64,000 nucleotides of DNA from Pelagibius litoralis (GTDB lineage: Bacteria > Pseudomonadota > Alphaproteobacteria > Kiloniellales > DSM-21159): assembly GCA_029287455.1 (NCBI GenBank), contig JARFRB010000141.1, positions 62,001-126,000 of the forward strand, read 5' to 3'. The notes beneath the pieces were generated by a model. That model worked only from the letters and a program-made list of their open reading frames with translations, made no database searches and was not told the origin of the DNA. A program made the translations under genes and the position numbers. Below are positions 1-64,000 of the stretch, piece after piece (position 1 is the first letter of the stretch; each line of letters begins with the position of its first letter).

Positions 1-119
1 GCCTGGTGGCCGGCGGTGTCGCGGCCTACGGCGTCGTTGCCTTGCTCATCAAAGCCGTCGAGCCGGCGGAACTCGCCCGATTGCTGCGCCGGCGCACGAA
101 GAAATCCCCCGGCTCTTGA
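1..119 (+). CDS. murJ: MurJ lipid II flippase, C-terminal fragment
   Basis: The window opens inside a gene read from base 3 and closed by TGA at 117-119, leaving 38 residues. They form one hydrophobic helix (about residues 1-17) followed by an Arg/Lys-rich tail, as at the end of the last membrane helix of MurJ/MviN, which flips lipid II across the inner membrane. The call rests mainly on context: in many alphaproteobacteria murJ lies directly before trpS, as here. The tail alone is too short to prove the family, so another polytopic membrane protein is possible. Confidence 0.6.
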
Positions 120-175
120 CCCGCACACCCCGGCTCGGCCATAACCCGCCCGCGCGGCACAGGACTGGCAATGAC

Positions 176-1204
176 ATGAAACGCATCTTCTCCGGCGTGC
201 AGCCCACGGGCAATCTGCACCTTGGCAACTATTTGGGCGCGATCCGCAACTTCGTCGGATTGCAAGAAGAACACGACTGCATCTACTGCGTGGTCGATCT
301 GCACGCAATCACGGTCTGGCAGGATCCGGCGGAGCTGAAGCAGAACACGCGCGAAGTGACCGCCGCCTATCTGGCGGCCGGCATAAACCCCAAGGCCTCC
401 ATCATCTTCAACCAGTCCCAAGTGCCCGCGCACGCCGAATTGGCGTGGATCTTCAACTGCGTGGCCCGGCTGGGCTGGCTGGACCGGATGACCCAATTCA
501 AGGACAAGGCCGGCAAGCACAAGGAACGCGCCAGCGCAGGGCTCTACGTCTATCCAAACCTGATGGCCGCGGACATCCTGGCCTATCAGGCGACACACGT
601 GCCCGTCGGTGAAGACCAGAAGCAGCACCTGGAGCTGGCGCGGGACATCGCGCAGAAGTTCAATCACGACTACGGCGTAGAGTTCTTCCCGGTGATCGAG
701 CCCTTGATCCTGGGGTCGGCGACCCGCGTCATGTCGCTGCGTGACGGCACGAAGAAAATGAGCAAGTCCGATGCCTCCGACCTGAGCCGCATCAACATGA
801 CGGATGACGCGGACGCCATCGCGCGCAAGCTGAAGAAGGCGACCAGCGATCCGGACTTCCTTCCCGGTCCAGAGATCCTCGACGAACAAGGCGCGCTTCC
901 CGACGCCGAGCGCAAGTCCCGGCCCGAAGCCTTCAACCTCATGGGCATCTACGGAGCGCTTGCCCAAGAGAGCTGGACCGAGGTCCTTACCCGCTTCGAA
1001 GGTCAGGGCTTTGGCGCCTTCAAACCGGCCCTGGCCGAACTCGCGGTCGAGAAGCTGCGACCGATCACCGGGGAGATGCAGCGCTTGATGGACGATCCCG
1101 GCTACGTCGACGCGGTCCTGCGCGACGGCGCCGAGCGCGCGCGGGGGCGCAGTGAGCCCATTTTGCAGGCCTGCTATGACATCGTCGGCTTCCTTCGGCC
1201 GTAG
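176..1204 (+). CDS. trpS: Tryptophanyl-tRNA synthetase
   Basis: This cytoplasmic class I synthetase charges tRNA-Trp. The N-terminus carries the [12 protein letters not shown] signature with the HIGH-like motif HLGN at residues 15-18, and KMSKS is at residues 194-198. The 342-residue length is normal for the bacterial enzyme. I chose the ATG at 176 because homologues start directly before the K-R-x-F-S-G segment and an AGGA lies 11 bases upstream. An in-frame codon at 116 would add 20 residues unlike the family and would overlap the preceding gene. It follows the murJ tail by 56 bases and is probably cotranscribed with it. Confidence 0.97.
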
Positions 1205-1501
1205 GGCCCGCGGCGGGCCTTCGTAGTCGGCACTGGACGGCTGATAGGCCCAAACAGCCTGAAGTTTCTGGAAATAATCGGCTTTTCCCTCCCTTAACCC
1301 ATTGGAACCGCCGGTCAACACCGTTAAGCTTCGCAGGTGTGAAACCGGGCGCGCTCGCGCCTGGCGGGCGGCCTTTGGCAAAACGCCTATTGGCGGGTGG
1401 GTTCCATGCGCGGCGAAACAGAAGCGATGCGGGTCGGGCAAGGCGACGGCCAAGCCTGCCCAATGCTTCGCGCGCTCCACGGGAATTGAGCCGGCTCCGC
1501 G
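1205..1501. other. Intergenic region between trpS and the TauE/SafE gene
   Basis: These 297 bases show no convincing gene. The start holds a GC-rich palindrome (1205-1219, GGCCCGC and GCGGGCC around one base) right after the trpS stop. It could help end transcription but lacks a T-tract. The rest is presumably the promoter and leader of the following permease gene. Short open frames crossing it look like GC-driven shadows. Confidence 0.4.
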
Positions 1502-2410
1502 ATGCAGATTTATCTCCCCATCGCGGAAATCTCCTTGGACGTGTTTCTTCTGCTCGGGCTCGGCGGGTTGATCGGATTTCTGTCCGGACTCTTCGGCGTG
1601 GGCGGCGGCTTCCTGATGACGCCGCTGTTGATCTTCATTGGCGTGCCGCCGGCCATCGCCGTCGCGACCCAGGCGAATCACGTGGTGGCCTCCTCGGTCT
1701 CCGGCGTGCTGGGACAATGGCGCCGCGGCAACGTCGATTTCAAGATGGGCGCGGTTCTGCTCGCCGGGGGCTTCGTCGGCTCGACCCTGGGCGTCGCCCT
1801 GTTCTCGCTGCTGCGGGGGCTGGGGCAGATCGACCTGGTGATCAACCTGTCCTACGTCACCTTGCTGGGCATCATCGGCACCTTGCTGATGATGGAAGGG
1901 GGCCGCGCGCTACTGAGGCGCCGGCGCAAGGTCGCACCGCGCAAGGCGCATGTGCATAACTGGGCCCATGGCCTGCCAATGAAGATGCGGTTCAGGAAGT
2001 CGAGGCTCTACATCTCGGCCTTGCTGCCGCTGTCGGTCGGGTTTGGCGTGGGGATGCTGAGCGCCATCATGGGTGTGGGCGGCGGCTTCATTCTGGTGCC
2101 CTTGATGATCTACGTGCTGGGCATGCCGACCTCGGTGGTGATCGGCACCTCGCTGTTCCAGATTATCTTCGTTTCGGCGAACGTCACGTTTTTGCAGGCG
2201 ACCCAGAACCAGACGGTCGATCTGGTGCTGGCGCTGCTGTTGGTGGCAGGCGGTGTGATCGGCGCGCAATTCGGCAGCCGGATGGGCGCGCGCTTGCCTG
2301 GCGATTCCCTACGCCTGATGCTGGGCGTGGTCATTCTGGGGGTCGCGCTGCGCCTCTTGACCGAACTGGTGGTAGCGCCGGACGACATCTATTCGTTGGG
2401 GGTCGGCTGA
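1502..2410 (+). CDS. TauE/SafE family sulfite/organosulfonate-type permease
   Basis: This 302-residue integral membrane protein has two similar halves of about four helices. Each half carries a GVGGGF-type glycine signature (near residues 38-43 and 185-191), diagnostic of the TauE/SafE family. Members export sulfite, sulfoacetate or related anions, but the substrate cannot be read from sequence. A basic loop (around residues 138-165) separates the halves. The stop overlaps the next start by one base (TGATG), so it is translationally coupled to the TIGR02186-type protein, a common pairing in alphaproteobacteria. Confidence 0.9.
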   Translation: MQIYLPIAEISLDVFLLLGLGGLIGFLSGLFGVGGGFLMTPLLIFIGVPPAIAVATQANHVVASSVSGVLGQWRRGNVDFKMGAVLLAGGFVGSTLGVALFSLLRGLGQIDLVINLSYVTLLGIIGTLLMMEGGRALLRRRRKVAPRKAHVHNWAHGLPMKMRFRKSRLYISALLPLSVGFGVGMLSAIMGVGGGFILVPLMIYVLGMPTSVVIGTSLFQIIFVSANVTFLQATQNQTVDLVLALLLVAGGVIGAQFGSRMGARLPGDSLRLMLGVVILGVALRLLTELVVAPDDIYSLGVG

Positions 2411-3171
2411 TGGCCGGGATCGCGAAGCTCCGGCCGGCCCGGCTAGCGCTCGCGGCTCTTGTCGTCGCTCTTGGCGTCGCGCTGCCGGCCCGCGCCATTC
2501 CCTTGGTGGCCGATCTGTCCGAACACCTGGTCGCGATCACTACCGGTTTCGCGGGCGCCGATGTCTTGCTTTTCGGCGCGGTGGAGGACGAGGGGGACGT
2601 CGTCGTGGTGGTGCGCGGCCCGGAACAGAACCAGGTCATGCACCGGAAGAGCGAGGTCGCCGGCATCTGGATCAACACAGCGCGCGCGGTCTTCGAGAGC
2701 GTCCCCAGCTATTACTTCGTGGCCAGCAGCCGCCCCTTGGAGGAGATTGCCGAAACGCCAGTGCTCCGCAGCAACGAGATGGGCCTCGACCAGCTTCGGC
2801 TTAACCTGCGCAACCGCGCCTCGCCCAACATCGTGGAGCAGTGGCGATCAGCCCTAATCCGCAACAAGCAGCGCGAGGGCCTCTATGTGCGCGAGCCCCA
2901 AACGGTGACCTTCCTCGGTGACAATCTGTTCCGCACAACGGTGTCTTTTCCGACCAACGTCCCTGTCGGGCTGTACCGCGTCGATACCTATTTCCTGCGC
3001 GAGGGGCGCATTGTCAGCGCCCAGACGACACCGCTCAACGTCAGCAAAATCGGCCTTGAGGCAGAGCTCTATTCCTTCGCGCACGACCACGCGGGCGCCT
3101 ATGGAGTCGTTGCCGTGGTGTTTGCACTGGTGGCAGGATGGCTCGGCCATCTCGCCTTCCGCCGTCCGTGA
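2410..3171 (+). CDS. TIGR02186-type exported, membrane-anchored protein
   Basis: The 253-residue product begins with a signal sequence (positively charged start, hydrophobic stretch about residues 10-27, ARA near 29). It then has a beta-rich extracytoplasmic domain and ends with one membrane helix (about 230-249) and a basic tail. I recognise it as the alphaproteobacterial conserved family TIGR02186, typically coded next to a TauE/SafE permease. No catalytic motif is visible and the function is unknown. Because the start overlaps the permease stop, it may be a periplasmic accessory or sensor for that transporter. This is inference from linkage only. Confidence 0.8.
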   Translation: MAGIAKLRPARLALAALVVALGVALPARAIPLVADLSEHLVAITTGFAGADVLLFGAVEDEGDVVVVVRGPEQNQVMHRKSEVAGIWINTARAVFESVPSYYFVASSRPLEEIAETPVLRSNEMGLDQLRLNLRNRASPNIVEQWRSALIRNKQREGLYVREPQTVTFLGDNLFRTTVSFPTNVPVGLYRVDTYFLREGRIVSAQTTPLNVSKIGLEAELYSFAHDHAGAYGVVAVVFALVAGWLGHLAFRRP

Positions 3172-3205
3172 CGGCGAAGGGCGGGAACGCCAGGAGGAGA
3201 CCGGA

Positions 3206-3736
3206 ATGAACGAGGAACCCGAAGCGAAGACCCCCGACGAGCCCGAGGCGTCGTCAGCGGAGGAGTCCCAGTCCGTGGGGCGGGTCTTCCTCGTGGTGGT
3301 GGATGAAAGCCCCGAGATGGAGGTGGCCCTGCGGTTCGCCTGCCGCCGGGCCCGGCATACCGGCGGGCGCGTGGCCCTGCTCTACGTCACCGAGCCCTCC
3401 GAATTCCAGAATTGGCTGGCGGTGGGCGACTTGATGCGTGACGAAGCACGCAGCCAGGCCGAGCAGGTGCTGCAGAAGCTCGCCTCCCAGGTCACCGACA
3501 TGGTCGGCTCCATGCCCATTCTGTTTCTGAGGGAGGGCCAGAAGCGCGATCAGTTGCTCAAGCTGCTCGAGGAAGAGCCTTCGATTTCCATTCTGGTGCT
3601 TGGCGCCAGCACCAGCCAAGGCGGACCCGGCCCCCTGGTATCGGCCCTGACCGGAAAGTTCATTGGCCGCTTGAGCATTCCGGTCACGATCGTGCCAGAC
3701 AGCTTGCTCGAAGAGCAGATCGACGCGATAACGTGA
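3206..3736 (+). CDS. Universal stress protein family (UspA-like)
   Basis: The 176-residue protein has an acidic, probably disordered N-terminus (about 25 residues) followed by one Usp domain. It starts with a VFLVVVDESPEME strand-loop and ends with the nucleotide-binding GASTSQGGPGP loop and an IPVTIVPD strand. The ATG at 3206 is favoured by a strong AGGAGGAG Shine-Dalgarno at 3192-3199. It lies 34 bases after the TIGR02186 gene and is probably the third gene of that operon. The glycine-rich loop suggests an ATP-binding Usp type. Its physiological trigger is not evident. Confidence 0.88.
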   Translation: MNEEPEAKTPDEPEASSAEESQSVGRVFLVVVDESPEMEVALRFACRRARHTGGRVALLYVTEPSEFQNWLAVGDLMRDEARSQAEQVLQKLASQVTDMVGSMPILFLREGQKRDQLLKLLEEEPSISILVLGASTSQGGPGPLVSALTGKFIGRLSIPVTIVPDSLLEEQIDAIT

Positions 3737-3831
3737 GCCTCGCGCCCTTGCCAGGCTTTAACCGTCGATTGGATCTTAACCATTGCCCTCAACGCAAGGG
3801 TGCTATGCGGCCGGCCGACTTGAAGATTCAC

Positions 3832-3868
3832 GGGATATCCACCAGTTTATGTTCACCTGGAATATCCC
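3832..3868. repeat. Imperfect inverted repeat in the nfu leader
   Basis: GGGATAT at 3832-3838 and ATATCCC at 3862-3868 are perfect complements, and the inner flanks (CCACCAG, CTGGA) also partly pair. The repeat ends 21 bases before the nfu start. It could be an operator or an RNA hairpin in the leader. I do not recognise it as an IscR, Fur or Irr site. Confidence 0.35.
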
Positions 3869-3889
3869 TGCAGTGGGAAAAGGTGAAAG

Positions 3890-4441
3890 ATGTTCATACA
3901 AACCGAGGAAACACCCAACCCCGCGACCTTGAAGTTTCTTCCGGGCCGCGACGTCTTGGCGGATCGCACCGCGAGCTTCACCTCTGCGGAGGATGCGGGT
4001 GACTCCCCGCTCGCCCAGCGCTTGTTCGAGGTGGAGGGCGTAACCAGCGTCTTCTTCGGAAGCGATTTCGTTTCCGTCAGCAAGGCGGCCGAGAAGGAGT
4101 GGTATCTGCTTAAGCCAGCGGTCTTGGGCGTTTTGATGGAGCATTTCGTCGCCGCACGCCCCATCCTCCTGGACTCCGCCGATTTGGAGCCCACGAGCAC
4201 CGGCGAGGATGATGAGGTCGTCTCCACCATTAAGGAACTGCTGGAAACCCGCGTTCGCCCGGCCGTCGCCCAGGACGGCGGCGACATCGTCTTCCAAGGG
4301 TTCGAGCAGGGTGTCGTTTATCTGCATATGCGCGGCGCCTGCGCCGGATGCCCGTCGTCCACAGCGACCTTGAAGATGGGGATCGAGAACATGCTGCGCC
4401 ACTACGTTCCCGAAGTCGTGGAAGTGCGCGCCATCAACTGA
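3890..4441 (+). CDS. Nfu/NifU-type iron-sulfur cluster scaffold or carrier
   Basis: The 183-residue protein has the alphaproteobacterial/mitochondrial NFU1 architecture. An N-terminal Nfu_N domain (starting MFIQTEETPNP, about residues 1-90) is followed by a C-terminal NifU-like domain (about 105-175). That domain carries the CAGC motif that binds a [4Fe-4S] cluster between two subunits. It probably delivers clusters to recipient Fe-S proteins in the cytoplasm. It is separated from the Usp gene by about 150 bases containing an inverted repeat, so it likely has its own promoter. The start is supported by the match of its first residues to the family. Confidence 0.94.
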   Translation: MFIQTEETPNPATLKFLPGRDVLADRTASFTSAEDAGDSPLAQRLFEVEGVTSVFFGSDFVSVSKAAEKEWYLLKPAVLGVLMEHFVAARPILLDSADLEPTSTGEDDEVVSTIKELLETRVRPAVAQDGGDIVFQGFEQGVVYLHMRGACAGCPSSTATLKMGIENMLRHYVPEVVEVRAIN

Positions 4442-4539
4442 CATCCGCGGCCTTCGCCGTCGTCCCTGAGGCAAAGGGCCGATGGCCTCGGCGCGCCCGT
4501 TTTCGGGCGGATAAATGCGCCGCAAAGGACTAGAGGGCT

Positions 4540-5601
4540 ATGATTCAGGTAGAATCCATAAAACGTTTCGGCCCGCGCAAGAGACTTGCGGCGGCCGGGT
4601 TGTTGCTTTCGGGCGCCTTCGCGCTCGGCGGCATCCTGCACCTTGGCGGCCAGGACGGCGCCAGCCTGGCACGGGCGGACAGGGTGGCCCTCGATCGCAT
4701 GCTGCTGGAGCGTGCACCCCTTTCCGCGCCCTTCATCGACGTCAGCCGTCAGGCCTTGCCGGCACAAACGCACAAGCAGCGTCAGGCGACGGTTCCGGAA
4801 ATGGACGTTGTCGCCGCCAGCAGCGTCGCCGACCTCAACGATGCCTTCGAGCGCGCGTCTTTCGAACTGTCGGAAGTGCGCGGCGGCACGGCAGCGGTTC
4901 CGCGCCTTTACGTGACTGGATTGCCCGAGGACTTGCACGTTGTCCAAGAGATCGACGGCCGCAAGCGCGCGTTCTTGCGTGCGGTCCTGCCCCTTGTGCT
5001 GCTGGCGAACGAGGAATTGCGGGAGCGCCGCCAGCTCCTAAAGGAGATTCTCGCGTTGAGGCGGCATGGCGAGCGCTTGAGCGTGGACGACCGCGCCTGG
5101 CTTGATGCGGCCGCCGAGCACTACAAGGCCGATCCTGGAGACTCCGAGGAGCTGCTGCGGCGTATCGACGAGGTCCCGGTCAGCCTCGCCCTCGCGCAGG
5201 CCATCGTGGAAAGCGGCTGGGGCACCTCACGCTTCGCGCGGGAAGGCAATGCCCTTTTCGGCCAAAGGGCCGGCGCCGGCTCGGCAAGCGGAATGGCCGC
5301 GCGCGACGCCAGCGAGGTGCGGGTGGCCAGCTTCGCCGACCTCATGGACTCGGTCCGCTCCTACATGCACAACCTTAACACCCACCGCGCCTACCAGGAG
5401 CTTCGGAGCCTGCGGGCGGAACAGCGGGACCGCGGCATCGCGCCCCAAGGCTATCATCTCGCGGGGGCACTGAGCCGCTATGCCGAGGTCGACGACTACA
5501 TCGGCAAACTACGCGGGCTGATCAAAGGCAACCAGCTGGCGGAACTGGAGAACGCGCGCCTGGCGAGCAACCAGCGGCACGGCGGGACCCGCCTACGCTA
5601 A
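4540..5601 (+). CDS. Bax-like glucosaminidase-domain protein (putative peptidoglycan hydrolase)
   Basis: The 353-residue protein starts with an uncleaved or signal-anchor-like hydrophobic segment (about residues 15-40). A helical linker leads to a C-terminal glucosaminidase domain of the Bax type. The AQAIVESGWGTSRFA segment supplies the putative catalytic Glu, followed by GNALFGQ and the YMHNLNTHRAYQELR helix. Such enzymes cut N-acetylglucosaminyl bonds in peptidoglycan at the periplasmic face. The gene stands alone between nfu and a convergent polysaccharide deacetylase. A cell-wall role is inferred from family only. Confidence 0.88.
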   Translation: MIQVESIKRFGPRKRLAAAGLLLSGAFALGGILHLGGQDGASLARADRVALDRMLLERAPLSAPFIDVSRQALPAQTHKQRQATVPEMDVVAASSVADLNDAFERASFELSEVRGGTAAVPRLYVTGLPEDLHVVQEIDGRKRAFLRAVLPLVLLANEELRERRQLLKEILALRRHGERLSVDDRAWLDAAAEHYKADPGDSEELLRRIDEVPVSLALAQAIVESGWGTSRFAREGNALFGQRAGAGSASGMAARDASEVRVASFADLMDSVRSYMHNLNTHRAYQELRSLRAEQRDRGIAPQGYHLAGALSRYAEVDDYIGKLRGLIKGNQLAELENARLASNQRHGGTRLR

Positions 5602-5611
5602 ACCACGGCGC

Positions 5612-6673
5612 CTATTCGGCGACCAGGAACTGCCGGCCAAGCCAGCGCCAGCGGCCGTCTGCCGCGGGCAAGGTGCAGTTCACCCGAGTGCGGCCCGGTG
5701 CCAAGGGGCCGGCGAACCGCAACTCCACTCGGCGGCCCAGGCGCTCGACCCGCAACCCCTCCGCATTCGAGTAGCAGGCCAAGGCGCTCGGATTGCCCAC
5801 CCCAGGCCGCAAGGTGAACCCCGCCAGCGGCGGGTTGGCCGACGGCTTTAAGAAAGGATCCTTCGGCATCAGGTCCTCCACCGGCAACGGCAGGGAAGAC
5901 GTCGCGACGCGCAAGCGCTCCAGATCGCCGAACTCTTCGTTCATCGCGAAGCGTGGCAGCTCGTAGCGGTCCGAACGAGGGCCGATCGCTCCGGAATACT
6001 GGCCGAAGGCCGCCTTGAAGCCGAGCTCGCGGACGGCCGCCTTGAGGTCCAGGGAGAGCTCGCCAAAAGGATAGGCGAAGATGTCCGGGGCAAACCCTAG
6101 TTTCTGCTCCAGGCGGTTCTGGGCCCGCAGAATATCGGCCGTGGCTTTCTCTGCGGCGTGTTCGGGAAGATGGAGATGGCCGGCCGAGTGATTCCCAATG
6201 GTTACCAGGGGGGATTGCGCGAGCTCGGCGACCTGGGCCCACGTCATGAGATCGGGAGCGCCTTGATCGATCAGATCGGTGGACACGAACAGCGTGAATG
6301 GAAGCCCGGCCTCGCGCAGCAGCGGCCAGGCCGCCTCGTAGACCGAACGGTAAGCATCGTCGACCGTGATCGCCACGGCCCGGTCCGGTGGCGCGCTGCC
6401 GCCACGCAGCGCCGCGACGATTTCCCGCAAAGGCACGACCCGATAGGGGCCGAGGGAAAGCTCGGCCAATTGCGCCTTGAACTGGTCCAGCTTTGTGTTG
6501 GTTGACGGATGCTTCTGCTCACCGAACCGGTGATAAACCAGAATCGCGGCACCCCAATCCTCCTGCGCCTCGGCCCATCCGGGGCTCGCCGGCACTGCAA
6601 GCATGAACATCACCGCCACCAGGATGGCGCGATGCCACGAGATCACCGCGGATAGTCGCAGGCTAGGCTTCAT
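5612..6673 (-). CDS. NodB-type polysaccharide deacetylase, exported
   Basis: The product (353 residues) has a signal peptide ending near PGWA (about residue 33) and a NodB homology domain. AITVDDAY supplies the Asp-Asp pair, NHSAGHLHL gives the metal-binding His-x3-His, and FAYPFGE is a third conserved motif. The enzymes remove N- or O-acetyl groups from wall or capsule glycans using a divalent metal. I prefer the ATG at 6673 over an upstream GTG at 6700 because it directly precedes the signal peptide. It ends 10 bases from the convergent glucosaminidase gene. The C-terminal 110 residues are a beta-rich extension of unknown role. Confidence 0.88.
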   Translation of the reverse strand: MKPSLRLSAVISWHRAILVAVMFMLAVPASPGWAEAQEDWGAAILVYHRFGEQKHPSTNTKLDQFKAQLAELSLGPYRVVPLREIVAALRGGSAPPDRAVAITVDDAYRSVYEAAWPLLREAGLPFTLFVSTDLIDQGAPDLMTWAQVAELAQSPLVTIGNHSAGHLHLPEHAAEKATADILRAQNRLEQKLGFAPDIFAYPFGELSLDLKAAVRELGFKAAFGQYSGAIGPRSDRYELPRFAMNEEFGDLERLRVATSSLPLPVEDLMPKDPFLKPSANPPLAGFTLRPGVGNPSALACYSNAEGLRVERLGRRVELRFAGPLAPGRTRVNCTLPAADGRWRWLGRQFLVAE

Positions 6674-6858
6674 CGGGAATCCCAATCCGGCCCGAGACAC
6701 GGACTCGGGTAAGGATCCGGGGCCGCGCCGCCAGGGCGTCTAAAGCGAATGCCTGCCTGGCCTTGAGTTTGGCCCGCTTGCCCGCCATTTTCATGGCGGC
6801 GGCCACCGACATTCAGGGTAAAGCTGCATAGGCAACCTGCGAAAGAGGGGAACAAAGG

Positions 6859-7455
6859 GTGAGCGAGATTCTGCACGATAGCGGCTTGGACTTAATTTTC
6901 CGCGAAGCCCGCACGCACAATTCCTGGAAGGACGAGCCGGTCAGCGACGTCATGCTGCAAGCCGTCTACGATCTCGCCCGCTATGGTGCGACGAGCGCAA
7001 ACTGCTCGCCAATGCGGGTGGTTTTCGTCAAATCCCCAGAGGCCAAGGAGCGACTGAAGCCTCATCTTTCCGAGGGAAACGTCGAGAAGACCATGTCGGC
7101 GCCTGCCACCGCCATCATCGGCCACGACCTGGAATTCCACGAGCATTTGCCGCGCCTATTTCCGCACACCGACGCGCGTGCCTGGTTCCAGGGAGAGGAA
7201 AAGACAAAGCATCGCGAGGACACAGCATTCCGCAACGGCACCCTGCAAGGGGCCTACCTGATGATCTCGGCACGCGCCCTGGGGCTGGATTGCGGACCGA
7301 TGTCGGGCTTCGACCCGGCCGGGGTCGATCGGACATTCTTCGCCGGCACGACGGTCCGGTCTAATTTCTTGTGCAATCTTGGATATGGCGATCCTTCGCG
7401 CTTGTTTCCCCGTTCGCCGCGCCTGGAGTTCGACGAGGCGTGCGAGATCGTGTAA
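6859..7455 (+). CDS. Nitroreductase-family protein, RutE-like (probable 3-oxopropanoate/malonic semialdehyde reductase)
   Basis: The 198-residue flavoprotein matches the RutE/HadB subgroup of the nitroreductase fold. It has [14 protein letters not shown] near the start, the [12 protein letters not shown] segment for FMN binding, and [13 protein letters not shown]. RutE reduces 3-hydroxyacrylate or malonic semialdehyde during uracil breakdown. No other rut genes are present here, so the true substrate is uncertain. Translation starts at a GTG with a purine-rich GAAAGAGGGG upstream. It is divergent from the deacetylase gene and its end overlaps the proposed tsaB start by 16 bases. Confidence 0.86.
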
Positions 7456-8171
7456 CCGGGGCCCCGGCCGCCCCACGGATTCTGGCGCTGGACGCAGCCG
7501 GTGGCGCCTGTTCGGCCGCCGTTTGGTGCGACGGCGCGGTTAGAGGCAGCCGCTTCGAGCTCATGCGGCGCGGCCAGTCGGAGCGGCTCATGCCAATGGT
7601 CGAAGCGGCGATGCGCGACAGCGGCACCTCCTATTCGGAACTGGACCTGATCACCGCCACGCGCGGCCCGGGCGGGTTTACCGGTGTGCGGATCGGCTTG
7701 GCGACCGCCCGGGGCCTTGCCTTGGCCTCGCGCAAACCGCTTTTCGCGGTCAGCAACTTCGAAGTGGTGGCCACCGCGACCTCGGTGGAGGAGCGGGCCG
7801 GGCGAACACTTGCCGTTCTGCTGGATGCCAAGCGCGACGACTTTTACCTCCAATGCTTCGATTCCGAGCTGAAAGCCTTGGACGAGCCGCGTGCCTGCCT
7901 GCCCGAAAACCTTCCGCGGGCCCTGCCTCACCCCCGCTCACCACTCTCCGGCCTGCTGCTCGCCGGGGACGCAGTAGAGCAAGGCCTGCCGGGTCTGGAG
8001 GGCTTTGGCGCCGTCGCCGTTGCCGACGAGGCCCGGCACGCCGACGCGCGGGTGCTTGCCCGCTTGGCGGCGTCGGCGGGAGAGGGCGCCTTTGGCATGG
8101 GGCGGGCGGAGCGTGCCCAACCGCTGTATCTGCGCGCCCCGGACGTGACCCAGCCTAGGGCGCGAACATGA
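7440..8171 (+). CDS. tsaB: tRNA threonylcarbamoyladenosine biosynthesis protein TsaB
   Basis: TsaB is the inactive ASKHA-fold partner of TsaD. The TsaBDE complex makes t6A37 in ANN-decoding tRNAs. The sequence shows ILALDAAG near the N-terminus and the [20 protein letters not shown] signature of the family. The protein is 243 residues from the GTG at 7440, which I choose because it puts the conserved ILALD strand at residue 14. Open frame continues upstream into the nitroreductase gene, but those residues are unlike the family. The stop overlaps rimI (ATGA), the usual tsaB-rimI pairing. Confidence 0.93.
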
Positions 8172-8650
8172 GGGGCGGCGGGGCCGCCCGCGAGACTCGG
8201 CGGGCAGGAGCCCTGGACATTCAAGTTCTCGCAGTCCTGCACCAAGAATGCTTTCCCGATGACCCGTGGAGCGCGGAGGCTCTAGCGCAACTGCTGGCCA
8301 TGCCAGGGGCGTTCGCGCTGATCACGGTAAGAGAGAACTCGCCAGTCGGATTTGTCATGCTGATGCAGGTCCGCGAGGCCGCCGAGATTTTGACCTTGGC
8401 CGTCACGCCAAGCGCACGCGGCGAGGGCGTCGGGCGCGGCCTGGTCCAGGATGCCCTGGACGTCTGCGCCGCGTCCGGCGTGGAGATCTGCTCGCTTGAA
8501 GTCGCTGTCGACAACCAACCCGCCCTGGCGCTCTACACGGCGATCGGCTTCAAGCGGCGCGGAGGCCGCCGCGCCTACTACCGGCGGAAAGATGGCAGCA
8601 CCGCCGATGCCCTTATTCTAAGCAAGTCAATCCCCGGCTTCCTGGGTTGA
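8168..8650 (+). CDS. rimI: RimI-type ribosomal protein N-acetyltransferase (GNAT)
   Basis: This 160-residue single-domain GNAT acetyltransferase has the acetyl-CoA pyrophosphate loop as ARGEGVGRGL (about residues 79-88) and the ALALYTAIGFKRRGGRRAYY C-terminal signature of RimI. RimI acetylates the N-terminus of ribosomal protein S18. Its ATG overlaps the tsaB stop by four bases, so the two are translated together. An AT-rich region separates it from mucR. Confidence 0.92.
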   Translation: MRGGGAARETRRAGALDIQVLAVLHQECFPDDPWSAEALAQLLAMPGAFALITVRENSPVGFVMLMQVREAAEILTLAVTPSARGEGVGRGLVQDALDVCAASGVEICSLEVAVDNQPALALYTAIGFKRRGGRRAYYRRKDGSTADALILSKSIPGFLG

Positions 8651-8818
8651 AAGGCGCGCCAACGCTTGTGCCACCGGGGTTTTAACCGCATCCGGCGGAT
8701 CGGGCCGCCCCCATAATTAGATGAACACAGAATAAATATACGTGAAATCCGTCACTTAAGGACAATACTCCATTCAAATCTTGAAAGACGCCTGTTCTTT
8801 ATTGGGAGAAAATGCGTG

Positions 8819-8847
8819 TTGCTTGACGATTGCAAAGTTTCTATAAT
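8819..8847 (+). promoter_or_regulatory. Candidate mucR promoter within AT-rich leader
   Basis: TTGCTT at 8819-8824 and TATAAT at 8842-8847 are spaced by 17 bases, 33 bases before the mucR start. The whole 8710-8880 stretch is strikingly AT-rich for this GC-rich window. MucR/Ros proteins are known to bind AT-rich DNA and often repress their own genes, so autoregulation is plausible here. Confidence 0.55.
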
Positions 8848-8880
8848 TATGTCCTTCCTTTCCGGAGTTTGTAGAAAATT

Positions 8881-9300
8881 ATGTCTGAAGAAACCAAACC
8901 CAACGAGCTTCTCGCCCTAACATCGAGCATCGTTTCCGCCCACGTCTCTAATAATTCCGTCCCCGTAACCGAACTTCCGGCCTTGATTCGGGAAGTTTAT
9001 TCAACGCTTTTCTCGGTTGGGGGCGGGCAAGCCGCTGCGGTGGAGAAACCGCAACCGGCTGTGGCAATAAAGAAATCCGTCACACCCGAGTACATTATTT
9101 GTCTAGAGGACGGAAAGAAGTTGAAGATGCTTAAACGGCATCTGAAGACCGCCTATGACATGTCTCCGGAAGAGTATCGCGAGAAATGGGGCTTGGCAGC
9201 CAACTATCCCATGGTCGCGCCGAACTACGCGAAACAGCGCAGCACGCTTGCCAAGCAGATTGGGCTTGGGACCCGCCCGCGCAAACGCCGCGGCAAGTAA
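8881..9300 (+). CDS. mucR: MucR/Ros family transcriptional regulator with degenerate zinc finger
   Basis: The 139-residue protein has the MucR layout. An N-terminal oligomerisation region is followed by the single Ros-type finger domain containing LKRHLKTAYDMSPEEYREKW, and a basic tail ends in RPRKRRGK. MucR proteins are global, H-NS-like regulators of AT-rich promoters in alphaproteobacteria. Of the four classical zinc ligands only Cys74 and His87 are in place. The second Cys is Asp77, and the usual second His positions (91-92) are Ala and Tyr. Zinc-independent Ros homologues are known, so loss of function should not be assumed. Confidence 0.95.
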   Translation: MSEETKPNELLALTSSIVSAHVSNNSVPVTELPALIREVYSTLFSVGGGQAAAVEKPQPAVAIKKSVTPEYIICLEDGKKLKMLKRHLKTAYDMSPEEYREKWGLAANYPMVAPNYAKQRSTLAKQIGLGTRPRKRRGK

Positions 9301-9462
9301 AAGCCAGCGCATCCAGAAGGCCAGAACCAGAACGACTGGCGGCCGCGAGGCCACGCCACCGGCGCGAAACCTTCGAATACCTGCGCGCATACCCCCTATG
9401 GGAGTTCCGTTTTCTTTCCGTTATAGTGATGCGGGCCGCGCTTCGCCCGGACGGAAGGATGC

Positions 9463-9918
9463 ATGCCTGATCGATTAGAAAAGCTTTGTTTGGACAAGGG
9501 CTTGAAGATGACGGACCAGCGTCGCGTCATCGCGCGCGTTCTGTCGGAGGCCGAAGATCATCCTGACGTCGAGCAAGTCTACATGCGCGCGACTCGCATC
9601 GACCCTCGCATTTCAATCGCGACCGTCTATCGCACCGTCAAGTTGTTCGAGGAAGCCAATATCCTAAACCGGCACGACTTCGGCGACGGCCGCGCCCGCT
9701 ACGAGGAAGTGTCGGACGAACATCATGATCATTTGATCGATATGAATACCGGCGAGGTCATAGAGTTCTTCGACGAGGAGATCGAGCGCCTGCAGCGCAA
9801 GATCGCCGAGCGGCTTGGCTACCGCCTCGTGGATCATCGCCTGGAGCTTTACGCGGTGAAGCAGCAAGACGGCGCGGCTCGGACGTCTGGCCCGGAAGGA
9901 GCGCCGGATGGCGAGTGA
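9463..9918 (+). CDS. fur: Fur-family regulator, alphaproteobacterial Fur/Mur type
   Basis: The 151-residue protein has a winged helix (SIATVYRTVKLFEEANI) and a dimerisation domain with the HHDHLID metal site. The usual CxxC pair after that site is absent (D-M-N-T instead), as in rhizobial Fur/Mur proteins, which in some species respond to manganese rather than iron. The metal specificity here cannot be read from sequence. A GGAAGGA ribosome site (9453-9459) supports the ATG at 9463. The 3' end overlaps olsB by 11 bases, so fur may be cotranscribed with olsBA. Confidence 0.94.
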   Translation: MPDRLEKLCLDKGLKMTDQRRVIARVLSEAEDHPDVEQVYMRATRIDPRISIATVYRTVKLFEEANILNRHDFGDGRARYEEVSDEHHDHLIDMNTGEVIEFFDEEIERLQRKIAERLGYRLVDHRLELYAVKQQDGAARTSGPEGAPDGE

Positions 9919-10801
9919 CGGCACCGACGCGGTTGCGGGACCCGCCCCCGCCACGGCTTCCAGCGAAGGGGCCAGGCCGGTGGATGTGCGTTCGCGCGGC
10001 CTGCAAATCCGCCTTGCCGAGACGCCCGAGGAGGTCCGCAAAGCGCAAGAACTGCGGTATCGGGTTTTCGTCGAGGAGATGTCGGCGAAACCGACGCCGG
10101 CCATGCGGGCGGAGCGCCGGGAGTTCGATGCGTTCGACCCTTACTGCGATCACTTGCTTATCCTCGAAGCCTCCGGGACCGGCGAGGATCGAGTCGTGGC
10201 AACTTACCGCTTCCTGCGCCGGGCACAGGCTCTGAAGGCCGGAGGATTCTATACCGCCACCGAGTACGACATCTCACCGCTTCTGACCTATCCGGGCGAG
10301 GTGATGGAGCTGGGCCGCTCTTGCGTCGACCCGGACTATCGCACCGGCGCCAACATGCAGCTGCTCTGGCGGGGCATCACCGAATACGTGCTGCACTTCG
10401 AGGTGGCCTTGCTTTTCGGCTGCGCCAGTCTCTATGCCACCGATCCCGCGTCCCTGGCGGTGCCGCTATCCTACCTGCACCACAAGCATCTCGCGCCCAA
10501 GGAGCTTCGCCCACGCGCGCTGGAATCGCGCTTTGTCGACATGAACCTTCTGCCGCCGGAGGAAATCGACGAAAAGGAGGCCCTGCAGCACCTGCCCCCG
10601 CTGCTGAAAGGCTATCTCAGGCTTGGCGGCTACGTCGGCGAAGGGGCGGTCGTGGATTATGAATTCGGCACGACGGACGTTTGCGTCGTCGTCAAGACCG
10701 ATGTCGTCACCGAGAAGTATCGCCGCCATCTGACGCGCCAAGACCGGGCCAACGAGACTCCGGCGGGCGAGGAGGCAGGCGGGGAGCCGGAAAAATCTTG
10801 A
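9908..10801 (+). CDS. olsB: L-ornithine N(alpha)-acyltransferase (OlsB-like)
   Basis: OlsB transfers a 3-hydroxyacyl chain from acyl carrier protein to ornithine, giving lyso-ornithine lipid. The 297-residue protein has the GNAT-like OlsB fold, with AQELRYRVFVEEM near residue 40, the GEVMELGRSCVDPDYRTG core motif and LFGCASLYATDP. A GGAAGGAG site (9895-9902) supports the ATG at 9908. The start overlaps fur, and the stop overlaps the olsA start (TTGA). The first 35 residues are a poorly conserved Ala/Pro/Gly-rich leader. Confidence 0.92.
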   Translation: MASDGTDAVAGPAPATASSEGARPVDVRSRGLQIRLAETPEEVRKAQELRYRVFVEEMSAKPTPAMRAERREFDAFDPYCDHLLILEASGTGEDRVVATYRFLRRAQALKAGGFYTATEYDISPLLTYPGEVMELGRSCVDPDYRTGANMQLLWRGITEYVLHFEVALLFGCASLYATDPASLAVPLSYLHHKHLAPKELRPRALESRFVDMNLLPPEEIDEKEALQHLPPLLKGYLRLGGYVGEGAVVDYEFGTTDVCVVVKTDVVTEKYRRHLTRQDRANETPAGEEAGGEPEKS

Positions 10802-11787
10802 GCGCGGGCAGCCACAAGGGTGGCCAGAACCGCTATCCGGGATCGCGGCTTCTGGCACTGCGCCGCACGCTGTTGTATTTCGCGTTGCTTTTCGCGCTGA
10901 TGCCGCTGCAAGCGATGGCGGTTGCCTTCAACTGGCCGCTCAAGCGCCGTCTGCCCCAGCGCTTCCATCAACAGGGCTGCCGGATCCTGGGGATTCGTGT
11001 TGAGCGGCGCGGCCGGATGTCGCGTGCCGCGCCCACTCTATTCGCCTCCAATCACACCTCCTACTGGGACATCGTGGTTCTGGGCAGTTTGATCCCGGCT
11101 TCTTTCGTCGCGAAGTCCGAGGTCGCGCGCTGGCCATTTTTCGGCCTTTTGGCGAAACTTCAGCGCTCGGTCTTCGTGGACCGGCGCGCGAACCGCGCGG
11201 GCAAACAGCGTGACGAGATGGTGCGCCGGCTGGAGCACGGCGATAGCCTGATCTTGTTTCCCGAAGGTACCAGCGACGACGGCAATCGCGTCCTGCCGTT
11301 CAAGAGCGCCCTTTTCGCGGTGGCTGAGCTTCGGCCCCATGGCAAACCCTTGGTGGTGCAGCCGGTTTCTATCTCCTACACGCGCCTTGACGGCATGCCC
11401 ATCGGCCGCTACTTGCGTCCCTATTATGCTTGGTACGGCGACATGGAGCTGCTCGGCCATCTTTGGCAAGCGCTCGGCCTTGGGCACCTGACGGTCGTGG
11501 TGGAATTTCATCCCCCCGTTACCCTTGAGTCCTTCCCTTCCCGCAAGGCCTTGGCGTCCCACTGCCAGGAAGCGGTGGCGGACGGAGTCGCGGCGGCCCT
11601 TACCGGCCGCCCGATCGACCGCAAGAAATCCGGTGCGCAAGCAGCGGCGGCACCCGAGCAACCCGCCGCCGAAGCCGGATCGGCCTCGCCGCGAGCACAG
11701 CGGGCCGGCGGGAGAGAAGACGCCCTGGATCGCAGCGGCGGCGGCGCCGGTGCGCTTCCGGGGCTTGCGCCGCCGGCCAAGGCTTGA
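10798..11787 (+). CDS. olsA: Lyso-ornithine lipid O-acyltransferase (OlsA/PlsC family)
   Basis: This membrane acyltransferase has an N-terminal hydrophobic helix (about residues 22-42) and the PlsC signatures NHTSYWD (H-x4-D) and FPEGTSDDG. Next to olsB the expected substrate is lyso-ornithine lipid, completing ornithine lipid synthesis. Lyso-phosphatidic acid is the alternative substrate. The TTG at 10798 overlapping the olsB stop fits the coupled starts seen throughout this window. The last 60 residues are a low-complexity Ala/Pro/Gly-rich tail not expected for the family. Confidence 0.88.
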   Translation: MSAGSHKGGQNRYPGSRLLALRRTLLYFALLFALMPLQAMAVAFNWPLKRRLPQRFHQQGCRILGIRVERRGRMSRAAPTLFASNHTSYWDIVVLGSLIPASFVAKSEVARWPFFGLLAKLQRSVFVDRRANRAGKQRDEMVRRLEHGDSLILFPEGTSDDGNRVLPFKSALFAVAELRPHGKPLVVQPVSISYTRLDGMPIGRYLRPYYAWYGDMELLGHLWQALGLGHLTVVVEFHPPVTLESFPSRKALASHCQEAVADGVAAALTGRPIDRKKSGAQAAAAPEQPAAEAGSASPRAQRAGGREDALDRSGGGAGALPGLAPPAKA

Positions 11788-11853
11788 CGGGAGCAACGCC
11801 ATGCGCGCGAAGAGTGTTCACGCCGGTGTGGAAGTGCTAGTCTCAACCAGGAA

Positions 11854-13356
11854 ATGAAGCGCATTCGCCAACCCGTGCGCAGCACCTTGTCCGATGACCA
11901 ACTTCTGACGGCCAAGCCTTTGGCAAAGAAGCTCCATATCAAGACCTACGGCTGCCAGATGAACGTCTACGACTCCGCCCGTATAGCGGATGCGCTGGGG
12001 CCACTTGGCTATCGCGCCGTGGACGACCCCCGCGGCGCGGACATGATCATTCTCAACACCTGCCATATCCGGGAGAAGGCCAGCGAGAAGGTTTTCTCGG
12101 AGCTGGGCCGCCTGCGCATCCTGCAGCAGCAAGCGAAAGGCGAGGGCCGGCGTCTGCTGCTCGGCGTCGCCGGCTGTGTCGCCCAGGCGGAAGGAGAAGA
12201 GATTTTGCGCCGGGCGCCCCACGTCGATCTCGTCTTCGGCCCTCAGACCTATCACCGCCTGCCGGAAATGGTGGCACGGGTTCTAGGCTCGAACCAAGAT
12301 GACGGAAACCGGCCGGGCGGGCTGCAAGGTGTCGTGGAAACGGACTTCCCGGTGGAGTCGAAGTTCGACCATCTTCCCGAGGAGAGCCAAGCGCAGGGTC
12401 CCGCGGCTTTCTTGTCCGTGCAGGAGGGCTGCGACAAATTCTGCACCTTCTGCGTCGTGCCCTATACGCGGGGCACCGAGTTCTCCAGGCCGGTGGAAGC
12501 GATCGTCGAGGAAGCCCGGCGCATGGTCGCGGCGGGCACGCGGGAGATCACCTTGCTGGGCCAGAACGTCAACGCCTACCACGGCGAGGGCGCGGACGGG
12601 CGGGTTTGGAGCCTTGCGGCCTTGGTGCGCCGCCTCGGCGAACTCGATGGGCTGGCGCGCATTCGCTACACCACCTCTCACCCTCGCGACATGACCGACG
12701 ATTTGATCACCGCCCATCGCGACGAGCCCAAGCTCATGCCCTTCCTGCACCTGCCGGTGCAGTCGGGGAGCGACCGCATTCTCGAGGCCATGAACCGGCG
12801 GCACACGGCGGACGACTACCGAAGCATCATCGAACGGCTGCGTGCGGCCAATCCGGATATCGCGCTGTCGTCGGACTTCATCGTCGGCTTCCCCGGCGAG
12901 CGCGACGAAGATTTCGCCGAGACTTTGCGGCTCGTCACCGACATCGGATTCGCTCAAGCTTACTCCTTCAAGTATTCGCCGCGCCCGGGCACCCCGGCGG
13001 CCGAAAGCGCGCAGCAGGTTCCCGAAGCCGTCAAGGCCGAGCGCCTGGCGATGATTCAGAGCTTACTCGCCGAGCAACAGCTCGCCTTCAACCGCGCGAA
13101 GGCTGGCACCACGGCGGGCGTTTTGCTGGAGCGCAAGGGCAAGCGGCCGGGCCAGCTCATTGGCCGCAGCCCCTGGATGCAGTCAGTTGTGGTGAACGCA
13201 CCGGACAGGCTGCTCGGCGCGGTGGTAGAGGTGGAGATGGCGGAAGCTCACGCCAACGCCATGCTGGGCCGCGTGGTTCTTCGCGAGCCGGCCGACTTGG
13301 AGATCGAAAGCCCCCATCGTGGCGGCGCAAACGGCGGAGAGAGGGTCTCGGCTTGA
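11854..13356 (+). CDS. miaB: tRNA-2-methylthio-N6-dimethylallyladenosine synthase MiaB
   Basis: MiaB is a radical-SAM methylthiotransferase acting on i6A37 of tRNAs reading UNN codons. The N-terminal UPF0004 domain holds the first cluster cysteines ([24 protein letters not shown]). The radical SAM motif is CDKFCTFC, and a TRAM domain lies near the C-terminus. The 500-residue length is normal apart from short extensions at both ends. It is the first gene of the miaB-phoH-ybeY-corC-lnt operon, and its stop overlaps the phoH TTG start. Confidence 0.97.
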
Positions 13357-14387
13357 CGGAAGAGCGGAGCAAGCTGCAATTCGACGATAACACCCTGGTT
13401 CCCATGCTGTTCGGTGAACACGACCAAAACCTGGCGAGGCTCGAGCAGCAGCTCGGCGTCTCCCTGGCCTCCTTCGGCAATCAGGTGACTGTCAGCGGCC
13501 CCGACGACTCTCGCGAAGCGGCGGAACAAGCGCTCGAAGCCCTCTACGAACGCCTGAAACGAGGCCTTGCGGTCGGCGACGCGGAGGTCGATGCGGCGGC
13601 ACGCCTTGCTCGCGCCGAGGCGGAGGGGGAGGGGGGCGAGGTCTTGGCGGCCCTGCACGGCGACGAACTGCGCCTGAAGACCCGCAAGCGCCACATCACG
13701 CCCCGCTCGCCGCGCCAGGCGGCCTTCGTTCGTTCGCTCTTGAACCAGGAATTGACCTTCGGCATCGGGCCGGCCGGCACCGGCAAGACCTACCTCGCCG
13801 TGGCGACCGCGGTGACCCTCTTACTCGAGCGCAAGGTGGACCGCCTCATTCTGTCCCGGCCTGCGGTGGAGGCGGGCGAGCGTCTCGGCTTCCTGCCCGG
13901 CGACATGAAGGAAAAGGTCGACCCCTATCTCAGACCCCTCTACGACGCCCTGCACGACATGCTGCCGGGCGAGCAGGTTGCGCGCTACATCTCCAACGGC
14001 GATATCGAGATCGCGCCCCTGGCCTTCATGCGCGGCAGAACCTTGCCCAACTCCTTCATCATCCTGGACGAAGCGCAGAACACCACGCCGGTGCAGATGA
14101 AGATGTTCATCACCCGCCTGGGCGAAAACAGCCGGATGGCGGTGACCGGCGACCTCAGTCAGGTCGATTTGCCCAGCGGGGCGCCATCGGGCCTGCGCGA
14201 CGCGGCGGATTTGCTGAAGGGAATCGACCGCATCGCCTTCGTGCAATTCACCGATGCCGACGTGGTGCGCCATTCCCTTGTGACCCGGATCGTGCAAGCT
14301 TATGAAGCGCGCGAGAAAACCGACGGCCGCGAGGCCGATCTCTTCGATACCGGATTAGCGGCGAGGAGCCCCCGCATACCGCGATGA
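13353..14387 (+). CDS. phoH: PhoH-like ATPase (PhoH/PhoL family)
   Basis: This cytoplasmic P-loop ATPase has 344 residues. The Walker A motif GPAGTGKT is near residue 136 and the Walker B motif is FIILDEAQN; a [17 protein letters not shown] signature is also present. The N-terminal 90 residues form the KH-like region seen in PhoH/YbeZ. YbeZ is thought to act with YbeY in rRNA maturation, and their adjacency supports that. I start at the TTG at 13353, inside the miaB stop and preceded by a purine-rich GAGAGAGGG. The much longer open frame upstream lies inside miaB and is not coding. Confidence 0.93.
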
Positions 14388-14911
14388 CGCAAAAACCCGA
14401 AACAATGGCTTGGGAGGTCGAGGTGCTGGAAGACGCCGCTGGCTGGCGCGACGCCTTGCCCGGCTGCCGCGACGTCGTTCGCCGGGCCGCCCAGGCGGCG
14501 CTCTCCGGCGAGGCGCGGGTGCCCGCCCAGGCCGAGCTCTGCGTGGTGTTGACCGACGACGGGCGGCAGCGAGAGCTCAACCGGCGCTTTCGCGGGATCG
14601 ACAAGCCCACCAATGTCTTGTCCTTCCCCGCGAGCGAGCCTGGGGGCTCCCCCGGCGGCCCGCCGGATCTGCTTGGCGACGTCGTGCTCGCCCTGGAGAC
14701 CTGCGGGCGCGAGGCGGCGGAGCAGGGCAAGTCTCTTTCGGATCACGTGAGCCACCTCACTGTGCACGGCGTTTTGCATCTTCTGGGATTCGACCATGAA
14801 AACGACGGCGAGGCGGAGCTGATGGAACGGCATGAATGCCGCATTCTTGCCGGCCTTGGCATCCCCGACCCCTATGCGGCCGAGGCTGGTGGCCGGGGGA
14901 CAAGCCCATGA
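14384..14911 (+). CDS. ybeY: Endoribonuclease YbeY (rRNA maturation)
   Basis: YbeY is a zinc-dependent single-strand RNase needed for 16S rRNA 3' processing and ribosome quality control. The signature HGVLHLLGFDH supplies the metal-binding histidines, and KPTNVLSFP matches the family. The 175-residue length is typical. Its ATG overlaps the phoH stop by four bases, and its own stop overlaps corC in the same way. Confidence 0.96.
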   Translation: MTQKPETMAWEVEVLEDAAGWRDALPGCRDVVRRAAQAALSGEARVPAQAELCVVLTDDGRQRELNRRFRGIDKPTNVLSFPASEPGGSPGGPPDLLGDVVLALETCGREAAEQGKSLSDHVSHLTVHGVLHLLGFDHENDGEAELMERHECRILAGLGIPDPYAAEAGGRGTSP

Positions 14912-15831
14912 GCGAAAGCGATAGCGCGCGGGAAAGCGGCCTGAAGCGCGCGCTGCATTGGGTCGGGAGCGCGTTGCGCGGGCGCAACGGGGAGTCGCAG
15001 CATCTGCGCGAAACCCTGGAAGAGATCATCAGCGAAATCGACGAAAGCGACGAAGAAGCGGTCGCGCCCATCAGCAGCAACGAGCGGGTCATGCTGAGCA
15101 ACATCCTGAAGCTCCGGCACCTTACCGCCTACGATGTCATGGTGCCGCGCGCCGATATCGTCGCCGCCCAGGTCTCGACGAGTTTCGACACCCTGATCGA
15201 GGAATTGCGGCGGGCCGGGCATAGCCGCCTTCCGGTCTACCGCGAGTCCCTCGACGACGTGGTCGGGATGGTCCACATCAAGGATGTTCTAACCGCGGCC
15301 CGGGAGCCCAAGCGCTTCCGGCTGTCGAACGTGCTGCGGCCCTTGGACGTGGTTGCCCCCTCCATGCGGGTGCTCGACCTTCTGCTGGAGATGCAATTGA
15401 AGCACTCGCACATGGTGCTGGTGGTCGACGAATTCGGCGGCATCGATGGTTTGGTGACCATCGAGGACCTGGTGGAGGAAATTGTCGGCGAAATCGAAGA
15501 CGAGCACGACGTCGGCGAGGGCCCAAGCCTGGTGCGCCGGGCGGACGGCACGGTGATGGTGGACGGGCGCCTGCCCATCGAGGAACTCGAGGCCGAGCTG
15601 GGCGACATCCTCTCGGAGGAGGAGCGCGAGGAGGATATCGATACCCTCGGCGGCTTGGTGTTCTATCTCGCCGACCGGGTGCCGGCGCGAGGCGAACTGA
15701 TCGAACACGAAGCCTCGGGCCTGGTTTTTGAAGTCGTCCAGGCGGATCCGCGCCGGGTTAAGCGTCTGCGCTTGCGCAATGTCCCGAAGTCGGCCGCCGT
15801 GGCCTCCCCGCCGGTGGCGGCCGAATCGTGA
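14908..15831 (+). CDS. corC: CorC/HlyC-type CBS-domain protein
   Basis: The 307-residue soluble protein has two CBS domains (about residues 70-195) and a C-terminal CorC_HlyC transporter-associated domain (about 215-295, with GLVFYLADRVPARGE). Homologues are linked to magnesium/cobalt efflux, but the exact role is unsettled. The ATG at 14908 overlaps the ybeY stop. Its place between ybeY and lnt matches the ybeX position in E. coli, where the protein has also been tied to ribosome metabolism. Confidence 0.93.
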   Translation: MSESDSARESGLKRALHWVGSALRGRNGESQHLRETLEEIISEIDESDEEAVAPISSNERVMLSNILKLRHLTAYDVMVPRADIVAAQVSTSFDTLIEELRRAGHSRLPVYRESLDDVVGMVHIKDVLTAAREPKRFRLSNVLRPLDVVAPSMRVLDLLLEMQLKHSHMVLVVDEFGGIDGLVTIEDLVEEIVGEIEDEHDVGEGPSLVRRADGTVMVDGRLPIEELEAELGDILSEEEREEDIDTLGGLVFYLADRVPARGELIEHEASGLVFEVVQADPRRVKRLRLRNVPKSAAVASPPVAAES

Positions 15832-17417
15832 CCGGCGCGCTTCTGCGGAAAGGCACCTCCAAGCCCTTCTCGATCGCGCGCCTGGCGGAAGGCATGGCGG
15901 CACTGAGGGGCTGGAAAGCCGTTGGACTCGCCATGGCGCTCGGCGCCCTCGCCGCCCTCGCCCTGCCGCCGTTCTACTTCGTGCCGCTTTTGATCCCCGC
16001 CTTCACCGGCTTACTCTGGCAGCTGGCGGGCGCCACCCGGGCTCGCGTGGCCTTCCTTTTGGGTTGGGCCTTCGGCTTCGGCTACTTCGTTCTAGGCCTC
16101 TATTGGATCGGCATTGCCATGACCGTGGACCTGGCCCGCTTCGGCTGGTTCATGCCGGTATCCGTTGGCGGGCTGTCGGCCGGCCTGGCACTGTTCACCG
16201 GCACGGCGACGGCAATCGTGCACGCGGTCGGCTGGCGCGGCCCGGCGCACATACTGCTCTTCACCGCGCTCTGGCTGTTAGCGGAGTTTGGGCGCGGGAC
16301 GCTGCTGAGCGGTTTTCCTTGGAACTTGGTGGGCACGGTCTGGAGCTTCTCCGAAGTTCCGATCCAGGCGGCGGCGCTCTTCGGCGTCTGGGGCCTGAGC
16401 GCCGTTACGGTCCTGGCGGCCAGCGCCCCGGCCTTGCTTGCCGAGCGCCTTCCGGCGGTGGAGAGGTACGGCGTGATTGCGGCGGCCTTCACTGTGCTTG
16501 CCGTGATCTGCGCCCTGGGGGCTTGGCGGCTTTCGGCCGCTCCCAATCCCGGCGCCTCCGTCGTCCCGGATCTTAAGCTGCGCCTCGTGCAGCCCTCGAT
16601 CGACCAGAAGGAAAAGTGGCGCTCCGAACTTCGGGACTCCCATATCCTGCGCCATATCGAGCTCACCCAAGGGCCGGGGTACGAGGAGATCGACCATGTG
16701 ATCTGGCCGGAGACGGCCGTACCCTATCTGCTCAACGAGCTACCCGACTTGGCCGCGGCGCTCGGCAAGGTCGTGCCGCCAGGCGGGCGCCTCATCACCG
16801 GGGCGCCCCTGGTGGAGCGAGATCCCGGAGGCGACCGCTTTTTCAACTCCCTCTTCGCGCTTGACGAGACGGGAGAAATGACCGGGCGCTACGACAAGGC
16901 CCGGTTGGTCCCCTTCGGCGAGTTCGTGCCCATGCGCTGGCTTCTGGACATGGCCAAGGTCACCCCAGGCGGGGATTTCACCGCAGGGCCCGGGCCGCGC
17001 AGCGTCGCTTTCGACGGCCTGCCGCTCGCGAGCCCCTTGATCTGCTACGAGGTGATATTCTCCGGCCGCGTGACGCAAAGCGGCGGCGCGCGCCCGGAAC
17101 TTCTGCTCAATCTCACGAACGACAGCTGGTTCGGCCAATCCACGGGGCCGTTCCAGCATTTCGCCAACGCCAGGCTGCGCGCGGTCGAGGAAGGCCTGCC
17201 GCTGATCCGCGCGGCGAACAACGGGATCTCGGCGGTGATCGATCCCTACGGCCGCATCCTCCAGCGGCTTGAGCTCAACGCCGTGGGGGTGATCGACACA
17301 GCTCTGCCCAAGCCCTCGGAGTCAGTACCTCCCTTCGCGCGTATTGGACTTTGGATCGTGCCGATCCTTTGCGCGCTCCTAGTGGCCCTTGCCTTCGCAT
17401 CACGCCGAAGCCGCTAG
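15828..17417 (+). CDS. lnt: Apolipoprotein N-acyltransferase
   Basis: Lnt adds the third acyl chain to the N-terminal cysteine of lipoproteins at the periplasmic side of the inner membrane. The 529-residue protein has about seven hydrophobic helices (residues 30-240) and then a nitrilase-like domain. The catalytic triad is visible as Glu in WPETAVPY, Lys in YDKARLVPFGE and Cys in ICYEVIF. The GTG start overlaps the corC stop. It is the last gene of the miaB operon. Confidence 0.97.
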   Translation: MTGALLRKGTSKPFSIARLAEGMAALRGWKAVGLAMALGALAALALPPFYFVPLLIPAFTGLLWQLAGATRARVAFLLGWAFGFGYFVLGLYWIGIAMTVDLARFGWFMPVSVGGLSAGLALFTGTATAIVHAVGWRGPAHILLFTALWLLAEFGRGTLLSGFPWNLVGTVWSFSEVPIQAAALFGVWGLSAVTVLAASAPALLAERLPAVERYGVIAAAFTVLAVICALGAWRLSAAPNPGASVVPDLKLRLVQPSIDQKEKWRSELRDSHILRHIELTQGPGYEEIDHVIWPETAVPYLLNELPDLAAALGKVVPPGGRLITGAPLVERDPGGDRFFNSLFALDETGEMTGRYDKARLVPFGEFVPMRWLLDMAKVTPGGDFTAGPGPRSVAFDGLPLASPLICYEVIFSGRVTQSGGARPELLLNLTNDSWFGQSTGPFQHFANARLRAVEEGLPLIRAANNGISAVIDPYGRILQRLELNAVGVIDTALPKPSESVPPFARIGLWIVPILCALLVALAFASRRSR

Positions 17418-17493
17418 GCTTCCCGGCTCCGGCCCATTCAGCGCCGCCGGACGGTCGCGCAAAAGCAAGCCGGAAGGGGCAACGGCTATTGAC

Positions 17494-17503
17494 AATTGCA
17501 ATT
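17494..17503. repeat. Short palindrome in the XRE-gene upstream region
   Basis: AATTGCAATT is a perfect 10-base palindrome in an AT-rich patch 80-90 bases before the regulator gene, directly after a TTGACA (17489-17494). It may be an operator over a promoter. A properly spaced -10 box is not clear, so this is only a candidate. Confidence 0.25.
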
Positions 17504-17582
17504 TATACTTGTTAGAAGAAAGCTGTAATCATCTTATGGGGTGCAAGAAGACAACCAGGGTATTCGTGAATGTTCGGTATTT

Positions 17583-18098
17583 ATGTTGAGCGAGCTTCTT
17601 AGTATGCCGCGCCCCCCGGCAAAGGCCATCGGGTCGGCATCGGGCCGGGGCGAGGGCCCCAATCCCGTGGGCGTGCATGTGGGTGCGCGCGTGCGCCAAT
17701 GCCGCACTTTGCTGGGGTTGAGCCAGGAGAAGCTCGGCGAGGCGATCGGCCTTACCTTTCAACAGGTCCAGAAGTACGAGCGGGGCTCCAACCGGATCGG
17801 CGCCAGCCGGCTGTTCGATCTTTCCCGGGTGCTCGACACGGACATTAACTACTTCTTCGAGGACATGCTGGAGGAGGTGGCGGAGCGCTCGCCCGTAAGG
17901 CTGCGTGGATTGAGCGAGGAAGCGAAGACCTTCGAGGTTGAACCCAACCCAATGGCCAAGCGCGAAACCCTTGAACTGGTACGCGCCTACTACCGGATAG
18001 ACGACCCAAGCCTGCGCAAGCGCCTGTTTGAAATGACCAAGGCGCTGGCCTACCATTGCCAGGGCGCCGGGGAGGCTCCGGCCAACCTTGAGGACTAA
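17583..18098 (+). CDS. XRE-family helix-turn-helix regulator
   Basis: The 171-residue protein carries a Cro/C1-type HTH domain (about residues 32-90, with SQEKLGEAIGLTFQQVQKYERG) followed by a helical tail. Regulators of this kind are common in alphaproteobacteria and often sit between lnt and metK, as here. The target genes are unknown. The start is uncertain: GTG 17541, ATG 17583 and ATG 17604 are in frame, and none has a strong ribosome site. I give the middle one. Confidence 0.85.
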   Translation: MLSELLSMPRPPAKAIGSASGRGEGPNPVGVHVGARVRQCRTLLGLSQEKLGEAIGLTFQQVQKYERGSNRIGASRLFDLSRVLDTDINYFFEDMLEEVAERSPVRLRGLSEEAKTFEVEPNPMAKRETLELVRAYYRIDDPSLRKRLFEMTKALAYHCQGAGEAPANLED

Positions 18099-18316
18099 GG
18101 CGGCCGCTTTTGCTGGTTCCGCGCCCCAAAATGGCGTGCCTCGCCGGCAAGTCGCCAATTTTGGCTATCCCTCGAATTTGCCCAAATCCGCCTTGCCTCA
18201 CAGATTCTTAGGCGGCAGATTGAGCCTTTCGGCGCCATACGACGTTTGCTGGCTTTCGGCTCAGGTTCGCAAGCCACGATGACGGCGGCGATCACAAACC
18301 GATAGAGGCAAAAGAT
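18099..18316 (+). other. metK upstream region with potential RNA structure
   Basis: This 218-base gap contains complementary pairs that could fold in a leader RNA: CCGCCT with AGGCGG around 18190-18216, and TGAGCC with GGCTCA around 18220-18265. I compared it by eye with the SAM-II and SAM/SAH riboswitch consensus motifs known upstream of metK in other alphaproteobacteria and did not find a match. A promoter for metK should lie here but is not obvious. Confidence 0.3.
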
Positions 18317-19489
18317 TTGCGCAACGGAAGCTATCTTTTCACCAGCGAATCCGTTTCCGAGGGACATCCGGACAAAGTCTGCGATCGCATATCCGACGCG
18401 GTCGTCGACACCTTTCTGGGCCATGAGCCGCAAGCCCGGGTCGCCGTTGAAACGCTCGCGACCACGAACCGCATCGTCCTGGCCGGCGAGGTGCGGGGTC
18501 CGGATACGGTGACGCCGGATCTTCTTGAGGATGTGGCCCGTCACGCGGTCAAGGACATCGGCTATGAGCAGGAGGGCTTCCATTGGGAGCGTCTTCAGCT
18601 GGACAACTTCATTCATAGCCAATCGGCCGATATCGCGCGCGGGGTCGATGCCGCCGGCAACAAGGACGAAGGCGCCGGGGACCAGGGCATCATGTTCGGC
18701 TTCGCCTGCGAGGAAACCGAGCAGTTCATGCCGGCACCGATTCAGTTCGCGCATTCGATCCTGAAATCCCTCGCCGAAGCGCGTCACTCCGGCGCCGCCC
18801 CGCAGTTCGGACCCGACGCCAAGAGCCAGATCACCCTGGAATACATCGATGGCAAACCCCAGCGGGCCACCTCGGTCGTGGTTTCGACCCAGCACGCCGA
18901 GGGCTTGGATCAAGACAGCGTGAGGGAGATGGTGCGGCCCCACGTTGTGAACGTCTTGCCCGAGGGCTGGATGTGCCCGGAGGAAGAGTTTTACGTCAAC
19001 CCGACCGGAAATTTCGTGATCGGTGGCCCCGACGGAGACGCGGGGCTGACCGGGCGCAAGATCATTGTCGACACTTATGGCGGCGCTGCGCCACACGGCG
19101 GCGGCGCGTTCTCCGGCAAGGACCCCACCAAGGTGGACCGTTCGGCCGCCTATGCTGCCCGTTATCTGGCCAAGAACGTGGTCGCGGCGGGCCTTGCCGA
19201 GAAGTGCGTGATCCAGCTGTCCTACGCGATCGGCGTTTCCCATCCTTTGAGCCTGTACATCCAGACCTATGACACCGCACGGGTCGATATCAGCCGCCTG
19301 CCGGGCCTGCTGCGGGAGCTCATGGACCTTTCGCCACGCGGAATCCGCGAGCATTTGCAGCTCAATCGGCCGATCTACGCGCGCACCGCGGCCTACGGCC
19401 ACTTCGGCAGGGCGCCGGAGGGCGACGGCGGCTTCTCCTGGGAGCGCACGGACTTGGTCGGCGACCTGAAATCCGCCTTCGACGCCTAG
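18317..19489 (+). CDS. metK: S-adenosylmethionine synthetase
   Basis: MetK makes SAM from methionine and ATP in the cytoplasm. The 390-residue protein starts with [19 protein letters not shown]. It contains [10 protein letters not shown] for ATP binding and [19 protein letters not shown]. The start is a TTG preceded by AGAGGCAAAAG, because the conserved N-terminus begins three residues later and no ATG is nearby. Weak start plus a long leader may keep expression regulated. Confidence 0.97.
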
Positions 19490-19525
19490 GGGTGGACTCC
19501 CCACCCGGGCAACCACCCTGGGGAG
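19489..19525 (+). repeat. Overlapping hairpins after metK
   Basis: Right after the metK stop, CTCCCCA (19497-19503) pairs with TGGGGAG (19519-19525). A neighbouring GGGTGG can instead pair with CCACCC (19513-19518). The two folds are mutually exclusive. No T-tract follows, so this is a weak or factor-dependent terminator at most. Confidence 0.35.
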
Positions 19526-19564
19526 AGGGGCGGAAAAGCGCGCGGGCGCCGGACCCATCGAGAT

Positions 19565-20281
19565 ATGAGTGACCGAGAGGAACCGGCAAAACTGCACGGG
19601 CGGCGGCACGGGCGCCCCTTGCGCCCGGGCCTAAAGCGCTTGATCGAGGCCGAGCTGCCGAAGGTCGAGCTGCGGCTGCCGGAAGAGGGCGCGGAGCTTC
19701 GCCTCAACAGCCTCTTCGACCCGCCGCCGGAGGCGCTTTGGCTGGAAATCGGCTTCGGCGGCGGTGAGCATCTCGCGGCCCAGGCGGAAGCCAATCCGCG
19801 CGTCGGCTTTATTGGGGCCGAGGTTTTCGTCAACGGGATCGCCAGCCTGCTGCGCCAGGCCCGGGATCGCGGCCTGAATAACATCCGGGTGTTGACTGAG
19901 GATGCGCGGCTGCTGCTCGCGCGGTTGCCGGAGGGGTCGCTTGGCCGCGTATTCCTGCTTTTTCCCGACCCCTGGCCCAAGCGCCGGCACAACAAGCGGC
20001 GTTTCATTCAGCCTGAAACCCTTGACGCTTTGGCCCGGGCGATGGCCCCCGGCGCCGAGTTCCGGGTGGCGACCGACGATGCCGGCTACCTGCGCTGGAT
20101 CCTGCGCCACCTGCTTGCAGACCCGCGCTTCGAATGGACCGCCCAGCGCGCGGCGGACTGGCGCGAACGGCCCGAGGGCTGGCCGCCCACACGCTACGAA
20201 GGCAAGGCCATCGCCCAGGGCCGCCGGCCCACCTATCTCACTTTTGTCCGGTGCGCGCGTACCGCCCACGAAACCCCTTGA
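19565..20281 (+). CDS. trmB: tRNA (guanine(46)-N7)-methyltransferase
   Basis: TrmB methylates G46 in the variable loop of tRNAs using SAM. The 238-residue protein has the SAM-binding LEIGFGGGEHL motif (about residues 60-70) and LFPDPWPKRRHNKRRF, the family signature that binds tRNA. It follows metK by 75 bases and may share its transcript. A terminator-like hairpin lies about 80 bases after its stop. Confidence 0.96.
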   Translation: MSDREEPAKLHGRRHGRPLRPGLKRLIEAELPKVELRLPEEGAELRLNSLFDPPPEALWLEIGFGGGEHLAAQAEANPRVGFIGAEVFVNGIASLLRQARDRGLNNIRVLTEDARLLLARLPEGSLGRVFLLFPDPWPKRRHNKRRFIQPETLDALARAMAPGAEFRVATDDAGYLRWILRHLLADPRFEWTAQRAADWRERPEGWPPTRYEGKAIAQGRRPTYLTFVRCARTAHETP

Positions 20282-20322
20282 AAAGGGCGGTGCCCCGGCA
20301 TTACATTGCCGCTGCCATACGG

Positions 20323-20353
20323 TTTATGGGATATGCGATCCATACTCCATAAA
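20323..20353 (+). repeat. Inverted repeat upstream of the rimP leader hairpin
   Basis: TTTATGG (20323-20329) and CCATAAA (20347-20353) are perfect complements 17 bases apart. An additional CCATA inside the loop offers an alternative partner. It precedes the terminator-like hairpin and may be part of the same regulatory leader. Confidence 0.35.
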
Positions 20354-20361
20354 GCGCCCGA

Positions 20362-20391
20362 GGTGGTGGGCCAAAAGCCCGCCATTTTTTG
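20362..20391 (+). terminator. Intrinsic terminator, possible attenuator before rimP-nusA
   Basis: GGTGGGC (20365-20371) pairs with GCCCGCC (20377-20383) around a 5-base CAAAA loop, extended by one T-A pair, and is followed by six T residues (20385-20390). This is a textbook intrinsic terminator for + strand transcription, 84 bases after trmB and 61 bases before rimP. An upstream GCCC (20356-20359) can pair with GGGC of the left arm and could act as an antiterminator. Confidence 0.8.
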
Positions 20392-20451
20392 TTAGGCGGA
20401 TCCCAAGCGTTCCGCCGGTCGGGCAAGACGGGTGCAGCAGGCTTGGAGACG

Positions 20452-21027
20452 ATGCCGAAGGACGCTGAAACGAGAAGGCGCGCGGCGGCCCTCGCGGCTA
20501 CCGCGCCGGAAACGGCGCACACCAGCGAAGGCGTGGCGATGGAGGTGGAACGCCTTGTGGCCCCAACCATCGCCGACCTGGGCCTGGAAGTCGTGCGCGT
20601 CCAGTTCGGCAGCGGTCAGCGGCGGCCGACCTTGCAGATCATGGCGGAGCGGCCGGACGGGACCATGGCGGTCGAAGACTGCGAAGCGGTGAGCCGGGCG
20701 GTTTCGGCGATCTTGGAGGTGGAGGATCCGATTTCCGGTGCCTACGATCTGGAGGTTTCCTCACCAGGCATCGACCGGCCCCTGACCCGCCTGAAGGATT
20801 TCGAGCGCTTCGCGGGCTTCGAGGCGAAGGTCGAGTTGACGAAGGCCCACCCCGGGCGGCGGCGATTCAGAGGCCGGCTGCTGGGGGTCGAGGGGCAAGA
20901 CGTGGTGATCGCGGTGCCGGAGGAAACGGAGCCGCTGAAGTTTCCCTTCGCGGATCTGGCGAAGGCGAAGTTGCTTTTGACGGACGAGCTTCTCGCCGCG
21001 GGCCGCGGCGAAGACGACAGGAATTAG
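20452..21027 (+). CDS. rimP: Ribosome maturation factor RimP
   Basis: RimP assists late 30S assembly. The 191-residue protein has the N-terminal alpha/beta domain (with [14 protein letters not shown]) and the [14 protein letters not shown] motif before a C-terminal SH3-like domain. I choose the ATG at 20452, preceded by GGAG at 20444-20447. An upstream frame extension would run into the terminator hairpin. It heads the rimP-nusA-ylxR-infB-rbfA-truB block. Confidence 0.95.
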
Positions 21028-21041
21028 GATAGGGACGGGCG

Positions 21042-22601
21042 ATGGAAACGAACACGCTCTTTCGTACGGAACTGCTCCAGGTGGCCGACGCGGTCGCCCG
21101 GGAAAAAGGCATTGAGGCCGCGGAAGTCATCGAGGCCATGGAACAGGCCATCCAGAAGGCGGGCCGGGCGAAATATGGTCAGGAGCATGACATCCGGGCC
21201 GAAATCGACCGCAAGACTGGCGAGATTCGCCTGCGCCGCTTTCTGACCGTGGCCGATCCGGTGGAAAACGAGTTCACCGAGGTCAGCGTAACCGACGCGA
21301 AGGTGCGCGATCCCCAGGCCGAAGTCGGGCAGGAGTTCTCCGACGACCTTCCGCCTATCGATCTCGGCCGCATCGCGGCGCAGACGGCCAAGCAAGTCAT
21401 TGTGCAGAAAGTCCGCGACGCCGAGCGCTCGCGTCAGTTCGAGGAGTACAAGGACCGAACCGGCGAGATCATTAACGGCATCGTGAAGCGCAACGAGTTC
21501 GGCAACGTCACCGTGGACCTGGGCCGGGCCGAAGCGCTGCTGCGGCGAGACGAAACTCTGCCGCGGGAGTCCTTCCGCAACGGCGACCGGGTGCGCGCCT
21601 ACATCTACGACGTCCGGCAGGAACCGCGCGGCCCGCAGATCTTTATCTCGCGCAGCCATCCCCAGTTCATGGCGAAGCTCTTCGGCCAGGAAGTGCCGGA
21701 AATCTACGATGGGATCATCGAGATCAAGGCGGTGGCCCGCGACCCGGGCAGCCGGGCCAAGATTGCGGTGATCAGCCACGACAACTCGATCGATCCGGTC
21801 GGCGCTTGCGTCGGCATGCGGGGCAGCCGCGTGCAAGCCGTGGTCGGCGAACTGCAAGGCGAAAAGATCGATATCATTCCCTGGTCCCAGGACACCGCGA
21901 CCTTTGTGGTCAACGCGCTGGCGCCGGCGGAAGTCACGAAGGTCGTGCTCGACGAGGATCAGCACCGCATCGAAGTCGTGGTGCCGGACGAGCAGTTGTC
22001 CTTGGCGATCGGGCGGCGCGGGCAGAACGTCCGCCTTGCCTCGCAGCTTACCGGTTGGGATATCGATATCCTGACGGAAGAGGAGGAAAGCCAGCGCCGG
22101 CAGGAGGAGTTCCGCCAGCGCTCGCAGCTCTTCATCGACGCGCTCGACGTGGACGACGTGATCGCCCATCTGCTTGTGGCGGAAGGCTTCACCTCCATCG
22201 AACAGATCGCCTACGTGCCTCTGGAGGACCTCGCCGAGATCGAAGGCTTCGACGAGGAGGTGGCCGAGGAGCTGCGCAATCGCGCGGGCCAACATCTCGA
22301 GGAACAGGACCAGCGCTTCGACGAGCAGCGCAAGGAGCTGGGCGTGGTGGACGAGATCGCGGCTATCGAAGGCGTGTCGCCGGCAATCCTGGTGCGACTG
22401 GGCGAAAAGGAAGTGAAGAGCCTCGACGACCTAGCGGACCTCGCCAGCGACGAGTTGATCGAAATGCTAGGCGACCTGGCCCCGAGCGAGGATGAGGCCA
22501 ACGCCATCATCATGGCGGCGCGCGCTCACTGGTTCGAAGGTGAGGAACCACAGGATGCCGGCGATCCAGCCGAATCCCCCGAGGCGGAGGGCACGTCCTA
22601 A
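21042..22601 (+). CDS. nusA: Transcription termination/antitermination factor NusA
   Basis: NusA binds RNA polymerase and nascent RNA, promoting pausing, intrinsic termination or antitermination. The 519-residue protein shows the N-terminal polymerase-binding domain, an S1 domain (about 140-200), two KH domains (about 230-345, with [14 protein letters not shown] and [12 protein letters not shown]) and C-terminal helix-hairpin-helix repeats (about 360-500). It starts 14 bases after rimP. In E. coli nusA controls its own operon, which makes the terminator before rimP noteworthy. Confidence 0.98.
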
Positions 22602-22605
22602 CATC

Positions 22606-23337
22606 ATGGGTCTGGCGATGCGAGGCAAGGAAGGGACGAGGGGCGAAGGACGGCATGCCAGGCATGCCGCGGGCACTCATTCTACTCTTGCCCGTTCTGC
22701 CCATTCCCGTTCCGCCCCCTCCCACTCCACGGCCGCCGCACCGGAGCGCCGTTGCATCTTGAGCGGCGAGGTGCTGGCCAAAGAGGCGCTGCTGCGCTTC
22801 GTGGTCGGGCCGGACGGGGTGCTGGTGCCAGACTTCGGCAACAAGCTGCCGGGCCGGGGCCTTTGGCTGCGGCCGAGCCGGGAGGGGCTGCAAAAAGCCG
22901 CCGAGCGCAACCTCTTCTCCCGCGCGGCGCGCCAGGCGGTCCGGCTTCCCGAGGATTTGCCGGAGCTTGTGGCCCGCCAGCTGCGCCAGCGCTGCCTCGA
23001 CCGTTTGGCCCTGGCGCGGCGTGCGGGCGAAGCGGTGGCGGGTCACGACAAGGTGCGCGGTTGGCTAAAAGAGGGAGCTGCGGCCCTGCTGCTGCAAGCC
23101 ACCGACGGGGCGGCCGAGCCTCGGCGGCGACTTGCCGCTCTCGGGCGTGGCCACCGGCCGGAGCTCAATGTCATCGAGCTCTTTAGCGCCGGGGAACTGG
23201 GGCAGGCCCTTGGCCGGGATGCGGCGGTGCATGTTGCCGTGGCATCCGGGGGATTGGCGGATACACTGTACCAAGAGGCGGCGCGGCTGAGGGATTATGA
23301 GAAGATGGGCCCGACAGGGCAGGAAGTGAGCGCTTGA
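22606..23337 (+). CDS. YlxR-L7Ae two-domain RNA-binding protein
   Basis: The 243-residue protein combines a YlxR/DUF448 domain (about residues 45-125, with ERRCILSGE and GRGLWLRP) and a C-terminal ribosomal L7Ae-like domain (about 130-225). Both are RNA-binding folds. YlxR between nusA and infB is conserved in bacteria, and the L7Ae extension is frequent in alphaproteobacteria. The first 40 residues are basic and low complexity. ATG at 22606 and ATG at 22618 are both possible starts. Confidence 0.88.
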
Positions 23338-23341
23338 TACC

Positions 23342-25933
23342 ATGAGCACGACCAAGGAAACCGAGGGCAAACGCCCGCTGAGCCTCAGCAGGCCCAAAAA
23401 GCTCGAGCTGAAAAAGACCGTCGAGACCGGACAGGTCCGGCAGAGCTTCAGTCATGGCCGCAGCAAAACGGTTCAGGTGGAAGTCAAGCGCAAGCGCACG
23501 TTCAAGCCCAGCGAATCCGGACAGATGGCGGAAGCGGCGAAGGCCGCCGGACAGGAGCTGGCCGATCACGGCGAGTCGGAGGCTCTCAGCGACCTGACGC
23601 CAGCCGAGCGCGAAGCCCGTAAGCGGGCGCTGGACCTGGCCCAGCAGGAAGCCGAGCGCCGTGCGATCAAAGAGCGCGAACGTGCCGAGCAGGAGCGCGA
23701 ACGCGCGGAAAAGCAAGCCGCCGAGGCGGAAGCAGCCCGGCTTCTGTCGGAAGAAGCGGCCAAGGCCGAGCCCGCGGCTGCGGAAGAAGCAGCACCTGCG
23801 GCCGAAGCCCCGGCGGAGGCGGACGCACAAACGCCAGCGTCCACGGAACCGGCCGCGCCCGACAAAGAGCCGGCGGCGCCCCCGGCCGCCGAGGTGAAGG
23901 CGGAAGCACCCGCCGCGAAGCCATCCACCGACGTTCGCCGCCCCGGGCAAGCCGGGGAAGACGGCGAAGCGCGGCGCAAGGGTGCTCCCAAACTGACCCC
24001 ACCTCGCCCCAAGGCCGAGCGCGGCGGCGAGCGGCGGCGGCAAGGGAAGCTCACCATCTCCCAAGCGCTTGAGGATGGCGGTGACCAGACCCGCACCCGC
24101 TCCCTCGCGGCGGTCCGCCGCCAGCGCGAGCGGGAGAAGCAGCGGTCACGCGAACAGCTACAATCCGGCGCCAAGGTGGTGCGCGACGTGGTGATTCCCG
24201 ACGCCATCACTGTGCAGGAGATTGCCAACCGCATGGCCGAGCGCAGCGGTGAGGTCGTGAAGACGCTGATGCGCATGGGCGTTATGGCGACGATCAATCA
24301 GACCATCGACTCCGATACGGCGGAGCTGGTGGTCGGGGAGTTCGGCCACCGGGCCAAGCGCGTATCCGACGAGGACATCGAAATCGGCCTGCGCGGCGGT
24401 GAGGACAAGCCGGAGGATCTTCAGCCACGGCCTCCCGTCGTTACCGTGATGGGACACGTTGACCACGGCAAGACTTCCTTGTTGGACGCCTTGCGCCGCA
24501 GCGACGTGGCCGAGCACGAGGCCGGCGGCATTACCCAGCACATCGGCGCTTATCAGGTCCAGCTTCCCTCGGGCGGGCGCATCACCTTCATCGATACGCC
24601 CGGTCACGCGGCCTTCACGGAGATGCGGGCGCGCGGCGCCACGGTGACCGATATCGTGGTGCTGGTGGTCGCAGCCGACGACGGCATCATGGCCCAGACC
24701 ATCGAGGCGATTAATCACGCCAAGGCCGCCGAGGTGCCGATCATCGTCGCGATCAACAAGATGGATAAACCCGAGGCCGACCCGACCCGCGTGAAAAACG
24801 AGCTGCTGCAGCACGAGTTGGTGCCAGAGGACATGGGCGGCGAGGTCATCTGCGTGCCGGTCTCCGCCAAGACCGGCGATGGGCTGGATGCGCTTGAAGA
24901 GGCAATTTTGCTACAGGCGGAATTGCTGGAGCTCGGCGCGAATCCGGATCGCCCGGCCGAAGGCGTTGTGGTCGAGGCGAAGCTCGAGCAAGGGCGCGGC
25001 AGCGTGGCGACCGTGTTGGTCCAGCGTGGCACCCTGAAGGTCGGCGACATCTTCGTCGCGGGCGGCGAGTTCGGCCGCGTGCGGGCGCTTCTGAGCGACC
25101 GCGGCGAGAAGGTTGAGTCGGCCGGCCCCTCGGTCCCTGTCGAGGTGCTGGGGCTGGGCGGGACGCCGAATGCCGGCGACGAGCTCGCTGTGGTCGAGGA
25201 CGATGCCCGCGCCCGTGAAGTGGCAGCCTTCCGCCAGGAGAAGCAGCGCAGCGCCGATATCGCGGCCCAGTCGCGCGGCACCCTGGAGCAGATGCTCTCG
25301 CGCATTCAAGAGGGTGAAGCGCAGCTGGTTCCGGTGGTTGTGAAGTCCGACGTGCATGGCTCCTTGGAAGCCATTACCGGGGCGCTCGAGCGCCTGGGCA
25401 CCGAGGAGGTGCAGGTCAAGGTGCTGCACGCGGCCGTGGGCGGCATCAACGAGTCCGACATCACGCTGGCCCGGGCGTCGGATGCCATGATCATCGCCTT
25501 CAACGTGCGCGCCAACGCGCAGGCGCGGGAGATGGCGCGGCGCGACGGCGTGGATATCCGCTACTACTCGATCATCTACAACGTGATCGACGATATGAAG
25601 GCGGCCATGTCCGGCATGCTGTCGCCCGAGCAGAACGAGAAGTTCCTGGGCTACGCGGAGATTCGCGAGGTCTTCAACATCACCAAGGTCGGCAAGGTGG
25701 CCGGTTGCATGGTGACCGAAGGCCAGGTCAAGCGCGGGGCGCGGGTGCGGCTGCTGCGCGACGACGTGGTCATCCATGATGGCGTTCTGAAGACCCTGCG
25801 CCGGTTCAAGGACGAAGTCCGCGAAGTTCAGCAAGGCTACGAGTGCGGCATGGCCTTCGAGAACTATCACGACATCCAGCAAGGCGACCGGATCGAATGC
25901 TACGAAATCGAGGAGGTGGCCCGGACGTTGTGA
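23342..25933 (+). CDS. infB: Translation initiation factor IF-2
   Basis: IF-2 is the GTPase that brings initiator tRNA to the 30S subunit. The 863-residue protein has a long Ala/Glu/Pro-rich N-terminal extension (about residues 1-280), an IF2_N domain and the G domain. The G domain shows GHVDHGKT (about 371-378), DTPGHAAF and NKMD, followed by domains II, III and the fMet-tRNA-binding C2 domain. The low-complexity N-terminus is typical of alphaproteobacteria. It begins four bases after the YlxR gene. Confidence 0.98.
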
Positions 25934-26005
25934 TCGAAGGGCGCCGCGCCCCCTTCGACACGGCTTTCTAGGGCCGCGCGGACGCGCCGCCGCCGAGGAC
26001 TACTC

Positions 26006-26446
26006 GTGCCCCAAAAGCAAAAAGCCCCCAGCCAGCGCCAACTTCGTGTCGGCGAGCAGCTTCGCCACCTGCTGGCGGAGGCTCTGCGCACCGGGCATGT
26101 CCGCGACCCGGACCTGCGCGACGCCTCGATCACCGTCACCGAGGTCCGGGTCAGCCCGGACCTGAAGAACGCGACCGCTTTCGTGATGCCGCTCGCCGGG
26201 CGGGACCTGGAGACCGTGATCGCCGCCCTGGGGCGGGCCGCGCCCTTCTTCCGCCGCGAGCTGGCGCGCGAGGCCCAGCTGCGCTACGCCCCGCGGCTCA
26301 CCTTCCAGCCGGACCGCTCCTTCGCGGAGGCCGAGCGGATCAACACCTTGCTGCAGGGTGAGAGAGTGCGCCGCGATCTCGAAGAGACGCCGGACGACGC
26401 TGACGGCGACGACGGGCAAGGGGGCGCCGATGGCCCGGCGTCGTAA
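26006..26446 (+). CDS. rbfA: Ribosome-binding factor A
   Basis: RbfA is a 30S assembly factor with a KH-like fold. The 146-residue protein starts RQLRVGEQLRHLLAEAL and carries ITVTEVRVSPDLKNATAFV. Translation uses a GTG at 26006 with GAGGA upstream. The last residues are acidic. Its 3' end overlaps truB by 17 bases. Confidence 0.95.
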   Translation: MPQKQKAPSQRQLRVGEQLRHLLAEALRTGHVRDPDLRDASITVTEVRVSPDLKNATAFVMPLAGRDLETVIAALGRAAPFFRRELAREAQLRYAPRLTFQPDRSFAEAERINTLLQGERVRRDLEETPDDADGDDGQGGADGPAS

Positions 26447-27356
26447 GGGGCGGGCCATCAACGGCTGGCTCGTCATCGACAAGCCTCTTGGCGTGACGTC
26501 CACCGACGTGGTGAACCGGGTCCGGCGCAAGCTGGACGCCCGCAAGGTCGGGCATGGCGGCACCTTGGACCCCTTGGCCACCGGCCTGCTGCCCCTTGCT
26601 TTTGGCGAGGCCACGAAGACCGTCGCCTATGTCATGGAGGGGGACAAGACTTACCGCTTCACTCTGCGCTGGGGCGTCGCGACCACCACCGACGACGCCG
26701 AAGGCGAGGTCGTCGCCACCAGCGACATCCGTCCCGACCGCGCCGCCATAGAAGCCGTTCTGCCGCAGTTTCAGGGGCTCGTTTCTCAGGTCCCGCCCGC
26801 TTTCTCGGCTATTAAGGTCGACGGCCAGCGGGCCTACGATCTGGCACGGGACGGTGAGCAGGTGGAACTCAGCGCCCGGCCCGTGCGCATCGACCGCTTG
26901 GTCCTGGCCGATCAGCCCGACGCGGATCACGCGGTCTTCGAATGCGATTGCGGCAAGGGGACCTATATGCGCTCCCTGGCGCGCGATCTGGGCGAGGCCC
27001 TGGGCACGCGCGCGCACATCGCCACCCTCCGGCGCCTCGCCGTAGGCCCCTTCGAGGAAGCGGATGCGATTTCACTGGACAGCGTGGAGACGCTGGAGCA
27101 TGTTGCGCGCGCCGAGGAGCTGCTGCTCCCGGTAGAGGCAGCGCTGGACGACATCCCGGCCCTGACCTTGACGGAAGCCGAGGCGCTTCGACTGAAAAGC
27201 GGGCAGCCGATTTCCATGCTGGCCCGCTCGAACGCCGGAAGGATCCGTGACCTCGAAAGCGGAGACGTTGTCTGCGCCACGTCGGGCGGAAAGCCGGTGG
27301 CCATTTCGCGCTTCGAGGGCGGTGAATTGCGCCCGGTCCGCGTGCTCAATTTATAG
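26430..27356 (+). CDS. truB: tRNA pseudouridine(55) synthase TruB
   Basis: TruB converts U55 of tRNAs to pseudouridine. The 308-residue protein has INGWLVIDKPLGVTS and the catalytic Asp in GGTLDPLATGLLP, with a PUA-like C-terminus. The ATG at 26430 lies inside rbfA and follows a purine-rich GGGCAAGGGGG. The arrangement rbfA-truB-rpsO is conserved widely. Confidence 0.97.
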   Translation: MARRRKGRAINGWLVIDKPLGVTSTDVVNRVRRKLDARKVGHGGTLDPLATGLLPLAFGEATKTVAYVMEGDKTYRFTLRWGVATTTDDAEGEVVATSDIRPDRAAIEAVLPQFQGLVSQVPPAFSAIKVDGQRAYDLARDGEQVELSARPVRIDRLVLADQPDADHAVFECDCGKGTYMRSLARDLGEALGTRAHIATLRRLAVGPFEEADAISLDSVETLEHVARAEELLLPVEAALDDIPALTLTEAEALRLKSGQPISMLARSNAGRIRDLESGDVVCATSGGKPVAISRFEGGELRPVRVLNL

Positions 27357-27374
27357 ACCTCGAGAGGAGATACG

Positions 27375-27644
27375 ATGTCGATTACCACCGAGCGCAAGTC
27401 CGCGCTAGTCGAAGAGTATGGCAGCAAGGCCGGGGATACCGGCTCGCCCGAAGTTCAGGTGGCGATCCTGTCAGAGCGCATCAAGAACCTGACGGAGCAC
27501 CTGCAGACCCACAAAAAGGACTTCCACTCCCGCCGTGGCCTCTTGGTTATGGTCGGGCAGCGCCGCCGCCTTCTGGACTATCTGAAGAAGAAGGACTCGC
27601 CGCGCTACGAAAAGCTCATCGCCAGCTTGGGGCTGCGCCGCTAA
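27375..27644 (+). CDS. rpsO: 30S ribosomal protein S15
   Basis: S15 is a primary 16S rRNA binder of the central domain. The 89-residue sequence ([39 protein letters not shown]) is a full-length match. A strong GAGGAGA lies just upstream (27363-27369). It sits between truB and pnp, the usual order. Confidence 0.98.
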
Positions 27645-27840
27645 AGGCGCCGTCCGGACGCGATCTCCATGCCCCGCAACGCTTTCGAGGCCTCCGCTCC
27701 CGCCCCAACGGCGGGCCGGCGTTGTACCTCCGTTGCCTGGCACGAGGTCGCGGGGCGGCGAGCAGTCTCTCGAAACCCAGTTTCCGAAGATCGGGGGCGG
27801 CCGGCCGGCACGCCTCCGATTTCCCATGCCGGGCCGACGC

Positions 27841-27878
27841 AAGCGGCGCCGCGAGGCTATCTTCGCCCCGCGCCGCTT
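27841..27878 (+). promoter_or_regulatory. Long RNA hairpin in the pnp leader
   Basis: AAGCGGCGC (27841-27849) and GCGCCGCTT (27870-27878) form nine perfect pairs. Inside them GCGAGG (27851-27856) pairs with CTTCGC (27861-27866) around a CTAT loop with one G-U pair. The element ends 47 bases before the pnp start. In E. coli RNase III cuts such a leader stem and PNPase then represses its own mRNA; this may be an analogue. The remainder of the 281-base rpsO-pnp gap shows no gene. Confidence 0.65.
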
Positions 27879-27925
27879 ACGCGGGTCCGGTAAACCGCAA
27901 GCCGGCCTGCTGACAAGGACGAGAT

Positions 27926-30046
27926 ATGTTCTCTATTCATCGTAAGGAAATCGACTGGGGCGGGCGCAAGCTCGTCCTCGAAACCGGGCGCATCGCCCGG
28001 CAAGCCGACGGCGCGGTGCTCGCGACCTACGGCGAAACCATGGTGCTCTGCACCGCTGTCGGCGCGCGGCAGAAATCCGCTCACGACTTTTTTCCGCTGA
28101 CCGTCAACTATCAAGAAAAGACCTTCGCCGCCGGCAAGATTCCCGGCGGCTTTTTCAAGCGCGAAGGCCGTCCGAGCGAGAAGGAAACCCTGACCTCGCG
28201 CCTGATCGACCGGCCGATCCGCCCCTTGTTCCACAAGGCCTACCGCAACGAGACACAGGTGGTCTGCACGGTTCTGAGCCATGACATGGAAAACGACCCC
28301 GACGTCGTGGCCATGGTGGGGGCCTCCGCCGCGCTCACGCTGTCGGGCCTGCCTTTCCTGGGGCCCATTGCGGCTTGCCGGGTCGGCTACATCGACGGCG
28401 CTTATGTCCTGAACCCGCAGACCGACGAGCTGAGCAGCTCCGCGCTGGATCTGGTGGTCGCCGGCACGGCCGAGGGCGTGCTGATGGTCGAATCCGAGGC
28501 GCAGGAGCTCTCTGAAGAGATCATGCTGGGCGCCGTGAATTTCGGTCATGACTCCATGCAGCCGGTGATCGAGGCGATTATCGATCTCGCCGAGGCCGCC
28601 GCCCGCGAGCCGCGCGAGCTGGAGCCCGAGCCCGAGGCCAAGCAAGCGGTCTACGACGAGCTGAAGGCCGCCATCGGCGAGAAGCTGGCCGCCGCCTATG
28701 GCCACGCCGACAAGATGGAGCGTCATGCGGCGATCGACGCGGTTAAGGGCGAAGCGCAGGAGATTCTCGGCGAGGACGAGGACAAGCTCGCCGTCTTCGG
28801 CGGCGTCTTCAAGAGCCTCGAGAGCGACATCGTGCGCGGCGAGATCCTGAAGACCGGGCGCCGCATCGACGGGCGCGACACCAATACCGTGCGCCCCATC
28901 GTTTCGGAGGTCGGCGTGCTGCCGCGCAGCCACGGCTCCGCGCTCTTCACCCGGGGCGAGACCCAGGCGCTGGTCACCGCCACGCTGGGCACCGGCCAGG
29001 ACGAGCAGATCATCGACGCCCTCGACGGCGAGTACCGCGAGCACTTCATGCTGCACTACAACTTCCCGCCCTATTCCGTGGGCGAGGCGGGCCGCATGGG
29101 CTCGCCCGGCCGCCGGGAAATCGGCCACGGGAAGCTGGCATGGCGGGCGATCCGGCCCCTGCTGCCCAGCAAGGAGGACTTCCCCTACACCATGCGGATC
29201 GTCTCGGAGATCACGGAGTCGAACGGCTCCTCCTCCATGGCGACGGTCTGCGGCACTTCGCTGTCGATGATGGACGCGGGCGTTCCCTTGGCCCGGCCGG
29301 TGGCGGGCATCGCCATGGGCCTGATCAAGGAGGGCGACGACTTCGCCGTGTTGTCCGACATCCTGGGCGACGAGGATCACCTGGGCGACATGGACTTCAA
29401 GGTGGCCGGGTCCGAGACGGGCGTCACCTCCCTGCAGATGGACATCAAGATTACCTCGATCACCCGTGAGATCATGGGCATCGCGCTGGATCAAGCTCGC
29501 GACGGGCGGCTGCACATCCTGGGCGAGATGGCGAAGGCCATCGGGGCCGCCCGCGAGGGCGTGTCGGCCAACGCGCCGCGCATCACCACCATCACCGTGC
29601 CGCGCGACAAGATACGCGAAGTCATCGGCACCGGCGGCAAGGTGATCCGCGAGATCTGCGAGACCACCGGCGCCAAGGTGGATATCGAGGACGACGGCAC
29701 CATCAAGGTGGCCGCGGTCGACCAAACCGCCATGCAGGCGGCAATCGACTGGATCACCTCCATCGTCGCCGAGCCCGAGGTCGGCAAGATCTACAAGGGC
29801 AAGGTGGTGAAGATCATGGACTTCGGCGCCTTCGTGAACTTCCTGGGCCCGCGCGACGGCCTGGTCCACATCAGCCAGCTCGCCCCTCAGCGGGTCGCCA
29901 AGACTGAGGACGTGGTGAGCGAAGGCCAGGAAGTCTGGGTCAAGGTGCTGGCCTTCGACGACCGCGGCAAGGTCAAGCTCTCCATGAAAGTCGTCGATCA
30001 GGAAACCGGCGAGGCCCTCGAAGAGGCCGAAGCCACCGGCGACTGA
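27926..30046 (+). CDS. pnp: Polyribonucleotide nucleotidyltransferase (PNPase)
   Basis: PNPase is a trimeric 3'-5' phosphorolytic exoribonuclease in mRNA decay. The 706-residue protein has two RNase PH domains (first about 10-145, second about 320-540 with RRIDGRD and [12 protein letters not shown]), a KH domain (about 555-615 with [12 protein letters not shown]) and a C-terminal S1 domain (about 625-695). The length and domain order are standard. A strong hairpin precedes it, and another follows its stop. Confidence 0.98.
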
Positions 30047-30065
30047 GCGATAAGGGGAAGCTCCG

Positions 30066-30096
30066 CCACCCTCGCGCCCAAGTGGCGCGGGGGTGG
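30066..30096 (+). terminator. Strong hairpin after pnp
   Basis: A 13-pair stem (30066-30078 with 30084-30096, one G-U) with a CAAGT loop starts 20 bases after the pnp stop. There is no T-tract, so it may protect the 3' end or support factor-dependent termination rather than act as a classical intrinsic terminator. Confidence 0.6.
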
Positions 30097-30198
30097 AGGG
30101 GTGATCTCAAGAACGAAATCGCATCGCCGTCAGGAGGTGCGCAGCAATCCTTGCTCCATCTCGCTTTGACGTTGGGGCAAAAGCTTGCACTTCTCCTC

Positions 30199-30218
30199 CT
30201 GCTTCATCGTTGAAGCAG
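30199..30218. repeat. Perfect palindrome in the pnp-phosphoesterase gap
   Basis: CTGCTTCA (30199-30206) and TGAAGCAG (30211-30218) flank a four-base TCGT. It could be an operator or a small RNA hairpin upstream of the phosphoesterase gene. I see no other feature in the 290-base gap besides the hairpin after pnp. Confidence 0.35.
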
Positions 30219-30339
30219 CCGCACGGCACCAAAGCGCCTTGCACCAAACATTTCCGCCGGGCCGCATCTTCGTGTAGGCTCCTTCGCCCAAACATTGGAT
30301 TGCGGAGTCTTAAGCCCTATGGGGGCCTGAGCTTTGAAG

Positions 30340-31356
30340 ATGCCGCCGCCGAAAGATTCGCCGCCGAAAGATTTGACGCCGCCGGAGTCGTCATTGCCGG
30401 AGTCGTCGTCGCCAAGCGCGGCGCCGGATATCGAGGCTCGACTGGAAGCCCGGCTCGGACGGCTGCATGCGCGCCAGCGGCTGGGGATCGAAACCGACGT
30501 AGAGCAGCGGGCCTTCGGGCAGGGGCTGAACTTCTTTCACATCGAGAACTGGCGGCCCGCCCCGGGGGTGATCAGCAAGACCCTGAAGCTTTCCGGCCTG
30601 TATTGGCGGGGCGAGAAGAACGCCGGCAAGGTGGAGGTGCGCCGCAACCGGGTGCGCCTGGCCGGGCTCGACCCGGCCTTCGACGGCTACACGATCCTGC
30701 ATATCTCGGACCTGCACGTGGACATGAACCCGCGCGCCATGGCCCGGCTCGTGGAGCTGCTGCGCGACTTGGCCTATGACGCGGCGGTCTTGACCGGAGA
30801 CTATCGCGGCCGGACCTTCGGCTCCTGCGACGCCACCCTGGAGGGGCTGGCCGAGATCAGCCGGCACTTCACTGCCCCGGCCTTCGGCGTCTTGGGCAAC
30901 CACGATTCCGTGCGCATGGTGCCGCCCATGGAGGAGATGGGCATCCGCATGCTGTTGAACGAGGCGGAGGTTCTCAAGCGCGGCGCGGCGCGGCTGCACC
31001 TGGCGGGCATCGACGATGCCCATTACTTCCGGGTCGACAACATCGAGAAAGTGGCCGAGCGCTTGCCCCATGGGGAGTGTTCGATCCTGCTTTCCCATAC
31101 CCCGGAGATCTATCGGCAGGCCGCCCACGCGGACTTCGATCTGCTGCTGGCGGGGCACACCCACGGCGGGCAGATCTGCCTGCCGGGCTCCATCCCGATC
31201 ACCTTGGATTCCAAACTGCCCCGCCGCTACGGGTCCGGTGCTTGGCGCTATAACTCGATGCAGGGCTATACCACCGTGGGCGTCGGCGCCAGCATCGTGC
31301 CGGTGCGCTTCAACTGCCCGCCCGAAATCGTGCTGCACCGCCTGGAGCCGGCGTGA
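30340..31356 (+). CDS. Calcineurin-like metallophosphoesterase
   Basis: The 338-residue protein has the dimetal phosphoesterase motifs DLHVD, LTGDYRG, GNHD and GHTHGGQ. This resembles the YkuE/UDP-2,3-diacylglucosamine pyrophosphohydrolase-type branch, but no signal peptide is visible. Substrate unknown. The ATG at 30340 follows a TTG two codons earlier. The first 28 residues are a Pro/Ser-rich run made of short repeats (PPKD, PES), reflecting tandem DNA repeats of about 12-14 bases, and are not part of the domain. Confidence 0.88.
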   Translation: MPPPKDSPPKDLTPPESSLPESSSPSAAPDIEARLEARLGRLHARQRLGIETDVEQRAFGQGLNFFHIENWRPAPGVISKTLKLSGLYWRGEKNAGKVEVRRNRVRLAGLDPAFDGYTILHISDLHVDMNPRAMARLVELLRDLAYDAAVLTGDYRGRTFGSCDATLEGLAEISRHFTAPAFGVLGNHDSVRMVPPMEEMGIRMLLNEAEVLKRGAARLHLAGIDDAHYFRVDNIEKVAERLPHGECSILLSHTPEIYRQAAHADFDLLLAGHTHGGQICLPGSIPITLDSKLPRRYGSGAWRYNSMQGYTTVGVGASIVPVRFNCPPEIVLHRLEPA

Positions 31357-31366
31357 GGCCCGCCGA

Positions 31367-31855
31367 TCAGTAGGGCCGGTCCCTGAGATTGAGCCGGTAG
31401 GCGACCCGGGACAGCACCACGTCCGCCAGAACGAATAGCAAAACGCAGACGGCGATATCCCCCCAGCCAAGGCCCAAGGCCCCCCGGCAGGCAAGCGAGG
31501 GAAGGAGCGATTCGGGTACGTGGTCCAGGCCACTGGCGCGGCCGCTCGGCGGAAAAAGCGCCCGGCGCTTCACAAAGCTCGAGAAAAGATCGCCCAGCAT
31601 CGCGAAGATGCCGGCCAAGGCCCCAACCCGCCAGTCGAGGCCCAGCAAAAGCGCGCCCGCCACGGCCGCCAGAACCCCGGCCGCCACCCCCCGCCAGGTC
31701 TTCGATTTTCCAAAAAGCGGTTGGCCGTCCGATAGCCGAAGGCCGCCATCCAAGGGAGCGGCGAAGCGCTCGCCCAGGGCCTTCTTGACCATCACAGGCG
31801 CGCCGTTCGCCAGCAAAAGCAGGAGGCTCATCTCAATGATCGCGCCTAGGGCCAT
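31367..31855 (-). CDS. CDP-archaeol synthase (CarS)-like membrane protein
   Basis: The 162-residue protein has about four or five hydrophobic helices. It also has GKSKTWRG near residue 50 and GDLFSSFVKRR near residue 88, the conserved motifs of the CarS/DUF46 branch of CTP-dependent lipid cytidylyltransferases. In archaea CarS makes CDP-archaeol. Bacterial homologues exist but their substrate is not established to my knowledge. It converges with the phosphoesterase gene. Membrane topology and motifs are clear; the reaction is inferred. Confidence 0.75.
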   Translation of the reverse strand: MALGAIIEMSLLLLLANGAPVMVKKALGERFAAPLDGGLRLSDGQPLFGKSKTWRGVAAGVLAAVAGALLLGLDWRVGALAGIFAMLGDLFSSFVKRRALFPPSGRASGLDHVPESLLPSLACRGALGLGWGDIAVCVLLFVLADVVLSRVAYRLNLRDRPY

Positions 31856-32067
31856 GGGCTAGCCTCTTTTCGGCGGCACTACAATCGCCGGTGCCGCACG
31901 TTACCATGGTGTGATTTTGCCACAATTCGCCGGCCCGGGGCAGCGCCCAGCGAGCCGCCATGGCGGTTCTTCTCGAATACCCGCCTTCACCGCTTGAACC
32001 CAGACCGTGCCCCGGGCGATAGTCTGGCCCGCAACCTCGCCCCCGGGCAGCAAGGAGCCGGCCCCCC

Positions 32068-32808
32068 ATGCGCCTGCCCTACACCCTTCCAAAAGTCATC
32101 GGCCATCGCGGTGCCGCGGGGCGGGCGCCGGAGAACACGCTCGCGGGCTTCGCGGAAGCCGCGCGCCTGGGGGTCACCTGGGTCGAGTTCGATGTGATGC
32201 TAAGCGCCGACGGTGTGCCCGTGGTGCATCATGATCACGATCTGGCGCGCACCGCGGGCGGGCCGGGCCGCGTCGCGGAGCTATCCTACGCGGAAATCGC
32301 CGAGCGGGACGCAGGCAGTTGGTTTGGTCCCGCCTTCACCGGGGAGCGGGTGCCGTCGCTTGAAGCCGTGGTGAAAGAGCTCGCGCGGCTAGGCCTGGGC
32401 GCCAACGTCGAGATCAAGCCGGCCCCAGGCCTCGCCACCCAGACGGCAGTTAGCGCCCTTTCGGTCCTGCGCGCGGATTGGCCCGACAGCCTCGACCCGC
32501 CCTTGATCAGCAGCTTCAACCGGGAAGCCTTGGCCGCCGCCCAAGACTGGGCGCCGGAATTGCCCCGCGGGCTGTTGATCGAGCGCGTGCCCGAAGATTG
32601 GCGCGACGCCTTGGCGCGGCTCGACTGCGCAACCTTGCATCCTTCACGCAAGGGGCTCGATTTGGCCGTGGTGGACGAAGCGAAGGCCGCCGGCTTCGGT
32701 GTGGCGGTCTATACGGTGAACGACCCGGAGGAGGCCCGGCACCTTTTGGGGGCGGGGGTCGACGCAGTCATTACCGACCTGCCCGACGACATTCTTGAAC
32801 GCATTTGA
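32068..32808 (+). CDS. ugpQ: Glycerophosphodiester phosphodiesterase
   Basis: The enzyme hydrolyses glycerophosphodiesters to glycerol-3-phosphate and alcohol. The 246-residue protein shows the GDPD motifs VIGHRGAAGRAPENT, VEFDVMLSADGVPVVHHD and VEIKP, plus a GVDAVITDLPDD end. No signal peptide is present, so it is probably cytoplasmic, like UgpQ. It stands alone, divergent from the CarS-like gene and convergent with fabI. Confidence 0.93.
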   Translation: MRLPYTLPKVIGHRGAAGRAPENTLAGFAEAARLGVTWVEFDVMLSADGVPVVHHDHDLARTAGGPGRVAELSYAEIAERDAGSWFGPAFTGERVPSLEAVVKELARLGLGANVEIKPAPGLATQTAVSALSVLRADWPDSLDPPLISSFNREALAAAQDWAPELPRGLLIERVPEDWRDALARLDCATLHPSRKGLDLAVVDEAKAAGFGVAVYTVNDPEEARHLLGAGVDAVITDLPDDILERI

Positions 32809-32841
32809 AGGTCCCAAGCGAGGGCTCGGGCAGAGCGCCGC

Positions 32842-33663
32842 TCAGCCGTTCTGCTTTGCCTTGTCCACCTCACCGGCCGTCATGCGGCGCGGATGCGGAA
32901 TGCCGACGATGCCATAGCCGCAGTCCACGTGCACGACCTCGCCGGTCACCCCGCCCGAGAGAGGAGACAAGAGGTAGAGGCCCGAGTCCCCCACCTCCTC
33001 AAGCGCCACCGAGCGATTGAGCGGCGCGTGGTCCCGGCTCCAGCCATAGACGAAGCGCGCATCGGCGATGGCGGAACCGGCCAGGGTGCGCATTGGCCCG
33101 GCGGAAATGGCGTTGACCCGGATGCCCGATGGACCGAGGTCCGCCGCGAGATAGCGCACCGAAGCCTCCAGCGCCGCCTTCGCGACCCCCATCACGTTGT
33201 AGTTCGGGGTGACCCGCTCGGCGCCAAGATAGCTCAAGGTCAAAAGCGAACCCCCCTCGCCCATCAGCGGCAAGGCGGCCTTGGCGACGGCCGTGAAGGA
33301 ATAGCAGGACACCAGCAAGGTGCGGGTGAAGTTGCCGCGCGTGGTGTCAAGGTAGCGGCCCTTCAGCTCTTCCTTTTCCGAATAGGCCACCGCATGCACG
33401 ACGAAATCCAGCGAGCCCCAGTCATTGGCCAGGGTGTCGAAGACCCCCGCCAAACTGGCATCGTCCGTGACGTCACAGTGCAGCACGATCTTAGCGCCGA
33501 TCTTTTCGGCGAGCGGGGCGACGCGCTTGCCGAAGGGCTCGCCCTGATAGGTGAAGGCGAGTTCGGCACCCTCCCGGTCGAGCGCGCTGGCGATGCCCCA
33601 GGCGATGGAGTGATCGTTGGCCACCCCCATGATCAGGCCGCGCTTGCCCTGCATCAGACCCAT
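32842..33663 (-). CDS. fabI: Enoyl-[acyl-carrier-protein] reductase FabI
   Basis: FabI performs the last reduction of the fatty acid elongation cycle using NADH. The 273-residue SDR protein shows GLIMGVANDHSIAWGIA for the nucleotide site and catalytic Tyr145, Tyr155 and Lys162 in the spacing of E. coli FabI. I choose the ATG at 33663 because it precedes the conserved start and follows GGGGGGAA. It is the third gene of the fabA-fabB-fabI operon, 25 bases after fabB. Confidence 0.97.
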   Translation of the reverse strand: MGLMQGKRGLIMGVANDHSIAWGIASALDREGAELAFTYQGEPFGKRVAPLAEKIGAKIVLHCDVTDDASLAGVFDTLANDWGSLDFVVHAVAYSEKEELKGRYLDTTRGNFTRTLLVSCYSFTAVAKAALPLMGEGGSLLTLSYLGAERVTPNYNVMGVAKAALEASVRYLAADLGPSGIRVNAISAGPMRTLAGSAIADARFVYGWSRDHAPLNRSVALEEVGDSGLYLLSPLSGGVTGEVVHVDCGYGIVGIPHPRRMTAGEVDKAKQNG

Positions 33664-33688
33664 GATGGTGTTCCCCCCGCCGCTCGTT

Positions 33689-34909
33689 TCAGGTATCCGG
33701 ACGCATGAAGGCAAGCGAGCAGTTCGTGCCCCCGAACCCGAAGGAGTTGGACAGCACGCAATCCAGCTTCGCCTCCTCGGCCACGCCCTGAACGATCGGC
33801 ATCCCCACCGCTTCCGGGTCCGGATCCTCGAAGTTGGCCGACGCGGAGACGAAACCTTGATCCAGCATCAGCAAGGAATAAATCGCCTCGGTCACACCCG
33901 CCGCCCCTTGCGCGTGACCGGTCAAGGACTTCGTGGAGTTGATGCGCGGAAGATCGGCGCCGAAAACCTCTTTGATCGCCTTCAGCTCAATACCATCGCC
34001 CACCGGCGTCGAGGTGCCGTGCGTGTTGATATAGTCGATGCGCGCGTTGCCCAGGGTGGCCAAGGCCAAGCGCATGCAGCGCACCGCCCCCTCGCCCGAC
34101 GGCGCCACCATGTCGGCCCCGTCGGAGGTCGCGCCGTAGCCAACCAATTCGGCATAGATCTTCGCGCCCCGCGCCTTGGCCCGTTCCATCTCCTCCAGCA
34201 CCACCACGCCGCCGCCACCGGCGATAACGAAGCCGTCACGCCCGGTATCAAAGGGCCGCGAGGCCGCGGCCGGACGGTCGTTGTACTTGGAGGACAGCGC
34301 GCCCATGGCATCGAACAGCATGGAAAGGGTCCAGTGCAGCTCCTCCCCACCGCCGGCGAATACGATGTCCTGCTTGCCGAACTGGATCATCTCCGCGCCA
34401 TTGCCGATGCAATGCCCGCTGGTCGAGCAGGCCGAGGAAATGGAGTAGCTGAGGCCCTTGATCTTGAAGGCCGTGGCCAGGTTGGCGGAATTGGTCGAGG
34501 ACATGCAGCGCGGCACCATGTAGGGGCCAATGCGCTTGACGCCCTTCTCGCGGGCGATGTCGGCCGCCTCGACCTGGTTGGAGGTGGACGGCCCGCCCGA
34601 GCCCATGACCAGACCCGTGCGCTCCTGGCTGATCTCGCTCTCCGAGAGGCCGGCATCGGCGATGGCTTCTTGCATGGCGACGTAGTTGAACGCCGCCCCC
34701 TCGCCCATGAAGCGCCGGAGCCGGCGGTCGATGTGATTGTCCAGATCGATAACCGGCTGGCCCTTCACATGACTGCGAAATCCGCGCTCGGCATAGTCTT
34801 CCGCGAAGACGATCCCGGACCGCCCCTCGCGCAGGGACTGGGTCACTTCTTGTTTGTTGCTGCCGATGCTGGAAACAATGCCAAGCCCGGTTACGGCGAC
34901 ACGGCGCAT
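33689..34909 (-). CDS. fabB: 3-oxoacyl-ACP synthase I (FabB)
   Basis: FabB elongates acyl chains and is required with FabA for unsaturated fatty acids. The 406-residue protein has catalytic Cys161 in [10 protein letters not shown] and the two histidine motifs [11 protein letters not shown] and [11 protein letters not shown]. An AAGGA lies eight bases before the ATG at 34909, favouring it over the ATG two codons upstream (34915). It follows fabA by 36 bases in the same operon. Confidence 0.96.
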
Positions 34910-34945
34910 GCCCATATTCCTTGGAGTCTCGCGAAACCGCCGCCC

Positions 34946-35494
34946 TTACGCCGGCGCGGCCTCCGCCTTGAAGAGGCCGACCTTAAGATCCTTGGCCTCG
35001 TAAATCGTCTCACCATCGGCCTTGAGCACGCCATCGGCGATGCCCAGGACCAATTTGCGAATGATGACGCGCTTGAGATTAAGGTGATAAGTCACCTTCT
35101 TGACGGTCGGCAAAACCTGCCCGGTGAATTTCACTTCGCCCACACCAAGCGCTCTGCCTCGCCCCGGCGCCCCCGTGCGCCCGAGAAAGAAGCCGACGAG
35201 CTGCCAGAGCGCGTCCAGCCCCAAGCACCCCGGCATCACCGGATCGCCCTCGAAATGACAACCGAAGAACCACAGCTCCGGCTTGACGTCCAGTTCGGCG
35301 ACGATCTCGCCCTTGCCGTATTCGCCGCCGTCCTCACTGATATGAGTGATGCGGTCGAACATCAGCATCGGCGGCAAGGGGAGCTGCGCGTTTCCAGGCC
35401 CAAAAAGCTTGCCGTGCGCGCAAGCGATCAGGTCCTCGAACCCGTAGGAAGTCGGTCTATCGCTCAATCCATCGTTTCCCGCTAAGAACCGCAT
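34946..35494 (-). CDS. fabA: 3-hydroxydecanoyl-ACP dehydratase/isomerase FabA
   Basis: FabA dehydrates hydroxydecanoyl-ACP and isomerises the product, the branch point to cis-unsaturated fatty acids. It contains [31 protein letters not shown] and the active-site segment [15 protein letters not shown]. The start is ambiguous: ATG at 35494 gives 182 residues, whereas a TTG at 35467 would give the more usual 173 residues beginning with SDRPTSYG. It is first in the operon and divergent from irr. Confidence 0.94.
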
Positions 35495-35753
35495 ACCTCG
35501 CACAACCTCTCCCCCGCCGATCAGAAAAGCCGAGACGGCCTCCGAACGCAACATCCGAAAGCGCCAAACTATAACACTAGGACTAGCGCTCGCCGCAAGA
35601 GGCGAGGCAACGACATTGTCTTCCCTGAAGACCCGGATTTGCGGATTTTCGGGGCGCAATCGAGCGCAGAGATATTCGATAGATTCCAATCAAGGATGCA
35701 AGGCATTGAATTTCCCCCTTTTCTTTTGTCTGCGGGTTGGCTATATACGGTGC

Positions 35754-36185
35754 ATGAGCACCCCACGCCCTTACAAAGGCCTCATTGACAGGCTGAACGA
35801 CGCCGGCGTCCGTCCGACGCGCCAAAGGCTTGCACTCGCCAAGCTACTCTTCGAAAAGGCCGGCGGGGCGCCATACCGGCACGTTACGGCGGAACAATTG
35901 CATGGCGAAGCCATGGCGGCAGACGTGCGCGTTTCCCTAGCAACGATCTACAATACCCTGCATCAGTTCACTCAGGCGGGTTTGCTGCGCGAACTGGTGG
36001 TCGAGCCTGGACAATCCATGTTTGACACGAATATCGACGATCACCACCACTTCTACCATGAGTCGAACGGAACGCTGGAGGACATTCCCGGCGACGGAAT
36101 CGAAGTCGTCGGCATTCCGGCGGCGCCAGACGGTTCCAGCGTGAAGCGCATCGACGTGATCGTCCGTTTAAGCGACTCTGAGTAA
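35754..36185 (+). CDS. irr: Iron response regulator Irr (Fur family)
   Basis: Irr is the alphaproteobacterial heme/iron-status regulator. The 143-residue protein has the winged helix (RPTRQRLALAKLLF, SLATIYNTLHQFTQAGLL) and the DDHHHFYHES histidine cluster typical of Irr. The Bradyrhizobium N-terminal heme motif GCPWH is absent, as in most other Irr proteins. Divergence from fabA is the usual alphaproteobacterial arrangement. The ATG at 35754 lacks a ribosome site, and a TATATA lies seven bases upstream, so the mRNA might be leaderless. Confidence 0.95.
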   Translation: MSTPRPYKGLIDRLNDAGVRPTRQRLALAKLLFEKAGGAPYRHVTAEQLHGEAMAADVRVSLATIYNTLHQFTQAGLLRELVVEPGQSMFDTNIDDHHHFYHESNGTLEDIPGDGIEVVGIPAAPDGSSVKRIDVIVRLSDSE

Positions 36186-36248
36186 TTCCCCGGGCTGCGC
36201 AGCCTTTCTGAGACGCTTCCCCAAATTTCTGAACGTAGTATTTTTATT

Positions 36249-36265
36249 TTTAGAATTGTTCTAGA
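36249..36265. promoter_or_regulatory. Putative Irr box (ICE-like palindrome)
   Basis: TTTAGAA-TTG-TTCTAGA is a 17-base palindrome with a perfect TAGAA/TTCTA core. It resembles, with one mismatch, the TTTAGAA-N3-TTCTAAA pattern I recall for Irr/iron-control elements. It lies 64 bases after the irr stop and three bases before the -35 box of the rubrerythrin promoter. The match is from memory, not from a motif scan. Confidence 0.65.
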
Positions 36266-36268
36266 CCC

Positions 36269-36297
36269 TTGACCTTGTCTAGCTAGCGGCGTATATC
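36269..36297 (+). promoter_or_regulatory. Sigma70-type promoter for rubrerythrin
   Basis: TTGACC (36269-36274) and TATATC (36292-36297) are separated by exactly 17 bases. Transcription would begin near 36304, giving a leader of about 78 bases. The Irr-like palindrome abuts the -35 box, a position compatible with repression or activation. Confidence 0.7.
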
Positions 36298-36381
36298 TGC
36301 GGTGGCGACGGGCAGGGCGTCAAAAGCGGCCCGTTCTTGAACATCATCATCCGACAAACACATCCGGATTGGAGGCAAGCC

Positions 36382-36801
36382 ATGTCATCCCTTAAGGGCA
36401 GCAAGACCGAAGACAACTTGAAGGAAGCTTTCGCCGGCGAAAGCCAGGCCAACCGTCGTTATCTCTACTTCGCGCAGAAAGCCGACGTCGAGGGCTTCAA
36501 CGACGTGGCCGCCGTGTTCCGCTCCACCGCCGAAGGCGAGACGGGCCACGCCCACGGCCATCTTCAGTTCCTCGAAGAAGTTGGCGATCCGGCCACCGGT
36601 GAGCCGATCGGCGACACCGGCATGAACTTGAAGTCCGCCATCGCCGGCGAGACGCACGAGTACACCGACATGTACCCGGGCATGGCGCGCACCGCGCGCG
36701 AAGAAGGCTTCGATGAGATCGCCGACTGGTTCGAGACCTTGGCGAAGGCTGAAAAGAGCCACGCTGGGCGCTTCCAGAAGGCACTCGACACGCTCGACTA
36801 A
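36382..36801 (+). CDS. Rubrerythrin-family diiron protein lacking rubredoxin domain
   Basis: The 139-residue protein is a four-helix diiron (erythrin) domain. Ligand motifs are visible as [30 protein letters not shown] and [10 protein letters not shown]. The C-terminal rubredoxin domain of classical rubrerythrin is missing, so electrons must come from another protein. Rubrerythrins reduce hydrogen peroxide or act in iron handling. A GGAGG site (36371-36375) supports the ATG. An Irr-like box precedes the promoter, and a terminator follows the gene. Confidence 0.93.
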
Positions 36802-36813
36802 CTGTCGCGCACC

Positions 36814-36860
36814 GGCTCCCGCGCGCGCATTGCAGGCCGCGCGGGGGCCCTCTTCTCTTA
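36814..36860 (+). terminator. Intrinsic terminator between rubrerythrin and the Fe-S gene
   Basis: A 12-pair stem (36814-36825 with 36838-36849, one G-U) and 12-base loop is followed by the T-rich TCTTCTCTTATT. It starts 13 bases after the rubrerythrin stop. It probably ends most rubrerythrin transcripts, with some read-through into the downstream genes, or it uncouples the two units. Confidence 0.72.
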
Positions 36861-36935
36861 TTGGCATTTTCGAGTGGAGCACGTCTCGCAAGCGAGCGCT
36901 CCTGCTCATATCGCTTATCCGGATCGAGGGTTCTC

Positions 36936-38282
36936 ATGCGTGAAGGCAGTCTCGACGCACCCGTGCGTCACATTATTGATTGGAACGATCCGGACTTTTA
37001 CGACCAGGACAAGATCGATGCGGAGATGGAGCGCGTCTTCGACATCTGCCATGGCTGCAGGCGCTGCTTTAACCTCTGCGACTCCTTTCCAAAGCTGTTC
37101 GACCTTATTGACGAGTCCGAAACCGGTGAGCTCGATAGCGTCGACAAGAAGGACTACAAGCCGGTCGTGGACGCCTGCACGCTGTGCGACATGTGCTTCA
37201 TGGTGACCTGCCCTTACGTCCCGCCGCACGAGTTCGATCTGGACTTTCCCCACCTGATGCTGCGCTACCGCGCCGCGGAGCTGCGCCAGGGCAAAGGGGA
37301 CAAATGGGTGCGGGAGCTCACCAAGACCGACCGCAACGGCAAGCTTGGCAGCCGCTTTTCCGGCTTGGCCAACTGGGCCAGCGACACCAAGAACGGCTTC
37401 ACCCGCGGCTTGATGGAATCCGTCGCGGGCGTCGACCGGAACGCGGCTCTGCCGAAGTATCACGCGCCCACCTACCTGGACTTCGCGAAGGCGGAGAACG
37501 TAAAGGTAAACGCGCAAGCTCCCGCCAAGGCGCGCAAGGCCGTGCTCTACGCCACTTGCTTTGCGAACTACAACAATCCCGACATCGGCAAGGCCACCCG
37601 CGCCGTGCTCGCGCTGAACGGCGTTGAGACCGAGGTGGTCTATCCCGGCTGTTGCGGCATGCCGCAGTTCGAACAAGGCGACATGGCGGCGGTGGCGGAG
37701 AACGCGCGCAAGGTCGCCAGGGAAATGTCCGCTTGGATCGACAAGGGCTACGACATCGTCGCCTTGGTCCCCTCGTGCGCCTTGATGCTCAAGTTCGAGT
37801 GGCCCCTGCTGCTGCCTGAGGACGAAAGCGTCAAGAAGCTGAGCCAAGCGGTCTTCGATGTGACCGAATACGTGGTGGATATTGCTGGAAAGGAGGGCCT
37901 AGCCGAAGGCCTGCGGCCGCTGGAAGGCGGCGTCGCCCTGCACATCGCCTGCCATGCACGCGCCCAGAACATGGGCAATAAGGCGCGGGAGATGATGAAA
38001 CTGATCCCCGAGGCGGAGATCAAGCAGCTTCCGCGCTGCTCCGGCCACGGCGGATCCTGGGGCGTCCTCAAGGGGAATTTCGAGACCGCCCTGAAGATCG
38101 GCAAGCCCGTGGCGCTCGATACCCTGAAAGCCAAGCCGCGCTACGTAGCCTCGGAATGCCCCCTGGCCGGGGAGCATATCCTGCAAGGCATGGAGCGCCT
38201 GGCCGAGCCCGGGCAAGATCTGCCCAAGCGCGCCCATCACCCCATCGAAATCTTCGCCCAAGCTTACGGAATCGCCCTATGA
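36936..38282 (+). CDS. Two-cluster Fe-S protein with CCG domains (GlpC/heterodisulfide reductase-related)
   Basis: The 448-residue protein has two ferredoxin-type cysteine sets: C38-x2-C41-x2-C44-x3-C48, and C81-x2-C84-x2-C87 with C92-Pro. It also has two CCG (cysteine-rich) domains. The first CCG domain is complete (YATCFANYNNP and PGCCGMPQFEQG). The second reads HIACHARAQNMG and CSGHGG, so the second Cys of its CCG is Ser. Related proteins (GlpC, HdrB, LutA) pass electrons or bind special clusters. The partner is unknown, but a rubrerythrin upstream and DUF3501 downstream suggest an electron route to a peroxidase. GAGGG precedes the ATG at 36936. Confidence 0.88.
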   Translation: MREGSLDAPVRHIIDWNDPDFYDQDKIDAEMERVFDICHGCRRCFNLCDSFPKLFDLIDESETGELDSVDKKDYKPVVDACTLCDMCFMVTCPYVPPHEFDLDFPHLMLRYRAAELRQGKGDKWVRELTKTDRNGKLGSRFSGLANWASDTKNGFTRGLMESVAGVDRNAALPKYHAPTYLDFAKAENVKVNAQAPAKARKAVLYATCFANYNNPDIGKATRAVLALNGVETEVVYPGCCGMPQFEQGDMAAVAENARKVAREMSAWIDKGYDIVALVPSCALMLKFEWPLLLPEDESVKKLSQAVFDVTEYVVDIAGKEGLAEGLRPLEGGVALHIACHARAQNMGNKAREMMKLIPEAEIKQLPRCSGHGGSWGVLKGNFETALKIGKPVALDTLKAKPRYVASECPLAGEHILQGMERLAEPGQDLPKRAHHPIEIFAQAYGIAL

Positions 38283-38296
38283 CAGGAGACGCCGCC

Positions 38297-38887
38297 ATGA
38301 CCGCCAACCGCGAGATCACCCGCGACGACATCTGGCCGATGGAGCGCTACGAGCCGCAGCGCAAGGCTCTGCGCAAGGCCCTGGTTGAGATGAAGAAGGA
38401 CCGCAGGGTCGAGGTCGGCCCGGTCTGCACCTTCTACTTCGAGAACTATGAGACCATGTGGGCCCAGGTCCAGGAGATGCTCTACATCGAAAAGGGCGGG
38501 GAAGAGCAGGTGGCCGACGAGCTTGCCGCCTATAACCCGCTGATCCCCAAAGGCCGCGAACTGGTGGCCACAGTGATGTTCGAGATCGACGACAAGCAGC
38601 GCCGGACCAACTTCCTGGCGCGCCTGGGCGGGGTCGAGGAAACGGCTTTCCTGGAGTTCGGCGGCGAAAAGGTCGTCGGAGTGCCGGAGGCCGACGTGGA
38701 CCGCACCACCGCCGACGGCAAGGCGTCGTCCGTGCAGTTTATCCACTTCCCCTTCACCGACGCTCAAGCCGAAGCCTTCAAGAAAGGGGACAGCCGCGTC
38801 ATTCTTGGCTTCGAGCATCCGCAGTACAGCCACATGGTGGTGCTGACGGACCCGGTTCAGACGGCCTTGGCCGGCGACCTGGACTGA
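38297..38887 (+). CDS. DUF3501 family protein
   Basis: The 196-residue soluble protein belongs to DUF3501, recognised by its ITRDDIWPMERYEPQRKAL start and the FENYETMWAQVQEMLYIEKGG segment. No cofactor motif is evident and it has no cysteines typical of redox centres apart from one. Function unknown. I choose the ATG at 38297 with AGGAGA eight bases before it; an ATG at 38279 overlapping the previous stop is also in frame. Linkage with the rubrerythrin and CCG Fe-S genes is the main clue to its role. Confidence 0.85.
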   Translation: MTANREITRDDIWPMERYEPQRKALRKALVEMKKDRRVEVGPVCTFYFENYETMWAQVQEMLYIEKGGEEQVADELAAYNPLIPKGRELVATVMFEIDDKQRRTNFLARLGGVEETAFLEFGGEKVVGVPEADVDRTTADGKASSVQFIHFPFTDAQAEAFKKGDSRVILGFEHPQYSHMVVLTDPVQTALAGDLD

Positions 38888-38896
38888 GCGCGGCCT

Positions 38897-39493
38897 CTAA
38901 CGCAGCGCTTCGTTAGGGTAGACACCGAAGAACTCCTCCCGGCGCAGCCAGCCTTCGAAGCCGCCGGCCGCGACGCGGCACCAAGACGGCTCGCAGCCCT
39001 CAAGCTCGCCGATGACGCCCGGTTCCACGCGGGCGACCGGCGGGGCCGTGACCTCCGGCGCGCGGCGCAGAACTCTCGCCTCGCCGGTGACCAGGGCCGT
39101 GCGCCGGCCCCGCAGCATGGATTGGTGCACCCAGCCTAAGGTGCCCTCCCAATCGCGGATTCGCCGCCAGCTTTCGAATTCATCGACCACCTCGACGGGC
39201 AGGTCGCGCCGCTTGAACACCCACTCGATGGGATAGCGAATACCGGGCCCGGTGCGCAGGTTCACCTCGCTTGCCCTCAGCGACACGAAGCGGGGCAAGG
39301 GCAGACCCGTGCGCCCCGGCCGTTCATTCTCCGCCGCGCGGCCAGCCGAGGGAGCCGCCGAGGGAGCTGTGGCCGCCTCCTGCCCGGAAGCTGGCGGGAT
39401 CGGAAAACCGGCACAAGCCAAGATGAAGAGGCACGCGGCCGCTGAAACGCGCGGACGCCGTAGGATGGCGCGTAAGCACTCTCGGATCCTCAT
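38897..39493 (-). CDS. Exported SH3-domain protein
   Basis: The 198-residue product has a signal sequence (hydrophobic stretch about residues 17-37, ending near ASGQ) and an Ala/Pro linker. Two bacterial SH3-like modules follow: the first has VNLRTGPGIRYPIEW and GWVHQSML, the second CEPSWCRV and FEGWLRRE. Such proteins bind peptidoglycan or protein partners in the periplasm. The ATG at 39493 is preferred over an upstream TTG. It converges with the DUF3501 gene and is divergent from the dehydrogenase gene. Confidence 0.85.
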   Translation of the reverse strand: MRIRECLRAILRRPRVSAAACLFILACAGFPIPPASGQEAATAPSAAPSAGRAAENERPGRTGLPLPRFVSLRASEVNLRTGPGIRYPIEWVFKRRDLPVEVVDEFESWRRIRDWEGTLGWVHQSMLRGRRTALVTGEARVLRRAPEVTAPPVARVEPGVIGELEGCEPSWCRVAAGGFEGWLRREEFFGVYPNEALR

Positions 39494-39643
39494 GGAGCAT
39501 CTGCTACCCTGATGGCGCGGCGTGGTCAAGCATGCTCGCGTGTTTCGATGCCCGGCTTGTCTTGCGCGACCCCGCTGGACAAGAGGGCCGCCGCACTGCT
39601 AAACGCCCTTGCTTTTCTCGCGCCGAATTTTCCGGGGAATTCC

Positions 39644-40624
39644 ATGTCGAAACCGCTAGTCGTCGTTACCCGCCGCCTTCCTGACGTCATAGAGACGCGG
39701 ATGATGGAACTCTTCGAGTGCCGCCTCAATCTCGAGGACAAACCGCTCACCCAAAGCGAGTTGATCGAGGCCGCGCGCGAGGCGGAAGTTCTGGTGCCAA
39801 CGGTGACCGACCGGATCGATGCCGGGGTTCTGAGCCAAGCCGGCCCGAAACTCAAGCTCATCGCCTCGTTCGGCACCGGCGTGGACCACATCGACCTCAA
39901 GACGGCGCGCCAGCGCGGCATCACCGTGACCAACACGCCGGGCGTGCTGACCGAGGACACCGCCGATATGACCATGGCGCTGATCCTGGCGGTCTCGCGC
40001 CGGGTGAGCGAAGGCGAGCGTCTGGTCCGCTCGGGCGGATGGACGGGCTGGAGCCCGACCTCGATGCTGGGCCACCGGATTTGGGGTAAGCGCCTGGGCA
40101 TCATCGGCATGGGCCGGATCGGCCAGGCTTTGGCGCGCCGGGCCAAGGGTTTCGGCCTCTCGGTGCACTACCACAATCGCCGCAGGGTGCACGAGGATGT
40201 CGAGGCGGAGCTGGAAGCCACCTACTGGGAAAGCCTGGATCAGATGCTGGCGCGCATGGATGTCATTTCCATCAACTGCCCGCACACACCGGCGACCTTC
40301 CACCTGCTCTCGGCGCGCCGTTTGAAGCTCTTGCGCCCCGACGCCTACGTGGTGAACACCAGCCGGGGCGAGGTGATCGACGAGAATGCCTTGACCCGCA
40401 TGCTGACCAGTGGCGATCTGGCGGGCGCCGGCCTGGACGTCTTCGAGCACGAGCCGGCGATCAATCCCAAGCTGATGAAGCTCGACAACGTGGTGCTCCT
40501 GCCGCACATGGGCTCCGCCACAATCGAGGGACGCATCGCCATGGGCGAGAAAGTCATCATCAACGTGAAAACCTTTGCCGACGGCCACACGCCCCCGGAC
40601 CGGGTTCTGGAAGCGATGTTCTAG
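39644..40624 (+). CDS. D-2-hydroxyacid dehydrogenase (glyoxylate/hydroxypyruvate reductase-like)
   Basis: The 326-residue NAD(P)-dependent enzyme shows the Rossmann motif GIIGMGRIGQALARR and the catalytic Arg (NTSRGEVID), Glu (FEHEP) and His (LPHMGSAT). The sequence is closest in style to glyoxylate reductases, but substrate cannot be fixed from motifs. I choose the ATG at 39644 where the family homology begins. Its TAG stop lies within a CTAG shared with the stop of the convergent small membrane protein gene. Confidence 0.9.
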   Translation: MSKPLVVVTRRLPDVIETRMMELFECRLNLEDKPLTQSELIEAAREAEVLVPTVTDRIDAGVLSQAGPKLKLIASFGTGVDHIDLKTARQRGITVTNTPGVLTEDTADMTMALILAVSRRVSEGERLVRSGGWTGWSPTSMLGHRIWGKRLGIIGMGRIGQALARRAKGFGLSVHYHNRRRVHEDVEAELEATYWESLDQMLARMDVISINCPHTPATFHLLSARRLKLLRPDAYVVNTSRGEVIDENALTRMLTSGDLAGAGLDVFEHEPAINPKLMKLDNVVLLPHMGSATIEGRIAMGEKVIINVKTFADGHTPPDRVLEAMF

Positions 40625-40941
40625 CGTCGGCCGAAGATCTTGCGGGCGCTTCGGCGGGACCGGCCAAACCAGAGGAAATTCAGAGCCAGCACCGCGCAGG
40701 CCAAGCTCGCCGGGACCAGCAGAATTGGAAAGACGACCGAGGACCAGAGCGGCGGCCAAACATAGCGCTCTATGCCGACCTGCAGGCCATTGAGACTGGC
40801 AACGTCGAGGGTCCGCCAAATCTGGCCGATCGGGCGCAGCGTCAGCCCGCCCGCTTGCCACCCCGCGATCACATCCCCCGCGAAGAGGATCACGGCCCCG
40901 GCGGCCAATACAAACCCAATAATGCGCAGCGCCAAGCGCAC
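40621..40941 (-). CDS. Small two-helix membrane protein
   Basis: The 106-residue protein has two predicted membrane helices (about residues 5-27 and 65-92) joined by a periplasmic-size loop. A basic C-terminus ends in RRSARKIFGRR. I do not recognise a named family, although similar small proteins occur in alphaproteobacteria. Its stop overlaps that of the dehydrogenase tail to tail. No function can be given. Confidence 0.7.
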   Translation of the reverse strand: MRLALRIIGFVLAAGAVILFAGDVIAGWQAGGLTLRPIGQIWRTLDVASLNGLQVGIERYVWPPLWSSVVFPILLVPASLACAVLALNFLWFGRSRRSARKIFGRR

Positions 40942-41123
40942 AACCGCTCCCCCGAAAGGCGCGAATACGCGAACCGCTTTGCAGTCTATCAGCGCATGGC
41001 GATAGGTAAAGCCGAACCGCCGCGAGGCTTCCCCGATTTCCAGGCAATCCAGTGGCGACGGCCGCTATGCGCGCCGTTGCATCCGCCAACCGCCTTGTCT
41101 ATTGTCCCGTGCTCCCGCAAGCG

Positions 41124-41214
41124 GGTGAGGTGGCCGAGTGGTTGAAGGCGCACGCCTGGAACGCGTGTAAGGGTTAACAGCTCTTCGAGGGTTCGAATCC
41201 CTCCCTCACCGCCA
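41124..41214 (+). tRNA. tRNA-Ser (anticodon GGA)
   Basis: Acceptor stem GGTGAGG (41124-41130) pairs with CCTCACC (41204-41210), followed by discriminator G and an encoded CCA (41212-41214). The anticodon stem CACGC/GCGTG encloses CTGGAAC, giving anticodon GGA at 41158-41160, which reads UCC and UCU. The long variable arm and the GGTTCGAATCC T-arm fit a class II serine tRNA. It stands alone. Confidence 0.96.
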
Positions 41215-41232
41215 TTTTCGTGGCCCGCACTC

Positions 41233-43588
41233 TCAATACACCGTGTCGAAGAGGTCGTAGTAGGAAAGGTCCAGCAGGCCTGCGTCGATTCCGCGCGTCT
41301 CTTCGTTCCAGGCGTTGAACCAGTCGTAGAGCGGCCAGAAGTCCGCGCTGTTGCGCAGGGTGGCATAGCGGTCGCGCAGGCGGTTCCAATCCTCGAGCGT
41401 CTCAACGTCGCGCAAGCCCCGCAGAAACCCTGCCGCGTCCTTCAGGTCCAGATCAATGAAGAGGTTGGGAAAGCCGCCGATCACCCCTGGGTAGATGCTC
41501 AAGGTGTTGAGCTCCGGCTGGGCCACGCCGTTCTCGAAGACGAAGGTGTCATGGGTTTCATAGACCCGGTTGACGACGAGGGAATAGACGCGGGTCTCGC
41601 CAGCGTGGCGGAGGCGCAGCAAGATAACGCTCGGCAGATAGCGGGGAAAGCGGTAGGCGGTGGTGACCGTCAGCTGAGCGGCGGCCGCGACCCAACCGTC
41701 GTAACTTTCGATGGCCGCGTTCAGGTCGGCCTCCGGCTTCGCCTCGGGATTGAGGTTGTCTTTCGGGCCGCTGACGGCGGGGCCCATATGGGCCTGGATG
41801 AGATCGATCAGGTCGCCGACCGGATCCCGCCCACCGGTTTCGATCTGGACCGGCTGATCGGCGCCCGCCAAGGGCAAGGCCTCCAGGGCGAGCCCGCCGA
41901 TGCCCCTCTTCCAGGCATGGCGCACCTCTTGCCGCGCCTCGGGCGGCAGGAGGAGGAGGAAGGAATCCTCGAACTCATGCCGCAGGAAGTCGAAGAACGC
42001 GAGGGTTTCCAGCTTCGCGGGGTCCCCGGCCCAGTAGCGGAAATTGGCCACGGTATCGTAGTAGATGCGCTCGAACCCGCTGTAGTCCATGAGCCACAAA
42101 CTGCGCGGACGACCGCCCTGGCGCCCCTTCATCACCGATACGTTGGTCTCGTGGCGCAGCAACGTTAGCCAGGCATTGGGGTTTGTCCGCCCCCCATCCC
42201 AAACGGCGTCGATGCCATAGCCCTCCGGCTTCAGGTCCGCCAGGGCCGCACCGAAGGCCGCCTGGTAGTCCCGGTTCCCGTGCAGAAGCGGATCCATGAA
42301 GACATCCCAAGTCTTCTGGCCCAGCTTTGGGTCCTGCACCGTCACGTCCTGGGCAGGATCGACGAAGAAGAGCCAGAAATGATCCTTGATGGCAAAGGTC
42401 GCGGCCTGGCCCAAACAAACCGGCCCGTAAGTGATGCCCGAAATGATGAGCTCCGCGTTCTCCAACAGGAAGCGATAGCGGGCGGCCGGTGGAATGGCCT
42501 CAAAGACCTGGAAGGGATTTCCCACGCCCCAAGGCGGCGTCAGGCTCGCGGCGTCGTTCCATGGCTCGGAGAAGAAGAGGGTCTTGAGATGGGCGATATC
42601 CTCTTGGGCCAGGTGCCAGACAAAATGGTTCTTCTGGACGATGGGTTCGGTCACCTTGTCCAAACGGTAATGGAAGCCAGCGACGCCCGCCTGGACCCCC
42701 GCCTGGGCCCCCGCCCGGGCCAAGGGGTCGTCGTAGGGCAGGTCCGTGTCGATGATCTCCACCGGCTCGCCTGGCGGCGTCGCCGAGCGCAACAGGCGAA
42801 AGACCTCGCCCGGGCTCTCCGCCAGCGCGATGCGGGCGAGAAACACATGCTTGAAGATATAGCGGGCGACCAGCCGCTCCTTATCGCCAGGGCCGTTGAA
42901 GAAAGCCTCCCAGGCCGCCACAGCCGCCGGATTTCCTGGCTCTTTCGCTGCCTTCAGATCGCTCTCGGCCGGACCAGGCGCCCCGGCGCCAATCCAGTTC
43001 TGGAGCGTGGCGGAATCTTCCGCCTCGAGGGCCGGAAGCCCGAAGGGCATGCCCGCCCCGGGGTTTTGGCTGAGATAGTCGTCGAGCGCCGCCGGAGTCG
43101 CCGGACAACTATGATTGAAACGCTCCCCATAAAGCGGCATCTGGGCCTGGCGGGAGAAGCCTGGCTGATTCTCCCTGTCTCCAGCTTCCAGAATGTGTGA
43201 GAGCAGGGAGTCGAGCCGCCGCTGCTCCGGGGAGCCTTCGCGTGAAACCACCGGATAGAAGCCCCTTTCGCGCCAGGCCTCGGTGGTCGGCGCCACGTCC
43301 ATGTTGGTGCGCTGCTGGTCCTCGAAGTGGATCGAATAGGGGTTCACCCCGGTCCAGGCCCCGAAACGACGTCAGCTTCAAATTACAGGGGGACCCCAAG
43401 CAGCCGTGGCACGCGACGCAGCGCTTGGTGAGAATTGGCTGCACGTCCTCCAGATAACTCGGTGCCGGCACTTCATCGGCGCGCGCCTCGGCGGTGCCAA
43501 GGAGAAGGAGAAGAGTCATGCCGAGAAGGCAGAAGGAAAGTGCTAGACTGGTCCTCCCGACGCCGCCCCCCACCGCCAAGCCATGCAA
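41233..43588 (-). pseudogene. cti: Cis/trans fatty acid isomerase (Cti), frameshifted
   Basis: Cti is a periplasmic heme protein that converts cis- to trans-unsaturated fatty acids in membrane lipids under stress. The N-terminal part (about 43588 to 43349) has a signal peptide and the heme motif CVACHGCLGSPC, then KLTSFRGLDR. The remaining 704 residues continue from 43347 in another frame (NPYSIHFEDQQRTNMDV through to the end). The break falls in a GGGG run at 43346-43349; one base too many (or two too few) explains it. Joined, the protein is about 785 residues, a normal Cti length. A sequencing error, a true pseudogene or phase variation are all possible. Confidence 0.8.
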
Positions 43589-43696
43589 TTCAGCCTCCTC
43601 TAGTCATTCTTTGGTATTCTTAGATGACACGAGGGTGCTGCGCGGCAACCCGTCCGTCAACGGCGCAGGCGCTGGTTCTGGCGCGGACGCCATCTG

Positions 43697-44602
43697 CTAG
43701 CTTCCATCGCCGCGCTTAGAGCGCCCCCGTTCCTCCAGCGTCGCGTTGATCTCCGCGCCCAGGCAGAAGGCGTAGGCCGAGACATAGAACCACAGCAGCA
43801 AGATCACCACCGCGCCCAGCGATCCGAAGATTTCGTTGTAGGCGCCGAAGTTGCTGACATAGCTCGAGAACCCGATAGAGGCGGCGACCCAGAGGATCGC
43901 GGCCACCAGCGCGCCAGGAGACAGCCAGCGAAAGCGAACGCCGCGACGGTGGGGGCCGTAGTGATAGAGAAGCGCAAGACCGACCAGCAGGATCACCGCC
44001 AGAATCGGCCAACGCAGCAAGAGAAGATTGTCCGTCGTCTCGTCCGACAAATCGAACAGCCCGATCACCACCGGCAGGGCCGCGATCCCGGCCATGGCGG
44101 CAACCGCGTAGAAGATCGCGCCCAGGGTGAAGAGGTAGGACAGCAGGCCGGTCAGCAAGATTCCGCGTTTCTCGGTCGTGTCATAGGCCACGCCCAAAGC
44201 CGTCATCAGGGCGCGCATGCCCTTGGTCGCGCTCCAGATCGCGAAAATCAAGCTGGCCATAAAACTGAGACTGAGAGAGCGGCTGCCTTGATCCACCACC
44301 GCCTTGGTCTGATTGTAGAGAATGGCGAAGGCTTCCGGCGGCATGATCTCGCCCAGGGGATCAAGCTGTGCTTCCACAGCCGCCGGATCGAAGAGCAGGC
44401 CGTAGACCGCGACCATCGCGACAATGGCGGGAAAGATCGCGAGAAAGGCGAAGAAGGCGACACCGGCGGCCAGCATGCCGAGATTGTCGTCCCGCGCCTT
44501 CTCCAAGATCCGAAGGGGCACATCGACCCACGGGGTATGCCGCAGGGCTTTTAAGCCCGCCAGCGACCACCAAGCTCCTGGAGCGCCCTCTCCCTCGGCC
44601 AT
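43697..44602 (-). CDS. YihY/BrkB family inner-membrane protein
   Basis: The 301-residue protein has six hydrophobic helices and the family signatures DDNLGMLAAGVAFFAFLAIFPA near the start and FSSYVSNFGAYNEIFGSLGA near the end. Once thought to be RNase BN, the family is now considered a membrane protein of uncertain, possibly transport, function. The ATG at 44602 is favoured; extra upstream residues would be basic and unlike the family. It is divergent from the helicase gene. Confidence 0.9.
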   Translation of the reverse strand: MAEGEGAPGAWWSLAGLKALRHTPWVDVPLRILEKARDDNLGMLAAGVAFFAFLAIFPAIVAMVAVYGLLFDPAAVEAQLDPLGEIMPPEAFAILYNQTKAVVDQGSRSLSLSFMASLIFAIWSATKGMRALMTALGVAYDTTEKRGILLTGLLSYLFTLGAIFYAVAAMAGIAALPVVIGLFDLSDETTDNLLLLRWPILAVILLVGLALLYHYGPHRRGVRFRWLSPGALVAAILWVAASIGFSSYVSNFGAYNEIFGSLGAVVILLLWFYVSAYAFCLGAEINATLEERGRSKRGDGS

Positions 44603-44815
44603 CGCACATTGCTCCCACCCGCTTTGGCGGGCCACTGAATCTCGCGATCTCGCGCGAACGCGGGCCGGCTTCGAAACGGCGCTGCCCGCGCGGCTCGCAC
44701 ACCTGGGCATCCTACTTAGCATGAAACCGGCCGATCGGCTGCAATGCCAGGCGCGCTGTGGGAAATCAGCCTCCCACCCCTTGCGCTTCAACGCGCGGTG
44801 GCCGATGTTGTTTGC

Positions 44816-47383
44816 ATGAAAGCGCCGAGACGGGGCCGCGTGACGGCGGTCCTTGGCCCGACGAACACGGGAAAGACCTACCTGGCTATCGAGCGCATGC
44901 TCGGTTACGCGGGCGGGATCATGGGCTTTCCGCTGCGGCTATTGGCGCGCGAGAACTACGACAAGGTGGTGGCCGCGAAAGGGGTTTCCCGCGTCGCCCT
45001 GATCACGGGCGAGGAGAAGATCGTCCCGCCCAACGCCAGCTATTTCCTCTGCACGGTCGAAGCCATGCCGCTCGATCGGGAAGCGGAATTCCTGGCCATC
45101 GACGAAATCCAGTTGGCCGCCGACCCCGAGCGGGGGCATGTCTTCACGGACCGCTTGCTGCACGCGCGCGGCCTGCACGAAACCATGTTCCTGGGCGCGG
45201 AGACCATTCGGCCCCTGCTCACACGCCTGGTTCCCGAGGCGGAGACGATCACCCGCCCGCGCTTTTCGAACCTTAGCTACGTGGGGCCCAAGAAGCTCAC
45301 CCGCCTGCCCCCCCGTTCGGCCGCTGTCGCCTTTTCCGCCGCCCAGGTCTATAGCTTGGCGGAGTTGATCCGGGGTCAACGTGGCGGCACCGCCGTGGTG
45401 CTGGGCGCGCTATCGCCGCGCACACGAAATGCGCAGGTCGGCATGTTCGAATCCGGCGAGGTCGACTACCTGGTTGCCACCGACGCCATTGGCATGGGGC
45501 TTAATCTCGGCCTCGATCATGTGGCTTTCGCCAGCATGGCGAAGTTCGACGGACGCGCGCCGAGACGGCTGCGGCCGGCCGAGGTGGCGCAGATCGCCGG
45601 GCGGGCAGGCCGTCACCTGGCCGACGGCACCTTCGGCACGACCGCGGAAGCCGGAGGCATGGAGGCCGAGCTGGTCGAGGCGGTGGAAGAGCATGCCTTC
45701 GATCCAGTGACGGCGGTCTACTGGCGGAACCGGGCATTGGACTTCCGCAGCCCGCTTGGTCTCCTGCGCTCGCTCGAGGAGAAGCCGCTCGTGCCGGAAT
45801 TGCTGCGCGTACGGCCACCGGAGGATCAGCAGGCCCTTGCGAGCCTGGCGCGCGACCCGGAGATCGAAACGCGGGCCGGCGATCGCGAGGCGGTGCGCTT
45901 GCTCTGGGAGGTCTGTCAGATCCCGGACTTCCAGAAGATTCTCTCCGACCAGCACCGCCGCCTCCTGGCGCGGATTTTCCACCATCTGCGGGAAAACGAC
46001 GGCCGCCTGCCCGACGATTGGGTAGCCGCGCAAATCACGCGCCTGGATCGCGCCGACGGCGACATCGACATCCTGACGGCCCGGATCGCCCATGTGCGCA
46101 CTTGGACCTTCATCAGCCACCGCGCCGACTGGCTAAAAGACGCCCGGCACTGGCAGGAGAAGGCCCGCGCCATCGAGGACAAGCTCTCGGACGCCTTGCA
46201 CGAGCGCCTGACCCAGCGATTCGTTGATCGGCGCGCCGCCGTGCTCGTGCGCCGCATGCGCAGCGGCGAAGACCTGCTGGCCGCGATCCGCAAGAACGGC
46301 GAGGTCTTGGTCGAAGGCGAGCATGTGGGCCAATTGGAGGGCTTCGAGTTCCGCCTGGACCACGGTATCGACAAGACCGACGCCCGCGCGGTTCTGGCTG
46401 CCACCCGCCGCGCGCTGGGGCGTGAGATTCCCGCGCGCCTTGCCCGCCTCGAGGCGGACGGCGATGGCGCCTTTCGGCTCGACGAGGAGGGCCGGTTGTT
46501 CTGGCGCGAAGCTGAGGTTGCCCGTCTGGCCGCGGGGGACTCGCCCCTCGCCCCAAGGGTGCGGTCCAACGCCAGCGAGTTTCTGGACGGCCGAGCGCGC
46601 GAACGGCTGCGCCAGCGGCTGGAGCCATGGCTGACGCGGCACCTGCGCAACCGCTTGAAGCCCCTCTTCGCGCTCGAGGAGGCCCCCTTGGAGGGCGCGG
46701 CTCGTGGTCTTGCCTTCCAAGTGGCGGAGGCCCTCGGCGTGATCCCAAGGTCGGCCGCAGCCGCCCAGATCGGGGCCTTGGGCAAGGCTGAGCGCCGCGC
46801 CCTGGCGGCCTTGGGGCTGAAGCTGGGCGCCCAGAGCGTCTATCTGGATGGCTTAACGGCCGAACGGGACCTGCGTTTGCGTGGCTTGCTCTGGCGGATC
46901 TTCAAGGCGCCGGGGCGTCAAGCGCCGCCCGCGCCGGTCTTGCCCAACCTCAAGCCAGGCGTCTTCGCCGCCCCCGAGCGGGCCGATGAGTCGCTACTGC
47001 ATGCCTTGGGATTCCGCCTTTTCGAGGGTGCCGGCGGCGGGATCGCGATCCGCGCCCAAAATCTCGAACGCCTGGCGTTTCGCGCGCGCAAGGCAGCCCG
47101 AACCGAGGGGGGAAGCGACAACCCTAACCTTGGGTTTCGAGGGGAACCTGCCCTCCTGAAGCTCGCCGGCGGCGACGCCAACGCCCTGGATACGATTCTG
47201 CTGGGCCTTGGCTATTGGCGGGCGGAGGGAGAAGACGGCACCCGGTATCATGCCCGGCCCCTCAAGGGCGCGCGGCGGCCGGGCAAGGGGGCGGCAAAAT
47301 CCTGGCGGCCAAGGCCGGCCGCCCAGGCGGCGGGAAAGGACTCGCCCTTCGCCATGCTGCGTCAGCTCAAGCTCGGTTCATGA
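44816..47383 (+). CDS. SUV3-like ATP-dependent RNA helicase
   Basis: The 855-residue superfamily 2 helicase has Walker A GPTNTGKTYLA, motif II AIDEIQLA, ATDAIGMGLN and the GRAGRH motif VI, in the arrangement of mitochondrial SUV3. A long C-terminal region follows (about residues 330-855). SUV3 works with exoribonuclease in mitochondrial RNA decay, so an RNA-degradation role (possibly with PNPase) is plausible. The ATG at 44816 is six residues before VTAVLGP, where homologues start; an in-frame extension to 44744 is possible. It overlaps the S4 gene. Confidence 0.9.
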   Translation: MKAPRRGRVTAVLGPTNTGKTYLAIERMLGYAGGIMGFPLRLLARENYDKVVAAKGVSRVALITGEEKIVPPNASYFLCTVEAMPLDREAEFLAIDEIQLAADPERGHVFTDRLLHARGLHETMFLGAETIRPLLTRLVPEAETITRPRFSNLSYVGPKKLTRLPPRSAAVAFSAAQVYSLAELIRGQRGGTAVVLGALSPRTRNAQVGMFESGEVDYLVATDAIGMGLNLGLDHVAFASMAKFDGRAPRRLRPAEVAQIAGRAGRHLADGTFGTTAEAGGMEAELVEAVEEHAFDPVTAVYWRNRALDFRSPLGLLRSLEEKPLVPELLRVRPPEDQQALASLARDPEIETRAGDREAVRLLWEVCQIPDFQKILSDQHRRLLARIFHHLRENDGRLPDDWVAAQITRLDRADGDIDILTARIAHVRTWTFISHRADWLKDARHWQEKARAIEDKLSDALHERLTQRFVDRRAAVLVRRMRSGEDLLAAIRKNGEVLVEGEHVGQLEGFEFRLDHGIDKTDARAVLAATRRALGREIPARLARLEADGDGAFRLDEEGRLFWREAEVARLAAGDSPLAPRVRSNASEFLDGRARERLRQRLEPWLTRHLRNRLKPLFALEEAPLEGAARGLAFQVAEALGVIPRSAAAAQIGALGKAERRALAALGLKLGAQSVYLDGLTAERDLRLRGLLWRIFKAPGRQAPPAPVLPNLKPGVFAAPERADESLLHALGFRLFEGAGGGIAIRAQNLERLAFRARKAARTEGGSDNPNLGFRGEPALLKLAGGDANALDTILLGLGYWRAEGEDGTRYHARPLKGARRPGKGAAKSWRPRPAAQAAGKDSPFAMLRQLKLGS

Positions 47384-47832
47384 CTTTGGGCAGCGCGCCC
47401 CCGAACGGCCCCAAGGATAGCGCCAAGGATAGCCCCGGGGGCGATCCGGGGGCCTGGCTGCGGCTGGACAAATGGCTGTTCCATGCGCGCTTCTGCAAAA
47501 GCCGGGCTTTGGCAAACAAGCTTTGCGAGTCGGGCCGCCTGCGCGTCGACGGCGGGATCGTCGCCAAGCCGCACCACAAGCTGCGCGAAGGCAGCGTCTT
47601 GACCTTTCCCCAAGGCGCCCACATCCGCGTGGTCAAGGTCTTGGCGCTCGGCACCCGGCGCGGCCCAGCCAGCGAAGCCCGCCAACTCTACGAGGACCTT
47701 AAGCCGCCCGAGGAACAGCCACCGATTCCGCGAGCCAAACCACTCTCGCCGGCGGCCCCCCGCGCGGCCGGAAGCGGCCGGCCGACCAAGCGCGAGCGCC
47801 GGCGGCTCGACCAGGTGCGCCCGGAGCGGTGA
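47380..47832 (+). CDS. S4-domain RNA-binding protein (HslR-like)
   Basis: The 150-residue protein has one S4 domain (about residues 25-85, with LRLDKWLFHARFCKSRALA and GRLRVDGG) and a basic, low-complexity C-terminus. E. coli HslR binds stalled 50S-peptidyl-tRNA and helps recycle it. The ATG overlaps the helicase stop by four bases, implying coordinated synthesis. The pairing with this helicase is common in alphaproteobacteria. Confidence 0.9.
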   Translation: MTLGSAPPNGPKDSAKDSPGGDPGAWLRLDKWLFHARFCKSRALANKLCESGRLRVDGGIVAKPHHKLREGSVLTFPQGAHIRVVKVLALGTRRGPASEARQLYEDLKPPEEQPPIPRAKPLSPAAPRAAGSGRPTKRERRRLDQVRPER

Positions 47833-47870
47833 GTGCGATCCAGACAGCCCGCAACGAAGGAGACCGCCAG

Positions 47871-48485
47871 TTGGCACAGCCCGTCATCGAATACTGGTAT
47901 TCCATCCGCTCCTCTTTCACCTACCTCGGCGCCGAACGGCTGGGCGCCCTGGCCGCGCGCCACGGACGGCGGATCGAGCACCGCCCCATGCTGCTTTCCA
48001 TCGTAGTTCCGGGCACCGGCGGCATCCCCTTCGGCGAGCGTCACCCCGCCCGCCTGCAGCAAGCCTGGGACGATCTGTTACGCTACGCCGATTATCTTGA
48101 AATTCCGATCCAACAGACCGACCCGGTCCATCACATGGGGCCCATGGAGCTGCCCTCCGGCATGCCGCTGGCCGCTGCCCGGGCGGGGCTGGACGCGGAC
48201 CGCTTGTCCCTCCAGATCCACGCCGCCCTCTGGCGAGACGACCGCGACATTGCCGATCCGGCCGTGATCGACGCGATCTGCGAGGACCTTGGCATGGACG
48301 GCCCACGCCTGCGCGCGGTTGCGCTCTCCGAGGGAATCCAAACCGAAATCCTGGAGAACTCGGAAGAGGCCGTTCGCCGCGGCTACATCGGCTCGCCCAC
48401 CTACGTTGTGGACGGCCAAGCCTTTTATGGGCAGGACCGCTTGTTCATGGTGGAGCGCGCCTTGCAGGCCACCGGCGCGTCGTAA
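47871..48485 (+). CDS. DsbA-fold 2-hydroxychromene-2-carboxylate isomerase-like protein
   Basis: The 204-residue protein belongs to the kappa-GST/HCCA isomerase branch of the DsbA superfamily. It has an IEYWYSIRSSFTYLGAERL start with Ser in the active-site region, and GSPTYVVDGQAFYGQDRL near the end, but no CxxC. HCCA isomerase acts in naphthalene degradation using glutathione; no such pathway is visible here, so the true substrate is unknown. The TTG at 47871 has AAGGAGA eight bases upstream. A GTG at 47829 overlapping the S4 stop is the alternative. Confidence 0.85.
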   Translation: MAQPVIEYWYSIRSSFTYLGAERLGALAARHGRRIEHRPMLLSIVVPGTGGIPFGERHPARLQQAWDDLLRYADYLEIPIQQTDPVHHMGPMELPSGMPLAAARAGLDADRLSLQIHAALWRDDRDIADPAVIDAICEDLGMDGPRLRAVALSEGIQTEILENSEEAVRRGYIGSPTYVVDGQAFYGQDRLFMVERALQATGAS

Positions 48486-48491
48486 GCCCGA

Positions 48492-49004
48492 TCAGGCCTC
48501 GGCCGTCGCTTCCGCCGCCTGCTGCTTGCGCCGTTCGTGGAGCTGCTTGAAGTCGACCGGATTAACCAGCACCGGCGGGAAGCCGCCGTCGCGGGTGCAG
48601 TCGGAGATCACGCGGCGCAGGAAGGGAAAGACCATCCGCGCCCCGTCCACGACCAAAAGCTCCTCGATGGCCGTTTCCTCGACGGAGGCCTCGACGCTGG
48701 CCAGGGCGCCGTACTCCAATTCGAGGATAAAGGCTAGATTTTCCCCGGCCTTGGCCTGCAGGCGCGCTTTCAGGCTGAGCTCGAACAAGCGCTCATGAAA
48801 CCGGCGGGCGCCGACATCCAGCGCGATCTCGATTTTGGGCGGCTCGCTCATGCTGGCAAGCACCGCCGGAGCGTTGGGATTCTCGAAAGAGAGGTCCTTG
48901 ACGTACTGGGTGTGAATCACCAGCGGCAAGCCCTCGGAGGTCGCGGTCGCCGCGGCACCTTCCGGCGGGTTGGCGGGAGTGTCGGGAGGAGGCGCGTCGG
49001 ACAT
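48492..49004 (-). CDS. secB: Protein-export chaperone SecB
   Basis: SecB keeps preproteins unfolded and hands them to SecA. The 170-residue protein has the SecB core (IHTQYVKDLSFENPNAP, FPFLRRVISDCTRDGGFPPV) and a C-terminal helix rich in Gln/Ala. The first 25 residues are Pro/Ala-rich. The ATG at 49004 directly precedes this. It lies tail-to-tail with the isomerase gene. Confidence 0.96.
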   Translation of the reverse strand: MSDAPPPDTPANPPEGAAATATSEGLPLVIHTQYVKDLSFENPNAPAVLASMSEPPKIEIALDVGARRFHERLFELSLKARLQAKAGENLAFILELEYGALASVEASVEETAIEELLVVDGARMVFPFLRRVISDCTRDGGFPPVLVNPVDFKQLHERRKQQAAEATAEA

Positions 49005-49107
49005 ACGGAGTGGGACCCTGTGGTTAAGATCGGTTTGAAGCTGCCGGGTGGCTACCATGGATCGCCGGGCCGGCACAACAGCGCGCAAGCGCGCCAGTGT
49101 CTGGATT

Positions 49108-49713
49108 CTAGGCCTCGTCCGGCGCCGTTTCGTGGCCGGTGAGCGGCGTCGCCGGGGGAAGCTCCGGAGGAGGCGGGGGCGGCGGGGCCGGTGCCGTTGG
49201 GTCGAAGGCAATGGCCGTGCAATTTTCCACACTCTGACCGGTCAAGCCCCGGATGAAGCCCCAGTGGCTGACCACCACCACCTCGTGCCAATCGGGGCTC
49301 ACGGCCATGGTGTCGCGAAAGCTGCCGCAGCGCTCCATGAGCTGGGCATCGCTCTCCTTAAGCTCAGGCCACCAGCGGTCCGGCAAATGGGCGAAATCCA
49401 GATGCGGCCAGCGGCGCGTCAGCTGCTCAACCGGCGAGCCGATATCGCAAGCGAACCAGCAGCGCTCGCGCACCAAGGGCTCGGTCTCGATCGACAAGCC
49501 GAGGGCGGAGTCCAAGATTTCGGCGGTTTCCAGACTTCGCGTATAGGGACTCGTCATAACCCTCTTCAAGCCCCGGCCGCGCAGAGCCTCCGCCGCCGAG
49601 TCCGCTTGACGGCGGCCCAGGTCAGTCAGGCCGGGATCGATCAATCCCGGATCGACGCGGGTCCGCGAAAAGGCCACGTTGAAATGGGATTGCCCGTGGC
49701 GCAGCAGGATCAT
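49108..49713 (-). CDS. Histidine phosphatase family protein (phosphoglycerate mutase-like)
   Basis: The 201-residue protein shows the branch-1 histidine phosphatase motif LLRHGQSHFN with the phospho-accepting His. Its other active-site parts are MTSPYTRSLETAE and VVVSHWGFIRG. It is a small phosphatase of unknown substrate. A Pro-rich run of eight prolines lies near the C-terminus. Its start overlaps the fxsA stop by four bases. Confidence 0.9.
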   Translation of the reverse strand: MILLRHGQSHFNVAFSRTRVDPGLIDPGLTDLGRRQADSAAEALRGRGLKRVMTSPYTRSLETAEILDSALGLSIETEPLVRERCWFACDIGSPVEQLTRRWPHLDFAHLPDRWWPELKESDAQLMERCGSFRDTMAVSPDWHEVVVVSHWGFIRGLTGQSVENCTAIAFDPTAPAPPPPPPPELPPATPLTGHETAPDEA

Positions 49714-50243
49714 CGCTTCGGCTCGTTCACGCCAGACTCGGCGCTACGTTCGGTCGGGTCCTCGATTTCGACGAATTCGCCCTCGATCACGCCAGCATCG
49801 CGCGCGCCGCCGCGTCTTGGCCCCCGGCCCGGCCCTGCCGCCGAAAAGCCACCAGCCGAGAAACCGCCAGCCGCGCCGCCAGGCCCGGCAACGACCAGGC
49901 GGCGGCCGAACTCGCGCCTAAGCAAGTCGCGCACAGGGGGCAGGAACAGCAGAGCGCCAATGGTATCGGTCACGAAGCCGGGTGTCAGCAGCAGCGCGCC
50001 CGCCACCACCAAGCAAAGGCCATCGAACAGCTCTTTCGCCGGAAGCTCCCCACGATCCATCAGAGCGCGCGCCCGGCTCAAGGTCGCAAGGCCTTGCAGG
50101 CGCAGCGCGATGGAGCCCAGAACGGCCGTCAACACGATCAGCGCTATGGTCCATCCCAGCCCGATCACCCCTCCGACTTGGATGAAGACGGCGATTTCGA
50201 TGATGGGAATCGCGATGAAGGCGAGCAGCAGAGCCAGCGCCAT
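49710..50243 (-). CDS. fxsA: FxsA-family membrane protein
   Basis: The 177-residue inner-membrane protein has the FxsA core: hydrophobic helices at about 4-25 and 30-50, and LLLTPGFVTDTIGALLFLPPVR near residue 85. Overproduced FxsA in E. coli relieves F-exclusion of phage T7; the normal role is unknown. A Gly/Ala-rich linker and acidic tail follow. It is divergent from the Tim44-like gene, a linkage common in alphaproteobacteria. Confidence 0.9.
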   Translation of the reverse strand: MALALLLAFIAIPIIEIAVFIQVGGVIGLGWTIALIVLTAVLGSIALRLQGLATLSRARALMDRGELPAKELFDGLCLVVAGALLLTPGFVTDTIGALLFLPPVRDLLRREFGRRLVVAGPGGAAGGFSAGGFSAAGPGRGPRRGGARDAGVIEGEFVEIEDPTERSAESGVNEPKR

Positions 50244-50385
50244 GCTTGTCCTTTCTTGTTGAGTCTCCTATGTAGTGGTGGTGGAATGAAGCGAGGGCAA
50301 CCGTTTTCGTTCCCACGGCACGAAACTTCCGCTATGACCTCTGTATAGGACGGCACGGCGGTAAGACAGTTCTCACCCCGGACTC

Positions 50386-51093
50386 ATGGGCCAAGGCTTG
50401 CAGTTCCTCGATATCATCCTCTTCGCGGCCATCGCGGCTTTTCTGGTTTTGCGCCTGCGCAGTGTGTTGGGCAAGCGCACCGGCCATGACGGCGGCAATC
50501 GCCCGGACTACGATCCCTTCCGTCAGCAGCAGCCGAAACCCGGCGCGAAGGGCGAGGAGGGCGGCGACGAGAAGGTGATACAGCTTCCCGGTCAGCGTGG
50601 CGAACAGGCGGCCCCGGCTTCCGAAGCGAGACCGGCCGGCGAAGGGGTCGACGGATTGACCCAGATCCAGCTCGCCGACCGCGAGTTCGATCCCGCGAGC
50701 TTCGAGGAAGGTGCCCGGGTCGCCTTCGAGATGATCTTGATGAATTTCGCCGAAGGCAACGCCAAGGAGCTGCGCCCCTTGCTGGCCGACGAGGTCTTCA
50801 AGGATTTCGATGGCGCGATCCGCGAACGCGCGGAGCGGAACGAAACGCTGGAAACCACCCTCGTGGGCATCACCGGCGCAGATATCATCGAGGCGGAGAT
50901 GCAGGCGAAAACCGCCTTCGTCACGGTCAAGTTCGTAAGCGAGCAGGTCAACGTGACCAAGGATAGCGAAGGGCGGATCGTGGACGGCGATCCCAACGAG
51001 GTTGTCACCGTGACCGATATCTGGACCTTCGCGCGCAACACCCGAAGCCGCGACCCGAACTGGACGCTGGTCGCCACCCGCACGCCGAACTGA
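50386..51093 (+). CDS. Tim44-like domain protein (TimA)
   Basis: The 235-residue protein has an N-terminal membrane anchor (about residues 6-25), a charged linker and a C-terminal Tim44-like domain (about 90-230, with FEEGARVAFEMILMNFAEGN and DIWTFARNTRSRDPNWTLVAT). It is the alphaproteobacterial relative of mitochondrial Tim44, an import-motor subunit. The bacterial protein's role is not settled. It is next to mltA and near secB, the usual context. Confidence 0.9.
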   Translation: MGQGLQFLDIILFAAIAAFLVLRLRSVLGKRTGHDGGNRPDYDPFRQQQPKPGAKGEEGGDEKVIQLPGQRGEQAAPASEARPAGEGVDGLTQIQLADREFDPASFEEGARVAFEMILMNFAEGNAKELRPLLADEVFKDFDGAIRERAERNETLETTLVGITGADIIEAEMQAKTAFVTVKFVSEQVNVTKDSEGRIVDGDPNEVVTVTDIWTFARNTRSRDPNWTLVATRTPN

Positions 51094-51104
51094 GGGGGTC
51101 CCCT

Positions 51105-52421
51105 TTGCCCAGCCTGCGTGACCAGGCAAGGCCGCCCGCCAGAGGACTCTGGCTCGCTTCGCTCACCGCCTTCCTGTTGGCCTTCACGCTCACTGCTTGC
51201 GATCGGGAACCGGAGAAGGTCGCCGAGAAGCCGCCCACTGCCAAGCCCCAGCCGGAGGCCAAGCCGGAGCCGACACCCGAACCCGCACCCGAAACACCGC
51301 CCCGGCTGCTTCTGACGCCCGTCACCTTCGAGGCCCTGCCCGGTTGGCGCGACGATAGCCTTTCCGAAGCCCTGCCCGCCCTGATGCGGTCCTGCAAGCG
51401 CTTGTTGATCCAGCCGGACCAAAGGCCCGTGGGACCCTTGGCCAGCGCCACGGCGACCGCCGGCCTGGCGGGGCGTGTCGCCGACTGGCGCGGACCCTGC
51501 GCCCAGCTAGCAGCCCTTTCCTCGGGTGACGACGCAGGCTTGCGCACTTTGCTGGAATCCCTCTTCGCCCCCTTCGAGGCGAGCGACGCCGGTGACCCGG
51601 AGGGACTCTTCACAGGCTACTACGAAGCCCAGCTTTTCGGGGCGCTCGCGCCCACCGAGGACTACCCCACCCCACTTTATGGCCTGCCGGAGGACGTGGT
51701 GACCGTGGACTTGCGGGAGTTCCGGGCCGATCTGCCCCCCTCTCGCCTGGTCGGACGGGTTATCGACGGGCGCTTGAAGCCCTATGACAGCCGGGCCGAC
51801 ATCGAAACCGCCGGATTGGACGGCCGGGCCCGCCCGATTCTCTGGGTGTCCAACCCGGTGGACGCTTTCTTCCTCCACGTGCAAGGCTCGGGCAAGGTGG
51901 ATCTGCCGGATGGGCAGGTGGTCAGGGTTGGGTTCGCCGGCTCCAACGGGCGGCCCTTCTACGCGATCGGGCGGGCGCTGATCGAGGAGGGCCACGTTTC
52001 CCGCGAAAAGGCCTCTATGCAGTCCATCCGCGATTGGATGCGCGCCAATCCCGACCGCGCGGAGGAGCTCATGCACCGCAACGAGCGCTTCATCTTCTTC
52101 CGCCTGATCGATGGCGAGGGGCCAATCGGCGCCCAAGGCGTGCCCTTGACCGCCGGACGGTCGCTGGCGGTGGACCCGGCCTTCCTTCCTTTGGGCGTTC
52201 CACTATGGCTGGACACCACCTGGCCCGCCCGTGAACGCCCCTTACGCCGTTTGATGGTTGCGCAAGACACCGGCAGCGCCATCAAGGGACCGGTGCGCGG
52301 GGATTTCTTTTGGGGCTCCGGCGAAGCCGCCCTGGAGGAAGCGGGGCGCATGAAGCAACGCGGGCGCTATTGGCTGCTCTTGCCGAAGCCCGTGGCCGAA
52401 CGGCGTGGGAGCACAAGTTAG
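51105..52421 (+). CDS. mltA: Membrane-bound lytic transglycosylase A (lipoprotein)
   Basis: MltA cleaves peptidoglycan glycan strands at the outer membrane. The 438-residue protein has a lipoprotein signal ending in LTAC (lipidated Cys near residue 31), a Pro/Glu-rich linker and the MltA barrel (FTGYYEAQLFG, FFLHVQGSGKVDLPDG). A 3D domain with the conserved AQDTGSAIKGPVRGDFFWG follows. The TTG start has GAGGGGG upstream. It follows the Tim44-like gene by 11 bases. Confidence 0.93.
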   Translation: MPSLRDQARPPARGLWLASLTAFLLAFTLTACDREPEKVAEKPPTAKPQPEAKPEPTPEPAPETPPRLLLTPVTFEALPGWRDDSLSEALPALMRSCKRLLIQPDQRPVGPLASATATAGLAGRVADWRGPCAQLAALSSGDDAGLRTLLESLFAPFEASDAGDPEGLFTGYYEAQLFGALAPTEDYPTPLYGLPEDVVTVDLREFRADLPPSRLVGRVIDGRLKPYDSRADIETAGLDGRARPILWVSNPVDAFFLHVQGSGKVDLPDGQVVRVGFAGSNGRPFYAIGRALIEEGHVSREKASMQSIRDWMRANPDRAEELMHRNERFIFFRLIDGEGPIGAQGVPLTAGRSLAVDPAFLPLGVPLWLDTTWPARERPLRRLMVAQDTGSAIKGPVRGDFFWGSGEAALEEAGRMKQRGRYWLLLPKPVAERRGSTS

Positions 52422-52470
52422 GAGTGCGGGAGCCTAGGGCGAAGCAATCCGGACCGATAAGGCGGCCGGC

Positions 52471-53034
52471 CTAATCCTGCTCCGCCATCGGCGCCAGCCC
52501 GGCCGCTAGCGCCCCCAGAACCGCACCGAACCCGCCGGTGGACATCAGATCACTGCCGAACAGCACGCTTGCCAGACTCGCCAAGACGCCGTAGCCGGCC
52601 ACATAGGCCAGAATTACCGGCAGAACGCGTGCCTGCGCGTAGACCCGGCGCAGAGTCCGCACAACGATCCAGCTCGCCACGGCGGCGACGGCGCCAAGAT
52701 AGAAAGGCTGAAAGGCACCCGCGAAGTTCCGGAACTCCGCTTCGCTCAGCAGGGGGTTCGCAATCAGCGCCACTGCCATGCCGAGAAAGGCCAAGAGCAT
52801 CAGCAGGATCTGAGCCAAAAGGGGACCGAAGAGCGCGGCTCCCAGGATCGCCGCCCAGGTGTCCCGGTTCAAGCGGATGACCGGCCGCGCGGCGCCCAGC
52901 ATGCCGGTCAGGTCCGGACGGCCGTCGCCACCAGGATCACCCGCCAAAGCCTCTCGGCCAAACGTCCTGTTGGAGGGAAACTGCTTGCCCCATGTGCCCC
53001 GACCGAACCCTGATACGATCATGGGAAACTTCAT
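52471..53034 (-). CDS. Putative four-helix membrane protein
   Basis: The product has four hydrophobic helices within its last 130 residues. This resembles Yip1-type membrane proteins in layout, but I do not recognise the family with certainty. The first 44 residues are hydrophilic; an ATG at 52902 (residue 45) would give a compact membrane protein starting MLGAARPVIRLN and may be the true start. It is convergent with mltA and divergent from lutABC. Function unknown. Confidence 0.65.
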   Translation of the reverse strand: MKFPMIVSGFGRGTWGKQFPSNRTFGREALAGDPGGDGRPDLTGMLGAARPVIRLNRDTWAAILGAALFGPLLAQILLMLLAFLGMAVALIANPLLSEAEFRNFAGAFQPFYLGAVAAVASWIVVRTLRRVYAQARVLPVILAYVAGYGVLASLASVLFGSDLMSTGGFGAVLGALAAGLAPMAEQD

Positions 53035-53216
53035 GGCGCTCCTCGCCTTTCCGCTAGGGCCTTCTCGCTTAGGCCGCCGGCACTGCCGACCCGAAAAGGA
53101 TCCGGCCTATTCTCCACGGCTGCAAGATGTGCGACGGGCATACCTCTTTGGGTGAAGATTTCCTTATTTAAGGTGGTGCGACACCGTTTATGAATATCAT
53201 GGGTGGTGGGACATGC

Positions 53217-53275
53217 AGGCTGGGGCGTGCCCAGCGGGCACCGGCACCAAATCGCCCACCCCAGCCTTGCTTTTT
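53217..53275 (+). terminator. Nested hairpin with T-tract in the lutABC leader
   Basis: AGGCTGGGG (53217-53225) pairs perfectly with CCCCAGCCT (53259-53267), followed by TTTTT (53271-53275). Inside lies a second perfect hairpin, GTGCCC-AGC-GGGCAC (53227-53241). It reads as an intrinsic terminator on the + strand 55 bases before the lutA start. As no gene is transcribed into it from upstream, it may attenuate lutABC. The rest of the 53035-53330 gap shows no gene. Confidence 0.62.
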
Positions 53276-53330
53276 CCAAGTGGTCATACCATTCTCGCCC
53301 CGAAGGTTTTCCCGAAGGAGCGGTGGTGAG

Positions 53331-54104
53331 GTGAGCGACACGCCAAGAAAGCCGAGAGTCGGCCTTTTCGTGACCTGTCTGGTGGATCTTTTCCGCCCTT
53401 CGGTCGGCTTCGCGGCGGTGAAGCTGCTGGAGGACGCGGGCTGCGCGGTTGAGGTCCCGGCCGCCCAGACCTGCTGCGGCCAGCCGGCCTACAACTCAGG
53501 CGACCGGGCCGACACCAAGACAATTGCCGCTCAGGTCATCCGTGCTTTCGCCGGCTTCGACTACGTGGTCGCACCCTCAGGCTCCTGCGCCGCCATGATC
53601 CACGCCCACTATCCCCGCCTGTTCGAAGGCGAGCCGGACATGGCGAAGCAAGCCGAGGATCTCGCCGGACGCACTCACGAGCTGGTGTCCTTCCTGACCG
53701 ACGTTCTGGGGGTGACAGGGGTCGCCGCGAAGCTGGAGGGCAGCTACACCTATCACGATTCCTGTTCCGGCCTGCGCGAGATGAAGGTCAAGGCCCAGCC
53801 CCGCGCCCTATTGAACTCGGTCGCGAGGCTGGAGCGCCGGGAGATGCCGGAATCCGAGGTCTGCTGCGGCTTCGGCGGCACGTTCTGCGTCAAATACCCG
53901 GACATTTCCAACGCGATGGTGGAGCGCAAGGCCGCCAACATCGAGGGCAGCGGCGCCGACCTGCTGCTGGCGGGGGACCTTGGCTGCCTGCTGAACATGG
54001 CGGGCAAGCTGAAGCGCCGGGGTGCGGCCACCAAAGCGCGCCACGTGGCCGAAGTGCTGGCCGGCATGACCGACACCCCGGCCATCGGCGAGCCCAAGGG
54101 TTAG
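53331..54104 (+). CDS. lutA: L-lactate utilisation protein LutA (CCG-domain Fe-S subunit)
   Basis: LutA, LutB and LutC form the L-lactate dehydrogenase complex that oxidises lactate to pyruvate. The 257-residue protein has two CCG domains (FVTCLVD with QTCCGQPAYNSGD; YHDSCSGLRE with VCCGFGGTFCVK). I choose the GTG at 53331 because the conserved KPRVGLFVTC segment begins eight residues later and GAAGGAG is upstream; the open frame extends further but unlike the family. It is the first gene of lutABC. Confidence 0.93.
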   Translation: MSDTPRKPRVGLFVTCLVDLFRPSVGFAAVKLLEDAGCAVEVPAAQTCCGQPAYNSGDRADTKTIAAQVIRAFAGFDYVVAPSGSCAAMIHAHYPRLFEGEPDMAKQAEDLAGRTHELVSFLTDVLGVTGVAAKLEGSYTYHDSCSGLREMKVKAQPRALLNSVARLERREMPESEVCCGFGGTFCVKYPDISNAMVERKAANIEGSGADLLLAGDLGCLLNMAGKLKRRGAATKARHVAEVLAGMTDTPAIGEPKG

Positions 54105-54113
54105 GAGCCCCCG

Positions 54114-55544
54114 ATGCAATCCACCTCTCACGCCTTCAAGGACAACGCGACCCGCGCGCTAGGCGATGCGCAGCTTCAGAAGGCCATGGAAAACGTGCGG
54201 GGCGGCTTTATCGAGAAGCGCCTCAACGTGGTCGAAAAGCTGCCGGAATTCGAGACGCTGCGCGACCAGGCGCGCGATATCAAGAACCACACCCTCGCCC
54301 ACCTCGACCTCTACTTGGAGCGCTGGGAGGCCAAGGTGACCGAGCGGGGCGGCAAGGTGCACTGGTGCACGGACGCCGCCGCCGCGCGCGACGCGGTGCT
54401 GGAAATCTGCCGGGCCGCGGGCGCCAAGACCGTCACCAAGGGCAAGTCCATGGTGGCCGAGGAAATCGCGCTCAATCAGCACTTGGAGGCGAACGGCGTC
54501 ACCCCGGTGGAAACGGACCTGGGCGAGTACATCATCCAGCTGCGCGACGAGCCGCCGAGCCACATCATCGCCCCGGCCGTCCACCTGACGAAAGAGCAGG
54601 TGGAAGCGGATTTCCGCGAGGCGCACAACCATCTCCCCAAGGACCGTTCCCTCTCCGAGCCCGTGGAGCTGGTGAGCGAAGCGCGCCAGGTGCTGCGCCA
54701 GCGCTATCTCGAGGCCGACGTCGGTATCACCGGCGCGAACTTCCTGGTGGCCGAGACCGGCAGCTCGATCATCGTGACGAACGAGGGCAATGGCGACCTC
54801 ACCCAGATGCTGCCGCGCGTGCATATCGTGGTCACCAGCCTGGAAAAGGTGGTCCCGACCCTGGAAGACGTCTCGACGATCCTGCGGGTCCTGGCGCGCT
54901 CGGCGACGGGGCAGGAGTTTTCCGCCTATACAACCTTCTCCACCGGGCCAAAGCGGCCGGAGGACCTGGACGGGCCGGATGAGTACCACGTGGTGCTGCT
55001 GGACAACGGCCGCTCGGCCATGCTGGGCGGGGATTTCCAGGACATGCTGCGCTGCATTCGCTGCGGCGCCTGCATGAACCACTGTCCGGTCTATCACGCG
55101 GTCGGCGGCCATGCCTACGGCTGGGTCTATCCCGGACCCATGGGGGCAGTTTTGACGCCCTCGCTGATCGGCGTTGCGGAGGCCGGGCAGCTGCCCAACG
55201 CCTCGACCTTTTGCGGGCGCTGCGAATCCGTCTGTCCCATGCGCATTCCCTTGCCGAAGATGATGCGCCATTGGCGCGAGCGGGAGTTCGAGCGGCATCT
55301 CTCGCCGGCGTCGGTCCGCATGGGTCTTGGAGCCTGGGCCTTTTTCGCCCAGCGGCCGCGCCTCTATGGCCTTTTCAGCGGCCTAGCGGCACGGGCGCTG
55401 GCGCGTCTAGGTGGCCGCAAGGGGAGGCTCTCGAAGCTTCCGCTGGCCAGCGGCTGGACCAAATACCGGGAGATGCCAGCGCCGGAGGGCAAAACCTTCC
55501 AGCAGCTTTGGGCCGAACGCCAGCGCAAGGGAACCGGCTCTTGA
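54114..55544 (+). CDS. lutB: L-lactate utilisation protein LutB (Fe-S subunit)
   Basis: The 476-residue protein has the LUD domain (about residues 70-300, with KTVTKGKSMVAEEIALN and ETGSSIIVTNEGNGDL). A ferredoxin-type region follows with CIRCGACMNHCPVY (C314, C317, C320, C324) and CGRCESVCP (C367, C370, C374), ligands of two [4Fe-4S] clusters. It conveys electrons in the LutABC complex. It starts nine bases after lutA, and its stop overlaps lutC. Confidence 0.95.
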   Translation: MQSTSHAFKDNATRALGDAQLQKAMENVRGGFIEKRLNVVEKLPEFETLRDQARDIKNHTLAHLDLYLERWEAKVTERGGKVHWCTDAAAARDAVLEICRAAGAKTVTKGKSMVAEEIALNQHLEANGVTPVETDLGEYIIQLRDEPPSHIIAPAVHLTKEQVEADFREAHNHLPKDRSLSEPVELVSEARQVLRQRYLEADVGITGANFLVAETGSSIIVTNEGNGDLTQMLPRVHIVVTSLEKVVPTLEDVSTILRVLARSATGQEFSAYTTFSTGPKRPEDLDGPDEYHVVLLDNGRSAMLGGDFQDMLRCIRCGACMNHCPVYHAVGGHAYGWVYPGPMGAVLTPSLIGVAEAGQLPNASTFCGRCESVCPMRIPLPKMMRHWREREFERHLSPASVRMGLGAWAFFAQRPRLYGLFSGLAARALARLGGRKGRLSKLPLASGWTKYREMPAPEGKTFQQLWAERQRKGTGS

Positions 55545-56221
55545 GTGGGGCGCGGGATCAGGTCCTGGGTGCCGTTCGCCGCTCTCTCAAGCGCGCGCCC
55601 GGTGACGAGGCCGCCATCGACGCGCGGCTTGCCCAGCATCCGCGCAACCTGGTGCCCGCGCGCGGCCAGCTTTCGCCAACAGAGCGGGTGGACCTTTTCG
55701 AGGCCCAGGCAGCCGCCGTCCAGGCCAGCGTGTCGCGGGTCGGCGCCCTCGCGGAGGTTCCTGAAGCCGTGGCGGCCTATCTGCGCGAGCAGAATCTGCC
55801 GGGGCAACTGCGGGTCTCCCCCGACCCGACCGTCGCGGACCTGCCATGGGCGGAAAAGGCGCCACTTCTCACCGTCTCCACCGGCCCCGCCAGGGACGCC
55901 GACGCGGTGTCCGTCACCCCCGCCTTCGCGGGCATCGCCGAAACCGGCACCTTGATGCTGACCTCCGGCAAGGATCGCCCGGCGACCCTGAACTTCCTGC
56001 CGGAAACCCATATCGTGGTGCTGAAGGCAAGCCAGGTTGTCGGTGCCTACGAAGACGCCTGGGACTTGCTGCGCCAGGCCGAGGGCGAAGGTGTCATGCC
56101 CCGCAGCGTCAATCTGATCACCGGGCCGTCGCGCACCGGGGATATCGAGCAGAAGATCCAGCTCGGCGCCCACGGGCCGCGCCGCCTGCACATCGTGGTG
56201 GTCGAGGGTGGCGGGGCGTAA
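55541..56221 (+). CDS. lutC: L-lactate utilisation protein LutC (LUD domain)
   Basis: The 226-residue protein is the LUD-domain subunit of the lactate oxidation complex, with SVTPAFAGIAETGTLML and SVNLITGPSRTGDIEQ as family signatures. The TTG at 55541 overlaps the lutB stop (TTGA), with AAGGGA upstream; no ATG is close to the conserved start. Its end overlaps the smr start by 14 bases. Confidence 0.93.
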   Translation: MSGARDQVLGAVRRSLKRAPGDEAAIDARLAQHPRNLVPARGQLSPTERVDLFEAQAAAVQASVSRVGALAEVPEAVAAYLREQNLPGQLRVSPDPTVADLPWAEKAPLLTVSTGPARDADAVSVTPAFAGIAETGTLMLTSGKDRPATLNFLPETHIVVLKASQVVGAYEDAWDLLRQAEGEGVMPRSVNLITGPSRTGDIEQKIQLGAHGPRRLHIVVVEGGGA

Positions 56222-56840
56222 ACCACCGAAGGGCGGAGGCTCCGGCACCCTATCCGACCGAGAGCTTTGGCGCCTGGTCACCAGCGGAGCCACGCCGCTC
56301 AAGGGCCGCGACCGCGCGGCCTCGCCCGCCCGAGCACCGGAAACCCCAAGCGAGGATCCCGGCAAGACGAAAGCAAAATCCCCTTCGCGGTCATCCGGGC
56401 GCCTGCCCGCGGCACGGCCGGTGAGCGCCACCGCGGCGCGGAAGCCACCCCCGCCGGACTTGGACCATGGCGCCGTCGTCGGCCTCGACCGCCGCAAGGC
56501 CGAGCGGCTGAAGCGCGGCCGTGTGCCGGTCGAAGCGACTCTCGATCTGCACGGCATGAGCCAGACGGCAGCTCACGACGCCTTGGTGGGCTTTCTCGCG
56601 GTGAGCCAAACGCGCGGGCGGCGCTGCGTGCTGGTGATCACCGGCAAGGGGCTCGGCAAGGGAATTGGTCCCGAAGCCGGCGGTATCCTGCGCCGGCAGG
56701 TGCCCCTCTGGCTCAACCAGCCGCCAAGCCGCGAGAGAGTGCTGGCCTTCGACTACGCCCAGCCGCGCCACGGCGGGATGGGAGCGCTCTACGTGCTTTT
56801 GAAACGCCCCCGGGACGCGGCGAAGGGAGAACGTGGCTGA
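56208..56840 (+). CDS. Smr-domain protein
   Basis: The 210-residue protein has an N-terminal helical segment (LSDRELWRLVTSGATPL), a basic disordered linker and a C-terminal Smr domain. The Smr domain has LDLHGMSQTAAHD, VLVITGKGLGKG and the GGMGALYVLL end. Smr domains of MutS2-type proteins nick or bind nucleic acids; here the stand-alone form is of unknown target. The start is a GTG inside lutC. In related genomes smr follows mltA, so lutABC appears inserted between them. Confidence 0.9.
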   Translation: MAGRKPPKGGGSGTLSDRELWRLVTSGATPLKGRDRAASPARAPETPSEDPGKTKAKSPSRSSGRLPAARPVSATAARKPPPPDLDHGAVVGLDRRKAERLKRGRVPVEATLDLHGMSQTAAHDALVGFLAVSQTRGRRCVLVITGKGLGKGIGPEAGGILRRQVPLWLNQPPSRERVLAFDYAQPRHGGMGALYVLLKRPRDAAKGERG

Positions 56841-56908
56841 GCCTGCTTGGCACCGTCCCTTCCGGCTGCTAAACTCGATTTCAGTTAAGCATCGAGGGAG
56901 ACGCGCCC

Positions 56909-57331
56909 ATGACACCCTTCGGCGAGCGCTTGCGCCGCATCCGGGCGGAGCGGAACCTGGCGCTGGGCGACCTGGCGGCGCAAATCGGCGTGTCCTCCGC
57001 CTATCTCTCGGCCTTGGAGCACGGCCACCGCGGTAAGCCCAACAGGCGCCTGGTACACAGCATCTGCCAGGCGTTGGGCATCATCTGGGACGAGGCCGAG
57101 GACCTGCAGCGCCTCGCCGATCTCTCCCACCCCAAGGTGCCGCTGGACACCGCGGGGCTCACCCCCGACGCCACCCTGCTCGCCAACCTGCTGTCCCGCG
57201 ACATCGCCACCCTGCCGCCGGAGACAATCGCCGAAATGCTGGAGGTCTTGCGGCGGGAGAGAGGGCGGCCCGCAATGACGAAAAGCGGTGGCTCCCGGCG
57301 AGGGAAAGTGGGGCGGCCGCCGTCGGTCTAG
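56909..57331 (+). CDS. XRE-family helix-turn-helix regulator
   Basis: The 140-residue protein has an HTH domain at residues 4-60 ([34 protein letters not shown]). The C-terminal half is helical and ends in a basic tail with GRPPSV. It follows smr, the common alphaproteobacterial order, and its TAG stop shares a CTAG with the stop of the convergent hslU. Target genes unknown. Confidence 0.88.
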
Positions 57332-58710
57332 AGAATAAACTTCGAGAGGTCTGCGTCCTTGGCCAGCGCCGCGACGCGCTCGCGCACAAGTTCGGCGGTG
57401 ATGGGGACGCTTTCGCCGCCACGGTCGCTGGCGGTGAAGGAGATTTCCTCCAAGAGCTTTTCCATCACGGTGTGCAGGCGCCGGGCGCCGATGTTCTCCA
57501 CGGTGGAGTTAATCTCGGCGGCGAGATCCGCCAAGGCGTCGATGGCCGCCTCCTCGAAATCCAGCTCCACCGCTTCGGTTTCCATCAGGGCCTTGTACTG
57601 GCGGATGAGGCTGTTCTCCGGCTCGGTCAGGATGCGCTTGAAGTCGTCGCGGGACAAGGGCGACAGCTCGACGCGGATCGGCAGCCGGCCTTGCAACTCG
57701 GGCAGCAGGTCGGAGGGCCGGGCAAGGTGAAAGGCGCCCGAGGCCAGGAAGAGGATGAAATCGGTGCGCACCGGGCCGTGCTTGGTGGCCACGGTGGTGC
57801 CCTCGATCAAGGGCAGGAGGTCGCGTTGCACACCTTCACGGGAGACATCCGCGCCGCCACGATGGTCGGAGCGGGCGGTGATCTTGTCGATCTCGTCAAG
57901 GAAAACGATACCGTTCTGCTCCACCGTGCGGATCGCCTCGGCGGTGACGGTTTCCTCGTCGAGCAGCTTGTCGCTCTCCTCGGCCATCAGGATGTCGTAA
58001 GATTCCTCGACCTTCATGCGGCGCGGCTTGGTACGCCCGCCGAAGGCCTTACCGAAGATGTCGCCCAGATTGACCATGCCCATCTGGGCGCCGGGCATGC
58101 CGGGAATGTCCATAGTGGGCAGCTGCATGCCGCTGGTGTCCTGGACCTGCAGCTCCACCTCCTTATCTGCGAGCTGGCCGTCGCGCAGCATGCGGCGGAA
58201 CTTGTCGCGGGTATCGGCACTGGCGTTTGCGCCGACCAGGGCATCGAGAATGCGATTCTCGGCGGCGACTTCCGCGCGGGCGGCCACTTCCTTGCGCATA
58301 CGGTCGCGGGTCATGTGCATCGCCGCTTCCAAGAGGTCGCGCACGATGGATTCCACGTCGCGGCCCACGTAGCCCACTTCCGTGAACTTGGTGGCCTCCA
58401 CCTTGAGGAAGGGGGCTTGAGCGAGCTTGGCAAGGCGGCGGGCGATTTCGGTCTTGCCCACGCCGGTGGGGCCGATCATCAGGATGTTCTTCGGCAGCAC
58501 TTCGTCGCGCAGATCCTCGGGAAGCTGCTGGCGGCGCCAGCGGTTGCGCAGGGCGATGGCCACGGCCCGCTTGGCGTCGGCTTGGCCGATGATGTAGCGG
58601 TCCAGCTCCGAGACGATCTCGCGCGGAGAAAAGGCGCTGGCGGCGGGCCCGTCATCCCGCGCCGCGCGCGGGCCAGGGGCCTCAGAGGCTTTCGAGGACA
58701 ATTGACTCAT
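57328..58710 (-). CDS. hslU: ATP-dependent protease ATPase subunit HslU (ClpY)
   Basis: HslU is the AAA+ unfoldase that feeds HslV. The 460-residue protein has Walker [10 protein letters not shown], Walker [10 protein letters not shown], an inserted I domain (about 130-240) and a C-terminus ending LSKFIL that docks into HslV. The N-terminal 28 residues are a variable extension. The start overlaps the hslV 3' end by 29 bases. Confidence 0.97.
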
Positions 58711-59242
58711 TGGTATAAATGCAGATCCCTGCGGCGATTTTCATGGATTTTCGGGCGATGGCCTCCGCGTCTAGCCCGTCGAGATCGACCAGCGCTCGGG
58801 CGGCGGAAAGAGCATAGGACCCGCCGGAGCCGATGCCGATCAGCCCGTCCTCGGGCTCCAGCACATCCCCGGTGCCGGTCAGCACCAAGGAGACCTCGGC
58901 GTCGGCTACCGCCATCATGGCTTCCAGGCGGCGCAGATAGCGATCCGTGCGCCAATCCTTGGCGAGCTCAACGCAGGCACGGGTGAGCTGGCCGGGATAG
59001 GTTTCCAGCTTCCCCTCCAGGCGCTCGAACAGCGTGAAGGCATCGGCTGTGGCCCCAGCGAAACCGGCGATCACCTTGCCCTCCTTGCCGACGCGGCGCA
59101 CCTTGCGGGCATTGGATTTGATCACGGTCTGACCCAGGGTGACCTGGCCATCGCCGGCCACCACCACCTGGCCGCCCTTGCGCACCGAGAGAATGGTCGT
59201 GCCGTGCCAGATGGCGGGATGAGAGGAAGACTCTCCGGACAT
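58682..59242 (-). CDS. hslV: ATP-dependent protease peptidase subunit HslV (ClpQ)
   Basis: HslV is the threonine peptidase of the HslUV complex. The catalytic Thr is the first of [10 protein letters not shown], here at residue 15, so a 14-residue propeptide must be removed; in E. coli only Met precedes it. Gly14 before Thr fits autocatalytic cleavage. GDGQVTLG and [16 protein letters not shown] are typical. No ribosome site precedes the ATG, and a heat-shock-like promoter lies immediately upstream. Confidence 0.96.
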
Positions 59243-59250
59243 GCCCTGTC

Positions 59251-59279
59251 ACATGGCGTAGTCGAGGCCACGGGTCAAG
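59251..59279 (-). promoter_or_regulatory. Heat-shock (RpoH-like) promoter for hslVU
   Basis: On the minus strand CTTGAC (59279-59274) is followed after 17 bases by CCATGT (59256-59251), close to the alphaproteobacterial RpoH pattern. The predicted start site falls within a few bases of the hslV ATG (59242). HslUV is a classic heat-shock protease, which supports the reading. Confidence 0.55.
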
Positions 59280-59468
59280 AAGCGATCGCCAATTCGCCGC
59301 GACGAGCCCCCGCAGGACAAAGCGTAGGGACATGCTCTTGGAGGACTGGCCGTCGCGGCCCTTGCCTGCTAAAAGGGCGCTCCCCGGCAAGGAGGGCGGA
59401 GCCCGCCAGCTTTATCGCGCCGAGACCCCAAGGGGGATCGAAAGCCAGCAAGGAAGGAGCGCTCGGCG

Positions 59469-60056
59469 ATGCGCCAGGCCAGCATCGAACGCGAAACCAA
59501 GGAAACCGCCATTTCGGCGAGCGTGGATCTCGACGGCAGCGGCCGCTACGAGATTTCCACCGGGATCGGCTTTCTGGACCACATGCTGGAGCAGCTTTCC
59601 CGGCACAGCCTGATCGACATCACCGTGAAGGCCAAGGGGGACCTGCACATCGATTATCACCACACCACGGAGGATACGGGCATCGTCTTGGGCCAAGCGG
59701 TCGCCCAGGCCTTGGGGGATCGGGTCGGCATCACGCGCTACGGCGAGGCCTCGATCCCCATGGACGAAACCTTGACCCGTGTGACGCTTGACGCCTCGAA
59801 CCGCCCCTATCTGATTTGGAAGGTGGAGTTCAGCCGCGACAAGCTCGGCACAATGGATACCGAGCTGTTCAAGGAGTGGTTCCAGGCCTTCGCCCAGAAC
59901 GCCGGCCTGACTCTTCACGTGGAAACGCTCTACGGCACGAACAACCACCACATCGTCGAGTCTTGCTACAAGGCGCTGGCCCGGGCTTTGCGCGCGGCCA
60001 TCGAGATCGACCCCCGCAAGGCCGACCAGATTCCCTCCACCAAGGGAAAGCTCTAG
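59469..60056 (+). CDS. hisB: Imidazoleglycerol-phosphate dehydratase HisB
   Basis: HisB carries out the sixth step of histidine synthesis. The 195-residue manganese enzyme has [31 protein letters not shown] and [19 protein letters not shown], the repeated His-rich metal motifs. It lacks a phosphatase domain, as normal outside enterics. It begins the hisB-hisH-GNAT-hisA-hisF-hisE-hit operon and is divergent from hslVU. Confidence 0.97.
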
Positions 60057-60078
60057 ATCCGCCGATGACTTGCGTGCC

Positions 60079-60726
60079 ATGACTTGCGTGATCGTCGACT
60101 ACGGATCGGGCAACCTGCGCTCGGCGGCCAAGGCCCTGGAGCGGGCGGCGCGCGCCGGCGGGCGGGACGAAGCCATCCTGGTCACCGGCGACCCGGAAAC
60201 CGTCGCCAAGGCCGACCGGCTGGTGCTGCCTGGTGTCGGGGCCTTCGGCGATTGCCTGGCGGGGCTCGAGGCGGTTCCGGGCTTGCGCGACGCGATCGAC
60301 GAGGTGGCGCGGGTGCGGGCGCGGCCCTTCCTGGGCATTTGCGTCGGCCTGCAGTTGATGGCCGAGCGTGGGCTCGAGCATGGCGTTCACCCGGGTTTCG
60401 GCTGGATCGGGGGCGAGGTGCGCGCGCTTGAGCCCGCCGATCCCCACCTGAAAGTGCCGCAGATGGGCTGGAACGAATTGATCCTGGGCGAGCAAGCGGA
60501 TCATCCCCTCTTGGGGGGCTTGCCGAAGGCAGCACATGTCTATTTCGTGCACAGCTATCATCTCGTCGCGTCGCGCGGCGATGACGTTCTCGCTCGTGCC
60601 GACTACGGCGGCCCAATTGTCGCCATGGCCGGCAGGGACAATCTTGCCGGGACTCAATTCCATCCGGAAAAGAGCCAGTCGGCGGGCCTCGCAATCTTGG
60701 GAAACTTCCTCACATGGCGACCATGA
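60079..60726 (+). CDS. hisH: Imidazole glycerol phosphate synthase, glutaminase subunit HisH
   Basis: HisH hydrolyses glutamine and channels ammonia to HisF. The 215-residue class I glutaminase has the nucleophile in [10 protein letters not shown] and the His-Glu pair in [10 protein letters not shown]. The ATG at 60079 precedes [11 protein letters not shown]. The 12-base word ATGACTTGCGTG occurs twice (60065-60076 and 60079-60090), so the start region carries a short duplication. Confidence 0.96.
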
Positions 60727-61313
60727 ACGAGCAATCGGACATCTCCCGGCCGGTCAGCACGAGCGTCGAGCGCTTGACCGCGTTCAAGGGGCCGGACCTT
60801 CACGATCTTTGCGACGCCGCCGAAGCGGCAATTCTGCAAGGTGGGGGTTTCGGCTGGCTGAAGCCGCCGCCACGGGCAATGATGGAGACCTACTGGAAGG
60901 GAATCCTGCTGGTGCCGGAGCGCGATCTCTATGTCGCACGGCTGGATGGAACAATCTGCGGTTCGGCGCAGCTTTTGCGCCCCGCGCCCCAGAACGAGGC
61001 AGGGGCGGCGTGTGGCACCCTCACCACTTTCTTCCTTGCACCTTGGGCGCGCGGGCATGGCCTGGCGCTGCGCTTGGTCGAGACGGTCGAGCAAGGAGCC
61101 ACGGATCTAGGGTTGAGCGTGATGTTGCTGGATGTCCGCGAAACCCAGAAGCGCGCCATTCAGATCTACGACCAGCTGGGCTACCAGCGTTGGGGCAGCA
61201 ATCCGCGCTATGCCCTGATCGACGGCGAATGGATGGTGGGCCATTATTATTCCAAGGATTTACTGCCTGGAGCGTCCCGGGATGGGACGGGGGAGCAGGA
61301 GATGACCGAGTGA
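60714..61313 (+). CDS. GNAT-family N-acetyltransferase within the his operon
   Basis: The 199-residue protein has a GNAT fold, with [21 protein letters not shown] as the acetyl-CoA loop and [22 protein letters not shown] near the end. Its start lies within hisH (13-base overlap) and its stop overlaps hisA (GTGA), so it is a firm member of the operon. It has no known histidine-pathway role and the substrate is unknown. Confidence 0.9.
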
Positions 61314-62080
61314 TTTTGTTCCCCGCCATCGATCTCAAGGATGGCCAGGCCGTGCGCCTTCTGCGCGGCGACATGAACCAAGCGACCGTCTTCAATCCCG
61401 ATCCTGTCGCCCAGGCGCTGACTTTCATGCGCGCCGGCTTCGAGTGGCTGCATCTGGTGGACCTTAACGGCGCCTTCGCCGGCAAGCCCGTGAACGAGGC
61501 CGCGGTCAAGAAGATCCTCACCGTCACCGACCTGCCGATTCAGCTTGGCGGGGGACTGCGCGATCTGGACACCATCGAGCACTGGCTGGCGCTGGGTGTG
61601 ACCCGCGTGATCTTGGGCACGGCCGCGGTCAAGGACCCGGAGCTTGTCCGCGCCGCCTGCCGGAAGTTCCCCGGCCGTGTCGTGGTCGGCATCGATGCCC
61701 GCAGCGGCCGGGTCGCGGTGGAGGGCTGGGCGGAGGAAAGCGACATCACCGCCGGCGAGCTTGCCCTGCGGTTCGCCGACGCCGGGGTCGTGGCCATCGT
61801 GCACACTGATATCGACCGGGACGGGGCCCTGGGGGGCGTGAACGTGGAGGCCACCCGCGACCTCGCCGCGACTGTGCCCCTGCCCATCATCGCGTCCGGT
61901 GGCGTCTCCTCCCTTGACGACATCGCCGGCCTGATGGCGGCCGACCCGGAGCCCAACGACCTGCGTCCGACGGAGCGGCGCGGCGGAATCGCGGGCGCGG
62001 TGATCGGCCGGGCCCTCTACGACGGCCGGATCCATCCCGCCTCCGCCCTGGCGCTCGTACGCGGCGTCGAGGACGATTAG
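61310..62080 (+). CDS. hisA: HisA, phosphoribosylformimino-AICAR-P isomerase
   Basis: HisA isomerises ProFAR to PRFAR. The 256-residue beta/alpha barrel shows [30 protein letters not shown] and [15 protein letters not shown], with catalytic Asp in each half. The GTG at 61310 overlaps the GNAT stop; longer open frame upstream is in GNAT sequence. A short insertion ([14 protein letters not shown]) before the last barrel motifs is slightly longer than usual. Confidence 0.96.
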
Positions 62081-62113
62081 GGCCATGGCACGTTCGGGGG
62101 GCCTGGGACACCA

Positions 62114-62899
62114 ATGCTAAAGACTCGCGTCATTCCCTGCCTCGACGTGAAAGACGGCCGTGTCGTCAAGGGCATCAACTTCGCCGATCTGCGCGATGCC
62201 GGCGATCCGGTGGAGCAGGCCCGGCTCTACGACGCGGGCGGCGCCGACGAGCTCTGCTTCCTGGACATCACCGCGAGCCACGAAAAGCGCGGCATCCTGC
62301 TCGACGTGGTCCGCCAGACCGCGGAGCAGTGCTTCATGCCGCTGACCGTCGGCGGCGGTGTCAGGACCCTGGACGATATCCGCCAGTTGCTGCTGGCCGG
62401 GGCGGACAAGGTCTCCATCAACACAGCCGCGGTGGCCGATCCGGATTTCGTGCGCCGCGCGGCGGAGAAGGTCGGCACCCAATGCATCGTGGTCGCCATC
62501 GACGCCAAGCGCGCGGAGACCGAAATGTCGGGCAGCAGTGGCTTCGAGGTCTTCACCCATGGCGGCCGCAAGGCCACCGGCCTGGACGCGGTGGAATGGG
62601 CCAAACGCATGGTCGAGCTAGGGGCGGGCGAGATCCTGTTGACCTCCATGGACCGGGACGGCACCAAGGCCGGTTTCGATCTGGAGCTTACCCGGGCGGT
62701 TTCACAGGCTGTCGGCGTCCCTGTCATTGCCTCCGGAGGTGCCGGCACGCTCGACCACCTCGTCGAAGCCGTGCGCGAGGGGCAGGCGGACGCTGTGCTG
62801 GCCGCCTCGATCTTCCATTTCAAGGAAAGCTCCATCGCCGAGGCCAAGGCCCACATGGCGGCGGCCGGCTTGGCCATGCGCCCGGTCGAAGAGGGGTGA
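62114..62899 (+). CDS. hisF: Imidazole glycerol phosphate synthase, cyclase subunit HisF
   Basis: HisF uses HisH-derived ammonia to make imidazole glycerol phosphate and AICAR. The 261-residue barrel has [34 protein letters not shown] and [18 protein letters not shown], with catalytic Asp residues in the expected places. It follows hisA by 33 bases. Confidence 0.97.
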
Positions 62900-62906
62900 G
62901 GTGAAG

Positions 62907-63260
62907 ATGACGAAGGGCGAGCCACACCCGTTGGAAATTCTCTACGCCGTGATCGAATCCCGCAAGGAAGCGGACCCGGCGGAGTCCTACACCGCGAAGC
63001 TCTTCGCGCGCGGAGAGGCGAAGATCGCCCAGAAACTGGGCGAGGAAGCGGTGGAAACGGTGATCGAGGCGGTGAGCGGCTCCAAGGATGAGCTCACGGC
63101 CGAGAGCGCGGACTTGCTTTATCATCTCTTGGTGCTTTGGGCCGCCCGAGGGGTGCACCCAGATGAAGTTTGGGCAAAGCTTGCCGAGCGGGAAGGCGTT
63201 TCGGGCCTCATCGAGAAAGCGGCGCGCCGGCCGATCGGAAAGAAGGGGAAGAAATCATGA
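62907..63260 (+). CDS. hisE: Phosphoribosyl-ATP pyrophosphatase HisE
   Basis: HisE removes pyrophosphate from PR-ATP, the second step of the pathway. The 117-residue MazG-like helical protein has [21 protein letters not shown] (metal-binding acidic residues) and [13 protein letters not shown]. The ATG at 62907 has GAGG five bases upstream. Its stop overlaps the HIT gene. HisI is not fused and not in the window. Confidence 0.95.
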
Positions 63261-63628
63261 GCGCTTACGATGACAGCAACATCTTCGCGCGCATCCTGCG
63301 CGGCGAGATCCCTTGCGACAAAGTTTACGAGGACGATTACGCCCTAGCTTTCCGGGACATCGCCCCCCAGACGCCGATCCATGTGCTGGTAATTCCCAAG
63401 GGCGCCTATGTCTCCGCCGACGACTTCTCCGAGAAGGCCAGCGACGCGGAGATCGCCGGATTCTTCCGGGCGCTGGGCAAGGTGGCGCGGGACCTGGGCG
63501 CCGTCGAACCCGGCTACCGCATCCTCGCGAACCATGGCCGCGATGCCCACCAGGAGGTGCCGCATTTCCACATGCACGTCTTCGCGGGCAAGGACCTCGG
63601 CCGCATGATCAAGCCGGCGGACAAGTAA
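63257..63628 (+). CDS. HIT-family (HINT-like) nucleotide hydrolase
   Basis: The 123-residue protein has NIFARILRGEIPCDKVYED and the histidine triad HFHMHVFAG. HINT enzymes hydrolyse purine nucleoside phosphoramidates and related AMP conjugates. The ATG overlaps the hisE stop by four bases. A HIT gene after hisE is common in alphaproteobacteria. Confidence 0.93.
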   Translation: MSAYDDSNIFARILRGEIPCDKVYEDDYALAFRDIAPQTPIHVLVIPKGAYVSADDFSEKASDAEIAGFFRALGKVARDLGAVEPGYRILANHGRDAHQEVPHFHMHVFAGKDLGRMIKPADK

Positions 63629-63654
63629 AGGGCCGAAAAGACGAATATCTAAAG

Positions 63655-63733
63655 CCCTGGATTGCCAAGCCTTCGGCTCGCAATGACCGGCTCTCTTTTC
63701 GTCATTGCGAGCGTGAGCGAAGCAGTTCAGAGG
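63655..63733. repeat. REP-like palindromic element
   Basis: GCTCGCAATGAC (63676-63687) and GTCATTGCGAGC (63701-63712) are perfect complements around 13 bases, and similarity extends outward into GCAATCCAGGG-like ends on each side. Two head-to-head copies of a GTCATTGCGAGC-GAAGC unit are thus present in the gap between the HIT and channel genes. I recall closely similar dispersed units from many bacterial genomes. Genome-wide copy number cannot be judged here. Confidence 0.65.
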
Positions 63734-63740
63734 TATCTGG

Positions 63741-64000
63741 CTACGCACCCTCGCGCTTAGCCAAGCCTTCCCGAAACGCCGCCAGCTCCACCCGCAGCGC
63801 CTTCACCTCTTCCAGGGTCGCGGCGGTGTCGCGCTGGGCCTTGGCCTGCTTTGCGGCCTCGGCCTCTTCCTCCGCCGCGTGTTCCTTGTGCATGGCGTCC
63901 ACCACGATGCCGATGAAAAGGTTCAAGACCGCGAAGGAAGTCACCAGGATGAAGGGCACGAAGAACGCCCAGGCCTGGGGATAAACCTCCATCACCGGCC
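63741..64000 (-). CDS. Voltage-gated-type ion channel, C-terminal fragment
   Basis: The gene enters from the right edge; 86 codons are visible. They encode a segment after the pore (VMEVYPQAW), the last pore-lining helix ([22 protein letters not shown]) and an acidic to basic coiled coil (about 40 residues). This is the layout of bacterial NaChBac-type sodium channels, whose C-terminal coiled coil holds the tetramer. The selectivity filter lies outside the window, so ion specificity cannot be stated. Confidence 0.78.

Follow-up and report, generated by a model that had tools for sequence, protein, structure and literature searches.

The rubrerythrin locus and its gene content

In the window, a 64,000-nucleotide stretch of DNA from Pelagibius litoralis, irr stands directly upstream of a palindrome, a putative promoter and the genes for a rubrerythrin (rbr), an Fe-S protein (RFO) and a DUF3501 protein (Table 1), the layout given in a preliminary description and borne out by sequence and profile matches. 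All three gene features of the aerobic-type rubrerythrin system were found by profile matching: a rubredoxin-less rubrerythrin, an adjacent RFO and an adjacent DUF3501. These matches identify the locus as the aerobic-type rubrerythrin module, a three-gene set known from peroxide defence. The description of it as an uncharacterised unit does not hold, and a new gene set is ruled out, since the trio has already been published under that name by Cardenas, Quatrini and Holmes in 2016 (PMC5114695). Their system and the one described here share the three families, the co-localisation, the lack of rubredoxin in the rubrerythrin and the proposed electron role for RFO. What the present analysis adds to the known module is the neighbouring irr gene, the ICE box and its spacing, and the stem-loop that follows rbr; the main text of that paper mentions Irr zero times.

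Table 1. Genes and predicted regulatory features of the rubrerythrin locus
Feature	Position	Strand	Basis
irr (IrrA), Fur-family haem/iron response regulator	35754-36185	+	NCBIfam NF045678, 202.7 bits (cut-off 150)
ICE-type palindrome TTTAGAATTGTTCTAGA, predicted Irr-dimer site	36249-36265	no strand	Sequence; conserved in relatives
Predicted sigma70-type promoter, TTGACC-17-TATATC	36269-36297	+	Sequence; -35 lies 3 nt past the palindrome
rbr, aerobic-type rubrerythrin, 139 aa	36382-36801	+	Pfam PF02915
Stem-loop in the rbr-RFO gap	36814-36849	+	Fold; comparable hairpins in relatives
RFO, CCG-domain Fe-S protein, 448 aa	36936-38282	+	Pfam CCG; GlpC-like, below GlpC cut-offs
DUF3501 protein	38297-38887, or start at 38279	+	Pfam PF12007, 207.4 bits

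The absence of a rubredoxin domain from the rubrerythrin was confirmed: PF02915 covers residues 11-134 of 139, and Pfam gave no rubredoxin match. The protein is a close relative of the solved rubrerythrins 9onm, 4di0 and 8fuh, and is related to sulerythrin. The 17-base palindrome was likewise found in the sequence as described, three bases (CCC) before a promoter in which TTGACC (36269-36274) is separated by 17 nt from TATATC (36292-36297). A strict consensus scan of 35500-39000 listed zero promoters and zero terminators; its rule requires a -10 ending in T, and TATATC ends in C. The palindrome agrees with the ICE consensus, which contains TAGAAT, a sequence resembling a -10.

Linkage to irr across the Alphaproteobacteria

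We compared 289 genomes from the class of the window, of which 138 have DUF3501. Among the matches listed, IrrA lies 1.9-2.5 kb upstream of DUF3501 on the same strand in at least 99 of the 138 genomes, and irr was recovered upstream by tblastn in nine more that had no IrrA among the matches listed (L092, L094, L096, L098, L099, L100, L102, L104 and L107). Within the window's own taxonomic order, the gene order is kept in 44 of 46 loci. At the phylum level DUF3501 was found in 11 of 200 genomes, so that the out-of-class control consists of three loci only; none of these three has a box. The Irr proteins concerned carry no Cys-Pro in their first 60 residues (0/94, the window's included), and HxH is found in 93. 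The window's Irr has the His cluster HHHFYH and, in contrast to the Bradyrhizobium-type Irr, lacks the N-terminal Cys-Pro haem regulatory motif.

Conservation of the ICE box and its co-distribution with Irr

The palindrome region is one of two places in the 3.6-Mb genome that match TTTAGAANNNTTCTAAA with at most one mismatch, against an expectation of 0.017 from the window's base composition. The other sites in the genome with at most two mismatches lie upstream of katG and of a ZIP transporter. With up to three mismatches there is no excess on the forward strand of this genome (20 matches vs 40 for a control pattern). One three-mismatch site precedes an rpoH-like gene (L044; named by eye), at a level where the control pattern gives more matches. 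The fact that relatives conserve the site is stronger evidence than these match counts. An ICE-like palindrome with three or fewer mismatches is present in 125 of the 153 distinct irr-rbr spacers, as compared to 2.4% of shuffles; the best match in the other 28 has four to six mismatches. This conservation, together with the rarity at one mismatch or fewer, rules out a chance palindrome. In 18 of the 153 linked loci no TTGAC follows the best match at a distance of 18 nt or less; of the 135 sites that have one, 100 show a gap of exactly 3 nt from palindrome to TTGAC. Of 133 sites, all keep T3, A6 and T12 of the box, and 132 keep A15. As to symmetry, only positions 4 and 14 covary beyond shuffling (7 of 1,000 shuffles reach the value), and the other pairs do not.

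Loci without an adjacent irr offer a separate comparison. Here the box is seen in 13 of 17 loci whose genomes encode Irr elsewhere and in one of 14 whose genomes do not (Fisher p = 0.0002; p = 0.001 with the Methylocystis group collapsed), at a box threshold that was picked after the data were seen; four alternative versions of the table also give p < 0.001. The exceptions are four of the 17 Irr-bearing loci that lack a good box (L190, L194, L201 and L204), and L093, which has a perfect box and no detected Irr. The box of L124 is weak, with three mismatches and a position far upstream. The Irr-bearing L251 and L254, of the same class, carry a divergent version of the module (RFO 42%-43% identical), likewise with a box.

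Fur-family boxes resemble each other, and the genome has three Fur-family genes, so one may ask whether the palindrome instead serves another member of the family (e.g., the product of the Fur-like gene at 9463-9918) or is a promoter element that depends on its sequence. We consider this very improbable: 13 of the 14 unlinked loci without an above-cut-off IrrA have no box, even though 11 of the 14 have a weak Fur-like match, and both the adjacency of irr in most DUF3501 genomes and the agreement with the ICE consensus point to Irr. Control of the module by Irr, as put forward in the preliminary description, is well supported by these comparisons, namely the linkage of irr, the near-fixed spacing of the box and the tracking of the box with Irr; the binding of Irr itself is a prediction.

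The locus resembles the Irr/ICE regulon of Bradyrhizobium and Rhodobacter (bfr, mbfA/blr7895 and ccpA) in its kind of regulator and its palindrome, and the targets there, as described in PMC3413700, are genes of iron binding and peroxide, among them one that is rubrerythrin-like, much like the window's operon. It differs in that MbfA is a membrane-bound ferritin whereas the window's rubrerythrin is soluble, and in that irr is physically linked to its putative target and the box directly adjoins the -35. A link between Irr and the aerobic-type rubrerythrin module was not found in the literature searched, and the operon may already be listed by Rodionov et al. 2006 (reportedly a reconstruction of the alphaproteobacterial Irr regulon), by Rudolph et al. 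2006 or in RegPrecise.

RFO and DUF3501

RFO combines eight N-terminal cysteines (two predicted [4Fe-4S] clusters) with a CCG repeat and a CSG repeat, and 15 cysteines are invariant in 115 RFO sequences (fetched relatives from the window's class plus the window). That one CCG motif is intact and one Ser-substituted had been correctly noted, but this is the normal state of the family: the substituted position is Ser in 111 of the 115 and Ala in four, which rules out decay of the second motif. The predicted structure (pLDDT 90.5) resembles LutA (9a6l, Z 23.6, rmsd 2.1, 225 aligned), EtfD (9ojn, Z 22.5, rmsd 3.5, 361 aligned) and HdrB (5odc, Z 19.4, rmsd 3.1, 240 aligned), the CCG-domain fold of this superfamily (Z 19-24) extending over RFO residues ~200-448. 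With GlpC, HdrB, LutA and EtfD, RFO shares the fold and one CCG motif; its second repeat, Cys-Ser or Cys-Ala, sets it apart. It falls below both GlpC equivalog cut-offs (186.5 vs 278 and 111.7 vs 279.9 bits), and neither GlpA nor GlpB is among the neighbour genes scanned with Pfam.

The model of the DUF3501 protein (pLDDT 91.8) matches 3fjv over the whole chain (Z 25.2, rmsd 1.4, 187 aligned; 35% identity), a DUF3501 structure with the same fold and no assigned function. This was the sole confident match in the fold search; CrdA, 4eae and adaptin ears, at Z of about 6.5-7, are at background level. Many charged residues are conserved in DUF3501, and no Cys is.

RFO may plausibly pass electrons to the rubrerythrin. 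This role has already been published as a hypothesis for the same gene set (PMC5114695), and a biochemical test of it was not found in the literature searched. The same paper describes organisms with RBR and DUF3501 and no RFO, a combination also seen in L124/L259, indicating that RFO is not the donor everywhere. Such pairs would suit a reading in which RFO and DUF3501 assemble or repair the di-iron centre of the rubrerythrin, or the protein is a ferroxidase, and a general ferredoxin is the donor; nor is DUF3501, with its charged residues and lack of conserved Cys, an obvious redox carrier. We think this unlikely, given that RFO has the Cys pattern and fold of the electron carriers EtfD, LutA and HdrB and that, in the published survey, RFO and DUF3501 occur without RBR in only one organism (PMC5114695).

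Proposed mechanism and sign of control

On balance, we favor a scheme in which the aerobic-type rubrerythrin module belongs to the Irr regulon, is repressed by Irr at low haem and has RFO as its donor. When haem (and iron) is low, dimers of apo-Irr on the ICE box beside the -35 would keep transcription from the rbr promoter weak; with haem and iron in good supply, Irr would release the box and the iron-rich module would be made. The di-iron rubrerythrin would then reduce hydrogen peroxide, its electrons coming from soluble RFO, which would stand in for the absent rubredoxin domain; DUF3501 would probably assist both proteins as an adaptor or in maturation.

We lean toward repression over activation by Irr. 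In two unlinked loci, L114 and L120 (-35 TTGACG or TTGACA), the box lies over the -10 of a good promoter (scores 10.5 and 10; two of the 135 linked loci reach 10), which counts for repression and makes activation unlikely there; a transcription start inside the box has been interpreted as repressive (PMC3413700). The -10 overlaps at katG (8.5) and L180 (9) are not distinct, as 23 of the 135 linked loci reach 8.5, and at the window itself the promoter scan prefers a -10 that overlaps the box. Some of this overlap is built in, because of the -10-like element within the ICE consensus, and the argument loses force because L114 and L120 are the only cases distinct from the linked loci.

The opposite sign, with apo-Irr just upstream of the -35 recruiting RNA polymerase at low haem or iron so that peroxidase would go up as iron limitation brings oxidative stress, has perhaps one chance in a few of being right. 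It would account for the 3-nt gap to TTGAC, which persists despite diverged surroundings, and a review states that Irr represses or activates depending on ICE position, with direct activation commoner than for Fur or DtxR (PMC7762939). In Candidatus Pelagibacter ubique, rbr is reported to rise 1.57-fold under iron limitation (PMC2864753), which favors activation and argues against simple repression at low iron. Making an iron-rich system when iron is low would, on the other hand, seem uneconomical.

Evolutionary implications

Tentatively, and at slightly less than even likelihood in our estimation, Irr control may be ancestral in the Alphaproteobacteria, irr and the module travelling together as linked sensor and effector in lineages that range from SAR11 to the Rhodospirillales and Kiloniellales, with the ICE box fixed by the -35 and gained independently by the distant modules of L251 and L254. 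If so, Irr would be at root a haem-gated regulator of peroxide defence as much as one of iron homeostasis. SAR11 are among the most abundant marine bacteria; the order irr-rbr-RFO-DUF3501 is seen in 18 Pelagibacterales loci, most of them with the box, and a conserved Irr target in SAR11 is predicted.

The class-wide link to Irr suggests that haem or iron status sets when the module is needed, and irr mutants of free-living alphaproteobacteria would offer a direct genetic handle on it. The system bears on the function of DUF3501 and on the electron donor of single-domain rubrerythrins, and the same trio has been reported in eukaryotes, in Andalucia, with predicted mitochondrial targeting (PMC7050145).

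The stem-loop after rbr

The stem-loop in the rbr-RFO gap folds at -30.3 kcal/mol, with a z of only -1.42 relative to its own shuffles; this is not unusual for its composition, and the case for the element rests on relatives. Of 60 relatives sampled (60 of 185 spacers; mononucleotide shuffles only), 59 have a comparable hairpin after rbr. A general T-run after the hairpins was not seen in these 60 spacers (T content 3.25/12). The stem-loop is a candidate mRNA 3'-end stabilizer, processing site or leaky terminator, and may let the cell make more of the rubrerythrin than of RFO and DUF3501.

Gene content and linkage to irr

The gene order at the locus, in which irr, a palindrome, a promoter, a rubrerythrin gene (rbr), a CCG Fe-S protein gene (RFO) and a DUF3501 gene follow one another, is as the preliminary description had it, confirmed by sequence and profile matches. 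Its label of an uncharacterised unit does not hold, as the gene set is already known as the aerobic-type rubrerythrin lineage of Cardenas et al. 2016, who coined the name RFO and found the triple together in 185 genomes from a set of 4461 (PMC5114695, in part). Andalucia also has the trio, with predicted mitochondrial targeting (PMC7050145, in part).

Features of the locus and related sites (window positions unless a fetched locus, L, is named)
Feature	Position	Strand	Remarks
Second Fur-family gene	9463-9918		Fur-like, below NCBIfam Fur cut-offs
fabA, fabB, fabI-like genes	32842-35689	-	divergent, upstream of irr
irr	35754-36185	+	202.7 bits against IrrA cut-off of 150
Palindrome TTTAGAATTGTTCTAGA	36249-36265		irr-rbr intergenic region
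Predicted promoter TTGACC-17-TATATC	directly after palindrome and CCC	+	
rbr	36382-36801	+	ferritin-like domain only
Stem-loop	36814-36849		rbr-RFO gap; -30.3 kcal/mol
RFO	36936-38282	+	CCG domain
DUF3501	38297-38887 (possible start 38279)	+	DUF3501 family
D-isomer 2-hydroxyacid dehydrogenase gene	39551-40621	+	downstream of DUF3501
ICE-like sites before katG and ZIP transporter	L042 3205-3221; L041 3238-3254		at most 2 mismatches

DUF3501 is present in 46 of 58 genomes of the window's own order, and 44 of the 46 loci, the window's included, have the order irr-rbr-RFO-DUF3501; one exception (L072) is cut by a contig end, and in the other (L090) RFO and DUF3501 are reduced to remnants. A set of 289 genomes spread over the class (Alphaproteobacteria, judged from named relatives) has DUF3501 in 138 and IrrA above cut-off in 154, with positions given for 147 (Fisher's p = 3e-26 for co-occurrence, kinship ignored). 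An IrrA is listed for 114 of the 138: in 99 it precedes DUF3501 by 1.9-2.5 kb on the same strand, and in 15 it lies elsewhere or on a different contig. None is listed for the remaining 24; however, tblastn placed irr upstream at nine loci fetched from these, so 99/138 is a lower bound. Among at least 80 loci listed in the named set, rbr is present at 76, and irr lies immediately upstream at 62 of the 76 (18 of them Pelagibacterales among the matches listed).

fabA is divergent to irr throughout the own order and at many other loci, SAR11 included. At the window locus the dehydrogenase gene, separated from DUF3501 by a convergent SH3-domain gene, gives no sign of membership in the module. A MAG titled Ectothiorhodospiraceae carries irr-rbr-RFO-DUF3501 (L183; DUF3501 identity 63%), reflecting either mis-binning or transfer.

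A conserved ICE-type box at the rbr promoter

We searched 153 distinct spacers with irr upstream for the box TTTAGAANNNTTCTAAA, using first-order shuffles as controls. The best match has 0-3 mismatches in 125/153 spacers (2.4% of shuffles) and 0-2 in 95/153 (0.24%); these sequences are related and hence not independent, although their flanking DNA has diverged. TTGAC follows within 18 nt in 135 spacers, 100 of them with a gap of exactly 3 nt and 18 with one of 4 nt. Where the gap is 1-6 nt (133 sites), every site has T3, A6 and T12, and 132 have A15. The palindrome is conserved in relatives.

Where irr is not adjacent, the box (at most 3 mismatches, a threshold set after the data were seen) occurs at 13/17 loci with IrrA above cut-off in the genome versus 1/14 without. 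Collapsing the Methylocystis group gives 9/13 versus 1/14 (p = 0.001), and p is at most 0.0007 when the weak L124 box is counted absent, L113 added, or G254 added. Four loci (L190, L194, L201, L204) have Irr in the genome but no good box, and L093 has a perfect box with no Irr found in its genome (96% complete). Two Irr-bearing genomes of the class with a distant module (G430 and G513; RFO 42%-43% identical) have boxes with 2 and 1 mismatches, and no box was found at three module loci of other classes (best match 5-6 mismatches). L090 and L113, from genomes assigned to different families, share ~49 identical bases upstream of rbr and diverge after them; a repeat, transfer or contamination would account for the match.

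Only three matches with at most 2 mismatches occur in the 3.6 Mb own genome: the rbr site and those preceding a ZIP-family transporter and katG, the catalase-peroxidase gene. As 0.5 such sites are expected from window base composition, the katG site is not significant by number alone; the predicted site is credible on account of its target. The main text of Cardenas et al. 2016 has no mention of Irr (0 hits; PMC5114695). Judged by comparison, the predicted Irr wiring of the module is well supported, and it was not found in the literature that could be searched.

Sign of control

Haem-free Irr binds the ICE, and position sets repression or activation (PMC7762939, in part). At linked loci, the predicted box just upstream of the -35 is compatible with either. 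A transcription start within the box agrees with repression (PMC3413700, in part), whereas the 1.57-fold rise of P. ubique rbr at low iron counts against it (PMC2864753, in part). At unlinked L114 and L120, the predicted box covers a -10 that is paired with a good -35, which suggests repression at these loci (scores 10.5 and 10; 2/135 linked loci reach 10). The scores of katG (8.5) and L180 (9) are unremarkable, since a -10-like TAGAAT is part of the ICE consensus. Two haem sites of Irr have been described (PMC11442138, in part). Since the Cys-Pro motif is found in 0/94 Irr proteins and HxH in 93/94, we infer that haem-triggered release via the His cluster is a likelier switch than Cys-Pro-dependent degradation.

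The module proteins and the stem-loop after rbr

The window rubrerythrin is close to solved rubrerythrins 9onm and 4di0 and related to sulerythrin. RFO scores 186.5 bits against the GlpC profile (cut-off 278). Across 115 complete RFO proteins (fetched relatives plus the window), 15 cysteines are invariant, and the second "CCG" carries Ser in 111 proteins and Ala in the remaining 4. The Ser substitution was read correctly and is the usual state in the aligned relatives. Because its AlphaFold model (pLDDT 90.5) matches the folds of LutA, EtfD (model residues 7-447) and HdrB, RFO is, on the model, built like a soluble electron carrier. Electron transfer from RFO to rubrerythrin, which the preliminary description put forward, independently rediscovers the published proposal that RFO makes up for the loss of the rubredoxin domain (PMC5114695, in part). 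RFO is absent or a remnant, with rbr retained, at L090 (genome G032) and L124/L259 (G168), which are natural losses of RFO.

The DUF3501 model (pLDDT 91.8) has 3fjv as its sole confident structural match, and in DUF3501 charged residues are conserved at many positions, cysteine at none; a role as adaptor or maturation factor is a guess. DUF3501-RFO fusions in Nitrosomonas support a physical partnership (PMC5114695, in part). DUF3501 stands without a nearby rbr or RFO match at L257 (whole 18.8-kb contig) and L118, L119 and L121 (4.2 kb each), from three genomes of one genus (G121, G240, G333).

Of 60 rbr-RFO spacers sampled from 185, 59 have a best hairpin under -15 kcal/mol close to the rbr stop codon, versus 39/60 shuffled copies (means -28.2 and -17.2 kcal/mol). 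The window stem-loop has z = -1.42 against shuffles, and its sequence is unconserved among relatives. The 12 nt after the hairpin contain 3.25 T on average, and some copies end in T; as a general T-run is absent, an mRNA stabiliser or a processing site is a better candidate than a terminator. Such an element may set the ratio of rbr to RFO/DUF3501.
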